Part shown: positions 1 to 43,938 of the stretch, one piece after another | Numbering within the stretch: the stretch's first letter is position 1 | Layout of the letters: each line of letters opens with the position of its first letter | Source of the DNA: a virus | DNA length: 43,938 bases | IMG/VR virus record: IMGVR_UViG_3300036862_000033 | Span: 1-43,938 of that record | Direction: 5' to 3' (one strand) | Made by a program: the position numbers and the translations under genes | The notes under the pieces: model-generated | Database searches by the model: none | Seen by the model: only the letters and a program-made list of their open reading frames with translations | What the model was told of the DNA's origin: nothing

Positions 1-2
1 CA

Positions 3-410
3 TCACGCATTCGCATCGGTCAAGGTAAATCCCGTGATCGTCACGACTTGGGCGAGCGTCACGACGTTGTTGTCCAGCGTCATGTCCCCACCGCCACCCG
101 TAATCGTGACGCTCCCCTGCATCCCGCACGTCGTCCCGGCAGAATCGTAGATCCGGAAGTGGGCCACGGTCCCAGCTGCGTCAGCGCTGGCGTCCTGCCA
201 CGTACCCGATTTGGCCTTCGTGCCACCGGAGGCCGCCGCCAGCCAATCAGCGGGCAACGTCATGGTGGCGACGACTGTTCCGCTATCTGCCGTGGCGCAT
301 GTCGCCGGTTGCGCACCTGTGCGAAGGCGGAGCATCGCAGACGTCCCGATCGTCGTTTCAATTGCATCCAGCCGCGCGTTTCTCGCCGCGACCGAGAGCT
401 GTATCGCCAT
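3..410 (-). CDS. Phage virion-associated protein, small beta-rich family
   Basis: A 135-residue protein beginning MAIQLSVAARNARLDAIE, followed by Gly/Thr/Ser-rich beta-type sequence. It resembles a small family I recall from many siphoviruses that sits among tail or appendage genes; no biochemical role is known to me. Its ATG directly abuts the TAA of the fibre gene upstream, in the same frame, so stop readthrough would fuse the two. Its own TGA overlaps an ATG at the very edge of the window (TGATG), so another gene starts there. The virion role is inferred from context. Confidence 0.8.
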   Translation of the reverse strand: MAIQLSVAARNARLDAIETTIGTSAMLRLRTGAQPATCATADSGTVVATMTLPADWLAAASGGTKAKSGTWQDASADAAGTVAHFRIYDSAGTTCGMQGSVTITGGGGDMTLDNNVVTLAQVVTITGFTLTDANA

Positions 411-2489
411 TTACGCCTCCACTAACTCTGTCAGTTCTGTCTCGGTGCTGGACGAGGTCAGTACCGTACTTGTGCGTGTGCCACTTGTGAACTGTGCGAG
501 ATACCGCTGCCCAGGTCGCATCACCGGTTGCCATGCCACTTCAGGGACGACCGCCAACGCGCCGAGCGTAGCCGTGAGCGAGCCTGTGATCGCCACGGCG
601 CCCGTTGCGCCCGCGGTCAGCGGGCCAAGCACCGAGGACGTGCCGCCGGCCGCCCAATGCGCGCGGACCTGCGCATCTGTCAGCGCCACGGGATACGCGG
701 CGACTTCGTCGATGACACCCCGGAACCCCGTGTATTGCACTTGCTCGCGACTGCCGAGCACGAACCGATTGCCAACAGCGATCGTGCCGGTCGCAGGCGC
801 GAGTCCCTGCACGCCGTTGATGTAGATCCCGAACCATGTGCCGTCGTAGGTCACGACCACGTGATAGAGCTGCCCCGCGACCGGCACGATCGGGACATCA
901 AACGTATTGGTCGTCCCGCCACCGCCGGTCTTGATCTTGGCGCCGATATCCGTGGCGGTGAGATAGAGCATCGTGTCGTTATCGGTGCTCCACACCACAA
1001 TCGGTCCCGCGGATACGTCCACGATATCCGGCGTGAACCAGAGCTCAAGCGACAACGCCGACGACACCGGATTGATGGTGGCATTCGTCGCGAGTCGATC
1101 CTGACCGTCGACATGCGCCGCCGCGCGTTCGTGGATCAGCCCGGGCCGGAGGAACTGCACGCCCGCCGGGAACGTTTGCACGTTCATCCGATAGGCCACA
1201 TCATTCGTGATGCTATCGACCGCAAGAAAGCCGTCCGAATCGTCCAACGTCCAATAGTGCGAGGCCCCGTCCGCCATGACGAGGGCGGCGTATGTCCCGA
1301 GAACGCCGGCAATCGTGACGGTGCCCGGGGCTGCGGAGGTGAGTGCCCCCAAGGTGACCGCGGCGGTGCCCTGAATCTCGGTCGTGGCCGTCGCCGCCAG
1401 CGTGAGCGCCGCCAGCGTCGGGACGGCTTGCCCGGAGATCTCCACGGTTCCGCTACTCACCGCCGTCAGGATCCCGAGCGTTTGAGTGAGATCGCCAATG
1501 ATCGGCGGATTCCCGACGATGCCATCACTGACCAACGACACCGCATCAAGCGCCTGCGCCAAGGCGCCGGCAATGTCGACCGTGCCCGTGGCGACACTCG
1601 TCAGCGGATCGAGGGTGACGGCCACAACGCCGGCGATATCGACGGTGCCAACGGCTGAGAGCATCAGCACGTCCAATGTGGGCGACGCCGTGCCTTGGAC
1701 ATCAACTCCGCCAGCCGCGGCCAGCGTGAGCACGCCCAGGCTTTGCGTGACATCCCCGGCCACATCCACGGTGCCAGCAGAAGCCAGCGTCAGGGCATCC
1801 AGTGTTTGTGTGAGGTCGCCACTGATGGGGATATTCCCGACCGACCCTTGTGAATCGAGGACGAGTGCCCCAAGCGCCTGTGTGACGTCACCCGCAATGT
1901 CCACCGTGCCAGTGCTGCTCGCCGTCAGTGCGTCCAACGTGATGGCGGACACACCCTGCACGTCGACCGTGCCCGTGGACGCCACTGCCAGCGCGTCCAA
2001 CGTCGGAGACGAGACGCCTTGCACGTCCACGGTCCCGGTCGCCGTGCTCGTCAGGACACCGAGGGTGGCGGCGGACACACCGGCCACGTCGACGGTACCT
2101 GTGCTGACGAGCGTCAGCGCGCCGAGCGGTTGTGTCAGGTCACCGCTGACGCCGCTCGAGGCAATCGTGCCCTGTGGCGTTTGCCCGTAGCTATCCAGTG
2201 GGGCATCATTCGCAACGATCCGAAATTCGTAGACGTCGGAACCCGTGACTTGCGTCCCGATGGCCTTGAGGCTCCATTCGAACTCCGTGTATTTCCCGGA
2301 AGCCAGATCGATCACGTCGGCGGGGTTTTCGTCGTCCTGAATCCGGCCGGCTTGGAAATCAGCTGTGGTCTTGCCTGAGGGCGGCGTGAGCAGGGCCGTC
2401 GTGGCCGCACCCGAGGCGGTAATGTTCGCACTTGCTGAGAGCACGAACGCCGCAGGAGCGCCGGCCGGCCAGAAAATGAGCAGCGACAT
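411..2489 (-). CDS. Repeat-built tail fibre or appendage protein with LamG-like domain
   Basis: A 692-residue protein. Residues about 1-113 form an N-terminal beta domain. Residues about 114-400 are a tandem array of 20-21-residue units with consensus TLxxLTLxSxGTVDVxG, which suggests a beta-solenoid shaft. Residues about 405-620 look like a concanavalin-type LamG domain (SLELWFTPD, YHVVVTYDG, GVIDEVAAYP), which usually binds glycans. One more shaft unit and a Ser/Thr-rich tail follow. A receptor-binding or decoration role on the virion is inferred. Length variation by repeat recombination is likely. It ends in TAA immediately followed by the next ATG. Confidence 0.8.
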   Translation of the reverse strand: MSLLIFWPAGAPAAFVLSASANITASGAATTALLTPPSGKTTADFQAGRIQDDENPADVIDLASGKYTEFEWSLKAIGTQVTGSDVYEFRIVANDAPLDSYGQTPQGTIASSGVSGDLTQPLGALTLVSTGTVDVAGVSAATLGVLTSTATGTVDVQGVSSPTLDALAVASTGTVDVQGVSAITLDALTASSTGTVDIAGDVTQALGALVLDSQGSVGNIPISGDLTQTLDALTLASAGTVDVAGDVTQSLGVLTLAAAGGVDVQGTASPTLDVLMLSAVGTVDIAGVVAVTLDPLTSVATGTVDIAGALAQALDAVSLVSDGIVGNPPIIGDLTQTLGILTAVSSGTVEISGQAVPTLAALTLAATATTEIQGTAAVTLGALTSAAPGTVTIAGVLGTYAALVMADGASHYWTLDDSDGFLAVDSITNDVAYRMNVQTFPAGVQFLRPGLIHERAAAHVDGQDRLATNATINPVSSALSLELWFTPDIVDVSAGPIVVWSTDNDTMLYLTATDIGAKIKTGGGGTTNTFDVPIVPVAGQLYHVVVTYDGTWFGIYINGVQGLAPATGTIAVGNRFVLGSREQVQYTGFRGVIDEVAAYPVALTDAQVRAHWAAGGTSSVLGPLTAGATGAVAITGSLTATLGALAVVPEVAWQPVMRPGQRYLAQFTSGTRTSTVLTSSSTETELTELVEA

Positions 2490-2492
2490 GGA

Positions 2493-3659
2493 CTAGTTGC
2501 CGACGCCACCCATCGCCATCTGACTCTCTGAGACCCGAGCCGGATCGCTTTCGCTCTTGAACGATGGGCCTTCTAAAAACGACATAAATGAATCACCCGC
2601 CGCAGCCACGACGTTGTGGTCATAGACGAAGGTGCAGGTTTGCCCTCCGCCCATCGTGCCGACTGGAATGATGTACACACGAATGATCAGACGCTCATCC
2701 TCAAACACTGGCGTCGCGACCAATGTCCCGCCCGCCTGAGATCCAGGCGTTGCCGTCGTCGTGCTGAATTCCGTGGAATAGGATTTCGTGTAAACCAACG
2801 TCTCTTGACCAAGGACATCGCGCTTAAACACTTTGATGCGCATTGTACAATTGGCGGTGACATTGCTCTCCGATGCCCAGAACATTCCATTGCCTGTCGG
2901 CGCGGTTGCCTGCCACGTGGGCGGTTTCAGACGACCAGAGATCCACTCAAGCACGGTTCCACCAGCCGTACGCGTCCATTGAATCTCTGTTCCACTGGCC
3001 ACCGTATTCACCACCCCGGAGGTCGCGGCTGTACTACCTTGCGCCTCAAGAGCATCGAACAATGTGCCGATGCCATTGAGATTCGTTCGGCGGAGAATCA
3101 GCTTGTTTTCATTTAAGCGGAATGTAATTGCCTCGGTAAATTCCACCCACGTACAGCCTTGCGTGTTCGCGGTCTCCTCGCCGTAATTGCCCGTCGGCGT
3201 TCCAGCCCCGAAACTGCCAGCAATCGGCGTCCAGAGCAGTCGCACAATAAACCGCTCCCCGGGGCCCACGCTGATCGCCACTGGCGGGGTCACTGTCCAG
3301 GTATATTGCGTGGAACTCGTCCCAGCAATCTGTGCCGAATCTTGCTCACAGATCAAGGTTTCAATCAGTGGTGACCCCACGCCGCTCACCTTATATAATC
3401 GCGCGCGTAGTTTCGCCGTGAAGCCACTGGGAGTCGTCGACCATGCGTTGAACGTGATCTGTCCGGAAATCGTAACAGCTGTCTCCACGCGCTCGGAATA
3501 AAAAGAGGGGATATTCCACGGCTTGTCGCCGTTCGCATCAACCGATCCGGGCGAGGCAATCTGCGAGCTCCCCGTAAATGTCACCGTGGTCATGTCGCGA
3601 TACGTGCCGACTGCCGACGGACAGGTCGATAAGTTACGCGTCAGAATTCGCGTGGCCAT
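2493..3659 (-). CDS. Putative phage structural protein, beta-rich
   Basis: A 388-residue protein with alternating Thr/Val/Ile-rich strands and no signal peptide or membrane segment. I see no catalytic motif. It lies between other beta-rich virion-type genes in one tight operon and stops 3 bases before the start of the fibre gene, so a virion surface or appendage role is likely. The N-terminus contains ILTRNLSTCPSAVGTYRD. I do not recognise the family; the structural assignment rests on composition and neighbours. Confidence 0.7.
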   Translation of the reverse strand: MATRILTRNLSTCPSAVGTYRDMTTVTFTGSSQIASPGSVDANGDKPWNIPSFYSERVETAVTISGQITFNAWSTTPSGFTAKLRARLYKVSGVGSPLIETLICEQDSAQIAGTSSTQYTWTVTPPVAISVGPGERFIVRLLWTPIAGSFGAGTPTGNYGEETANTQGCTWVEFTEAITFRLNENKLILRRTNLNGIGTLFDALEAQGSTAATSGVVNTVASGTEIQWTRTAGGTVLEWISGRLKPPTWQATAPTGNGMFWASESNVTANCTMRIKVFKRDVLGQETLVYTKSYSTEFSTTTATPGSQAGGTLVATPVFEDERLIIRVYIIPVGTMGGGQTCTFVYDHNVVAAAGDSFMSFLEGPSFKSESDPARVSESQMAMGGVGN

Positions 3660-3697
3660 CGTATTGCCTCTCTCCTGTGTATCACTGGCGCGCGCGC

Positions 3698-4078
3698 CTA
3701 CGACAGATCGTCAATCCAATACGTCAAGACCACGCGAAGAAAGCCGCCCGTTGTGACCGTGGTGGTAATGCGAACATCCTCATCCGCCGCACCAGCCGCA
3801 ATGGGTGCCCCGCCATTGGCGACCACCATCCCGCCACCGTGCGCAATGCCGGGGTGCGACATGAACACGCCTGCGGCGCCGGTGCCCACATCATTGGTCA
3901 CGGCTGGCAGCGTGGCGGTACCAAACCCGATCCGCAACCCTACGTCGACCGTAGTCGAGTTCGCCACCGTCGCCTGCCCATAGGTGATGACCGCACGCTG
4001 GGTAGAGCTGCACGTGACGAGCGCCAGATCCGTCTGCGCCGCGTCAAATTCCCATTCCTTCGTCGTGGTCGGGATCAT
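3698..4078 (-). CDS. Small putative virion protein
   Basis: A 126-residue product starting MIPTTTKEWEFDAAQ. The start was chosen because its ATG overlaps the upstream stop as ATGA, although the frame is open further upstream. The body is beta-rich with a Gly/Ala-rich middle (HGGGMVVANGGAPIAAG) and ends TYWIDDLS. No known enzyme motif is present. It is translationally coupled to the 225-residue gene before it, so the two probably act in one structure. Confidence 0.7.
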   Translation of the reverse strand: MIPTTTKEWEFDAAQTDLALVTCSSTQRAVITYGQATVANSTTVDVGLRIGFGTATLPAVTNDVGTGAAGVFMSHPGIAHGGGMVVANGGAPIAAGAADEDVRITTTVTTGGFLRVVLTYWIDDLS

Positions 4079-4752
4079 GGAATCACCGCAAAGGCCATCA
4101 GCCAGCCAATGTTTGTGCCTGTCGAGGCCGTCGCCGTGATCTGCCGAATCTTGATCCCTTGGTTTTCCTGAAGCTCCCACGCGGGATCAAACGGCAACTG
4201 GGGCAACCAGTTGATCCCTTGCGACAAATAGGGGGCGGCGTTGGTTTCCTCGAGCAGGAGTGGAATGTTGAACCAGAAGGCCGCTGCCGTCGCGCCGCCG
4301 GTGGGCAAGGCCCGACACGTAATCGACGCCGAGAGCGTGCCCGCATCCACCGTCGACAACCGCGTGATATTCACCAAGCCGGTCGTCGGTGCGGCCGCCC
4401 CTTCAAAGGTGGCCACTGTGCCGCCCGTTCCGACCGCACTCGTCCGAATCACGGAGAATTCAAACGAAGGAATGATCGCACTGGCCGCCGTGATCACCTG
4501 GACCGGCCAGATGCCCCGCACGCGGATAATCTTCCCGGATCCCGTCGCATTGAACAGATCAAAGAAGTCCGTCGCCGCCGCCGTTGTCACGCGGGGCGCT
4601 TGATACAGGCAGTACGAAGGCGAGGTGCCTTGAATATGCCCGTCTTGGTCACCGAGGAGGATGACTTGATAGTCTTTCCCGCTGATCGTCTGGGTCGCGA
4701 CCGTCGCACCTGACCCAGGCGTCACCAGGATGCTATTAGCTGGCAGTGTCAT
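4075..4752 (-). CDS. Putative phage structural protein
   Basis: A 225-residue protein starting MTLPANSILVTPGSGATV, rich in Thr, Ala, Ile and Gly, without transmembrane segments. The even beta-strand pattern and C-terminal ITATASTGTNIGWLMAF resemble head decoration or tail accessory proteins of environmental siphoviruses. Both ends overlap neighbours by ATGA. The function is inferred from context only. Confidence 0.7.
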   Translation of the reverse strand: MTLPANSILVTPGSGATVATQTISGKDYQVILLGDQDGHIQGTSPSYCLYQAPRVTTAAATDFFDLFNATGSGKIIRVRGIWPVQVITAASAIIPSFEFSVIRTSAVGTGGTVATFEGAAAPTTGLVNITRLSTVDAGTLSASITCRALPTGGATAAAFWFNIPLLLEETNAAPYLSQGINWLPQLPFDPAWELQENQGIKIRQITATASTGTNIGWLMAFAVIP

Positions 4753-5624
4753 ACGAATTTATCCACATTGCGCCACGACGCCGCCCCGACTTTGCGGTAC
4801 TGCAGCTTGTAGCCCGCACTCACCGGATCGCCAGTCGCATTGACCCCAAGCCGAAGGCGGAAGACTTGATCCGGCGTAATCGTGAACGCCGTGTTTTGCG
4901 CCGCCTGCCAGGTGGCGGTCGTCTCACTCCCGTCATCGTTGCGGGCGCGGAAGCCAAACTGATCCACCGAGAGCGGCGCCGCGGGCGCAAAGCTCGCGAC
5001 CCGCGCGACCCAATTTTCACTGGCGACTGTGAACGTTCCGTTCATCGCCGAACTGGACGTCGTCGTGCTCTCTTCGACGTACAGATCCTGAAAGGTGACG
5101 TTGTCGGTCTGCGTGCTATTGGTGAAGAACTGCCAGCCCGATCCGGCGGTCGGAATGTTCGTCGCGCCTTTGGAACAACACGCGAGGAAATAGGAATTCG
5201 CCGCCGGCGCCGGGGAGCTGGTGCCGCTGGCGGGATTCGCCGAGGTCGCCGTGGCCGCGACCGTATCGCCGTTGTACGACGTCGGGGTATTCGCCCCCGT
5301 CAAACAGACGGCAATACACGTGATTGTGGCGCTGATGCTAATGTGGCCCGTGACGACGAAACTCGCCCCGCCGGTGATGTTCTCCGACTTCCACATGCTC
5401 ATCTGGAAGTCGCCTGAGGCCCCCGCTTGGGTCGTGCCGATCTGGGTGTAGGTGTTGGCCTGGCTATCGGTGGGCGCCTGGTGCGTCAGGCCACCAGACG
5501 TCCACGAAGATATGCAGACGACGACGGTGTCACCAGAGACGGGACTGGACGCAAAAGCGGGACACGCCAACGCGGAGGCGGCATTACTCCTCGCCTGTTG
5601 ACAGTCGCGGCGACTAATCGCCAT
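4749..5624 (-). CDS. Putative virion or appendage beta-sandwich protein
   Basis: A 291-residue protein. Residues about 15-205 look like a beta-sandwich with a strongly Ser/Thr/Asn-rich surface. Residues about 210-291 form a second segment (FGFRARNDDGSETTATW, FRLRLGVNATGD, YKLQYRKVG) of a type that recurs in environmental phage structural proteins. It is the first gene of the left structural cluster, preceded by a 91-base gap, so a promoter there is plausible. It could be a fibre-associated or decoration protein. Confidence 0.7.
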   Translation of the reverse strand: MAISRRDCQQARSNAASALACPAFASSPVSGDTVVVCISSWTSGGLTHQAPTDSQANTYTQIGTTQAGASGDFQMSMWKSENITGGASFVVTGHISISATITCIAVCLTGANTPTSYNGDTVAATATSANPASGTSSPAPAANSYFLACCSKGATNIPTAGSGWQFFTNSTQTDNVTFQDLYVEESTTTSSSAMNGTFTVASENWVARVASFAPAAPLSVDQFGFRARNDDGSETTATWQAAQNTAFTITPDQVFRLRLGVNATGDPVSAGYKLQYRKVGAASWRNVDKFV

Positions 5625-5715
5625 CGCACTCTGACATGCGTCCGCATGGAGTGTGCGCCCGAATCAGCAGAAGCTGTTGCCAACTATGCCGACTATGCTG
5701 TTGTACATGGAACGA
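5625..5715 (-). promoter_or_regulatory. Gap between early operon and left structural cluster
   Basis: Ninety-one bases with no gene separate the early operon from the left structural cluster. Read on the minus strand they contain GCATAGT twice in tandem (GCATAGTCGGCATAGT), which could be -10-like or a regulator site. I see no good -35 box and no terminator. This is a plausible place for a late promoter, but the call is weak. Confidence 0.25.
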
Positions 5716-5937
5716 TTATGAGGCGAGGCCGCGACGATAGGCGGCGAGGGCGGCCACTGGGATGCGGTACACGTAGCCGTCCTGCTCGGCTTCAAGCTCG
5801 CCATTCTCAATACGCGCCCGAACCGTGCGTTCGTCGAGGTCAAGAAATTCGGCGGCCACGCGCAAGCAGACGACGTTCCGCGGATGCGTCGCGAGATTCT
5901 CAATACGGGGCTGGGCGCGACGGCCGCCCTTGCTCAC
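5716..5937 (-). CDS. Excisionase-like MerR/HTH_17 DNA-binding protein
   Basis: A 73-residue protein with a GTG start overlapping the upstream stop (GTGA). After a short basic N-terminus (MSKGGRRAQPR) comes a winged-helix segment: LRVAAEFLDLDERTVRARI, then ENGELEAE and YVYRIPVAALAAYRR. This is the arrangement of phage excisionase and HTH_17 proteins, where the wing contains YRIP. It is the last gene of the early operon. It could direct excision or regulate the neighbouring structural genes; no integrase is seen to pair with it. Confidence 0.8.
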   Translation of the reverse strand: MSKGGRRAQPRIENLATHPRNVVCLRVAAEFLDLDERTVRARIENGELEAEQDGYVYRIPVAALAAYRRGLAS

Positions 5938-6017
5938 GGCTCATCCTCGCAGAGCCAGCCGCACCAACCGTCGGTGGGACCACTCAAACCGATCAGGCGC
6001 AGCAGCCAGCGCAGCAT
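5934..6017 (-). CDS. 27-residue peptide, unknown
   Basis: A tiny frame encoding MLRWLLRLIGLSGPTDGWCG and a short acidic tail. Both ends lock into the operon: its ATG overlaps the upstream TAA (TAATG) and its TGA overlaps the GTG of the excisionase-like gene (GTGA). The hydrophobic, Arg-flanked N-terminus with several Trp suggests membrane association. Coupled translation is the main support that it is real. Confidence 0.5.
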   Translation of the reverse strand: MLRWLLRLIGLSGPTDGWCGWLCEDEP

Positions 6018-6421
6018 TACGATTCCTCAGGATGGGAGGCCGTGAGGCGGGAGAGGGTGTCGGCCCACTGCTCAAGTTCGCTCGCTGTAGCCATGCGAGG
6101 CGGACTGCGCATCTCCTCGACCACCTGGGCGAGGGCCTGCTGGCAGCGGAGGAGATCGGCTTCGGCCCGTTGCCATTTACGCCACGCCTCAGCCGCCAAT
6201 TTGGCGACGTCGTCTCGTTCCTGTTCGAGGAGGGCGACAGCCTCCGCCAAAGCCACGAGACGGGTGCCATCCGATCCATAGCCGGTCAATTTCACGTGCT
6301 GCGCGATGTTCCGCATCTCCGCTGAGAGGGAGACGCGAGAAGAAGATTCAGATCCGCGCGTGGACGAGCGGGGCGATTCCACGGCTTCACCTACCGCATC
6401 GACGTTTCGTGGTTCAGTCAA
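6017..6421 (-). CDS. Coiled-coil early protein, unknown
   Basis: A 134-residue protein with a Ser/Arg-rich disordered N-terminus (residues 1-35) and a long helical region (about 40-115) with heptads such as LVALAEAVALLEQERDD and AEADLLRCQQALAQVVEE. No enzyme motif is visible. It overlaps the zinc-binding gene upstream by ATGA. Probably an oligomeric accessory protein; function unknown. Confidence 0.7.
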   Translation of the reverse strand: MTEPRNVDAVGEAVESPRSSTRGSESSSRVSLSAEMRNIAQHVKLTGYGSDGTRLVALAEAVALLEQERDDVAKLAAEAWRKWQRAEADLLRCQQALAQVVEEMRSPPRMATASELEQWADTLSRLTASHPEES

Positions 6422-6621
6422 CGTTCGCCATCTCTCTTATTCCGCCAGCGGCGCACCATTGCCGTACTGCGCTCATTGCGAAACGCTCGAAACTGCGCGC
6501 GACCCTTGTGGATGCGAAAGTCCAGCACATGCACGAGGCCGCAGTCGCAACACGCCATCTTGTAACCACGCCGCTGTGGCTGCACCCACTCGCCGCTCTG
6601 TACCGTCTTGTAACGAGCCAT
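6418..6621 (-). CDS. Small CxxC protein, paralogue of 43055-43279
   Basis: A 67-residue basic protein with the core SGEW....RGYKMACCDCGLVH followed by FRIHKGRAQFRAFRN. The CCDCGLVH motif suggests a small metal site. The same core occurs in the 74-residue protein next to the terminase, so the genome carries two copies, one early and one late. Family members are common in siphoviruses, but I know of no assigned function. It overlaps the coiled-coil gene by ATGA. Confidence 0.8.
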   Translation of the reverse strand: MARYKTVQSGEWVQPQRRGYKMACCDCGLVHVLDFRIHKGRAQFRAFRNERSTAMVRRWRNKRDGER

Positions 6622-6624
6622 CCC

Positions 6625-6900
6625 TCAGTCCTCGTAGGAACCGACTTCGAATTGCGTCGTCTGCAGCGCCGGCACGTCCTGGCACAGCTTCTTCCACGTA
6701 TCCAGCGTCATCATCACGATCGGCTTCGTCGTGGCGCCGAACGTCCCCAGTACCGGACTGCCGGTCTTGCGGAACGGGCAGTGCATCACCCAGATGCGCC
6801 GGTGCATGGACGCTGGAGTTACCTCGTTGCTTGACGCGGTAGCTAAGGGCGCCCCGTACTGTGAATGGTCCACGCGCGGATCCTTCTCTTCATTCGTCAT
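6625..6900 (-). CDS. Unknown early protein, 91 residues
   Basis: Starts MTNEEKDPRVDHSQYGAP; this ATG was chosen over one six codons upstream because it fits the close operon spacing, overlapping the upstream gene by 11 bases. The middle contains RRIWVMHCPFRKTGSPVLG and the end FEVGSYED. There is no recognisable fold motif or membrane segment. Confidence 0.65.
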   Translation of the reverse strand: MTNEEKDPRVDHSQYGAPLATASSNEVTPASMHRRIWVMHCPFRKTGSPVLGTFGATTKPIVMMTLDTWKKLCQDVPALQTTQFEVGSYED

Positions 6901-7096
6901 TTGTCGCTCCGTGATCACCGGAGAGGGGAGGAGCCGATGGAGTTCGCAGCACAGCCTCGCAGTTATTGCATCGATACACCCGGCCGTGCTTCATCTCGCG
7001 GCGCTTCGGCCCTATGACCGGCGAATACGACGCCCGTTGGATTGGCGGTTCCTCTAAGTCGATCCAGTGATGCGAACACGGCGCCCACGACGTCAT
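6890..7096 (-). CDS. Small zinc-ribbon-like early protein
   Basis: A 68-residue product starting MTSWAPCSHHWIDLEEPP, whose ATG overlaps the upstream stop (ATGA). Cys/His residues in the N-terminus (CSHHW) and YRCNNCEAVLRTPS near the C-terminus could form one zinc site. Such proteins are frequent in early regions of environmental phages. No specific role can be given. Confidence 0.7.
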   Translation of the reverse strand: MTSWAPCSHHWIDLEEPPIQRASYSPVIGPKRREMKHGRVYRCNNCEAVLRTPSAPPLSGDHGATNDE

Positions 7097-7338
7097 GGCT
7101 TCAACCTCAAGAGGCCAGACATGTCGCTCGGCGCCACGGGACCGTCTGACACATCCCATCGCGCAATGTCCTCAATTGTGGCTTCTCGGACAGCCTCAGC
7201 CCGCCCGCACAGCACTTCCCACGCATCCCGCAGCCGCCAGCGCCACGGTGCCGGAATTGGGAGCATGAACACCCACGGTCCGCCTGAGCCGAACTTGTTC
7301 GACTGCGGAAGCCGCGCGACATCTTCCAACACCATCAT
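7093..7338 (-). CDS. Conserved phage early protein
   Basis: An 81-residue product starting MMVLEDVARLPQSNKFGSGG. The ATG at 7338 is chosen because GGAG lies 8 bases upstream; the in-frame GTG at 7347 has no room for a ribosome site. The central PWVFMLPIPAPWRWRLRDAW followed by EVLCGRAEAVREA is an amphipathic segment that I recall from small proteins of unknown function in Proteobacteria phages. Cytoplasmic; role unknown. Confidence 0.7.
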   Translation of the reverse strand: MMVLEDVARLPQSNKFGSGGPWVFMLPIPAPWRWRLRDAWEVLCGRAEAVREATIEDIARWDVSDGPVAPSDMSGLLRLKP

Positions 7339-7348
7339 GGTTGCCACT

Positions 7349-7366
7349 CCATCGCTCGGTACCTCA
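7349..7366. repeat. 18-bp direct repeat, copy 1
   Basis: CCATCGCTCGGTACCTCA occurs here and again, identically, at 7558-7575. Read on the minus strand each copy carries a GAGG ribosome-binding element and an ATG, and each lies just upstream of a gene start. It may reflect duplication of an initiation region. Confidence 0.7.
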
Positions 7367-7561
7367 GCGCGTCTCGCGCGTCGCTTCCAATCGCTCTTTC
7401 ACATGCTTGGAGATGTGCGCGTTCCGGCCTATTTCGTTCGGCTTTCCCGTCCTATCCTCAAACGGGAAGTCTTTCCCGCAGAGGCGGCAGCGCCACACGA
7501 ACTCGGGATCGAGCGTGCGGCCACCGACCCGAACCTGCTGAAAGTATTCGCGCGTACCCAT
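7364..7561 (-). CDS. Zinc-finger-like early protein
   Basis: A 65-residue product starting MGTREYFQQVRVGGRTLD. It has a clear CxxC...HxxxH site (WRCRLCGKDF ... AHISKHVKER), as in a single C2H2-type finger. ATG at 7561 is preferred because GAGG lies 9 bases upstream; the frame is open a further 27 codons to a GTG that lies almost on top of a GAGGAGG. Nucleic-acid binding is likely but untested. Confidence 0.7.
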   Translation of the reverse strand: MGTREYFQQVRVGGRTLDPEFVWRCRLCGKDFPFEDRTGKPNEIGRNAHISKHVKERLEATRETR

Positions 7562-7575
7562 CGCTCGGTACCTCA
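7558..7575. repeat. 18-bp direct repeat, copy 2
   Basis: Identical to 7349-7366. Here the ATG inside the repeat is used as the start of the zinc-finger-like gene; in the other copy that ATG opens a five-codon frame before the next gene. Confidence 0.7.
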
Positions 7576-7629
7576 CCCCTCTGAAGACGGTGTGGGCTGG
7601 CCCGTGGAGATCACAGAGAGATCCCCCCG

Positions 7630-7911
7630 TTACAGCGTCCACGCCTCCTCATCACTGGTCAGGATCGTCACCAGCACCCCGGCCGCCTGAAACGCCGCAT
7701 GGAGCTCCATCTGGGCCTGTGTCAGCTTCCGCTTGCTCGGACTCTTCGCGCCGTCCTTCGCTTCGATGAACCGAACCACCCCTCGTCGTATCGCCAGCAG
7801 GTCCGGAAAGCCAGCTCCGACGCGAGAGGTATCCACCACCGTCCACCCGCTCGATCGCAGCGCCTGGACGATGCGGGCGTGCGTGGCATCCGTTCTGGCG
7901 GCTCTCCGCAT
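7630..7911 (-). CDS. VRR-NUC domain nuclease (PD-(D/E)XK)
   Basis: A 93-residue stand-alone VRR-NUC protein. The motifs are visible in order: an N-terminal helix (ARIVQALRSSGW), GAGFPDLLAIRRG with the catalytic Asp, FIEAKDG with the E-x-K pair, and the helix LTQAQMELHAAFQAAGV. Family members act on branched or nicked DNA, and several phages carry such minimal copies in their recombination region. ATG at 7911 is preferred to the TTG six bases upstream. Confidence 0.88.
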   Translation of the reverse strand: MRRAARTDATHARIVQALRSSGWTVVDTSRVGAGFPDLLAIRRGVVRFIEAKDGAKSPSKRKLTQAQMELHAAFQAAGVLVTILTSDEEAWTL

Positions 7912-7924
7912 ACTCAACGCTCGA

Positions 7925-8016
7925 GGCTCGGGGTCAGCGTGCCCGCCAGCCCGTCAGGGGCCTGGCTCTCGGCGCGTTCGTCAACCGCCGGCGCTGAGAC
8001 TTTCTGACCCCGAGCC
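7925..8016. repeat. 13-bp inverted repeat flanking a 66-base spacer
   Basis: GGCTCGGGGTCAG (7925-7937) and its exact complement CTGACCCCGAGCC (8004-8016) flank a G+C-rich spacer that can itself fold. It fills the gap between the 110-residue gene and the VRR-NUC gene. No T-run follows on either strand, so an intrinsic terminator is unlikely; an RNA processing or protein-binding structure is possible. Confidence 0.6.
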
Positions 8017-8021
8017 CCAAC

Positions 8022-8354
8022 TCAATCTGTCCCACTCTGCGCGACGGACTCACGCATCGACTCGCTCGCCTTCGGCGCAGCCGTCTCTCCACGGATGAAT
8101 TCCACGTCCACGACGTCGCCGCTCTGGAGCGTGTCCCACGTCGACACGATGTACTGATGCGCATTGTTCATCGTGCGATTGCCCCAGCCCCACGGATCGT
8201 AGGCGCACTGTTGCGTCGCCAGCGCGATGAGGTAAATCATCGAACCGTCGAAGCCGGCCCGCCGCAGCAGGTACCCGTCCGCACCGGACACCTGGATCGC
8301 CAGCGCCGGCACGAGCGTCCCCCGATCGCGAATCTCAAATAGCTTCGTCGTCAT
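8022..8354 (-). CDS. Conserved phage protein, unknown
   Basis: A 110-residue protein starting MTTKLFEIRDRGTLVPALAI, with AEGYLL-type continuation (GADGYLLRRAGFDGS) and a conserved-looking PWGWGNRTMNNAHQYI. I recall this family from early regions of many siphoviruses, without known function. The stop lies one base after the preceding gene's region and precedes the inverted repeat. Confidence 0.78.
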   Translation of the reverse strand: MTTKLFEIRDRGTLVPALAIQVSGADGYLLRRAGFDGSMIYLIALATQQCAYDPWGWGNRTMNNAHQYIVSTWDTLQSGDVVDVEFIRGETAAPKASESMRESVAQSGTD

Positions 8355-8355
8355 C

Positions 8356-8616
8356 TCATCGCTCGCCGCTCTGCGCCAGCTTAAAGTCGTGCACCCACTG
8401 GGCCGGCGTCACCAAGACCGTCGGCTGTACCGTCGGCACCGCCACGGGTGGCGGCGACTCAATCGAATCTGGCGGCTCCAGCTCCAACCGATCCCGCGCA
8501 CAGCCGACACACCGCACGAGGCGATGCGCCGTCAGGAGCAGCAGCGGACTCCGCGGCGGGATGATCGCGCCGCAGTAGCCACACACCTGATCCCCAATCG
8601 CGAACGCCCACGTCAT
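8356..8616 (-). CDS. Small zinc-ribbon protein
   Basis: An 86-residue protein starting MTWAFAIGDQVCGYCGAI. Two knuckles, CGYC and CVGC about 23 residues apart, form a probable zinc ribbon. The C-terminal half is Pro/Val-rich and probably disordered. It overlaps the replication-like gene by ATGA and may bind nucleic acid or partner proteins in early replication. Confidence 0.75.
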   Translation of the reverse strand: MTWAFAIGDQVCGYCGAIIPPRSPLLLLTAHRLVRCVGCARDRLELEPPDSIESPPPVAVPTVQPTVLVTPAQWVHDFKLAQSGER

Positions 8617-9005
8617 GACGTCAACTCCCGCACTGGGTATTTCGCCGTACCCAGCAGCCGCTTGCTCTCACACATGGCCTGGTGCGCGCAGTGTTCAAGG
8701 TGCGGACAGATCCAGGCCCGAGTCTCCGATCGCCGCGCCTGAGGCGGCTCGTCCGTCCAGCGCTGCGCTCGAAGCCACCGTGCCGGGTAGGGCACGAACT
8801 CGCCGCCGTCTTTCGTCCAGGCCGGCTGTCGCGCCTGCCACTCGAGCGCCTCGATCATGCGATCCACCGTCTCCGCCTCCGGGGCCACTTGCGCCCAAGC
8901 CTTCCGCGCGTCCAACTTCGCGACTCGCTTGGGGTAGGCTGCCCAAAAGCGCGCAAAATTGGGATCGTCTTCTGGTACTAGCTGGTTGCTCTTGTGCTTT
9001 CCCAT
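8613..9005 (-). CDS. Replication-organiser-like protein
   Basis: A 130-residue protein. Residues about 15-90 carry FARFWAAYPKRVAKLDARK, then MIEALEWQARQPAWTKDG and FVPYPARWLRAQRWTDE. This is the C-terminal module often found in phage replication initiators (O/DnaD-like helicase-loading proteins). The N-terminal DNA-binding part is absent, so this is either a minimal form or a separate loader. A 346-base gap upstream could hold its origin or promoter. Confidence 0.72.
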   Translation of the reverse strand: MGKHKSNQLVPEDDPNFARFWAAYPKRVAKLDARKAWAQVAPEAETVDRMIEALEWQARQPAWTKDGGEFVPYPARWLRAQRWTDEPPQARRSETRAWICPHLEHCAHQAMCESKRLLGTAKYPVRELTS

Positions 9006-9351
9006 TCGCTAGAACCGTGAAAAAGACACGACGGCTTTTACCAATCGCTTATCCGCTGTTGGCCCCAGCCGTACGCCGTATCGTGTGGCCTTGCTGTGTG
9101 CTGCCCCGGCCACTTAGGGGCTGATATCGTTCCAGTTTCCAGGTGGGGAGGACTGCGCGGCTGGTACCACGCAGGGCAGGCATTGCAGCCCACAACGCCA
9201 GATCGCTGGCGCCCGTCGAATCCTCTATCCCCTATGCACAACCGGCCCGCGTCTCCGCGGCCTTCGAGTCAGCTTGCCTGACCAGCTCCGACCGTACTTG
9301 TTCGCCCCGAGTCGGTGGGGCCTGTTATCTGCCGCCGCGCCCGCTGCGGAA
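9006..9351. other. 346-base gap without a convincing gene
   Basis: The largest gene-free stretch of the early region, between the PD-(D/E)XK gene and the replication-like gene. Short frames occur on the minus strand (for example a 44-codon one starting MPALRGTSRAVLPTWKLE), but none has a good ribosome site or recognisable family. It could contain the replication origin or a promoter for the downstream early genes. I saw no tRNA or terminator. Confidence 0.4.
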
Positions 9352-9831
9352 TTACGCGAAAGACTCCACCCACGCCGAACTTCGCAATGCTTCTAACTGG
9401 CGACATTGTTCGTCGCTGAGTTCAGCGATCGGCCTCATGATCGACAACGGGAAGTACACAATCCCCTTTTGCGTCCATGGATAGGCTTCAGGAAATGGCC
9501 GACCAGACGGGCGCCGTTGCAGCAATATCGACCACCAGTTGCCATACACGCGCCGCTCTCGCTCGTCGACAAAAGCCAAAAACAACGGGATCGAATACGT
9601 TGACGTGACGTGGTCGTAATCATCGAAGTGTCGCCGCTCAATTCCCGTATCTCGGTACGCTTCTCGCCGAGGCTTTGTTTTGACTTCAACAATGCACAAC
9701 TTGCGTTTATTGGCGCTGGCCACCAGCCGATCGAATGGGTGCGCGCAGCCGTCAACGGGCCGATACGGCACCCACCCTTTATCGCGAAGCCAACGATCAA
9801 CGATCGCTTCGCCGATCGCGCCTTTCTTCAA
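9352..9831 (-). CDS. PD-(D/E)XK nuclease-like protein
   Basis: A 159-residue protein. KKGAIGEAIVDRWLRDKGW begins a nuclease-type core, followed by HPFDRLVASANKRKLCIVEV with FD as the probable metal-binding Asp and EVKTK as the E-x-K pair, then GIERRHFDDY. A TTG start at 9831 gives a TTGA overlap with the methyltransferase stop; a GTG at 9849 is the alternative. The coupling suggests a joint role with the methyltransferase, such as restriction-modification-like action or DNA processing. Specificity is unknown. Confidence 0.7.
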   Translation of the reverse strand: MKKGAIGEAIVDRWLRDKGWVPYRPVDGCAHPFDRLVASANKRKLCIVEVKTKPRREAYRDTGIERRHFDDYDHVTSTYSIPLFLAFVDERERRVYGNWWSILLQRRPSGRPFPEAYPWTQKGIVYFPLSIMRPIAELSDEQCRQLEALRSSAWVESFA

Positions 9832-10757
9832 GCGATCGGTGAAGCCCACAGCACGACCCCGAATCCGCTGAATACCTCTCGAAACTTCGCGGTGTTCTCT
9901 CCGAGATAGATCAAGGTTTGTCCAAGCGTCGGGGACTGCCCCTGATCGAGTGGCCCCTTGAACCGGATCCGACCCTCTGGGAAGCACACAACCCCGCGCG
10001 CCGCCAAGCCCTGCCACCAGCCCGTGTCCGTGCAGGCATTCGACAGATAGACCGCTTGCGGGACGGCTCCAGTGGAGAACGACGCCAGCAACTTCTCGGC
10101 GAAATACTTGACGGTCGGGTGCGCGAACGGAGGATTGAGGAAGACGCGGCCGGACCAGTCCCGCTCGAGGCCGTTGTCCTCTTCGGTGAAAAACTGCGCG
10201 GCCTTCACCGTCTCCTGAGCTTCGTCGCAGGAGGCGGGATCGAGATCTATGCCGCCGAGAACGTCGCGCGCCGCCTCAATGATCTCGGTCGGGGTGTACC
10301 ACTCGTACTCGCCCTTGAGGTTCCCGTGGCGGCCTGGGTCGATCCACTCAATGCAACCGGTAATTGAAGCCGATTCCAGTTTCGCCGAAGCCTCACGGAT
10401 GTAATCTGGAATGTCAGTTTCTTTTACACGGCTTTGGAATTTCCGCCCGCGCGTGCGCTGATCGTCGGTTCCAGGAAACTCCGCTTCGGCGCGGAGTTTT
10501 TTACTTGGCCGTCCCTCCGGAATCCCCTTGACAAATTCCCCAAACTTCCAATAGGCACGCAGATAAACCTCGGCGTACTCGTTGCACTCCTCAACGCTGG
10601 CGCCGATCGCTTGATAGATCTGCTTCGCACGGGCCGCGCGCTCGGCAAGATCGAGTGCATCAGTGGGGGTCGAAATGCGCGCCAACTCGTTGCGGAGTTG
10701 GGCGATAGGCGTCCGCCTCGCGACGTCGCTTGCGACCTTCTGCGCAAGCCGACTCAC
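9828..10757 (-). CDS. DNA N6-adenine methyltransferase, phage Dam type
   Basis: A 309-residue protein. The N-terminal helical region (residues about 1-125) precedes the phage N6A-methyltransferase domain: EWYTPTEIIEAARDVLGG, IDLDPASCDEAQ, and the catalytic NPPF (in VFLNPPFAHP), followed by AVYLSNACTDTGWWQ. It probably methylates adenine to protect phage DNA. GTG at 10757 is chosen because GAGG lies 8 bases upstream and the GTG overlaps the stop of a 14-codon leader frame (GTGA). The nuclease-like gene overlaps its end. Confidence 0.88.
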   Translation of the reverse strand: MSRLAQKVASDVARRTPIAQLRNELARISTPTDALDLAERAARAKQIYQAIGASVEECNEYAEVYLRAYWKFGEFVKGIPEGRPSKKLRAEAEFPGTDDQRTRGRKFQSRVKETDIPDYIREASAKLESASITGCIEWIDPGRHGNLKGEYEWYTPTEIIEAARDVLGGIDLDPASCDEAQETVKAAQFFTEEDNGLERDWSGRVFLNPPFAHPTVKYFAEKLLASFSTGAVPQAVYLSNACTDTGWWQGLAARGVVCFPEGRIRFKGPLDQGQSPTLGQTLIYLGENTAKFREVFSGFGVVLWASPIA

Positions 10758-10798
10758 TGTCGCAACCTCAACAAACTTGCTAGACTTCCCAACGCCAT
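10754..10798 (-). CDS. 14-codon leader frame before the methyltransferase
   Basis: The frame encodes MALGSLASLLRLRQ. Its ATG has an excellent AGGAG five bases upstream, and its TGA overlaps the methyltransferase GTG. This would couple methyltransferase synthesis to leader translation. Small, so it could also be a chance frame. Confidence 0.4.
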   Translation of the reverse strand: MALGSLASLLRLRQ

Positions 10799-10896
10799 AC
10801 ACGCTCCTGTGTGGGGGTGTTGTGGTCGGGTGGGGTGCGTCGTGCCGCCAAGCTTGAGCGCACCCTGCCCGCGCGTATCTCTTTAAGCCCTCATAC

Positions 10897-11106
10897 TTAA
10901 TGCACCCGTCTCTGTTCAGCGACACGCCGGAGAAACCGCTTCTGTTGAGGCGTGCGCGGCCCGTACACACGGTTCGGCGCGAACCACCCAGGCGTTTCAA
11001 ACCCGCATGAGGTACAGCGGAGGAACATCACCGGCCCATCGAAGCGCACCACGACGGTGTGCCCACGTAACCCGCAGAACCACTGGCGCCACGTCTTTAC
11101 CGGCAC
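10897..11106 (-). CDS. Small zinc-binding early protein
   Basis: About 69 residues. The core is KTWRQWFCGLRGHTVVVRF followed by FLRCTSCGFETPGW, with C...H...CxxC ligands. The start is uncertain: GTG at 11106 overlaps the end of the previous tiny gene, GTG at 11115 is possible, and an ATG lies at 11145. The C-terminus is basic (QQKRFLRRVAEQRRVH). The 139 bases downstream before the methyltransferase contain only its leader frame. Confidence 0.65.
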   Translation of the reverse strand: MPVKTWRQWFCGLRGHTVVVRFDGPVMFLRCTSCGFETPGWFAPNRVYGPRTPQQKRFLRRVAEQRRVH

Positions 11107-11204
11107 GCGATACACCGCTCCTGCGGCGAGGTCATCCAGAACCACAACTTACAGATCACGCACTGCGTGAGGACGGCCGCCTTTTGCCTGTCGTCGTAGC
11201 TCAC
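11097..11204 (-). CDS. 35-residue zinc-knuckle peptide
   Basis: GTG start overlapping the stop of the membrane peptide before it (GTGA). It encodes two CxxC pairs, CVIC and CIAC, 17 residues apart, with a Trp-rich stretch between. Compact and coupled on both sides, so probably real. Function unknown. Confidence 0.55.
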   Translation of the reverse strand: MSYDDRQKAAVLTQCVICKLWFWMTSPQERCIACR

Positions 11205-11287
11205 GATCGCTTCTCCGTCGGCTCATCCCGATCGAAACAGGCGTACAAGAGCGCGCCCAGCAGGCCCGCAAGGATCAGGAAGTCCAT
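11201..11287 (-). CDS. 28-residue membrane peptide
   Basis: MDFLILAGLLGALLYACFDR followed by a short charged tail. One hydrophobic helix with a cytoplasmic or periplasmic charged end. It sits one base after the 102-residue gene and overlaps the zinc-knuckle peptide. Function unknown. Confidence 0.5.
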   Translation of the reverse strand: MDFLILAGLLGALLYACFDRDEPTEKRS

Positions 11288-11288
11288 G

Positions 11289-11597
11289 TCAGTCCTCCGC
11301 TGGCTGATCAACCGACCACTTCTCGACCATGCGTGCATGCCCAGCGATCGCCTCCGCTTCCGTGCTGTAGCGGTCGCAATCGAGATCGCGCATGTCTTCC
11401 TTGGAGCCGAACACCATCGTCTCGAAGATCAGCGGTGGTCCGTTTCCGAATTGGTGATTCAGGCCCATCCACACCGTGCTCACCAAGCGGCCGTTCAGGA
11501 GCGTCGTCTCGGCCACGCGCCGCTTGTCAGTCTCAAAGGACTTCGCCCACTCCATCAACGTCATGGCATTACCCTGACGGTCGTAGTGCTCGCTCAT
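11289..11597 (-). CDS. Conserved phage early protein, unknown
   Basis: A 102-residue protein starting MSEHYDRQGNAMTLMEW. It contains VSTVWMGLNHQFGNGPPLIF and YSTEAEAIAGHARMV, features of a small family seen in Proteobacteria phages. No catalytic site is evident. Its stop is one base before the next gene's ATG, and its own start lies one base after the HNH gene's stop. Confidence 0.78.
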   Translation of the reverse strand: MSEHYDRQGNAMTLMEWAKSFETDKRRVAETTLLNGRLVSTVWMGLNHQFGNGPPLIFETMVFGSKEDMRDLDCDRYSTEAEAIAGHARMVEKWSVDQPAED

Positions 11598-11598
11598 G

Positions 11599-11970
11599 TC
11601 ACGCCCCCTGCTTTCGTCGGATGGTCAGATACCGATCCGCGTTGCCGGTGATCGACAACACCTTGTCTCCGATGTCCGCATGACAGATCGGACAGACCGT
11701 GCAGAGATTCGCCGTCGTGTGCTTGATCGCCGTCCCCGCCAGCGAGCGCGGCACAATGTGATGTGGGTGCGCGCGTTTCAATGGCTCGAGTGAGGCGGGA
11801 TCGACAGGCGCGCGACAAACCACGCACCGATAGCCGTCACGCTGATAAACCGTGCGGTACAGCGCCGAGAGCGAGCGCACCGCCTTGGCTGCCGTCGCCT
11901 TCGCCATGCGCAGCCGCGCGCCCTTTGGCGTCTTGAAATGCGCACGGTCCCACGGGCTGAATGCGCTCAT
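11599..11970 (-). CDS. HNH endonuclease
   Basis: A 123-residue HNH protein with the Cys4 scaffold and catalytic His: YRTVYQRDGYRCVVCRAPV, HPHHIVPRSLAG, and ANLCTVCPICHADIG. Such proteins near recombination genes may process DNA during replication or packaging, or be relics of homing endonucleases. It overlaps the NinB-like gene (ATGA), so it is embedded in the operon rather than inserted. Confidence 0.88.
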   Translation of the reverse strand: MSAFSPWDRAHFKTPKGARLRMAKATAAKAVRSLSALYRTVYQRDGYRCVVCRAPVDPASLEPLKRAHPHHIVPRSLAGTAIKHTTANLCTVCPICHADIGDKVLSITGNADRYLTIRRKQGA

Positions 11971-12416
11971 GCCACCTGCTCGCGCCAGTTCGGATCCGGA
12001 TCGGGAATGTCGATCCCTAACTCCTCAGCCGCCCAGCGCCGGATCGATTCGCAGTAGTCGCCGAACGTCAACTTGTTCAACTTGGTGGTGCTCTCCGCGA
12101 TCGCGTGTTCCCCGACGATCACCCCGTTGGCGTCACACAGCACGATCACCCGCGCATTGAACAACTGCTTACAGAGCTCGTGCGCGTGTCGCTTGCTGGC
12201 TTCGCCCATGTGTTCGGCAATTTGACCCAGGAACGGATCAGACCAGTACCAAGCGTTCTGCTGCTCGCTGCGCGTGGCGTAATACCGCTCGACGTTGACG
12301 GCCACTTCGCCGTCTTTGAACCGCGCCATCGCGGCTTCGAACTGCTCCCGGTGCTTGACGCGCAGCTTCCCGCTCGCGATCACCCCAGAGCCGAGGTACT
12401 CGCGCAGATGGGTCAT
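11967..12416 (-). CDS. ninB: NinB-like recombination protein
   Basis: A 149-residue protein. Residues about 40-140 match the NinB/Orf-type arrangement: RSEQQNAWYWSDPFLGQIAE, KRHAHELCKQLFNARV, STTKLNKLTFGDYCESIRRW and a Pro/Asp-rich end. NinB of lambda helps single-strand annealing recombination. Here it lies directly beside ERF and YqaJ-type genes, which supports that role. The start overlaps the previous stop as TGATG. Confidence 0.82.
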   Translation of the reverse strand: MTHLREYLGSGVIASGKLRVKHREQFEAAMARFKDGEVAVNVERYYATRSEQQNAWYWSDPFLGQIAEHMGEASKRHAHELCKQLFNARVIVLCDANGVIVGEHAIAESTTKLNKLTFGDYCESIRRWAAEELGIDIPDPDPNWREQVA

Positions 12417-12649
12417 CACGCCACCTCGGTATCCAACTCCGATCGGCGCCGCGGGTCGAACAGCAACTGCCGCGCACTGCGCCAGCGGTAGCAGGGATCG
12501 CAATACCACCGACCACCGTCCACGGGCACGCTGCACCCGCCGCGCACGATGAGGTCGTGGCAGTCGGCACACGTCGGGGCGTTATCCGGCTCGAACACGC
12601 GTGCATGCGCGTCGGCGTCCCGTTGATAGAAGAACGACGGCCGCGACAT
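12416..12649 (-). CDS. Small zinc-binding protein
   Basis: A 77-residue protein with CADCHDLIVRGG and WYCDPCYRWR, a four-cysteine zinc site. The ATG overlaps the exonuclease stop (TAATG) and its stop overlaps the NinB-like start. Probably a nucleic-acid-binding accessory of the recombination genes, by context. Confidence 0.75.
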   Translation of the reverse strand: MSRPSFFYQRDADAHARVFEPDNAPTCADCHDLIVRGGCSVPVDGGRWYCDPCYRWRSARQLLFDPRRRSELDTEVA

Positions 12650-13320
12650 TAGGCCACCGCCGCCCTGAGCACCGCGCCCACGCCAGCCAACGTCCGCATG
12701 ACTTCACACTCCCGCTCAACCTCCGCCAGAAACGCCAGCGCCTTCGCCTGGTAGTCGGCGATCGTCTTCTCGTCCCGCTCGATCCGCACTAACTTGACCT
12801 GCAGCGGTTCAGGAAAATCAGGGTTATACGACAACCAATCGCACCACCGCGCCCCAGTGATCCACAACTGGTGCGTGATCTGCTTGACGTAATCCGGCGG
12901 CACGATACCGGTCCTGACATATTCCCAGTGCGTGGCCGGCTGCGGCGACTTCACCTCCACGATCCCGGTAAAGTCATCCACGTGCCCGTCCAGCGAGCAG
13001 CCGGCCAGATAGGTGTCGTGGGCCAGGAACCCACTCGGCATCGCGCAACGGCCGGTCAGCGCGTCATAGAGCGCCACAGCGCCCGCCTCACGCTCGATGC
13101 CTTGCTGCATCGCTGCGTTGACGTAGCCGGACTCCTGCGGCTTCCCGGTGATGCGTTCGAGCGCCAACTGGATGAGCAGGTTCTTCCGGCTCGCGGCTGG
13201 CGTCTTGCCGTCCTTGTAGGTCGCCAGGAAGTCGGCCGCACGGGACGCCGTCAGGAGTCCAGCCCGAGCCGCAAACCATTCCGGCGACCGTTGCGGACAG
13301 TCGATCACCCTGAACCCCAT
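12649..13320 (-). CDS. YqaJ/lambda-Exo-type recombination exonuclease
   Basis: A 223-residue protein. Visible motifs are RSPEWFAARAGLLTASRAAD at the N-terminus, GCSLDGHVDDFTGIVEVKSP with the catalytic Asp and E-V-K, and YVKQITHQLWITGARWCDWL with the conserved Gln residues. Family members resect double-stranded ends and hand single strands to an annealing protein, here the ERF encoded just upstream. The start overlaps the ERF stop (TGATG); the frame extends 52 codons further upstream inside ERF but that part is not family-like. Confidence 0.92.
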   Translation of the reverse strand: MGFRVIDCPQRSPEWFAARAGLLTASRAADFLATYKDGKTPAASRKNLLIQLALERITGKPQESGYVNAAMQQGIEREAGAVALYDALTGRCAMPSGFLAHDTYLAGCSLDGHVDDFTGIVEVKSPQPATHWEYVRTGIVPPDYVKQITHQLWITGARWCDWLSYNPDFPEPLQVKLVRIERDEKTIADYQAKALAFLAEVERECEVMRTLAGVGAVLRAAVA

Positions 13321-14099
13321 CACGCCCTCACGCTCGCCGCCCGCGTCTTGATCGCGGCGAGATGCTTCGGGGCAGTCTGCGCCAGATGCTTCGTGTATTC
13401 CGGCTTGGACTTGTTCCAGGCTAGCGACCACGCCTTCATGCCTTCGTCCGCCACACCTTCCAAGGTGGCGAGCCAAGCGTCGTAGCCCTCCGGTGGCGCA
13501 GGGCCGTCATGCTTGCCCACCCCTTGGCCGTCGTTGTCGATCCGGCGGGTGGAGATGTTCAGGAGATCAATCGTGGTGTAGCGCCGCCCGTAGCTCACTG
13601 TCGAGCCCATGGACTGGATGTCGGTGCGGTAGTCCGAGCGATCCATCGGCGCCTCAAAGACGGATTCTTCGGAATGCCCCTGCGCATGGCTGAGGATCCC
13701 GACGATGCGGATGATGTTCGGCTTGTCCTGGGGCCACTCGGTGCGGTGCCGGATCGCAAAGCCGTATTCACTCAGGATCGGCTTGATGACGTCATGGATG
13801 TCCTCGAGGGGCGCGTAGGTGCTGCGCAGTGAGCCCTTCACCTCGATCCGGCCCTTCTCGTCAATGACGGGGATCTTCGGCTGCATCTGCGAGAACTGGC
13901 TCTCATACGCCGCCTTCGCGTTGTGGCGCATGATCCGCTCTTGCATCGCGATCAGGCGTTCCAACTTCTCGACGTCCACCGCCGGATCGCGAGCGAGTCG
14001 CTCAAACATCAGCGCGACGTCCGCGCCGCCCACGACTGTTTCGGACGCCGGCTCACGTTCCGTCTGCGTGATCAGATCCACGACTGCCTGTTGTGCCAT
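13320..14099 (-). CDS. erf: ERF-family single-strand annealing protein
   Basis: A 259-residue protein. The ERF core covers residues about 45-190: MQPKIPVIDEKGRI, STYAPLEDIHDVIKPILSEY, SMGSTVSYGRRYTTIDLLN. The C-terminal 70 residues are Lys/Ala-rich helix. ERF proteins anneal complementary single strands for phage recombination and genome circularisation. Its partner exonuclease follows immediately. Its ATG directly abuts the TAG of the upstream gene. Confidence 0.93.
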   Translation of the reverse strand: MAQQAVVDLITQTEREPASETVVGGADVALMFERLARDPAVDVEKLERLIAMQERIMRHNAKAAYESQFSQMQPKIPVIDEKGRIEVKGSLRSTYAPLEDIHDVIKPILSEYGFAIRHRTEWPQDKPNIIRIVGILSHAQGHSEESVFEAPMDRSDYRTDIQSMGSTVSYGRRYTTIDLLNISTRRIDNDGQGVGKHDGPAPPEGYDAWLATLEGVADEGMKAWSLAWNKSKPEYTKHLAQTAPKHLAAIKTRAASVRA

Positions 14100-14375
14100 C
14101 TAGTCCCCTATCTCCGGTTGGTAGTACCGCAACGGATCCTGCACGTGAACGCAGGCGCAGTGCTTGGCATAGTCCGCGGCCGCTTGCTTCCGTGCCTCGT
14201 CCCAGCTCGCGCCGTGGCGATCCGTGGCCGTCGTATAGGCCAGTAGTGCGAGGCGGAGGTACTTGCTGCGCACGGTGCGCTTCGCGCGAATCAGCGGGCC
14301 ACGGTGCGGATGTTCAGCCCTGAACAACTTGTCTGCCACCAACCACAGGCGTGCTTCGGTGTCATCGCAGTCCAT
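14100..14375 (-). CDS. Unknown early protein, 91 residues
   Basis: Starts MDCDDTEARLWLVADKLFRA, with AAGGAG seven bases upstream of the ATG. Helical, with KRTVRSKYLRLALLAYTTAT and three closely spaced His/Cys residues in YAKHCACVHVQDP. It precedes ERF in the same operon. No assigned family. Confidence 0.7.
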   Translation of the reverse strand: MDCDDTEARLWLVADKLFRAEHPHRGPLIRAKRTVRSKYLRLALLAYTTATDRHGASWDEARKQAAADYAKHCACVHVQDPLRYYQPEIGD

Positions 14376-14379
14376 ATGG

Positions 14380-14748
14380 CTACTCCTTGCCCTCGGCTTT
14401 CGCGATGGCGGCGTCGGCCGCCGCAAACAGCGCCGTCAACGCGTCGGACTGCCAGCCTTCGCCGACAGGCCCCTTGTCATCGAGCCATCGAATCGCGTCG
14501 CAGGACACGAGACCCTTGAGCGCGGCCAGCAGATCGGCCGCGGCGGCGATCAAGCGCGCATTGGCTTCGGCCTCTCGCTCACGCTCCAACATGCGACCGC
14601 TCCCAGATACCTTGAGCACCTTGCACAACGCTGAGTCTCCGATGCCACCGTTGCCACGCACGATATAGGCGCCCTTGATGGTGTCGCGCACTTGCCACGG
14701 TCCTGGCGTCGGTGCGAACGTGATGCGACCAACCGTCATGTCTGCCAC
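14380..14748 (-). CDS. Conserved phage protein with TPGPW motif
   Basis: A 122-residue product from a GTG at 14748, with GGAG seven bases upstream (an ATG three codons later is the alternative). It shows the pattern of a widespread phage family: FAPTPGPWQVRDT near the N-terminus, AYIVRGNGG, and EAEANARLIAAAADLLAALK. The function of the family is unknown. It lies two genes before ERF. Confidence 0.78.
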   Translation of the reverse strand: MADMTVGRITFAPTPGPWQVRDTIKGAYIVRGNGGIGDSALCKVLKVSGSGRMLEREREAEANARLIAAAADLLAALKGLVSCDAIRWLDDKGPVGEGWQSDALTALFAAADAAIAKAEGKE

Positions 14749-14752
14749 GCAC

Positions 14753-14914
14753 CTACTCCTTCGCTCTCTTCGGTGGCCGTGCGGCCGCGAGCTCGTGACA
14801 CGCCTCGCAGTACTCATGACCCGACGGCCCGATCCAAATATCGTGTCCGAGCGGGCCGCCGCACGCGTAACAAGTCGGCGTCTTCACCCGTGCCGGCTTC
14901 AGCACCTTGACCAT
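14753..14914 (-). CDS. 53-residue zinc-ribbon protein
   Basis: CYACGGPLGHDIWIG and EYCEACHELAAA provide two CxxC pairs of a small ribbon; the tail is basic (RPPKRAKE). The ATG overlaps the upstream TGA (TGATG). Probably nucleic-acid binding; unknown role. Confidence 0.6.
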   Translation of the reverse strand: MVKVLKPARVKTPTCYACGGPLGHDIWIGPSGHEYCEACHELAAARPPKRAKE

Positions 14915-15039
14915 CACGAGAGCCACCAACACTCATACGAACCGTCAGGCATCCAACGCGCACCGCAGGATGGGCACAGACGAAACAGCAGTCCGCGCCA
15001 GAATCCTGGCGGATTTACCGCACGACGACAGCCACTCAT
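14914..15039 (-). CDS. 41-residue CxxC peptide
   Basis: Encodes MSGCRRAVNPPGFWRGLLF followed by RLCPSCGARWMPDGSYECWW. One CxxC plus a later Cys could bind zinc. Overlaps both neighbours (ATGA upstream, TGATG downstream), which supports translation. Confidence 0.55.
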   Translation of the reverse strand: MSGCRRAVNPPGFWRGLLFRLCPSCGARWMPDGSYECWWLS

Positions 15040-15194
15040 GCGCTGACCTTCTCGTCCTTCTTCACGACACGCGGTGGCTTGCGGGGCTGCGCTTTGCTCT
15101 GCACTTGCTTGAGGCGCGTGAGTGCGATCTGCAGCATCCCGATGTCGTCCTCTAACGATTCAATGGCCGCCTGAATCTGACTCTTCTTCGCCAT
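15036..15194 (-). CDS. 52-residue coiled-coil peptide
   Basis: MAKKSQIQAAIESLEDDIGM begins a leucine-heptad helix continuing to LTRLKQVQSK, then a Lys/Pro-rich tail. Probably a small dimer. The start just downstream of a TAATG overlap at 15198 is chosen because this frame gives the coherent helix. Confidence 0.6.
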   Translation of the reverse strand: MAKKSQIQAAIESLEDDIGMLQIALTRLKQVQSKAQPRKPPRVVKKDEKVSA

Positions 15195-15197
15195 CCA

Positions 15198-15527
15198 TTA
15201 CGCTCCCAACTCGATCACCGTCCGCACCCGCACGCCGTCAAGGTCTTCCGCCAGCACGCGCAAGAGTTCGAGCTTGAACGCCTGCGGCATCGACCACAGC
15301 CGTTGAAACGACACGTGCTGGTTGTCCTCGTTCTGTAACTGCCGCGAGAGGAGCGAGGGCGAGACCCCGAAGAGGCCCGCCGCTTCGTCTCTCGTCAGGT
15401 GCGCCCGCGAGATCGCCAGATCCACCAGCCGGCCCGCACGCACGAAACTTTCTGGCGTACGCCGAAGCGCACACTTCAGAGGTTTGCCTTCCACCGAATC
15501 CAGCGCGTGTGCGATTTTGGTATTCAT
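15198..15527 (-). CDS. Helix-turn-helix early regulator
   Basis: A 109-residue protein with a central helix-turn-helix: HLTRDEAAGLFGVSPSLLSR, then QLQNEDNQHVSFQRLW. The layout resembles small XRE/CII/Ner-like phage regulators. Located early in the leftward operon, it may control later early genes. No peptidase or dimerisation domain beyond the C-terminal helix (FKLELLRVLAED). Confidence 0.78.
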   Translation of the reverse strand: MNTKIAHALDSVEGKPLKCALRRTPESFVRAGRLVDLAISRAHLTRDEAAGLFGVSPSLLSRQLQNEDNQHVSFQRLWSMPQAFKLELLRVLAEDLDGVRVRTVIELGA

Positions 15528-15531
15528 GCAG

Positions 15532-15720
15532 TCACCGGCGCGCTTGAGGGTTGTCTATGAGCCGATACAGTTCACGAAAGAACAACTCGCGCGCGACCCG
15601 TACCGCCACGTCCCGATCCGCGCAGAAATACTCCTGGTCGTCAGCCTGGTGCGCCGCTTGGCAGGCCAGCAGGGCCGCCATGGCCACATTCCACTCGTGC
15701 AGCCTGTCTAGGAGATCCAT
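15532..15720 (-). CDS. Unknown early protein, 62 residues
   Basis: Starts MDLLDRLHEWNVAMAALLAC. All-helical, mixed charge. No motif recognised. The ATG at 15720 fits the four-base gap after the upstream stop; the frame is open eleven codons further into the neighbour. Confidence 0.6.
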   Translation of the reverse strand: MDLLDRLHEWNVAMAALLACQAAHQADDQEYFCADRDVAVRVARELFFRELYRLIDNPQARR

Positions 15721-15724
15721 GGCC

Positions 15725-16009
15725 TTACGCCGCCAACTCGGCCAGCCGTGCACGGAGCTTGGCGCGGTGATCGAGCCGCTCCTGCTCCGCTTCCTCGTTC
15801 GGGCACCGACGCCAGAACGTGTGCGCGGCCCCTTCCTCGCTGACGTACGGCAAGCTCACCCACCCACACGCACAGATCAGATAGAAGTCCGTCCCGACCG
15901 ACTGCACGCGCTGCGCGTGGATCGCCATCGGCGGATCGCGGCGCGGGTCCAACTCCGCCCGCAGCGTTTCCATGACGATCCACGCCTCAGGCGCCCGATC
16001 GCCGGTCAT
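15725..16009 (-). CDS. Unknown early protein, 94 residues
   Basis: Starts MTGDRAPEAWIVMETLRAEL. Contains FYLICACGWVSLPYVSEEGA, a small Cys-containing strand region, and a C-terminal charged helix. Closely spaced in the operon. It could be a minor zinc-binding protein, but only two Cys are close together. Confidence 0.62.
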   Translation of the reverse strand: MTGDRAPEAWIVMETLRAELDPRRDPPMAIHAQRVQSVGTDFYLICACGWVSLPYVSEEGAAHTFWRRCPNEEAEQERLDHRAKLRARLAELAA

Positions 16010-16012
16010 GGA

Positions 16013-16219
16013 TCACCGCCGTGCCTCGTTCACGCGGGCCAACAGGGCCTGCGCGTGTTCGATCTGACTGACCAGATCGCGCAACCGTTCGGGGTCATGG
16101 CTGGCGCCGAGCACGCGGTGCGTGTCGCGGGACTCCGCAATCCAGCGCTCCAGGGCCTGCGCCAGCAACAACAAGCCGTCGTAGGAACACGCGAGGGTGT
16201 AGGATGGGGGCGTTGCCAC
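16013..16219 (-). CDS. Unknown early protein, 68 residues
   Basis: GTG start three bases after the stop of a small upstream frame. Helical: YDGLLLLAQALERWIAES and LRDLVSQIEHAQALLARV. No motif. Early-operon position suggests a regulatory or host-interaction peptide, but nothing in the sequence proves it. Confidence 0.6.
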   Translation of the reverse strand: MATPPSYTLACSYDGLLLLAQALERWIAESRDTHRVLGASHDPERLRDLVSQIEHAQALLARVNEARR

Positions 16220-16222
16220 GGG

Positions 16223-16393
16223 TCAGGCCCCGACCGCGCTGTTGGATGTCGGATAAAGGGCCAGTCCGCGGGCGAACAGCCTAGACGGAAGTCCCCGCCC
16301 CAGCGTCGCTAATTCTGGCCCAATCTGGCCAGGTTGGCGATTTGCCAATCCGATCCAGATCGCAGGATAGGTGTTATGTTTACTTCTCGCCAT
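16223..16393 (-). CDS. Possible 56-residue peptide
   Basis: Frame MARSKHNTYPAIWIGLANRQ and onward, starting seven bases after the XRE stop and ending three bases before the next GTG. Tight spacing suggests it is real; the ribosome site is weak. The DNA also holds an inverted repeat TTGGC-GATTT-GCCAA (16333-16347) and TCTGGCC twice, which could be regulator sites. Confidence 0.38.
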   Translation of the reverse strand: MARSKHNTYPAIWIGLANRQPGQIGPELATLGRGLPSRLFARGLALYPTSNSAVGA

Positions 16394-16399
16394 GCCTGT

Positions 16400-16660
16400 T
16401 TACCTATTGGCAACTCGGCGTCGTCCGCCGATTTCGACAGGCTCTGGATCCAATTCGCCAATGTTCTCGGACGCCCAGGCCTCGACCGGAATACCGGTCT
16501 TACGCTCGATGACGATGGCGCGAGGCAACCCCGGGCTCCGCGTCCGGCTTAACAGTTGTGAGATGTAGGGCACATCGAAGCCCAAGTAGAGCGCCGTTTC
16601 GGTCTGGTTGAAGCTGCGACGCTCCATCCAGTCGCGCAGCTGTTCCGGTCCTGACGACAT
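16400..16660 (-). CDS. XRE-type regulator, leftward arm of the switch
   Basis: An 86-residue helix-turn-helix protein: LRDWMERRSFNQTETALYLG then FDVPYISQLLSRTRSPGLPR, typical of Cro/C1-type regulators, followed by IVIERKTGIPVEAW. It is the first gene of the leftward early operon and divergent from the XRE gene at 16747. No Shine-Dalgarno precedes the ATG; a promoter places its likely transcription start at the ATG itself, so it may be leaderless. Cro-like or repressor-like is undecided. Confidence 0.82.
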   Translation of the reverse strand: MSSGPEQLRDWMERRSFNQTETALYLGFDVPYISQLLSRTRSPGLPRAIVIERKTGIPVEAWASENIGELDPEPVEIGGRRRVANR

Positions 16661-16746
16661 GCCGGTATCGTCGCGCAGGCTTAGCAATCTGTCAAGCGAA
16701 ATCTGGTGCGTGGGCGTTTTTCTGTGGCGTATCGCTAAGGCTTTTC
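16661..16746. promoter_or_regulatory. Divergent switch region: leftward promoter and operators
   Basis: On the minus strand a consensus TTGACA (16690-16695) is followed after 17 or 18 bases by GACGAT/ACGATA (16666-16672), about seven bases before the ATG at 16660. A 19-bp pseudo-palindrome, GCTTAGCAATCTGTCAAGC (16679-16697), covers the -35 and spacer. Its CTTAGCAAT half recurs inverted as ATCGCTAAG at 16731-16739, next to the rightward gene's ribosome site (AAGG, 16737-16740). This is the arrangement of a two-operator genetic switch. Confidence 0.65.
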
Positions 16747-17319
16747 GTGACAAACTCTTACGACGTGAAGCTACGAGCGGAGCTGTTACTCGCCCACAAC
16801 GTGCGGGCACTCCTCAAGGCGCGTGGCCAGAAACCGCATGACCTCGCGTTCTACTTTCACCGGTCTGATGCGTGGATTTCCAAAATTCTGAACGCGGAAT
16901 TCGCCATCGATCCGAAAGACAAGCGGGGTTTGCGCGTCGTGGACCTCGACCGACTCGCGGACTTTTTCGGCTTGGCGACGTATCAGCTGTTTGCCCCCGG
17001 CATCTCACCGTTGACGGAGCGACGCGGGGGGCGGGAGCGTCGCACGGGCCGCGACCGCCGGATCAGCCAGGCGGAATATTCGCCGCGCCCAGCGCACACG
17101 CCGGATCTTGAAACGGTTACGCCGTGGGAACGAGCGCACCTCGCGCGCGTGCGGCGTTTGGACCCCGAGGACCGGAAGCACATGGAGTACCTGATTGATC
17201 GGGCACTCTTGTGGAAAGGCGACGGGCCCAAAATAGAAGTTCCTGCCGATCCCGCGGACGCAACCGTCTCGCCAGATGAGACAGCTCCGAACATTCCGAC
17301 GCCACGGAAACGTCGGTAG
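16747..17319 (+). CDS. XRE-type regulator, rightward arm of the switch
   Basis: A 190-residue protein from a GTG with AAGG six bases upstream. An XRE helix-turn-helix (residues about 12-75: NVRALLKARGQKPHDLAFYF, DAWISKILN, LDRLADFFGLATYQLF) is followed by a basic linker (ERRGGRERRTGRDRR) and a helical C-terminus (MEYLIDRALLW). There is no LexA-type peptidase domain. Divergent from the XRE gene at 16660, so probably the lysogeny or delay regulator. It is the longest-range candidate for repressor. Confidence 0.82.
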   Translation: MTNSYDVKLRAELLLAHNVRALLKARGQKPHDLAFYFHRSDAWISKILNAEFAIDPKDKRGLRVVDLDRLADFFGLATYQLFAPGISPLTERRGGRERRTGRDRRISQAEYSPRPAHTPDLETVTPWERAHLARVRRLDPEDRKHMEYLIDRALLWKGDGPKIEVPADPADATVSPDETAPNIPTPRKRR

Positions 17320-17648
17320 GACGACGAGACGCCGAGTCAATCAATCGCAGATCGCGCCGGTGTGCCATAGCGGATGACTCCTGTGCTGGCGTGGTGCAAA
17401 TGGAACATGCACTGTACTTGGCTCACGTGACCCCTCGCAAGCGTCAGCAACGGACAGAAACGGTCTGTTCCCAGTCTTTTTCACACGAACGCGATCCGGG
17501 CGTTCCCCCGCGTGTCGCGCTCTGTCGCATATCGACACACGGCCTGCGACCTTCGTCCCATGCCCAACCGATTCCCCTTGACGCTGATAACCAGTGTGAT
17601 ATCCTTCCCAACGTCAGGCAATCACGCCGGCCGAAAGGTTGAGAGCAG
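17320..17648. other. Gap between the switch regulator and cargo genes
   Basis: No convincing gene is seen in these 329 bases. The 3' part carries the promoter at 17578-17605. The 5' part could hold a terminator for the regulator, but I see no stem followed by T-run. Confidence 0.5.
17578..17605 (+). promoter_or_regulatory. Sigma70-type promoter for the rightward cargo genes
   Basis: TTGACG (17578-17583), a 16-base spacer and TATCCT (17600-17605), 43 bases upstream of the ATG at 17649. Position and orientation fit independent transcription of the genes 17649-19074, for example from a prophage. Confidence 0.55.
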
Positions 17649-17909
17649 ATGGCAAAGAAGCAGACCCGCCCCGAGATCGAATACACCCCCACCGAGTGGA
17701 CCCCGGAACAACTGGATTGTCACCGCGCCGACTCAATGGAAGAGGCGTTCCTGAAGTCGTCCCGCCTCGCAGGAGGCTGGTACCGCCGTGCCGTCACCAT
17801 CGACTGGCAAGTCACCGAGACCAACGACGAACGGTACATGATTCGCCCCGCCGAAGTCGCTGCGCTCGACGGCTGGTCCCCCTGCTACACGGTGACGGCC
17901 CATGTCTAG
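17649..17909 (+). CDS. Unknown cargo protein, 86 residues
   Basis: Starts MAKKQTRPEIEYTPTEWTPE. Soluble, mixed charge, with WYRRAVTIDWQVTETNDERY. No recognised family. It overlaps the following ribbon-helix-helix gene by eight bases. First gene after the rightward promoter. Confidence 0.65.
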   Translation: MAKKQTRPEIEYTPTEWTPEQLDCHRADSMEEAFLKSSRLAGGWYRRAVTIDWQVTETNDERYMIRPAEVAALDGWSPCYTVTAHV

Positions 17910-18780
17910 TTACATCCTCCGCAACCCTGACCCCGAACTGTGGGAACGGGTCAAGGCCCGCTCCGTTGACGAGGGCATCCCACTCAGGGCGATCATCCTA
18001 GCGCTGCTGGAGCTGTACGCCGCTGGGAAGATCAACGTGAAGGCCAGCATCACAGCCTCACGCGTCGGTCTCGTGCTGTTGTGCGTGCTCCTAGCGGGCT
18101 GTCACGGCTTGCAGGAGACGCCCGGCCTGCTCGGTCCAACCCCCGTAGTCGGGCCACCGCCCCAGCCCACGCCGCTGCCGCCCCAGCCCTCCACGCCGTT
18201 CACGATCGCCTTGGAGATTGTGAAGCCGCTGCCGACCAGCGCCACCCTCCTCACGTGGCAAGCGCTCGTGACCGTGACCGTCACGCCTGGCATCGTATCG
18301 CCCGCCCTGCCGGCTAGCGTGGAGGTCGACTGCGGGACCGGTCGTCCGGCGCTACGGCACGAGGGGTTCTACGGGACCGATAGCTTTTCCTGCATCGCCA
18401 CGGCCGAGGGCACCTACGAGACACGAGCGACTGCACGAGCGGCCAGCAGCTTCAGCGCCCAAGCGGCTGAACGCGTCACCGTGGCGGCGAACCTGCCAGC
18501 GGTCTCAGCCGCCCTGAACGTCGATAACATCGGGCCGGTCGAGACGGTCGGCAGCAGTTCGGGCCGTCGCGTCACATTCACGGCGTTCCTGTTCCCAACC
18601 GGTCGGCTGGCGATGGGCTATGAGTTCGACTTCGGGGATGGCGTGAGAACGCCAGCCATCAATAGCCAATCGACTGAGCATATCTACACAAACGCTGGAA
18701 CCTATACCGCGAAGGTGTCGATCAAGACCACCGACGGCCGCACCGCCAGCGACAACAAGCGGGTTGAGATTACGTTCTGA
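17902..18780 (+). CDS. Ribbon-helix-helix segment fused in frame to a PKD lipoprotein
   Basis: A 292-codon frame with two unlike halves. Residues 1-45 (MSSYILRNPDPELWERVKAR, GIPLRAIILALLELYAA) look like a ribbon-helix-helix DNA-binding protein. From a GTG at 18037 a classic lipoprotein signal follows: KASITASRVGLVLLCVLLAG then Cys. After it come a Pro-rich linker, beta domains, and a PKD-like domain (EFDFGDGVRT, HIYTNAGTYTAKVSI). Probably two products: a cytoplasmic regulator (or the whole) and an internally started surface lipoprotein. A lipoprotein implies lysogenic expression in a diderm host. Confidence 0.75.
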   Translation: MSSYILRNPDPELWERVKARSVDEGIPLRAIILALLELYAAGKINVKASITASRVGLVLLCVLLAGCHGLQETPGLLGPTPVVGPPPQPTPLPPQPSTPFTIALEIVKPLPTSATLLTWQALVTVTVTPGIVSPALPASVEVDCGTGRPALRHEGFYGTDSFSCIATAEGTYETRATARAASSFSAQAAERVTVAANLPAVSAALNVDNIGPVETVGSSSGRRVTFTAFLFPTGRLAMGYEFDFGDGVRTPAINSQSTEHIYTNAGTYTAKVSIKTTDGRTASDNKRVEITF

Positions 18781-18798
18781 CGTGCTAGGAATGCGCCA

Positions 18799-19074
18799 AT
18801 GAAATATCCGCTGCGGATTCGCTTTTGGTACCTCGTCCACGACAAGGCCGAGCGGCTGTGGCACTGGGTGTACCGCACGAAGATCACGCCGTGGAATGCC
18901 GGCCACAACACGGCGCACATTCCGCCAACCTATGAGCTCGTGCGGACAATCCCAGCAACGCCAGAACAGCAGGCGGCGGGCCTTACGGAACAACGGATCT
19001 ACGTCTCGTCCGCTGCCAGCGCTGCAGCCAAGGTCCAAGACACAAGATACAAGTGGACAGTGACGTACCATTAA
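18799..19074 (+). CDS. Unknown cargo protein, 91 residues
   Basis: MKYPLRIRFWYLVHDKAERL begins an aromatic-rich, basic protein; AGGA lies eight bases before the ATG. The C-terminus is SSAASAAAKVQDTRYKWTVT. There is no signal peptide or membrane helix. Third gene of the rightward unit; followed by a large hairpin. Confidence 0.6.
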   Translation: MKYPLRIRFWYLVHDKAERLWHWVYRTKITPWNAGHNTAHIPPTYELVRTIPATPEQQAAGLTEQRIYVSSAASAAAKVQDTRYKWTVTYH

Positions 19075-19093
19075 ACGGACCTGACGGGGACAG

Positions 19094-19145
19094 GACACCG
19101 ACCTCCGACGACGGGTCCGTCGCCGGCTCCCAGCAGGTCGGTGTC
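19094..19145. terminator. Hairpin between convergent genes
   Basis: GACACCGACCT (19094-19104) pairs perfectly with AGGTCGGTGTC (19135-19145), with an inner CGACG/CGTCG stem. It sits between a rightward gene ending at 19074 and a leftward gene ending at 19199, so it may stop or stabilise transcripts from both sides. No T-run, so intrinsic termination is uncertain. Confidence 0.5.
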
Positions 19146-19198
19146 GCTACCCACGCCCGGCCATCGAGCCGCTCCCCCCTTCTTGGTAGAAGGACGGC

Positions 19199-19621
19199 TC
19201 AATCCTCGCGGCTCCAGCCATCACCGAGCATCCACAGCCCACGCGCCAGATCCTCTTCATGGGGAAAGATCGCGCGTGTCCGTGCCGCGAGATCGTCCGC
19301 CTGGGCCTGCAGCGCGGGATCGGGCGGTTCGCGGTACAGCTCGGGCGAGATGAACGCGAGGTTCTCCTCAAGCTGGGCGACCTGCTCCGGTGAGAAGTTC
19401 GGCGCCTGCTCGTCGCGCCACCCTTGCAGGCGTGTCCGCATCAGATCGGCCCGATTCTCCGGTGTGACCTGCAGGAAGGCATCGTGGCGCGCGTCCACGT
19501 CCAGCGCCGTGAACGTGGCGTAGTCCATATAGGGCGGCGGTTCCTGGGCGGCCGCATGCGCCGCGCACAGACAGACGAGCGACACCACCACCACCGCGCG
19601 CGTAACAAGGTGCGTAGTCAT
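19199..19621 (-). CDS. Secreted host-like protein of unknown function
   Basis: A 140-residue protein with a Sec signal peptide: TRAVVVVSLVCLCAAHAAA then QEPPP, cleavage likely after AAA. The mature part is helical with LQVTPENRADLMRTRLQGW, FSPEQVAQLEENLAFISPEL and LWMLGDGW. The layout resembles small exported proteins of Acidobacteriota, from memory. A periplasmic protein with no lysis motif suggests lysogenic conversion or host-surface alteration. AGGACAGG precedes the ATG. Confidence 0.72.
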   Translation of the reverse strand: MTTHLVTRAVVVVSLVCLCAAHAAAQEPPPYMDYATFTALDVDARHDAFLQVTPENRADLMRTRLQGWRDEQAPNFSPEQVAQLEENLAFISPELYREPPDPALQAQADDLAARTRAIFPHEEDLARGLWMLGDGWSRED

Positions 19622-19657
19622 ACGAGCCTGTCCTGCATGGATGGCGCCGCTCTGGTC

Positions 19658-20818
19658 TCACGGTAATTCCAGCACATACACGACCCCGCGCACCATGTAG
19701 GTCGCCACGCGGCCGCAGGGGGATAGGTTCGCTTTCACCCTGTCGTCGTAGTCAGTTCCGCCGCCATGCGCCCGCAACTGCTGTACCCCTGCCCCGTCCA
19801 GCGCCACCAAGTTGAGGTGTGTCGCATCGCTGTGCAGGCAGCGCCCGCCGCGGATCGATACGTAGCCCATGCCCGATCCCCAGTCGGCCTCGCCGCGATG
19901 AATCACCCGCTTGGTGCGGCTCGACAGATCCCAACGCACCATCTGCCAGGTGTCGCCGGTGTCATCCTCGCCCACCATGAACCCAGGACCGCAATCTGAG
20001 TGCCCAACGGCGCCCTCCGCATTGCGAATCGTCCACGGCTGGCCACCGTTCAGCGGCTTGATGTCGTTGTCCTCGCTGTCCTTGATGATGAGGAAGGCCC
20101 CGTCCGGCGTGATCGCGGATTCATCCAGTGCGCCCCGCGTCGGATAGAACACTTGGGCGCCGTCATGCACCAACAGCGTCCCGACGTTCGGGTACGGCCC
20201 GTCCGAGACGATGCGCCGCACCGTGGCCGAATGCGTGCGCCCGTCATCGGAACTGTGACTCTGAAAGAGATCGCAGCCGGGGTGCGTCTCGCTGATGTCA
20301 GCCACAAGGACGTCTTCGCCCGTAAACGGGTTCACGCGCCGGAGGTGGGGACCATCGCAGAGATACACCCAGCCGTCCGGACTCCAGTACCAGCCCTCGC
20401 CCGTGCCACGGTAGTACAGGCGCGCGCCCAGCCGATCCACGCCGCCGCTCTGCAGGTCGACCATGAAGAACCGGGGATGTCCATCCGTGTGCGGCACGAG
20501 GACACACGCCTGCGATGCCATGACGTAGGCCGAGCTCCAGTACGAATACATGCGCGGCGCGAGCTCGCCGTCGCGCTCGTCGGTCACGCGGATCGGACGA
20601 CGGCCGCCGCCCCCCGATGGAAGGTGGATCACATCAGAGGGCGACGGCACAGCCGACCCCGGGGGCTCGCTCCGAGGGTCGACCATGTCATGCGGGGGCG
20701 CGCCCGCTTCAAAGCTGAATTTGTCCCACGCCGGTTGCATCGTGTCAGCGAGGTACACGACCAGATTCCCATCATCCTGGTCGACCACCACGTACCGGCC
20801 CGCCCGCAGTTCGTTCAC
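19658..20818 (-). CDS. Beta-propeller-like protein
   Basis: A 386-residue protein from a GTG with GGAG nine bases upstream. Repeating strands with D/G turns recur about every 45-55 residues (YYRGTGEGWYWSPDGWVYLC, LDESAITPDGAFLIIKDSED, VKANLSPCGRVATYMVRGVV). This is the look of WD40/TolB-type propellers (SPDG-like turns). There is no signal peptide. It may be a virion appendage, a tail-associated binder or cargo; the position between lysis genes and the switch favours accessory cargo. Confidence 0.62.
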   Translation of the reverse strand: MNELRAGRYVVVDQDDGNLVVYLADTMQPAWDKFSFEAGAPPHDMVDPRSEPPGSAVPSPSDVIHLPSGGGGRRPIRVTDERDGELAPRMYSYWSSAYVMASQACVLVPHTDGHPRFFMVDLQSGGVDRLGARLYYRGTGEGWYWSPDGWVYLCDGPHLRRVNPFTGEDVLVADISETHPGCDLFQSHSSDDGRTHSATVRRIVSDGPYPNVGTLLVHDGAQVFYPTRGALDESAITPDGAFLIIKDSEDNDIKPLNGGQPWTIRNAEGAVGHSDCGPGFMVGEDDTGDTWQMVRWDLSSRTKRVIHRGEADWGSGMGYVSIRGGRCLHSDATHLNLVALDGAGVQQLRAHGGGTDYDDRVKANLSPCGRVATYMVRGVVYVLELP

Positions 20819-20823
20819 TGGCG

Positions 20824-20829
20824 TATACT
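20824..20829 (+). promoter_or_regulatory. TATACT -10 element of a leaderless gene
   Basis: TATACT ends six bases before the ATG at 20836, so transcription would start at or next to that ATG. No good -35 box is seen. The same bases lie in the 5' region of the divergent gene whose GTG is at 20818. Confidence 0.4.
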
Positions 20830-20835
20830 CCGCCC

Positions 20836-21255
20836 ATGGCGGCGATTGCAGCCATCTTCGTGGACGGTACCGGGCATGTCAAAGAACTGGCGATTCATGA
20901 GGCCGCTCCGCGCTGGTGCTTCCCAATACACCAGCACGTGTCTGTCGCCGTTGACGCGCCATCACCCAGTGTTCCAGTCTCATTCCAATCCGCGACATTT
21001 GAACGACAAGGGCGGTTGCCTGACGGCCGCATCGTGTACACGCAAGATTGCGCATGCCTAAAACTGTGGGTGTTAGACATCGTCGTGACACACGTAGCGC
21101 AGCGGCGATGTCCGTTTGATCTCGCTGAATATCAATTAAACGAATGGCTGGAGACTTGCGGGCAGCCGGCCGTATGCTTGTACCGACGCATGCAACGCGA
21201 CGATTCTCAGTTGGTAAACAGACATCATTTTGAAGGCGTCGGCCGCGAGCTGTGA
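20836..21255 (+). CDS. Unknown plus-strand gene, possible leaderless moron
   Basis: A 139-residue protein starting MAAIAAIFVDGTGHVKELAI. It lies alone on the plus strand between minus-strand genes and has a visibly lower G+C content than its neighbours. It includes RIVYTQDCACLKLWVLDIVV and FDLAEYQLNEWLETCGQ. No family recognised. No ribosome site, but a TATACT lies six bases upstream. The overlapping minus-strand frame lacks a ribosome site and coherent structure. Confidence 0.6.
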   Translation: MAAIAAIFVDGTGHVKELAIHEAAPRWCFPIHQHVSVAVDAPSPSVPVSFQSATFERQGRLPDGRIVYTQDCACLKLWVLDIVVTHVAQRRCPFDLAEYQLNEWLETCGQPAVCLYRRMQRDDSQLVNRHHFEGVGREL

Positions 21256-21258
21256 CCG

Positions 21259-21537
21259 TCACTTCCCGCCCCACTCGAGCCGCATCCGCGCGCCCGCTTC
21301 GACCGACCCGGCCACGTGCGCCGCGTAGGCGCCGAAGGTAAACCGCGGCGTGATGCGCTGGCCGATCTCGAATTCCTGGCCGGTCAAGGTAATCGTGAGC
21401 TGCGCATACCCGCCCTTCGCCGGCGGCGTGGCGAACGTCCGCGCCAGCGCGCGCTCGAGACTCGGCGAGAGGACGACCGGCATCGCGCGACCGATCGGGA
21501 CAGGCGCGACGGGCAGCGGTGGAATCGGCATCGGCAT
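21259..21537 (-). CDS. Unknown small protein, 92 residues
   Basis: Starts MPMPIPPLPVAPVPIGRAMP; the ATG at 21537 has GGAG six bases upstream, better than one six codons earlier. Pro-rich N-terminus, then ALARTFATPPAKGGYAQLTI and FTFGAYAAHVAGSVEAGA. It lies at the end of the late operon after the holin. It could be a minor virion or lysis accessory protein. Confidence 0.6.
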   Translation of the reverse strand: MPMPIPPLPVAPVPIGRAMPVVLSPSLERALARTFATPPAKGGYAQLTITLTGQEFEIGQRITPRFTFGAYAAHVAGSVEAGARMRLEWGGK

Positions 21538-21610
21538 GTTACACTCCGTCGGCATCTGCGGCGTGGAAGGACACGCTAATCAGCGGAACGAGATCGCGAG
21601 ATAGCACGAT

Positions 21611-21695
21611 GGGTGCCGGATGGCTGTACTGGAAGAGGCACCGGGCGGTACCCAATCCGCTCGTATATTGTGGGTTCAAATCCCACCCGGCCCCC
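21611..21695 (+). tRNA. tRNA-like element, noncanonical
   Basis: The T-arm is perfect (GTGGG-TTCAAAT-CCCAC, 21670-21686). GTGCCGG (21613-21619) pairs with CCGGCCC (21687-21693) except one T/C mismatch. GCT/GGC can form a D-stem around a GG-containing loop (21623-21639). The anticodon arm is a 7-bp helix (21642-21648 with 21657-21663) with an eight-base loop, TACCCAAT, and no canonical U33. It may be a degraded or unusual tRNA, or a tRNA mimic. Its T-arm nearly matches the tRNA at 23861. Confidence 0.45.
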
Positions 21696-21795
21696 TTCGG
21701 GCTGGCTCGCACGCGAAAACGAGGCGTTACTGCACGCCTATCGTCCGCATAGCCGGTATCACGCCCGGCCAGATGCCACCCTCTCACGCTCACCG

Positions 21796-22215
21796 TTAGG
21801 ACTCCAGCGATGGCGGCGTCGGGATGATGAGCGGCGCGACGACCGGCGGCGCAATTGCCGGGGCGAGCGCGGCGCGCACCTTCGGCAATTCCTCGTTGAT
21901 CAGCTTCGCGACTTCCGTCGCGTCCTTCTGCGGGAAGCGCGCTTGCATCTCGGCGGTCACTTCCGCGCGCTTCTCGGCCCCTGCGGTGGGAGTGCCAGTC
22001 GTCTTCAGCCGTTGGCGCGCGCCCTCTTCAGCCGCAAGGATGGCATTCTGGAAGGCGACCCGCACCTTGAGTTCCTGCTCAGCGCTCACCTGTAACCCGG
22101 TCTTCTGCGTGAGCTTGTGCAGTAGGAGTGTCACGTAGACGGAGATGACGGCGCCCACGAGGGTCACCACGGGTTCCAACGCGGCGTCCAGCGTGCGATA
22201 CAGGAAGGTGGTCAT
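21796..22215 (-). CDS. Holin, LL-H (superfamily 6)-like
   Basis: A 139-residue protein. One N-terminal membrane helix (PVVTLVGAVISVYVTLLLH) precedes a helical domain with KTGLQVSAEQELKVRVAFQN, ILAAEEGARQRL and EVTAEMQARFPQKDATEVAK, the pattern of the LL-H holin family, and a Pro-rich end. Holins time lysis by opening the inner membrane. It overlaps the lysozyme gene by ATGA. Confidence 0.8.
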   Translation of the reverse strand: MTTFLYRTLDAALEPVVTLVGAVISVYVTLLLHKLTQKTGLQVSAEQELKVRVAFQNAILAAEEGARQRLKTTGTPTAGAEKRAEVTAEMQARFPQKDATEVAKLINEELPKVRAALAPAIAPPVVAPLIIPTPPSLES

Positions 22216-22781
22216 GATGTGTGCTGTTCTCCATCAATGGCGTGCCACGCCGCGCTAAAACACCGCTCCCACTTTTCAGGATGCGGTTTCCCCGGGTTCC
22301 AGGCGCGTAAATATTGATCCCACGCCGCATCCGCCTCTGTGCGATCCGGCAAGCGATCCGGCAGCGTCCAGAGCAGGAGCCGACCGCACGCGAACGCGAG
22401 CGGATCGTTATGCGCGACAGCTTCAAAACAGATACGCAACACTTCGGCCGTTGGCGCCGTTGGGTACTGGAGCACCGAGAGCGCGTGGAGCACATGCGCC
22501 CGCGTCCGTGGATGCGCCAGAATGCCAGCCACGCCGCCCGTGTTCCGCCCGATCCGCACTTCGCCCCGTTCGAACTGGAGGAAGCTCCGCGCCGGCCCGC
22601 CGCCACGCTGGCGCCGCACGGCAAAGTCGCTCTCTTGCAGCGCAATGGCGAGCAGGTGCGCGTCCGCCTTGACGGACTGCATGACAGGCGGCAAGAGCGC
22701 ATGCGCCGCCGGCAGCGTGTACCGCAGCGTGAAGTCCATGATCGATCCGCCGTCAGTGTCCGTCGGTCGCTCAGGCTTCAT
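22212..22781 (-). CDS. Endolysin, lysozyme/transglycosylase-like
   Basis: A 189-residue protein. LLAIALQESDF provides the catalytic-type Glu of SLT/lysozyme folds; GGPARSFLQFERG, GVAGILAHPRTRAHV and WDQYLRAWNPGKPHPEKWER follow. I recall this arrangement from phage lysozyme-like proteins that end in W..YLR.W.PGKP. It would cleave peptidoglycan after holin action. There is no signal peptide, so release depends on the holin. Lies directly between the coiled-coil membrane gene and the holin. Confidence 0.82.
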   Translation of the reverse strand: MKPERPTDTDGGSIMDFTLRYTLPAAHALLPPVMQSVKADAHLLAIALQESDFAVRRQRGGGPARSFLQFERGEVRIGRNTGGVAGILAHPRTRAHVLHALSVLQYPTAPTAEVLRICFEAVAHNDPLAFACGRLLLWTLPDRLPDRTEADAAWDQYLRAWNPGKPHPEKWERCFSAAWHAIDGEQHTS

Positions 22782-23419
22782 GGCTTCAACACGGCATACA
22801 ACACGCCGGCAATTCCCAAGAGCCCGCCGATGAGCGCCACGCCGCCCATGATGAGCGCGCCCACCATGCTGATACCCTCGCTCTTGCCGGTCCCCGTCGC
22901 CTGATTCCGCGCCAGCATTTCGACCAGCGCCGTCAATTTTTCCATCTGCGGATCGGCCACGGTTTGCTTCCCCTTTCCTTCAGACGAGGTCAACTCCAAC
23001 GCCGACAGCCGCTTGTTGATTTCTCCCGTGATCGTGGTCAGCGTGTTCGCCGTCGCCTGCGCGGTCGTGGCGACCTGTGTTCGGAGCGTTTCCGCCGTGG
23101 TGTTCGTCGTCGCCGCCAAGGTTTGGATCGCACTCAAGGCTTGCGCCGCCGTCTTGTTGACGTCCTCGCGGTCCACTTGCCGGATCGAGTCCAGGCGTTC
23201 CGATTCCGCGTGATCCAGTTCGCGCTGATGTCGTTCGCGCAGATCGCCCATCTCTTTGATGCACGCGATCTTCGCGTCGTACAATTCCTTCGTCAGGTTG
23301 CGCAGATCATCCTGCCGCGCGTTCGCCGCTTCGCTCAGATCCTTGACGTTCTGCGTGGGATCGACAGGGACGCCCCGATTGCTGTAGCCCGCTCCGCCCA
23401 CGGCGCGTGATTTGGCCAT
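22778..23419 (-). CDS. Coiled-coil protein with C-terminal membrane anchor
   Basis: A 213-residue protein. Residues about 20-150 are coiled coil (VKDLSEAANARQDDLRNLTK, LRERHQRELDHAESERLDSI), then a Thr/Ala-rich helix and a C-terminal membrane segment (MVGALIMGGVALIGGLLGIA). Such proteins stand next to holin genes in many siphoviruses. A spanin-like, holin-partner or tail-anchored sensor role is possible. It overlaps both neighbours. Confidence 0.72.
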   Translation of the reverse strand: MAKSRAVGGAGYSNRGVPVDPTQNVKDLSEAANARQDDLRNLTKELYDAKIACIKEMGDLRERHQRELDHAESERLDSIRQVDREDVNKTAAQALSAIQTLAATTNTTAETLRTQVATTAQATANTLTTITGEINKRLSALELTSSEGKGKQTVADPQMEKLTALVEMLARNQATGTGKSEGISMVGALIMGGVALIGGLLGIAGVLYAVLKP

Positions 23420-23727
23420 CAGTGATCCCCGTTCTCTTGCCGCGTCTCGACGCGCGTCAAGCGCTCGCGCATGTCCCCGAACGACTGCACCAGCTTGTCC
23501 AGTTCGCGCTGGAGCAATTCGAGTTCGCGTTTCATCAGGGAGGTCGTACCGGGAAGGGCCTGAATCATGGAGGCGAGATCGGACATCCGCTTCCCGGCTG
23601 CATCCAACCGCCGCCCCATCTCCGCGAGTTGTTCAGTCACCTGACTCCGCCGTTCCCCAGTGCTGTGCCCCGTCCGAAACAGAAATAACGCTACGGCCAC
23701 CGCACCCAGGACGAGGATGTTGCCCAC
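23419..23727 (-). CDS. N-anchored coiled-coil protein, i-spanin-like
   Basis: A 102-residue protein from a GTG. An N-terminal membrane helix (ILVLGAVAVALFLF) is followed by a long coiled coil (RRSQVTEQLAEMGRRLDAAG, LMKRELELLQRELDKLVQSF). This is the shape of an inner-membrane spanin, but no o-spanin lipoprotein gene is nested or adjacent. Its stop overlaps the next ATG (TGATG). A lysis role is inferred from position. Confidence 0.6.
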   Translation of the reverse strand: MGNILVLGAVAVALFLFRTGHSTGERRSQVTEQLAEMGRRLDAAGKRMSDLASMIQALPGTTSLMKRELELLQRELDKLVQSFGDMRERLTRVETRQENGDH

Positions 23728-23827
23728 CTGGACCCATTGTAAGCGAACCGAAAGCGGCAGCGCCGCGGCAAGCGTCGATGATAGAATCTGAATCTCGGTG
23801 AGCCCAAATCACCGACACAAATACGAA

Positions 23828-23858
23828 GGGCCCAGACAACCGTCTGGGCCCTTTTTTT
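23828..23858 (+). terminator. Strong intrinsic terminator
   Basis: GGGCCCAGAC (23828-23837), loop AACC, GTCTGGGCCC (23842-23851), followed by seven T (23852-23858). A 10-bp stem plus T-run on the plus strand. It lies two bases upstream of the tRNA, so it would end any rightward transcript from the lysis side before the tRNA. The reverse strand lacks a T-run. Confidence 0.9.
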
Positions 23859-23860
23859 AT

Positions 23861-23945
23861 GCGGGCGTGGCGGAACAGCATACGCACCGGTCCTTAAAAC
23901 CGGGGCCCTGGCAGGGGATTGTGGGTGCAAATCCCACCGCCCGCA
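23861..23945 (+). tRNA. Class II tRNA, Leu-like, anticodon UUA (ochre-suppressor-like) or degenerate
   Basis: Acceptor stem GCGGGCG/CGCCCGC (23861-23867, 23938-23944) with A73; no CCA encoded. D-stem GCG/CGC; anticodon stem CCGGT/ACCGG (23887-23891, 23899-23903); variable arm CCCT-GGC-AGGG; T-stem GTGGG/CCCAC. The seven-base anticodon loop is CCTTAAA, so positions 34-36 read TTA, which pairs with the UAA stop. A one-base slip would give Leu UAA but breaks the stem. Departures from standard are C33, a D-loop lacking GG, and G at T-loop position 55. Real fold, uncertain activity. Confidence 0.75.
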
Positions 23946-23957
23946 CTCCAAGCCCTT

Positions 23958-24353
23958 TTACGCAGTTATCAACTCTACGTCTTCAAGCTGCGTTTCTTCG
24001 ACAATCGCCTGGACATGTTCCTCAACCATAAAATGGACAAGAGGCGATCTCGCCATGATTGCGTTGAGGAAATCGGCTAATTTCCAGGGCGCATCCGGTG
24101 GGATGTGGCATGTTTCGCAGAGATGCGCAACACCCTTAATTGTGAACCCGACTATTTCTCGTTTGCCCGATACGGGATAGTTTGCTTCAAGGAGCGTCAG
24201 CTCCTCATTAACCCTGATCTCGTTAGTGCTGCAATCGCGCGTGACAACACGAATGCAATCAAGTAGCTCGTCGAACACGGCGAACGGGCGGAATCCACCG
24301 GCCGCGGCCAGTGTATCCCGCACAATTACGTCAAGCGGTTCTGCTGGCATCAT
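23958..24353 (-). CDS. Unknown A+T-richer gene beside the tRNA
   Basis: About 131 residues starting MMPAEPLDVIVRDTLAAAGG (AGGA four bases upstream; a GTG five codons earlier is the alternative). It has FAVFDELLDCIRVVTRDCST, VAHLCETCHIPPDAPWKLA and VEEHVQAIVEETQ. CETCH could be a small metal site. G+C is clearly lower than the flanking late genes. Together with the terminator and tRNA this looks like an inserted cargo island. Confidence 0.65.
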   Translation of the reverse strand: MMPAEPLDVIVRDTLAAAGGFRPFAVFDELLDCIRVVTRDCSTNEIRVNEELTLLEANYPVSGKREIVGFTIKGVAHLCETCHIPPDAPWKLADFLNAIMARSPLVHFMVEEHVQAIVEETQLEDVELITA

Positions 24354-24426
24354 AATGTCCTGCTCCACACCCGCTGGCTATAGCGCTCGTCGCGATCGAT
24401 CGGCGCTAAGCTTTGATCCCCACGAT

Positions 24427-27285
24427 TCACGTCACCAATCGCAATCGTCGGAGCACGTCCTCGAACGAGAACCGCACGCTGCTCGCCTCCACGGTGTACC
24501 GCGGATACCGGCCGGGCGCGATGTCGATCTGATCGATGGTCACCGCCTGAATAATGAAGTCCCCCAGGATCCCGAGTGAGGGCAGATCGATATGGATCGT
24601 CTTGCCCGAGCGTGTCTTGCGATCGTGCGTGGCGTACCGAATGGTCGTGATCGGGCGGCTGAAGATGGCGAGGTCCGCATCTCCGACCGCCGCAGCCTCC
24701 GCGAGACCCAAGCGCCGATCCTGGATGACATGCTCGTAAATGCCGTCCCCGCCCTCGAGCGCCGCCACCGCCGCCTGCGCCGCGAGATCGTCGCGCTGCA
24801 CCCAGATATTCACCGGATCGCCCGCGAGAATATCGTAGAGGATGGCCCCCGGCGGGCTCAGCGGAATGCCGGTGATCATGGGCGCCGCCACGACTTCGCT
24901 CCCGTAGCGGACCGTGGTCCCGAGCGACCCGTAGCCCGAGATGGGCACGCCGGTCAATGAGTCTGCCGTGAGGGCCGTATACCGAATCGCCAGCGCACCA
25001 ATGAATGCCCAGCCACCCGCCGCTTGAAACGGTGCGGTCGACGTCACCAGAATCGACGGCGAGCCCGCCGCGACCTCCCCGCTTTGCGCGACAAGACCAG
25101 AGGTATCGCTGGTGGGCGCCGTCGCCCCGAGCGACGCATCCGCGGTCGTATCCGTGAACGTGGTGGTGGTGTTGTTGGCGATCGTCGTCAGGAGCTTGTA
25201 CGTTGAGCCGTTGGCGACCGTGCGATAGACTTTTCGCCCGGTCGTGCCTGAGGGGCCGATCGGGATATTCGTCAGGTCCGTGGCGAGATACAGCGCTGTC
25301 GCCGTGCCGAGCTCCGTCGCCCCCAGTGAGGCGTCGGCCAGCGTATCAGTGTACGTGGTGGTCGTATTGTCGTTGATGTCTGCGACAACCTTGAACGTCG
25401 AGCCATTGGCGGCTGTGCGGTAAATGCGGCGCTTGGTGACGAACGGATCAGGCGAGATCGGAATGCTCGTGAGGCTCGCGGAGCGATAGATCGCTGTGCT
25501 CGTCGTTGGCGCATTCGCCCCAAGCGAGGCGTCATCGCCCACGCCGGCCGTCTCACTGTCATAGTAGTACGAGCCGTCATCAGACCAGAACCCTTCACTG
25601 GGTCCACCCATTCGCTTGTACGTCGCCCCGCTGGCGGCTGTGCGATAGAACCGTCGATTCCAGCCGGCCAGGGGCGTGGAATTGCCAGCCCGCGTGAGCT
25701 TTGCGGCGGCATTCCAGAAATTGGCCGCACTGCCCGCCAGGATGGTGTTCGACGCCGGACTGGGCAGCGTCTCTACCGTGCCGTTCGTAAAAGTGAACTT
25801 GTAACTATAGCTATCGGTACTATCGGAGGTCGATTCGCTCGCCGTGCCGATGGCGGTTGGCGCCGCGATGTCATCCATCGTCACGGATGCAGAGGCCGCA
25901 CTCGCCAGCGTCTCGCCACCAGCCGTCACAAACGCCACTTTCCACTGATATACGCCGACGCTGAGATTTCCGCCGAAGGTCTTCGCCGCCGTCGGGGCAC
26001 TCACGGGCGCCGGCACGGCCCCGCCGAGCACCACGCTCGTCACCGGGCCGGGCTTCGTCTCCCCAGAGCCCGTGGTGAACGTCGCCTCGTACCCGTACGT
26101 CCCCGTTGAAAGGCCGGTCGTGGCGCGCCGCGTGACGGTCGGCCCGTTGGTCGGCGTGACGGTCGTCCCGACGAGTGCCCCGGCGCCGCCCGCGGCCACG
26201 CCGGTATACGTGATGCGTTGCGGGCCAGAGACCACCACGCCGCCGGCTGGGTTGTACCAGGACACATCCCCGATTGGAATCTGCGGGATGGACGGTCCAA
26301 CGGAGGCCGTCGCGTTCGCGCCACCGCCTTCGACATACGTCCGCGTCCGCCGCGGCGTGATGTCCTCCTCCCGCGTCACCGGCGGGTCCGCGAGCGGTGG
26401 GGTGGTCGCGTTCAGCGGATCCGGCGCACTTGCGGCGTCCGTCAGAAATAGACGTACGTCTTTGCTGTAATCCACGTCCGCGTACCCGCCGATCCGTGCC
26501 GCCAGCCGCGTCAGGCAGGTTAAGACCTCCTCGTCCGTGAAGTCGATCCCGCCGGTCACCGTCGGTAGGCCACCCGCAATTTGCCCGGCCGTGAAGCCGG
26601 ACGTGTAGTTTGTCAGCAGATCAGACGCAATCGCCGTGGCGCCTTGCTGCCCGTACCGCTTCCGCACCTTGCGTCGATTGAGGCGGTGCGTGTAGTCCTG
26701 ACAGGTCACGCGCCACGCCAGATTAGCGGCTTTCTCGCCTTCGTAGAACTGCTCGACACCCACGATGGTGCCGGCGAAAATCAGATTCCCGGCCGTGAGG
26801 GAGCCCAGCGCAATCTGCACGTCCTGTCCCACCGTCGGCGCGGTCGTATCCACGATGAAACGGCATGTATTCGGCGCGTCATTGAGGACGTCTTGGATGG
26901 TGAGGCCAGAGACGCGCGTGCGCGGCGTCAGACCACCGATCGTCATGACGAGGCCGGTCGCCCTCCCCGTCGTGAAGGACCAGATCGCCCCGGTCGTGCT
27001 CCCCACGGGATTGATGGCGACGATCTTCCAGTAGTAGGTGACCCCGTCGGCAACAGTGGGCGCGTAGGAGGCAGACGTCTGGCCGCTACTGACGAGCGGC
27101 GGCGCGGGATTCGTCCCGAAGTACACATCGTACGAGGACGCGCCGGCAGCGCTCCACGTCAGCGTGGGGGTAAAAACGCCGGTCGCGGCATTCGCCGGAC
27201 TGATCGCTTGTGGTGTGGCCGGAGGAACCGCGAATGGAACGTAGGCGCCAGGATAGACGGACCCAAGCGTGGAAGCCCCTGGCAT
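24427..27285 (-). CDS. Tail hub / central tail protein with Fn3-like and tandem repeats
   Basis: A 952-residue protein. Residues about 20-110 form a fibronectin-III-like domain (TLTWSAAGASSYDVYFGTNP). Residues about 112-330 and 800-952 look like hub domains (GQDVQIALGS, VEQFYEGEKA, RKVRKRYGQQ; GDPVNIWVQRDD, LPSLGILGDFIIQAVTID). Between them, about 350-760, lies a beta insert with three copies of a unit containing YRTAxxGxTYK and DASLGA. It should form the tail tip below the tape measure protein, with the insert exposed for surface binding. Confidence 0.8.
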   Translation of the reverse strand: MPGASTLGSVYPGAYVPFAVPPATPQAISPANAATGVFTPTLTWSAAGASSYDVYFGTNPAPPLVSSGQTSASYAPTVADGVTYYWKIVAINPVGSTTGAIWSFTTGRATGLVMTIGGLTPRTRVSGLTIQDVLNDAPNTCRFIVDTTAPTVGQDVQIALGSLTAGNLIFAGTIVGVEQFYEGEKAANLAWRVTCQDYTHRLNRRKVRKRYGQQGATAIASDLLTNYTSGFTAGQIAGGLPTVTGGIDFTDEEVLTCLTRLAARIGGYADVDYSKDVRLFLTDAASAPDPLNATTPPLADPPVTREEDITPRRTRTYVEGGGANATASVGPSIPQIPIGDVSWYNPAGGVVVSGPQRITYTGVAAGGAGALVGTTVTPTNGPTVTRRATTGLSTGTYGYEATFTTGSGETKPGPVTSVVLGGAVPAPVSAPTAAKTFGGNLSVGVYQWKVAFVTAGGETLASAASASVTMDDIAAPTAIGTASESTSDSTDSYSYKFTFTNGTVETLPSPASNTILAGSAANFWNAAAKLTRAGNSTPLAGWNRRFYRTAASGATYKRMGGPSEGFWSDDGSYYYDSETAGVGDDASLGANAPTTSTAIYRSASLTSIPISPDPFVTKRRIYRTAANGSTFKVVADINDNTTTTYTDTLADASLGATELGTATALYLATDLTNIPIGPSGTTGRKVYRTVANGSTYKLLTTIANNTTTTFTDTTADASLGATAPTSDTSGLVAQSGEVAAGSPSILVTSTAPFQAAGGWAFIGALAIRYTALTADSLTGVPISGYGSLGTTVRYGSEVVAAPMITGIPLSPPGAILYDILAGDPVNIWVQRDDLAAQAAVAALEGGDGIYEHVIQDRRLGLAEAAAVGDADLAIFSRPITTIRYATHDRKTRSGKTIHIDLPSLGILGDFIIQAVTIDQIDIAPGRYPRYTVEASSVRFSFEDVLRRLRLVT

Positions 27286-27303
27286 GGTCCCCTCGTGGTC
27301 GGT

Positions 27304-27603
27304 TTAACTCGGCGTCCCGCTGGTAGTTCCAGACGGGATTTTGCCGTCGGCCAGCAATCGCGCCATCACCCGCTGATGCAGCGATTGCGTCGTGAGGTTG
27401 GCGATGTTCAACTGCTGCATGAGCGTCGTCGCCTCTGGCCCGGTGTAATGCGCCACCACGAGCCGATCCCCAAAGGTCGTACCGCTCCAGTCCCGCAGTT
27501 GCACCGTGATATGCGCGTTGGCCCAATCGAACATCAGCACCGCAATGCGGAACACCGTGAGCGGAGGATCAATCGCCGTGGATAAGGTTACTTGTTCAGC
27601 CAT
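27304..27603 (-). CDS. Small tail-tip protein, unknown
   Basis: A 99-residue protein starting MAEQVTLSTAIDPPLTVFRI, with FDWANAHITVQLRDWSGTTF and TLMQQLNIANLTTQSLHQRV. Families of this size are usual between tail fibres and hub genes. Its ATG directly abuts the TAA of the 301-residue gene in the same frame. Confidence 0.7.
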   Translation of the reverse strand: MAEQVTLSTAIDPPLTVFRIAVLMFDWANAHITVQLRDWSGTTFGDRLVVAHYTGPEATTLMQQLNIANLTTQSLHQRVMARLLADGKIPSGTTSGTPS

Positions 27604-28509
27604 TTACGTCGACGCCTCATACGCGATGGTCCCGAACAAATCAGTACCGCTAGCGAAGTCCGCTTGTGCGACCGCTGACACACTGACCGTAGAACTGGTT
27701 TTTTTCCACAAGGTGGCCGTCGTGGCACCCGGATCGACCACGCCCGCCAGCGTAATGAGCGAGGTGCCCATCGTGGCGTGATAGCCGAACGCCACGCCGC
27801 CGGTCCCGCCACTCGTGCTTCGGGACGTGAAGGGCAGGCCGGCGAACTGCACATTCCCCGTCAGCGTCCCCACGGTGGACACCGCGAGGTTGAAAGTACA
27901 GAACACGAACTTCCCGATCTTGATGTAGCGTCCCACTTGAGCCGAATAGGCTTGCCCTGACGCGCCGCCCGTCGCCGTGAGCGCTGGCGTCCACGCGCCC
28001 TCTTCGTAGTCGTCCAACGTGTTGGCATCGGTGGACGCGCTCTGCGCGGCTGGAAACTTGATTTGCCCGCCTGTCACGCTAGCCAGCCCCATCGTCAATT
28101 CATCGGTCGTCTTGTTGTACGTGAGGCCCGCATCGCCGCCGAAGGCACTGCTATCGTTGAACTGGACTTGCGTCGTGCTGCCGCCAGGGGCGCCCGCCGC
28201 CGCAATCACATCGTCCACAAATTTCTTGGTGATGGTCGCCGCGATGTAATCGCCCACGACAATCGTGCGCGCCGACGAGCTCTCCTGGGTCCGCGTGATC
28301 GTGAAGGTGTCTGTGGCGATCGTCGTGACGCGCACAATCTCCGCATTACTCGGATCGGGGATGGTTCCCGCCGGCCAGACGGTCGCATTGAACGGGGTGG
28401 CCGGAAAGCGGGTGCCGTGCCCAGCGGTGACGACGAGCGAGGTTCCAGACGTTGCGGGCGAAGGCGCCGTGGCGACCGCAGAGACCGAGAAATTCTTATA
28501 CGCGTCCAT
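27604..28509 (-). CDS. Tail fibre-like protein
   Basis: A 301-residue protein. The N-terminal half has DAYKNFSVSAVATAPSPATS and VRVTTIATDTFTITRTQES, as in virion-attachment domains that handle exposed loops. The C-terminal half begins LDDYEEGAWTPALTATGG, a pattern typical of phage tail-fibre and tail-spike tips, and continues YIKIGKFVFCTFNLAVS. Probably a receptor-binding appendage below the tape-measure gene. It ends in TAA followed at once by ATG. Confidence 0.75.
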   Translation of the reverse strand: MDAYKNFSVSAVATAPSPATSGTSLVVTAGHGTRFPATPFNATVWPAGTIPDPSNAEIVRVTTIATDTFTITRTQESSSARTIVVGDYIAATITKKFVDDVIAAAGAPGGSTTQVQFNDSSAFGGDAGLTYNKTTDELTMGLASVTGGQIKFPAAQSASTDANTLDDYEEGAWTPALTATGGASGQAYSAQVGRYIKIGKFVFCTFNLAVSTVGTLTGNVQFAGLPFTSRSTSGGTGGVAFGYHATMGTSLITLAGVVDPGATTATLWKKTSSTVSVSAVAQADFASGTDLFGTIAYEAST

Positions 28510-28521
28510 GCGTCTCCTCGA

Positions 28522-30318
28522 TCAATTCCTCGACCACTTCCGGCCACTATTCCGCATGTTGTTGCTATTGACGATCTCTGTCAGTACGCGTCCGTCAACC
28601 ACCAATTGAATGATCTGTGTGGTCTTGCCGCCGCCTTGGCCATCCAGCGGTACGATCGCTTCCTTGCCGTGCAGGCGGACCAACTCGCCAGATCCGAAAT
28701 CGCCCATACCACCTGAGGCAAATGAACGAATGCCGCTAATGCTGCCTTGCTGCACGAGCCCTGGCGCCGACCAGATATTTGGTGAGGGTGCCGGCGTGGG
28801 AACCGCCATATCGCTCGTCCACACACCCGTCCCGCTTGCTTTGATACTGGCGGCGAGTGCCGCGCCAGCTGCTGCGTAGGCCGCATCCTGTGCTGCCAGT
28901 GTCGCGAGCGAGGCCGCGTGCGCCGCTTCCTTGGCCTTCTGAAGCGCGGCATAGTCTTCCATTTCGCGCACGCCCATCTCGTTCTGAAACTTCCGGTAAT
29001 CTGCGTCGAGTTTCTCTTGTTCCTTCAACTGTTTGGCGTGGTCCTCGATTTCTCGCAGGCCGATCTCATTCTTGAACGCGCGATAGTCTCGGTCGGCCTT
29101 CTCCTGGACTTTCGCGGCCTTCTCGATCTCCGCCGCGGCCTCGCGCGCCGCCTTGCCGGTGACGCCTAAGGCGGCGGCGTGCTCGCCCTGCGCCGCGGCG
29201 GCGTTCTTCGTCGTCGCCGCGCTGGCCGCCGTCTTCTGGTTCATGTCGTCAAGTAATGTCGCGAGATGTTGCGTGCTCGATCCGAGGGCAAGATTCGAGG
29301 CCGCAAAGTCCTGCACGACCGCCGTGAAAATGGCCCACTTACTGACGCCCCTGCCGACTGCCTCGGCCAACACGTTGAACCCTTCGGCCACTGGCCCGAT
29401 GAGATTGGCCGCGATGGCGGTGAAACTGCGTTCCATGCGCTTGATCGATTCGTCGTACTTGTCGAGTGCGTCGATGGCCTCCTTGCTCATGTAGTTACTG
29501 AGCTTCCGCGTCTCCTCGAGCGCCCCCTCAATGCCCTCGGAGGCCCCGGCCATCGCCATCCCCAGCCGCGATCCGAACAAGTCCGAGGCCGTGGTATCAC
29601 GGAGCGATCCCTGAAGCTTCGCCAAGCCGTTCTCCATCTTAAGGAACAGCTCTTGTCCGTTCAGCCCCTGCACGTCTTTCAGCTTCATGCCCATCGTGGC
29701 GAGCGCATCGACGATGGACTGATCACCGCCCGCGATCTTGCGACTCAGGGCAAAGATGCCGCGCGCCAGCGTATCGGCGTCCACGCCGAATTCACTCATG
29801 GCCCCGGCGAGTAACTGGATCTCTTCGACGCTGATGTGCGTCTGCTGACCCAGATCCTTGAGGGCCGACGCCTGCTCCAGCACCGATCCGACGAAGTTGA
29901 TCGCCGCGCGTGCGGTAAACATCGCCGCGAACCCCACGGCGAGATTCTTCACCGTGCCAATCAGCGCGTTGTGTGCGGTGTCGACGTGCTTGGTTTCATC
30001 CGCAATGCGTTGCAGCCCGGGCGGGACATCGACGCCCATCGCGCGCATCTTGTTCGCGGCTTCGTTCGCCGTGATCCCGACACGCGCGAGTTCGGCTTCG
30101 GTGAGTTTGGACGTCCCCCCGATCCGGTCAATGGCCTCCACCATCAATGTGGCATCCTGAATGACCTTGCGCCCGGAGAAGGAATCGACCATGCGGTTCA
30201 GGCGGTCGCCCGCCTTATCTGCGCCGGCCGCCATGTCGGTGAGATACTTTTCAGCCTTCACGACCGCGTCATAGAACGGCGCGAAATCCGCCTTGAATGT
30301 GGCTTTTAGGTCCGACAT
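28522..30318 (-). CDS. Tape measure protein
   Basis: A 598-residue protein. N-terminal helical start (DLKATFKADFAPFYDAVVKA), a hydrophobic segment (LAVGFAAMFTARAAINFVGS, residues about 128-150), LGQQTHISVEEIQLLAGAMS, and a long Ala/Lys/Glu coiled coil (about 370-480). It lies directly after gpG/gpGT, the standard place. Its length predicts a fairly short siphovirus tail, roughly 90 nm by the usual 0.15 nm per residue. The ATG follows the TAG of the gpGT frame with no gap. Confidence 0.92.
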   Translation of the reverse strand: MSDLKATFKADFAPFYDAVVKAEKYLTDMAAGADKAGDRLNRMVDSFSGRKVIQDATLMVEAIDRIGGTSKLTEAELARVGITANEAANKMRAMGVDVPPGLQRIADETKHVDTAHNALIGTVKNLAVGFAAMFTARAAINFVGSVLEQASALKDLGQQTHISVEEIQLLAGAMSEFGVDADTLARGIFALSRKIAGGDQSIVDALATMGMKLKDVQGLNGQELFLKMENGLAKLQGSLRDTTASDLFGSRLGMAMAGASEGIEGALEETRKLSNYMSKEAIDALDKYDESIKRMERSFTAIAANLIGPVAEGFNVLAEAVGRGVSKWAIFTAVVQDFAASNLALGSSTQHLATLLDDMNQKTAASAATTKNAAAAQGEHAAALGVTGKAAREAAAEIEKAAKVQEKADRDYRAFKNEIGLREIEDHAKQLKEQEKLDADYRKFQNEMGVREMEDYAALQKAKEAAHAASLATLAAQDAAYAAAGAALAASIKASGTGVWTSDMAVPTPAPSPNIWSAPGLVQQGSISGIRSFASGGMGDFGSGELVRLHGKEAIVPLDGQGGGKTTQIIQLVVDGRVLTEIVNSNNMRNSGRKWSRN

Positions 30319-30827
30319 CTATTCGTCTGCCGGTGTCTCGGTCAGCATGTCCCAGAGCAAGTCATAGTCGTCCACGTCTAGTTCACGGACCCACTGGACG
30401 GGACAGCCGCATCGGATGGCGATGGCGAGGTCGCGACGACGACCGGCGACCCACCAGTCAGTTTTTTTTCCTCCGCTCGCTCCGCCAGCATCGCGGCTTC
30501 ATGCGCCTGGATCGCCTTGAGGATCTCCGTGAACGATTCCTGACCGAGCATGTTCAGCGCGGCCAAGACGGTCTCGAGCGGCTGGTCCCGAATCACCACC
30601 AGGCGTCCGTCCTCATCGGTGAGCGACCAATCGAGCAGATACGCCGCGATCAGCGCAATCCCGGTCTCCAGCGGGTTGACCTTCAGCGAGCCATCCGCGC
30701 CGGCCAGGTACATGCGCGCGTACATCGCCCGCTGCTCACCAGACGTCAGGCGACGCTTGACCGTGAGCGTGTCCCCTTGGGAAATCTTCAGGGTGGTGGT
30801 ATCGGGACGCACAAACCGGCTGGCCAT
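30319..30827 (-). CDS. Tail assembly chaperone gpGT by -1 frameshift
   Basis: The gpG frame contains a run of eight A on the coding strand (30462-30469) in GAG GAA AAA AAA CTG. Slipping back one base opens 49 more codons: TDWWVAGRRRDLAIAIRCGC and on to LTETPADE, ending in TAG directly before the tape-measure ATG. This matches the lambda G/GT arrangement, where a minor frameshift product helps load the tape measure protein. The extension has protein-like composition and perfect placement. Confidence 0.82.
30378..30827 (-). CDS. Tail assembly chaperone gpG
   Basis: A 149-residue zero-frame product: SRFVRPDTTTLKISQGDTLT, ALIAAYLLDWSLTDEDGRLV, ALNMLGQESFTEILKAIQA, then a Glu/Lys run at the slip site and a Ser/Pro tail. 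Position between tail tube and tape measure and the slip site identify it as the gpG-type chaperone. Its ATG directly abuts the TGA upstream. Confidence 0.85.
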   Translation of the reverse strand: MASRFVRPDTTTLKISQGDTLTVKRRLTSGEQRAMYARMYLAGADGSLKVNPLETGIALIAAYLLDWSLTDEDGRLVVIRDQPLETVLAALNMLGQESFTEILKAIQAHEAAMLAERAEEKKLTGGSPVVVATSPSPSDAAVPSSGSVN

Positions 30828-31091
30828 TCAGGTCTCCTTCGGGCCCAGCACCGCCGCCAGCGATGCGCCCGTAATCTGCAGCTCTCGAATCGGCCACCGC
30901 CACGCACCGCCCGCGTGACTGGCCACGAACACCAACGGCTGCTGCGAGAGCCGAAAGGGGTCGGGATGATCGAGGGTGCCGATCAAGGTCGACACCCCCG
31001 CATCGTGCACGATAGTCCACCCTGTGACGGCCGACGCGACGTGGTAGGCCCATCGGACCTCGCCCACCACGCCGCGCACCGTCACAGCCAT
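30828..31091 (-). CDS. Small tail protein
   Basis: An 87-residue protein starting MAVTVRGVVGEVRWAYHVAS, with DHPDPFRLSQQPLVFVASHA and WRWPIRELQITGASLAAVLG. It stands between the tail tube and gpG, so a minor tail role is expected. No family name is known to me. Confidence 0.68.
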   Translation of the reverse strand: MAVTVRGVVGEVRWAYHVASAVTGWTIVHDAGVSTLIGTLDHPDPFRLSQQPLVFVASHAGGAWRWPIRELQITGASLAAVLGPKET

Positions 31092-31098
31092 ACGTTAC

Positions 31099-31497
31099 TT
31101 AAGGCTTCCGGCCCCATGCACCGTTCGAGACAAAATTCCCGGACAACGTGTTCGCGCCGCCAACCGGCACCGCGATCGACGCATCCAACCACGCCGGGCC
31201 GTACCAGTACATAGTCGGCGCACTCGACGCGGGGTACAGATAGAGCCGGCACCCATCGGCGGAGTCCGCCGCCGTGAACAGGCTGAGGCCCGTGTCATCA
31301 AGAAAGCCGGTGACCGTGCCTTTGACATCCTTCAGCCCTTGGACGTATGTCTTGTTGGGATCGCCGAACGCGGTGACTTCGACCTTGTCCGTTGAGAGAT
31401 CCAATGTCCATCCTGAGAGCGCGACGGTGGACGTGGCCGCCCCAGCGCCCGTTGTGCTCATGTAGACCACCCCCGATTTCCCATGGTAGCGAGCCAT
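31099..31497 (-). CDS. Major tail tube protein
   Basis: A 132-residue protein: VALSGWTLDLSTDKVEVTAF, NKTYVQGLKDVKGTVTGFLD, then the second sheet GCRLYLYPASSAPTMYWYG and TLSGNFVSNGAWGR. This is the TP901-1/phiE125-type tail tube signature (GDxNKTYVQGLxD). It is followed by gpG and the tape measure gene and preceded by a glycosyltransferase/methyltransferase pair. Confidence 0.88.
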   Translation of the reverse strand: MARYHGKSGVVYMSTTGAGAATSTVALSGWTLDLSTDKVEVTAFGDPNKTYVQGLKDVKGTVTGFLDDTGLSLFTAADSADGCRLYLYPASSAPTMYWYGPAWLDASIAVPVGGANTLSGNFVSNGAWGRKP

Positions 31498-31515
31498 TGA
31501 TGTCTCCCTGCTCCG

Positions 31516-32592
31516 TTACGCAGCCCGTCGCTGCAAGAGCGTCTGTATGTCACCAATGACTTGAGTCGAACGCTCGACCCAGGACGACTCGGCCACACAG
31601 GCCGGCAGATCACGTGCGATATGCGCGCGCCCGACAGGATTCGCCAACCACGATCGCAGCAATGACGCGGCGTCCGCGGGCGTGTCGAAGGTCGGCACGA
31701 GGTCGCCGAAGATTTCGCCCACTTCCGCGCGGGCCGTCGAGAGATGGAACGCGCCGCAGGCCGCCAGTTCATACGCCCGCGGGTTCAACGATTCCGCGTA
31801 GGCGATCGTCGGTGCCTGCCGTCCCCATCCCTTCGACGTGCGATACAGGTTGAGCCCGATCTTCGCGCGCCGATAGAGGGCTGCCGTCACGGCGTTATCG
31901 ACTTGCGCTCCGCGTACACAACGGCGGAGCGGATGCCGTGAGCCGAGCGCCTCCCATGATCCGTACAGGCCCAGATCGATCCCGCTCCAATCAATCGCGG
32001 ACAGCCACTCGACCCGCTCACGGAAGGCGGACCCGACGAACACGACATCATGCGCCGCGACGGCCATGTCACCGGGTTGCGGGCCACGCCGATGCCGTTC
32101 GGGATGCCAGCCATGGGGCAGATACCCGCTGTGCGGGTTCACCTGACGGAACGCCTCGACGGCGGAGCGCTCGTTCGTCCAGCAGCCATCCACCAGCGCT
32201 GCCACCGCCAATTCCTTTTCTAGATCGTACGGGGATTCGGTGAACGCGACCACCACGCGGAGCCCGGCGCGCTTCATTAACACGATGACATCCGGATGCA
32301 GAAACATCGCGCTGACGGCGAGAACGACATCGACGTTGTGACGGAGCGCCATCTCCAACGCGCCGATCCCGGCCTGATAGAACACATCGGCCACAGTCGG
32401 CTTTGCAATCGCTGGGTTGCGTTTCTTCGTGCGGCGCCAGTTGTAATGCAACCACCGCTGCGAGCGATCGATCCGCTGATCGAGCATGTACCGCACGATA
32501 CGAACACCGTGTTGCTCCAGCCCATAGCGCAAGCCGGCCGCGACATCCGCCGTCGCCCATGATGCGCCCGGGTCAATGAAGAGAACCGTCAC
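31516..32592 (-). CDS. Glycosyltransferase (GT-B, CgeB-like)
   Basis: A 358-residue protein from a GTG that overlaps the methyltransferase stop (GTGA). N-terminal VTVLFIDPGASWATADVAAG and LRYGLEQHGVRIVRYMLDQR, a middle segment DVVLAVSAMFLHPDVIVLMK, and the C-terminal nucleotide-sugar side KIGLNLYRTSKGW, NPRAYELAACGAFHLST, VPTFDTPADAASLLRSWL (CgeB/Glyco_trans_1-like). Substrate unknown. Its place directly before the tail-tube gene suggests glycosylation of a virion protein or of its own appendages. Confidence 0.85.
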   Translation of the reverse strand: MTVLFIDPGASWATADVAAGLRYGLEQHGVRIVRYMLDQRIDRSQRWLHYNWRRTKKRNPAIAKPTVADVFYQAGIGALEMALRHNVDVVLAVSAMFLHPDVIVLMKRAGLRVVVAFTESPYDLEKELAVAALVDGCWTNERSAVEAFRQVNPHSGYLPHGWHPERHRRGPQPGDMAVAAHDVVFVGSAFRERVEWLSAIDWSGIDLGLYGSWEALGSRHPLRRCVRGAQVDNAVTAALYRRAKIGLNLYRTSKGWGRQAPTIAYAESLNPRAYELAACGAFHLSTARAEVGEIFGDLVPTFDTPADAASLLRSWLANPVGRAHIARDLPACVAESSWVERSTQVIGDIQTLLQRRAA

Positions 32593-33224
32593 ACTGGCTT
32601 CCTCGCCGAGCATAGATAGCCGGTGGTCGCCTGGGTTTGGCTGGCAAACCCGAAACACTCAAAGCGCCGCATGAAGTCGTAGGCCGCTGCACCTTCGTCC
32701 GTCCACGCGCACGGCACAATCGTCACGTCGACGAACGCCTGGAGGAGGAGCTCCCAACCATGCCGCGTGAATCGCCAGTAATCGCGGTACTCACCCTCGA
32801 TGCCGTGCTCTGGCCAGATGTAGGGCGACGTCACGAGGAGCAATCCGCCAGGCTTCAGCACGCGCCGTACTTCGTCCACCGCCGCGCGCGGATCCGTGCA
32901 GTGCTCCAAGACTTCCGTCAGCAGCACGCCATCGAAGACGTCGTCCGGAAACGGCAGCGCCAGCAGATCGCCGCGGACGTCTTCGCCATGCTCGCCGAAT
33001 GTGACATAGCCATCCCCCAACCACCGGCGCGGGATATAGACGCCGACGTCGAGGATGTCGCGCCCAAGCGCCGCGCGGTTCGACCAGATCCAGTGTTCGA
33101 GCTGCAGGCGATGAAAGTCGGGCGCGGGGAATTCATGCAGGCCCGGCGTCTGCTGCGACCAGCGCAGCAACAGCGCGGCATCGACCGACTGACTGAGCCC
33201 GTAGAGCAACACGTCGCGACTCAT
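32589..33224 (-). CDS. SAM-dependent methyltransferase (type 11)
   Basis: A 211-residue class I methyltransferase: ILDVGVYIPRRWLGDG (motif I region), VRGDLLALPFPDDVFDGVLL, TEVLEHCTDPRAAVDEVRRV and LKPGGLLLVTSPYIWPEHG. The family methylates small molecules or sugars. It overlaps the tail terminator (ATGA) and the glycosyltransferase (GTGA), so the pair may build a methylated glycan on the virion. Confidence 0.88.
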   Translation of the reverse strand: MSRDVLLYGLSQSVDAALLLRWSQQTPGLHEFPAPDFHRLQLEHWIWSNRAALGRDILDVGVYIPRRWLGDGYVTFGEHGEDVRGDLLALPFPDDVFDGVLLTEVLEHCTDPRAAVDEVRRVLKPGGLLLVTSPYIWPEHGIEGEYRDYWRFTRHGWELLLQAFVDVTIVPCAWTDEGAAAYDFMRRFECFGFASQTQATTGYLCSARKPV

Positions 33225-33637
33225 AGACTCGCCATCACCCTGTAGTGCCCGAGGCGCCTAAACCAGAGGATCGAGGTGTCACTCTCGTCACGCTCGGTCT
33301 TGCGATCGCGCGCTTCTCGATAGCACGTCATTAGCGTGTATCCAGGGATCGAAAACGAGGCGCCTTCAAGCAACGCGTCGACGCGCGCGAACGCCGCCTT
33401 TGGATTCCCATTCGCTGTGGATAACATCCGCACTTCAACGGCGTACAGGTTGTCTTCGTACGAACGTCCGCCAAACTGCTGCACGTCCTGTTCGTCCACG
33501 AAACTGACCACGACAAACCGCGTCGCATCTGGCGGGGCCTGATCCCAATACACCCCATTCGGCACTAAGGCCAGTAACGTGGCGTCGGCGCCAAGCCGCG
33601 CGATCACCGCATTGTCGATGTCGCTGCTGTCGGCCAT
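33221..33637 (-). CDS. Tail terminator-like protein
   Basis: A 138-residue protein: IDNAVIARLGADATLLALVP, TRFVVVSFVDEQDVQQFGGR, YAVEVRMLSTANGNPKAAFA. This is the usual size and layout of the tail terminator (DUF3168-like, gpU-like) between the gp10-like and tube genes. Its ATG directly abuts the TAA upstream in the same frame. Confidence 0.75.
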   Translation of the reverse strand: MADSSDIDNAVIARLGADATLLALVPNGVYWDQAPPDATRFVVVSFVDEQDVQQFGGRSYEDNLYAVEVRMLSTANGNPKAAFARVDALLEGASFSIPGYTLMTCYREARDRKTERDESDTSILWFRRLGHYRVMASL

Positions 33638-34075
33638 TTACGGATTTCCACTCACGACGAGGCCCTTGCGCTCCAGGAGATCCCGCAACTTGTCGTACAT
33701 CTTGCGGCGGGCCGCGATCATCGTCTTAACAAATACATGCGTCGGTGGCGTGTTTCCCCACATGATCCCGGTGCTTTTCCCGCCCGCCCAATGCCGCGCC
33801 TGAGACCCGTTGTCGAACAGCCACGCGATCGGATCGTTGGCTTTCACCACAACCGCCGCCGCAAACTGCCCCGCCTGACGCTGCTCGACGGTCACCGACT
33901 CCTGCAAGTGGCCTGTTACACGATGCGCGCCATAGACTGTGCGTATCGCGACAGCGGCCCCATTCCCAGCGCCTTCGACTTCACGCGAAGCTTCGACCGT
34001 CAGTTCCGCCGGCAGGGCGCGGAGTGCCGCCTTCAACTCGTCCAGCCCGTCAAAGACGATCCTGTTGTTGCTCAT
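33638..34075 (-). CDS. HK97 gp10-like tail completion protein
   Basis: A 145-residue protein starting MSNNRIVFDGLDELKAALRA, the classic gp10 opening, followed by RTVYGAHRVTGHLQESVTVE, FAAAVVVKANDPIAWLFDNG and RRKMYDKLRDLLER. The ATG overlaps the membrane gene stop (ATGA). It joins head and tail at the neck. Confidence 0.88.
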   Translation of the reverse strand: MSNNRIVFDGLDELKAALRALPAELTVEASREVEGAGNGAAVAIRTVYGAHRVTGHLQESVTVEQRQAGQFAAAVVVKANDPIAWLFDNGSQARHWAGGKSTGIMWGNTPPTHVFVKTMIAARRKMYDKLRDLLERKGLVVSGNP

Positions 34076-34227
34076 ATCGACTGGCCCCGCAGCAACCGCA
34101 CCACGATGATGATGACGACCACCACCAGTAGGACATGGATGGCATTGCCACCGACCGGGAACGCGAACGCGCCCAGCAGCCACAGGATCAGGAGGATGAC
34201 GATAATCAGGATCAGCGGATCGCCCAT
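34072..34227 (-). CDS. 51-residue double-membrane-helix protein, DUF5670-like
   Basis: Starts MGDPLILIIVILLILWLLGA, then a Pro/Gly turn (FPVGGNAIHV) and a second helix LLVVVVIIIVVRLLRG. This looks like the bacterial DUF5670 (lmo0937-like) membrane proteins. It lies inside the head-tail connector operon, three bases after the head-closure stop and overlapping the gp10-like ATG. A membrane protein here is unusual; it may act in host entry or lysogeny. Confidence 0.75.
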   Translation of the reverse strand: MGDPLILIIVILLILWLLGAFAFPVGGNAIHVLLVVVVIIIVVRLLRGQSI

Positions 34228-34229
34228 GA

Positions 34230-34562
34230 CTACACCACCTCCACGCACACCAGTACGAGATCGACGTCCCGCTCGTCAGGATTCGCTACGCCCGTGACAC
34301 TCAACGTCCGCCCCTTGAACAGCACCCGCGTTGCTGTCGTCACACCCGCCTGATAATCCAGCGTGACAATGTGCGAGGCTGTCGAGAGCACCGTCCCAGC
34401 GATCGTGCGCTCCAGATCCCGCGCCGTCGCCGGCTTGACTTCCGCATACCGCGATCCCAATGAGGCCCACGTTTGCGTGTATCCGCCGTCCCCGTCTGGC
34501 ACGCTCGGCCCAGGATTTTCCAGCGTCACCAAATGCCGCTTCTGTCCTCGCGTCGCCATCAT
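34230..34562 (-). CDS. Head closure / head-tail adaptor protein
   Basis: A 110-residue protein of the SPP1 gp16 / phage head-tail adaptor type: GQKRHLVTLENPG, DGDGGYTQTWASLGSRYAEV, STASHIVTLDYQAGVTTATR and GRTLSVTGVANPDERDVDL. It closes the capsid after packaging. Two adjacent ATG codons compete for the start; the first overlaps the connector stop (ATGA). Confidence 0.87.
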   Translation of the reverse strand: MMATRGQKRHLVTLENPGPSVPDGDGGYTQTWASLGSRYAEVKPATARDLERTIAGTVLSTASHIVTLDYQAGVTTATRVLFKGRTLSVTGVANPDERDVDLVLVCVEVV

Positions 34563-35071
34563 GCCAACGCCGGATCCCGCTGCCGCCTCAGTAGCCGTTC
34601 AATCGCCAGCCAACACGCTTCATCGGCCTTCTCGTCGTCGCCGCGCTGCTCGTACAGCCTCGTCAACATCAACAAGACCGCTGCCTGCACCTGCCCAGGC
34701 ACCGTCGCGTCGGTCCATGTCGGACTACTGACCGTGCCAGCGGCAGACGACTGCCCCACCGTGACATTGACCGGCACGGTAAACATGGTCGGCCCTGTAA
34801 CCGTGATCACCTGTGCTCCGTTCACCGTCGGCGTGGTCGTCGTCCCGGCGATGGTGGACGTCGCCCCACTCGTCAGGCTATGCGGCACCGACGTGGTAAT
34901 AACCGTGGGATTGGCCACGGAGATCGACGCAATCGCCGTCAGCCGCACCTTCAGGTAATCGAGGATGATCGCGCTCGCCTGCTCGACCTTGACATTGATG
35001 TCCCAGTCGTGATCGTCGTCTGGCACCCGAAGGTGGATTTTTGCCAACTCGAGGGACACCAGCGCCGCCAT
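34559..35071 (-). CDS. Head-tail connector (gp6-like) with inserted beta domain
   Basis: A 170-residue protein. Residues 1-42 (LELAKIHLRVPDDDHDWDIN, QASAIILDYLKV) and 128-170 (VQAAVLLMLTRLYEQRGDDE) make the helical HK97 gp6-type adaptor. Between them lies an inserted beta segment of about 80 residues (PTVITTSVPHSLTSGATSTI, GAQVITVTGPTMFTVPVNVT). It should form the first ring below the portal. The insert probably projects outward. Confidence 0.83.
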   Translation of the reverse strand: MAALVSLELAKIHLRVPDDDHDWDINVKVEQASAIILDYLKVRLTAIASISVANPTVITTSVPHSLTSGATSTIAGTTTTPTVNGAQVITVTGPTMFTVPVNVTVGQSSAAGTVSSPTWTDATVPGQVQAAVLLMLTRLYEQRGDDEKADEACWLAIERLLRRQRDPALA

Positions 35072-35769
35072 TACGCACCCACCTTCACGACCGGCACAAG
35101 GTCACGGCCATTTAAGCCGTCCTTGCCGTCACGCCCGCGCTTCACGGCCAGCGTCCACGCCTTTGATCCATCCCCCGGCTTCGCCGTCGTCGGCATGGTG
35201 CAGTGCCATTCCGATCCCGCCCAGGTCACGCGGTCGCAGGACTCGTACCCCTTACCATCGATGTGCACGCCGCGATAGATCGGCATCGGGAAGCGCAAGA
35301 CGCCCCCCTCAATCGGATCGCCGTTCTTGAAGCACAGCGTGACCGTCCGCTCACCGTCGAACAGGACCTTGATGTTCTCCAGCGTGCCGTCCCGACCGTT
35401 CAGCCCGTCCGCGCCGCGCGCGCCATCAAGCCCCTTCTCGCCTGGGACGCCTGGTACCCCTGGCAACCCATCGCGCCCGTCACGCCCTAGCGCCCCCTCT
35501 GGGCCACGCTCCCCGGCAGGGCCTGCCTGACCATCCGCCCCGCGCTCACCGGCCGGCCCGGGCGCTCCTGCGGCGCCTGGCGGCCCCTGTGCGCCGTCCA
35601 AGCCCTTCTCGCCGGCCGGTCCAGGCGCTCCGTCACGGCCAGGGATTAGCGCCTTGGTCTCGAGCGCCGCCGTGAACCGCGCCTCGGTCTGCGCAATGGC
35701 CGCCGCGATGGCGTCGCGGATCACAGGCGCGATACCGCGGACCACAGCCGTCAGATCGGCCTCAGTCAT
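35071..35769 (-). CDS. Collagen-like virion protein
   Basis: A 232-residue protein with an N-terminal helix ([20 protein letters not shown]), about 25 Gly-X-Y triplets (residues about 44-128, with [16 protein letters not shown]), and a C-terminal beta domain ([46 protein letters not shown]). Collagen-like triplets form trimeric rods. Between portal and connector genes it may be a capsid or neck fibre. It overlaps both neighbours. Confidence 0.85.
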
Positions 35770-37154
35770 GCGGCCAGCAGCTCCAGTTCTTTGCGGAGGA
35801 GCGCATCGAGGCTCGCCGCCATCTGATCGGGCGCGAGGTCATCCGGCTCTGATGCCGGCGGGAGTGCGGCTGGTGCCGGCGGTGGTTGTTCCGCGGCGCG
35901 AATCTTGGCCTCGTCAATCGCAGCCAATGCTTCCAGGGAATGATTCTGCTCTTGCATGTAGACGACGTCGCCGCCCTCCACGCCAGGCAAACCTTGGTAC
36001 CTCTTGCGGACTTCGTTGACGGTCATGCCGCTGCGGATCCCCTCGCCTGCGGCTTTCGCCCGTGTGCCCGTGTCCATCCAAATCAGATCGTTGATGTCGA
36101 ATTCGGTGCCGTACGGTTTCGGCAGTTCCAGCCCTTCGTCCAGACACGTCTCGAGCGCCGTCAAGAGGCTCTGAATGCACTGGGAGTAGTACTGCTGGAT
36201 CAACGGCTCGATGTTGGCGTACGGCGGCGGAGGCCCGACCCCGATCATGTAGGGTGGTACATGGAAACAGGAGCACACAGTCTCCGCCGTCCACTTCAAC
36301 TGTTCGATCAGCTGGGAATCAACCGCAGACATCGACAGCTGTTCGTACTTCAGCCCGTCGCCCACGACCACGACTTTACCGACGTTGTCGCCGGTGAAGT
36401 TCATGTTGAAGTAGTCGGCCAGCCGTGTCGCGGTCTCATTCGCGATAGCCCCTGGCGCCGAGAGAATCCCGCTCGGATTCGATCCGACACTAAAAAACTT
36501 CTGGCTGTTGTTCTGAATCGCCAGCCCTTGCAGCGCCGCGGTACCACAGGCGTAAATCGGCGTCACCCCGATCAGCGGGTGATAGAGCGCGCACATGATG
36601 TCGTGGATGATCTCGCGCGCTGGGACGACGATCCGTTCTTCGCGCAGTTCCGAGAGATCATCGCGGCGAATCTCGTAGTACACGGCGCCGTCTGGTGTCA
36701 CCAGCGGGGTCACGCGCGTCGAATCGAGCACATACATGGCCGTCACCACGCCACGCTGATCCCGCTGCTTCAGGACATAGGTGTTGCCGCGCGCGAGCTT
36801 CGAGACGATCCATTGCTCGATGAACTTCACAATGGTCTGGTAGCGATTCGGCTTGCGCAGCACCGGCGAAAAGGCTGGCGATTCCGTCTCGGTCCAGATG
36901 CCGTCCTCGTCCTCTTCCACCAGCCGTAGACACAGTTTCGCGATGTCCCCGGCTATGAGCGAGACGCACGCATAGACGGCGGAATACGTGAGGACGTCTT
37001 GCGCGCGAATTTCAATATTTCTCTGCCAGCTTCCAGTAAATGATTCCCTGATAATCGGCCACCACCCGCCAGTGCTTGGACTTAATGGCCGAAGACTCAG
37101 CGACTTCGTTCGCAGCTCTATGTGGCGCCCGAAGAGCTGGAGTGATATATTCAC
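35766..37154 (-). CDS. Portal protein, HK97 type
   Basis: A 462-residue portal: [13 protein letters not shown]-type segment ([20 protein letters not shown]), [80 protein letters not shown] and [11 protein letters not shown]. The C-terminus is acidic and Pro/Ala-rich. It forms the dodecameric ring for DNA entry. Here it lies downstream of the capsid gene rather than before it, an uncommon order in HK97-like phages. Confidence 0.94.
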
Positions 37155-37165
37155 ACCGCCCCCAC

Positions 37166-37813
37166 ATGACGCCAGACGAACTTAAACGGCGGAGGCACGC
37201 CTATCACTTGAAGTGGCGAGCAAAGCATCACGCCGCCCTGCTGATCAAGGAGAAGGCATGGCGCGAGGCAAGACGCGACGCACTTCGTGCACAGTCGAAG
37301 GCGTGGCGTCTCGCCCATCTGGACAAGTCCATTGCGCAAGGACGATCGGCATATGCCGCCAAACGCGATGAACTGGTAGCGAAGAAGCGAGCCTATAACG
37401 CTGCGCGCCGAGACGAGATCAACGCGAAATGCCGAGCGTATGAGGCTCTGCACCGTGACAAAAAACTCGCTCGTGGCCGTGCCTATAGAGAGGCGCATCG
37501 CGAGACATTGCGCGCGAAGGGACGCGAGTACTCCAAGGCAAATCGCAGCATAGTTGCCGCAGGAGCCATGAGACGCCATGCGGCACGACGACAGGCTGTG
37601 CCGACGTGGGCCGACCACCAAGCAATACGGGCGTTCTACCGAGAAGCCGCTCGCTTGACGTACGACACGGGCATCAAGCACAACGTTGATCACGTCATCC
37701 CGCTGCGCGGCCGAACAGTCTGCGGACTCCACGTTGCGGCAAACCTCCGCGTCATCACGCAAAGCGAGAATTGCCGTAAGTCCAACAAGTTCCCCGCGAG
37801 CCTCGCGTCTTAG
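37166..37813 (+). CDS. HNH endonuclease, antisense insertion
   Basis: A 215-residue protein. A basic repeat region (KAWREARRDALRAQSKAWRL, KRAYNAARRDEINAKCRAYE, GRAYREAHRETLRAKGREY) precedes the HNH domain HNVDHVIPLRGRTVCGLHVA and NLRVITQSENCRKSNKF. It lies between the portal and a small head gene on the opposite strand, with weak ribosome site. A free-standing homing-type endonuclease is likely. The start at 37166 is preferred to an upstream ATG inside the portal region. Confidence 0.88.
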   Translation: MTPDELKRRRHAYHLKWRAKHHAALLIKEKAWREARRDALRAQSKAWRLAHLDKSIAQGRSAYAAKRDELVAKKRAYNAARRDEINAKCRAYEALHRDKKLARGRAYREAHRETLRAKGREYSKANRSIVAAGAMRRHAARRQAVPTWADHQAIRAFYREAARLTYDTGIKHNVDHVIPLRGRTVCGLHVAANLRVITQSENCRKSNKFPASLAS

Positions 37814-37820
37814 CATCCGC

Positions 37821-38066
37821 CTACTTCTTCGGCTTTGCGTGGGGGACGTCGTCCGTCGTCATCGGCGGGACGGCGGTTCCCTTCGCCGCGGCTACCTTGT
37901 GGGCTGCAGCCGCATCATCCGCGCGTACCGCTTTGCCCTGCGTCACGACAGTGTCCGCGAATGCCTCGTCAATGTCGTACGTGTCCCCAATCTCATACGC
38001 CTTGCCAAAGGCGGTATGCGCCTGGAGGGCGGTCACCTTGACGGTCTTCGATTTTTCGTCAGCCAT
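37821..38066 (-). CDS. Small head-associated protein
   Basis: An 81-residue protein: KTVKVTALQAHTAFGKAYEI, GDTYDIDEAFADTVVTQGKA and an Ala/Lys/Pro tail. This pattern resembles small proteins seen near head genes in several siphoviruses. Position within the head operon supports a virion or assembly role. Confidence 0.7.
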   Translation of the reverse strand: MADEKSKTVKVTALQAHTAFGKAYEIGDTYDIDEAFADTVVTQGKAVRADDAAAAHKVAAAKGTAVPPMTTDDVPHAKPKK

Positions 38067-38075
38067 GCGCGCTCC

Positions 38076-38531
38076 TTATTGTCGTTGTTGGAACCACAAC
38101 CGTACCGTGCCGCCTTTCGAGACGCCCGCATTCGAGACGACGAGATCGAGCGTGGTCGTCGCGTCATAAAGGATGGGCGCGGTCGGCACGATGATCGTGG
38201 ATACGGTCGCGCTGAGATTCGCGCCCGTCCCCGCCAGAAAATCCACGCCGTTGGCATCATTCAGGACGATGTCGTACAACGCCGACGGCGCCGTCCCGCC
38301 GCCGTCGGGAATGAACTTGATCTGGACTAAGAAGCCAACCACCGGCGTAATGGCGTTCCCGCTCACGTTGCCAGAGGCATCAGACACCCACGCCAGGCTG
38401 TATTTCGTGCAGCGAATATCCGAGAGCGTGGTCGTCGTCACCGTGACGGTCCCGACGGCCTGCGGACTGGCCTGCAGCAATAGCGCGAGGACGACACCAA
38501 CGAACACTGCCATCCGAAGACGCCGCGTCAT
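38076..38531 (-). CDS. Virion-type beta protein with N-terminal signal-like segment
   Basis: A 151-residue protein overlapping the methyltransferase by ATGA. The N-terminus MTRRLRMAVFVGVVLALLLQ then ASPQAVG looks like a Sec signal. The rest (YSLAWVSDASGNVSG, FIPDGGGTAPSALYDIVLND, ANLSATVSTIIVPTAPIL) matches a virion protein family common in siphoviruses that normally lacks a signal. An exported copy would be unusual; the segment could also be a hydrophobic anchor. Confidence 0.75.
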   Translation of the reverse strand: MTRRLRMAVFVGVVLALLLQASPQAVGTVTVTTTTLSDIRCTKYSLAWVSDASGNVSGNAITPVVGFLVQIKFIPDGGGTAPSALYDIVLNDANGVDFLAGTGANLSATVSTIIVPTAPILYDATTTLDLVVSNAGVSKGGTVRLWFQQRQ

Positions 38532-39142
38532 ACGCACTCCTTCTTCGTGCCGTAGATCAACTGGATGCCGTGTCGATCCGCTGGGGTGGATTGATACCGC
38601 GTCAGCGAGAGCCGGTGCTCGCGCTCGAACTGATCCCACGCCTGCTTCACGCCCGGGTACATGTCGCTGCCATAGTCATCGCCCAGAATCAGCCCGCCCG
38701 GGCGCACATATGGCACCCACGCGCGCAGATCGGCGAGTACGCCCTCATATGAGTGATCGGCGTCGACATAGAGGTAATCGATCGGCTGTGTCCAGTAGAT
38801 CGCCGCGTCGACCGTATCCGACACGATCAGCCGCACGTTCGTATTGACTTCCGCCTGGATCAGATTGCGCGCACAGTTCGCGAGCATCCACGGCATCGTG
38901 ACATTCGTCATTGCGGACAGGCGCGTCTCGGCGTTTACGTTGCCGCGCCAGTTGTCGACGCATGTCAGCGCGCCGCCCCACCGCCGGATAGCGCGGGCCA
39001 CCGGAATCGCCGACGCGCCCTGCCACGTCCCGAGCTCGACGCAGACCACCGGGCGATACCGTTCGACCAGCGCAAGAATCTGACTGCCGTGGTTGAACCA
39101 GCCTTGCGTCAGGGGATCGGCGGCGATCGCGGTGTCAGGCAT
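38528..39142 (-). CDS. SAM-dependent methyltransferase (Methyltransf_24 type)
   Basis: A 204-residue class I methyltransferase: VVCVELGTWQGASAIPVARA, LTCVDNWRGNVNAE, IDYLYVDADHSYEGVLADLR and YVRPGGLILGDDYGSD. This subtype often modifies sugars in glycan or nucleotide-sugar pathways. Paired with the neighbouring glycosyltransferase, three genes after the capsid gene, it may tailor a virion glycan. Confidence 0.88.
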   Translation of the reverse strand: MPDTAIAADPLTQGWFNHGSQILALVERYRPVVCVELGTWQGASAIPVARAIRRWGGALTCVDNWRGNVNAETRLSAMTNVTMPWMLANCARNLIQAEVNTNVRLIVSDTVDAAIYWTQPIDYLYVDADHSYEGVLADLRAWVPYVRPGGLILGDDYGSDMYPGVKQAWDQFEREHRLSLTRYQSTPADRHGIQLIYGTKKECV

Positions 39143-39305
39143 GGACCCTCGTGTACCCGCGCGCGAGCAAATCCTCGATCAGCGCCGCCTGTGCAACCGC
39201 ATAGAACTTGGCCGTTCCGCTGAATCCCGAGTCCTGCGGCGGCTTCAGTTCTACGATCTCGTCGTCAGGCGGAGACGCCTTCGGCTTGGATGGTTCGGTA
39301 CGCAT
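39135..39305 (-). CDS. Possible 56-residue protein between glycosyl- and methyltransferase
   Basis: Frame MRTEPSKPKASPPDDEIVEL followed by FYAVAQAALIEDLLARGYTR. It overlaps the glycosyltransferase by 41 bases and the methyltransferase by 8. The tail looks like a short helical adaptor. Without a clear ribosome site the call is moderate. Confidence 0.5.
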   Translation of the reverse strand: MRTEPSKPKASPPDDEIVELKPPQDSGFSGTAKFYAVAQAALIEDLLARGYTRVHA

Positions 39306-39882
39306 GCTGGCCAATGTGTTCAATCTCCTTCGAGAGATCGTGATCGATGTAAATCTCGTAGCCGGCCGCACGGAGACCCCGGCAGAACATCACGTCTTCC
39401 CCGATGTCGCCGCCCCACTCGTTGAGCCCGTGCCGGAACCACGGCCGACCGAGGCCCGTCACGACGTCCGTCTGCATCAACATGGCGCCCATGCCGACAT
39501 ACTCGACAGCTTCCAGCCCAGTGGATCGCTCCGTCGTCTCCACCCGCGTGTCGCCCCGGAAGGCCGTGAATAGCCCGGAGGCTTGCCGCACGCGGTAGTT
39601 GCACGCCACGATCGGTTGCTCGTGCATCGCTAATAGGACAGCCAACTCCCGCGGCACGCGCATGTCCGTATCGAGCCAGAGAATGTGCGTGGCGCCTTGC
39701 TTGATCGACGCCTCGAGGAACCATTCCCGGCCGACGTGGATGTACGTGGACGCCACGAAATCGAACGTGACGTCCTTTCCCCACGGCCCCATCTCGCGGG
39801 TGTACGCGAACAGGTGCGCCGCTGAGACGGCGAAGGCGGCCGGCACGCCATCGCGTGTCGGCCCCCCAATCGCGAGCCGCAT
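39265..39882 (-). CDS. Glycosyltransferase (GT-A fold)
   Basis: A 205-residue protein starting MRLAIGGPTRDGVPAAFAVS, with the DxD motif in ILWLDTDMRVP, then PIVACNYRVRQASGLFTAF, YVGMGAMLMQTDVVTGLG and DIGEDVMFCRGLRAAGYE. Family members transfer a sugar from a nucleotide donor. The start follows the capsid stop by one base (TAGGATG), so it is translated with the capsid protein, suggesting the capsid or a head protein as acceptor. Donor unknown. Confidence 0.86.
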   Translation of the reverse strand: MRLAIGGPTRDGVPAAFAVSAAHLFAYTREMGPWGKDVTFDFVASTYIHVGREWFLEASIKQGATHILWLDTDMRVPRELAVLLAMHEQPIVACNYRVRQASGLFTAFRGDTRVETTERSTGLEAVEYVGMGAMLMQTDVVTGLGRPWFRHGLNEWGGDIGEDVMFCRGLRAAGYEIYIDHDLSKEIEHIGQHAYRTIQAEGVSA

Positions 39883-39883
39883 C

Positions 39884-41803
39884 CTAGGTGCCGATGTACG
39901 CGGCGGCGGTGATGTAGCGCACAGCCGCGGTTCTGGCACGAATCCACGTGATCATTCGCTCGGCCTTGAGCCCGATCAAATTCCGTTGCCACAGCGACAG
40001 ATAGACGGTCGTCGCGTCCACGGTGTCGGTCGGCGCCGAATCCATCTGTACGCTCGCTTCGCGCGACACGTCAATCCGTACGCCGCCTTCATCGGCGAAC
40101 AGAATCGACGGGGCGTGGACGAGGATCACGCGAGTCGAGACGTTGTTGCTGACAATGACCGGCATCCCGAACAGGGTTCCACCCTGCGCCGTCATCCCCG
40201 GGAAGAGCGGCTGTCCAAGCGCGTTCATCGAGATCGAGAGCCCGAACGCGTTGGAGTCGTTCATCAGCCAGACACTGCCGTCGAGGGGAATGTTGGCCGC
40301 CGTAAAGACCGCGATGGACGCCGCCAAATCCGCCTTGGCGGCCGCCGCCGTCACGCCACTGGCCGCCGCGGTCGAGGCGCCGTTCGTGATCGAGGCCGGC
40401 GACACGTTCGCGGCCACCGCCACCGCGGGATCGTTGAACTGCACGTCCAGGAAGGCGCCCATGCCGGCGATCATTTCCTCCCGCACGAGGTTTTCCGCCG
40501 ACGGGGACGACAGAGTCGCCAATTCTTCCGAGATCACGATGATGCCCGCCGCCTTCGCGAACGGGACGGTCACCGTCGCATAGTCGGCCTTCGTCACCGG
40601 CTTCGGTTTGTTCTGGCCGACCCAGCCGTACGTCCCGCCCGTGGTCTGCGTCGGCACGGAGACGTTGAACGGCACCTGGCGGAGTCCGGGAATGCGCCCG
40701 AGCAGCGTGCGCGGGCGAAGCAGCTCGAGGAATTCGTTCAGCGGCTGCGTCACGACGAGCGGTCCCGCCCACGTGGCGTCCGTGGTCGTGCCGGCCGCAA
40801 CGGCGGCCTTGGTCCGCCACATGTGCTGCACCATCTCTTCGACTTCGGGCGTGGAATCCTTCCACTGCTTTGCGAACTGCAGCGTCTGGTACGAGTCCCC
40901 ATGGCCCGCGGCCATCGCCATGCACATCCGCGCGAAGGCCGTCCCCTTCGGGACGTTGGCCTTGACGGTGATCACCGGATGCGACACGGCCCCGCGCAAA
41001 TCGCTGGCCGCGAGGCCGGTGGCGGTGTTCGTGATCGGCGTGGCCTTGGTCACGCTCATGCGTTCCATGTCGCGGAGGTCCACGAGCTCGGCGTCGATGG
41101 CCTTGAGTCCGAGCTTCAGCGTGTCGAATTCTTCGCGCTGGGCGGCGTCCTTCGTGTTGCCCTCCGCCGTCGCAGCGTTTTGGATTTCCGTCATGCGCGC
41201 GAAATCGGCCGCGCGCTTGTTTTCGAGGCCGGTGATCTGTTCCTGAATCGTCATGGTGCGGGGCGCGTCCTTACGCGCGCGGACAACGGGAAGTGAGCCC
41301 GTAGCGCCGGGCGAATGAAGGCCGGACGCGGCCAAATCGTTCGATTTGATGCTGGTGATCGTGGCTTCCGCATTCATCGGAAGCGTGACGGCGGACAACT
41401 CACCCCAGATCCACTTCAGGACACGCGTGAACCGCGTGCCCTTGATGGGCTCCGAGGCCAACTCTTTCCAGCCGATGCTGAGACCCCGCACGAGCGGAGG
41501 GGTCGCCGTGAAGGCGGACCACGCTTCGTCGACGAGAGTCTTCAAACGCCCTGGCTTGGTGACCGTCGAGACGCGGGCCTTGATGTAGATGCCGTCAGGC
41601 CGCACATCCGCCGCGAACACTTCCCCGATGGGGTCCATGGCGTTGTGAAACCAGAGGAAGGGGATGGGGAGGACGTATTGCGCACCAGCCGGATCCATTG
41701 CATCGCCGCCGCGATCGACGGCAGGCGTCGACGCAACGCCTTCGATGATGCGCTGCTCCGCGTCGATCGCTTTGATTTCGAACGTCGAATAGGCGCGGTC
41801 CAC
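39884..41803 (-). CDS. Prohead protease fused to HK97-type major capsid protein
   Basis: A 639-residue fusion from a GTG. Residues 1-155: S78-type protease with FLWFHNAMDPIG (catalytic His53), VRGLSIGWK (Ser109) and LSAVTLPMNAEA. Residues 184-265: coiled-coil delta scaffold (MTIQEQITGLENKRAADFAR). Residues 285-639: capsid domain (PLVVTQPLNEFLELLRPRTL, NAFGLSISMNALGQPLFPG, SREASVQMDSAPTDTVDA). The protease would free itself by cleavage; an internal ATG at residue 184 (41254) could give extra unfused capsid protein. Confidence 0.94.
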   Translation of the reverse strand: MDRAYSTFEIKAIDAEQRIIEGVASTPAVDRGGDAMDPAGAQYVLPIPFLWFHNAMDPIGEVFAADVRPDGIYIKARVSTVTKPGRLKTLVDEAWSAFTATPPLVRGLSIGWKELASEPIKGTRFTRVLKWIWGELSAVTLPMNAEATITSIKSNDLAASGLHSPGATGSLPVVRARKDAPRTMTIQEQITGLENKRAADFARMTEIQNAATAEGNTKDAAQREEFDTLKLGLKAIDAELVDLRDMERMSVTKATPITNTATGLAASDLRGAVSHPVITVKANVPKGTAFARMCMAMAAGHGDSYQTLQFAKQWKDSTPEVEEMVQHMWRTKAAVAAGTTTDATWAGPLVVTQPLNEFLELLRPRTLLGRIPGLRQVPFNVSVPTQTTGGTYGWVGQNKPKPVTKADYATVTVPFAKAAGIIVISEELATLSSPSAENLVREEMIAGMGAFLDVQFNDPAVAVAANVSPASITNGASTAAASGVTAAAAKADLAASIAVFTAANIPLDGSVWLMNDSNAFGLSISMNALGQPLFPGMTAQGGTLFGMPVIVSNNVSTRVILVHAPSILFADEGGVRIDVSREASVQMDSAPTDTVDATTVYLSLWQRNLIGLKAERMITWIRARTAAVRYITAAAYIGT

Positions 41804-41806
41804 GGC

Positions 41807-41824
41807 GCCTCTAGCCTGAGAGGC
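41807..41824 (-). promoter_or_regulatory. Hairpin that pairs the capsid ribosome-binding site
   Basis: On the coding strand GCCTCT-CAGGCT-AGAGGC forms a perfect 6-bp stem whose 3' arm AGAGGC contains the Shine-Dalgarno (GAGG), four bases before the GTG at 41803. Folding would hide it, so capsid synthesis may be controlled by translation of the upstream RHH gene or by RNA structure. Confidence 0.5.
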
Positions 41825-41851
41825 TTGGGGCGGGATGCCTAGTTTGGGTTT

Positions 41852-42040
41852 CTAAACTCCGCGCTCGTCCGTGAGGAGGCGTTTCAGTCCACGCCGGATG
41901 ACGTCCTGAATGGACTCCCGGTGGACTTTGGCGAGCCGTTCCGCACGGTCAAAGTCCATCGCCGCGAGCTTCAGATGCACGGCGGCCGAAGGGGCCTGCG
42001 CGTTGGCGTCGAGCGGGGGACGGCCTGGGGGTCGCTTCAT
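41852..42040 (-). CDS. AT-hook plus ribbon-helix-helix protein
   Basis: A 62-residue protein: KRPPGRPPLD (AT-hook-like), then SAAVHLKLAAMDFDRAERLA and ESIQDVIRRGLKRLLTDERG, a ribbon-helix-helix fold. ATG overlaps the upstream TGA. Probably a DNA-binding regulator of the late genes, or a small terminase-like DNA recogniser; position between terminase and capsid allows both. Confidence 0.75.
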   Translation of the reverse strand: MKRPPGRPPLDANAQAPSAAVHLKLAAMDFDRAERLAKVHRESIQDVIRRGLKRLLTDERGV

Positions 42041-42180
42041 CGTGTTCGCAACCCCCGCAGGAGCGCCAGTAGGAGCCGCCACCGAACGTACGCGACAGCC
42101 ACAATCACAAGTGCCACGAGGATGCGGAGTTCCGCAGCCACGTACCAACACACCGCTCGCGCTATTGCGATCGATCTCAT
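42037..42180 (-). CDS. 47-residue membrane peptide
   Basis: MRSIAIARAVCWYVAAELRI continues into a hydrophobic helix LVALVIVAVAYVRWRLLLAL and a basic end. Overlaps both neighbours by ATGA. One or two membrane helices. Function unknown; a second small membrane protein of the head operon (see 34072). Confidence 0.6.
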   Translation of the reverse strand: MRSIAIARAVCWYVAAELRILVALVIVAVAYVRWRLLLALLRGLRTR

Positions 42181-43058
42181 CGACTGACCTGATACACCGT
42201 GTGCGTCGGGACTCTGAGCGGCTTGTCGGCTGGACCCTTGACGAAGGGCAGGATGTAGATCAGCTTGCGTTCGTCTTTGTATGGTTGATTCCGCCAATGC
42301 CCATTCACAATCCACCGACAGGACCAATCCACAGGCTCGCCCTCACTGGTTGTGGGCAGACGCGGCGGTGTTTCCGCCCGACGAAGTTGAATGACCTTGA
42401 CCTCTGATGCGACCGGTACGTCGTGCTCACGCGCCAGCTGTTTGCGGCGGTGCCGCTCGATATGGCCACTCGTCCATGTCACTATCCGCTGCCGGAGCCA
42501 CGCACGGGCGGCGACGTAGAAGGCGCATGGATCGCGCATACCTTCTGAGTGAACCACCGTCTCGGTGATCGCTCCATCAGCGCCGACACCAGCAACGCGC
42601 CGCTCGAGCTGACTCTCGCGAGCCACCATGTCCCCAATGGACTCGTCATGTCGCCAAAGCAAATCCGCCAGAAATAACGGCGTGGGACGGCCGTCGAGTT
42701 TATCCACACCGAAGACATGGCCCCACAAGCCTTCCTCCTCGACGTGCCACAACAACGCCTGCATCCCTTCGTGTGGCGGCTGATCGAACCACCACCATTG
42801 AGCAGTTCCCTGTACTACGCTCGCGTCGTACCGCGAATCACTGGGAATCGTCTTAGCCGCGAACGAGACCGCGCTTGAGGTATCGCCGCTCCAGGCGTAC
42901 GGCTCAGCGTGTTTTAGCGCACGGATCAACCGCTGGATCGGCGTGCGGTAGTCTCCTCGTTGGGCTTCGTTTCTGTCGATACGACCCAGCCCTCGGTTAG
43001 CTTCCGTCAATGCTGCGAACTGCATCTCCAACGCCGTCATCCACGGTCGATCAGTCAT
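42177..43058 (-). CDS. Conserved phage protein downstream of terminase, unknown
   Basis: A 293-residue protein; ATG at 43058 overlaps the upstream TGA (ATGA), though the frame is open further upstream. The middle is helical and Trp-rich (SVVQGTAQWWWFDQPPHEGM). The C-terminus has the pattern VNGHWRNQPYKDERKLIYIL then PFVKGPADKPL, a small domain that I recall from actinobacterial and phage proteins. It may be a replication- or packaging-linked protein; no enzyme motif is clear. Confidence 0.68.
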   Translation of the reverse strand: MTDRPWMTALEMQFAALTEANRGLGRIDRNEAQRGDYRTPIQRLIRALKHAEPYAWSGDTSSAVSFAAKTIPSDSRYDASVVQGTAQWWWFDQPPHEGMQALLWHVEEEGLWGHVFGVDKLDGRPTPLFLADLLWRHDESIGDMVARESQLERRVAGVGADGAITETVVHSEGMRDPCAFYVAARAWLRQRIVTWTSGHIERHRRKQLAREHDVPVASEVKVIQLRRAETPPRLPTTSEGEPVDWSCRWIVNGHWRNQPYKDERKLIYILPFVKGPADKPLRVPTHTVYQVSR

Positions 43059-43279
43059 GCCGCCCGCCTCCGAAAGGCGTACACCTTGTCTCGACGCTTC
43101 CGCTGCGTCAGATAGCGATCCCGACACCCGCGCATCGCGATCCGGTGCCGCGCCCCCTCGTGCCGCACCCGAAACTCCACGCGATGCACCAAGCCGCAAT
43201 CACAGCAGGCCAGAAAGGTGCGCTTCCGTCCATGCCCGGTCGTGAACCATTCTCCAGAGGCCATCGTGCGGAAGGTCAC
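43055..43279 (-). CDS. Small CxxC protein, paralogue of 6418-6621
   Basis: A 74-residue protein: SGEWFTTGHGRKRTFLACCD, CGLVHRVEFRVRHEG, then a basic end (YLTQRKRRDKVYAFRRR). The ACCDCGLVH core matches the early-region paralogue. The ATG overlaps the terminase stop (ATGA). A packaging accessory is possible by position. Confidence 0.78.
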   Translation of the reverse strand: MTFRTMASGEWFTTGHGRKRTFLACCDCGLVHRVEFRVRHEGARHRIAMRGCRDRYLTQRKRRDKVYAFRRRAA

Positions 43280-43938
43280 CGCGCACCGCCGAGCACGATC
43301 ATCTGATAGCCCGGCTCCCGCACGTTTAACACGCCAGCCGCAATCGCATCGGTCCGCGCTTCCCAGCTCAGAACTGCGGCCATGGCACCGTCGATCTTGT
43401 GCGGTGAATCTGGCCGGTCCTTCCGAATCAGCCAGAGTGCACGCCCGTCCTCGTCCCGCTGCGGCAGTTCGTGCTTTCGGGAGTTCCCAATGTGCCGTGT
43501 AAGTCGCTTATCGCCATCGTGGCTAATGAGCCCTTCCTTGATGGCCGTATCGAAACTCTCGAGCGCCGCCGTCATCGGCTTCCGCCGGTTCGTCCACCAC
43601 TCGATGACGTGCTCTTTGCCAAGGTCCGGATCGCCCGCCCACTGCGCAAGCCACGCCTGCCAGTATGGGGGGTCTGCGTAGAGCCGCCAGACGTTGTATT
43701 CCGCAAAGAGCGCGCGCACGGCGGCGTCCACCTCAAGGACTGGCACCTGCCACGGGGGATCTCGCTTCTCGCCGCCTAGCGGGCATTCCCAGAGGCCGGC
43801 GACCCACTGATACCCCGTCTCGATATGCGTGGCGATGAGCGCCGCCGAGTCATGGAACTGTGCGCCGTCGAACCCCAGCGTGATGGCGTCACCTGGCACG
43901 ACTGGATTGTCTGGTTCGGCGAGCACCTTCCATCGATC
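43276..43938 (-). CDS. terL: Terminase large subunit, nuclease domain (5' end outside window)
   Basis: The visible 220 codons hold the RNase H-like nuclease: ITLGFDGAQFHDSAALIATH with the first catalytic Asp (FDG), VWRLYADPPYWQAWLAQW with the second, and HKIDGAMAAVLSWEARTDAI with the third. The ATPase motor domain would precede it beyond the edge at 43938, in frame with the codons DRWKVLAEP. The nuclease cuts concatemeric DNA during packaging into the portal. Confidence 0.9.
   Translation of the reverse strand, partial: DRWKVLAEPDNPVVPGDAITLGFDGAQFHDSAALIATHIETGYQWVAGLWECPLGGEKRDPPWQVPVLEVDAAVRALFAEYNVWRLYADPPYWQAWLAQWAGDPDLGKEHVIEWWTNRRKPMTAALESFDTAIKEGLISHDGDKRLTRHIGNSRKHELPQRDEDGRALWLIRKDRPDSPHKIDGAMAAVLSWEARTDAIAAGVLNVREPGYQMIVLGGAR

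Follow-up and report, generated by a model that had tools for sequence, protein, structure and literature searches.

A glycosyltransferase gene almost inseparable from the tail-tube gene points to a probable tail-tube glycosylation locus in uncultivated phages

The window analysed here, the whole 43,938-base stretch of the IMG/VR virus record IMGVR_UViG_3300036862_000033, carries on its minus strand a late operon that runs, in transcription order, through terminase, a protease-capsid fusion, a GT-A type glycosyltransferase (GT), a Methyltransf_24 enzyme, small genes, portal, a collagen-like protein, adaptor, head closure, neck, tail completion, a Methyltransf_11 enzyme, a GT-B type GT, tail tube, small tail genes and tape measure. 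The tail side comprises the tail terminator or tail completion gene as upstream flank (33221..33637; PF11367, Tail_completion_gp17, E 1.9e-9), a class I SAM methyltransferase of the Methyltransf_11 family (32589..33224; PF08241, E 1.8e-14, with a class I fold model and relatives in the same slot elsewhere), the GT-B gene (31516..32592; PF13524, E 5.9e-17) and the major tail (tube) protein, the proposed acceptor (31099..31497; phrog_1407, E 5e-10; phrog_10528, E 4e-9). The initial annotation, which had placed a GT-B and a class I methyltransferase overlapping by GTGA between the tail terminator and the tail tube, is thus borne out by PF13524, PF08241 and the flanking families. Its second cassette beside the capsid gene was also recovered: directly after the protease-major capsid fusion (39884..41803; phrog_617, E 1e-133; PF05065), the proposed acceptor of that cassette, come the GT-A type GT (39265..39912; phrog_1574, E 3e-13, with PF13632, Glyco_trans_2_3, under the cut-off at E 2e-4) and the Methyltransf_24 enzyme (38528..39142; PF13578, E 1.2e-24), all on the minus strand like the tail genes. 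However, describing the two cassettes as matched was wrong, since they are non-homologous, with unrelated GT and methyltransferase families and opposite gene orders.

The methyltransferase and GT reading frames share an exact 4-nt GTGA overlap. Of 73 distinct relatives, at least 43 likewise have a GT that overlaps a long upstream reading frame by 4 nt, an arrangement suggestive of coupled translation. Because alignments of relatives begin at the GTG at 32592, this codon (giving 358 aa), rather than the reading-frame start at 32658, is most likely the true start of the GT. Two other features of the window should be mentioned. The collagen-like protein (35071-35769), between the portal and adaptor genes, shows weak carbohydrate-binding similarity. 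In addition, ARAGORN predicts on the plus strand (23861-23946) a tRNA of Leu-like type whose anticodon, TTA, would pair with the stop codon TAA, and TAA is the stop codon of both the GT and the tube genes in this same window.

The GT scores 62.4 bits against PF13524 (cut-off 25), the only Pfam family that it matches; NCBIfam models gave no match and PHROG no meaningful one. Its AlphaFold model (pLDDT 93) adopts the two-Rossmann GT-B fold, and the nearest solved folds are those of the retaining GT4-type MshA (Foldseek E 2.5e-13), GlgM, a methylmannose-polysaccharide mannosyltransferase and BshA, at a TM of only ~0.65. The PF13524 domain and the GT-B fold are features in common with CgeB/YkvP-like PF13524 enzymes and with the GT4-type MshA, BshA and GlgM, but at ~12% identity to these enzymes the GT belongs to a distinct family, linked to phage tubes. 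The methyltransferase (211 aa; PF08241 54.6 bits, cut-off 21.2) is a class I SAM methyltransferase by family score and predicted fold. The textbook GxGxG motif I was not found in it, the sequence at that place being DVGVYIPRRWLG; within its motif I region, ILDVGVYIPRRWLG, residues D59, V60 and G61 are invariant across 13 sequences. Its best PDB sequence match is LahSB, a RiPP methyltransferase, and the structures nearest to it include AtmM (listed as a D-glucose O-methyltransferase) and RebM as well as non-sugar enzymes. Because the nearest solved relatives include both sugar and non-sugar enzymes, sugar methylation is a role that we infer for this enzyme.

A GT-only search of viral contigs returned 100 relatives which, pooled with loci from other searches and after removal of duplicates, gave 95 distinct GT loci. 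A tube homologue lies directly downstream of the GT in 89 of the 90 distinct loci with a visible downstream side, the other five ending at a contig edge; 86 of these tubes were called by script, L036, L042 and L047 add three at 2-35 nt, and the GT-to-tube gaps are nearly all below 150 nt. In the single exception, from a Chloroflexota MAG, a protein without any family match sits where the tube would be expected. Note that the L142 record stops before the tube and carries no information on the linkage. Conversely, a tube-only search recovered 14 loci new to the GT search, and all 14 have the GT upstream; in the most distant of the tube-search loci the pair is intact with tubes 41–45% and GTs 32–35% identical. 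In locus G133 a tube identified by profile comes after the GT, and the GTGA-overlap layout recurs. A prophage of Klenkia brasiliensis, the sole named isolate found with the locus, also repeats the methyltransferase-GT-tube order, with the GTGA overlap and 1 base between GT and tube. In this prophage of strain DSM 44526 (locus L146), the methyltransferase ends at 7998, the GT spans 7995-9008 and the tube begins at 9010. No second prophage turned up when 115 genomes of the Klenkia family were searched by profile. Furthermore, the pair is retained in phages whose portal is 21–26% identical and whose capsid has no detectable relationship. Judged by gene order, this is no randomly inserted cassette, and the GT gene is almost inseparable from the tail-tube gene in this uncultivated soil and water phage lineage.

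Pairwise divergence points in the same direction: GT and tube correlate with rho 0.51 (partial correlation 0.46), the best of the neighbour pairs, against 0.31 for the tube and the next gene and 0.19 for the terminator and the GT, bearing in mind that saturation may depress the correlations of faster-evolving neighbours and that genes within one tail module are linked regardless. L138 and L139, incomplete records of a single lineage, carry a divergent tube type, and a phrog_22694 protein fills the gap between tail completion and tube; no GT was found in these records, and capsid, GT-A and Methyltransf_24 are all retained. A search of the tube alignment for the acceptor residue gave no clear candidate. 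Indeed, T42 and N48 are invariant in the tubes, as fits ordinary tube conservation, the GT-less tube of L138/L139 keeps T36 and N48 with T42 replaced by serine, and S79, invariant in 63 tubes, is lost from distant GT-linked tubes. As a separate observation, the tube gene of L009, L013, L045, L079 and L087 is interrupted by a few hundred nt after the conserved codons N48-K49-T50, and this insert resembles an intron, with no family match in Rfam. In another locus (L048), a tube-type GT occurs a second time, at 6911-7846 directly before the neck gene and 44% identical, so that this family may have come to serve a further target.

On the capsid side, the cassette follows the capsid gene directly in 14 of 14 loci with a capsid at least 64% identical and in neither of the two loci with a capsid 40–48% identical, and no GT-A was found in 20 long loci without a capsid of this type. 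Taken together with the L138/L139 pattern, this distribution indicates that, in the loci compared, each cassette tracks the allele of the structural gene beside it and not the allele at the other site.

The slot between tail completion and the GT is far less constant. Methyltransf_11 occupies it in approximately 37 of the 95 loci, six loci have no slot enzyme, and the remaining occupants include a second methyltransferase type, GT2, GT2+Methyltransf_24 fusions (L045, L058 and L065), radical SAM/SPASM, B12 radical SAM, a cytidylyltransferase with a methyltransferase, and a DegT/DnrJ aminotransferase. On a quick, partly resolved GT tree of 74 rows, we counted at least 22 changes of slot state, and the Methyltransf_11 status changed at least nine times. 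In the sampled loci, the methyltransferase is therefore an optional occupant of the slot and no fixed partner of the GT, and the occupants mostly belong to sugar-type or small-molecule enzyme families as far as family assignment goes. A constant transferase with varying sugar-type enzymes is expected if the sugar varies while the target stays, and the slot turnover suggests a fast diversification of virion sugars. Two further observations concern such enzymes: the slot of L035, L052, L068, L072, L078 and others holds a protein of the radical SAM/SPASM family, in many cases accompanied by a GT2 protein, and L017 (679-7481) carries GT, methyltransferase and dioxygenase-like genes between its collagen-like and neck genes, together with a second, distant GT-B copy.

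Altogether, these results make it probable that the tail cassette is a dedicated tail-tube glycosylation locus, in which a conserved transferase is accompanied by exchangeable sugar-tailoring enzymes. The GT-B, encoded just ahead of the tube in the same late operon, would move an activated sugar from the host pool onto the tube subunit, and the slot enzyme would tailor that sugar or extend the glycan. In the window, this step is probably the addition of an O-methyl group, and in relatives it could add a further sugar or an amino group, bring about a radical-SAM change or supply another nucleotide sugar. GT and tube are locked together in their evolution and the slot is often exchanged, so that each phage could acquire its own tail glycan. 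The unrelated GT-A/Methyltransf_24 cassette, linked to its capsid allele, may serve the capsid likewise. The benefit, on which we can only speculate, would probably be to shield the virion, or to give it a surface identity, once outside the host. The earlier proposal that both cassettes modify the neighbouring virion proteins thus stands in part: GT-tube co-inheritance, allele tracking and sugar-type slot swaps speak for it, but the methyltransferase is optional and the cassettes are not a matched pair. More tentatively, and with less than even confidence, we suggest a ‘glycan barcode’ in a large group of uncultivated phages, in which each major structural protein would have its own co-evolving adjoining GT and the hypervariable slot, radical SAM enzymes included, would change the tail sugar fast between close relatives, perhaps through selection on virion recognition.

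Other roles for these enzymes must be weighed against tube glycosylation. The slot enzymes could alter the tube polypeptide itself, by protein methylation or a radical-SAM peptide change, beside or in place of a sugar. Enzymes of the SPASM radical SAM type often act as peptide maturases, and LahSB as top match of the methyltransferase agrees with such a role; we nevertheless consider it unlikely, since the nearest structures also include AtmM and RebM and the GT2, PseC-like aminotransferase and HldE/TagD-like nucleotidyltransferase found in the same slot work on sugars or polyols.

It is a little less likely still that the slot enzymes, and perhaps the GT, target another virion protein, the collagen-like protein or a tail fibre, which the tube would merely adjoin. 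BclA-type collagen-like proteins elsewhere bear methylated sugars, collagen-like proteins are frequent in these operons, and in L017 the big run of sugar enzymes adjoins the collagen-like gene. However, where the tube has changed (L138/L139) the GT is missing, and about half of the 33 GT loci with at least 8 kb upstream have no Gly-X-Y run of eight or more triplets while GT and tube are still paired, for which reason the collagen-like protein was rejected as a universal target.

Pure inheritance of the module, with the GT as tail-module cargo acting on the host envelope so as to mask receptors or exclude superinfection, appears distinctly improbable. Phage GTs frequently modify host O-antigen or teichoic acids, and late-operon genes are inherited together. 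Yet cargo genes come and go, whereas the GT stays constant beside a slot that changes at least 22 times, and GT-tube co-divergence exceeds that of both adjoining pairs. Moreover, the GT has PF13524 only, and the gtr serotype-conversion set (GtrA flippase, GtrB polyprenol GT and membrane GtrC) is absent from the cassette, whose flanks are tail genes. Finally, we give hardly any credence to DNA hypermodification, for although some phage GTs glycosylate phage DNA, this GT lies inside the tail operon, is coupled to the tube allele and matches no DNA-GT family.

Only a handful of mycobacteriophages are known to have glycosylated virions, and this modification was described for Che8, Corndog and Myrna (Freeman et al. 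2023, as cited in PMC12363180, PMC11600133 and PMC12619734). According to these same citing articles, both the capsid and the tail tube reportedly bear glycans, which are linked to phage GTs and a methyltransferase, and cluster O phages carry an O-methyltransferase followed by three GTs (PMC11600133, PMC12363180, PMC12619734). Targeting of two virion modules, which the initial annotation had regarded as unusual, thus has a precedent in these mycobacteriophages. The Che8/Corndog-type systems and the window are alike in their phage-encoded GT or GTs and an accompanying methyltransferase. In addition, Che8 gp108, annotated as a glycosyltransferase in a phage with glycosylated virions, has the GT2+Methyltransf_24 make-up of the slot fusions mentioned above. 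The GTs and methyltransferases of the window gave no hit above chance to Che8 gp108-110 by BLASTP or profile search.

The podovirus MW202801.1, from a Manatee Spring metagenome, offers a second comparison: one gene after its major capsid gene, it carries a radical SAM enzyme, GTs, a methyltransferase and other sugar-type enzymes. It differs in having this run on the capsid side only, its enzymes are distant (26% identity for the radical SAM enzyme), and no member of the tube-linked GT family was found there.

What is novel in the present gene data is a different GT family that is physically tied to its proposed target; a search of 50,697 sequenced phage records found nothing related to the GT, the methyltransferase or the tube. 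Here, gene linkage points to the target, tube or capsid, in dozens of environmental phages and in the prophage of one cultured actinomycete, and since the linkage marks the proposed target, the assignment of GT to protein becomes directly testable; the GT family would also serve as a sequence marker for finding such phages. In Che8, in contrast, the GT genes are distant from their targets, at the far right genome end and ~48 kb from tube and capsid, whereas in the window each cassette adjoins the one structural gene that it is proposed to serve.
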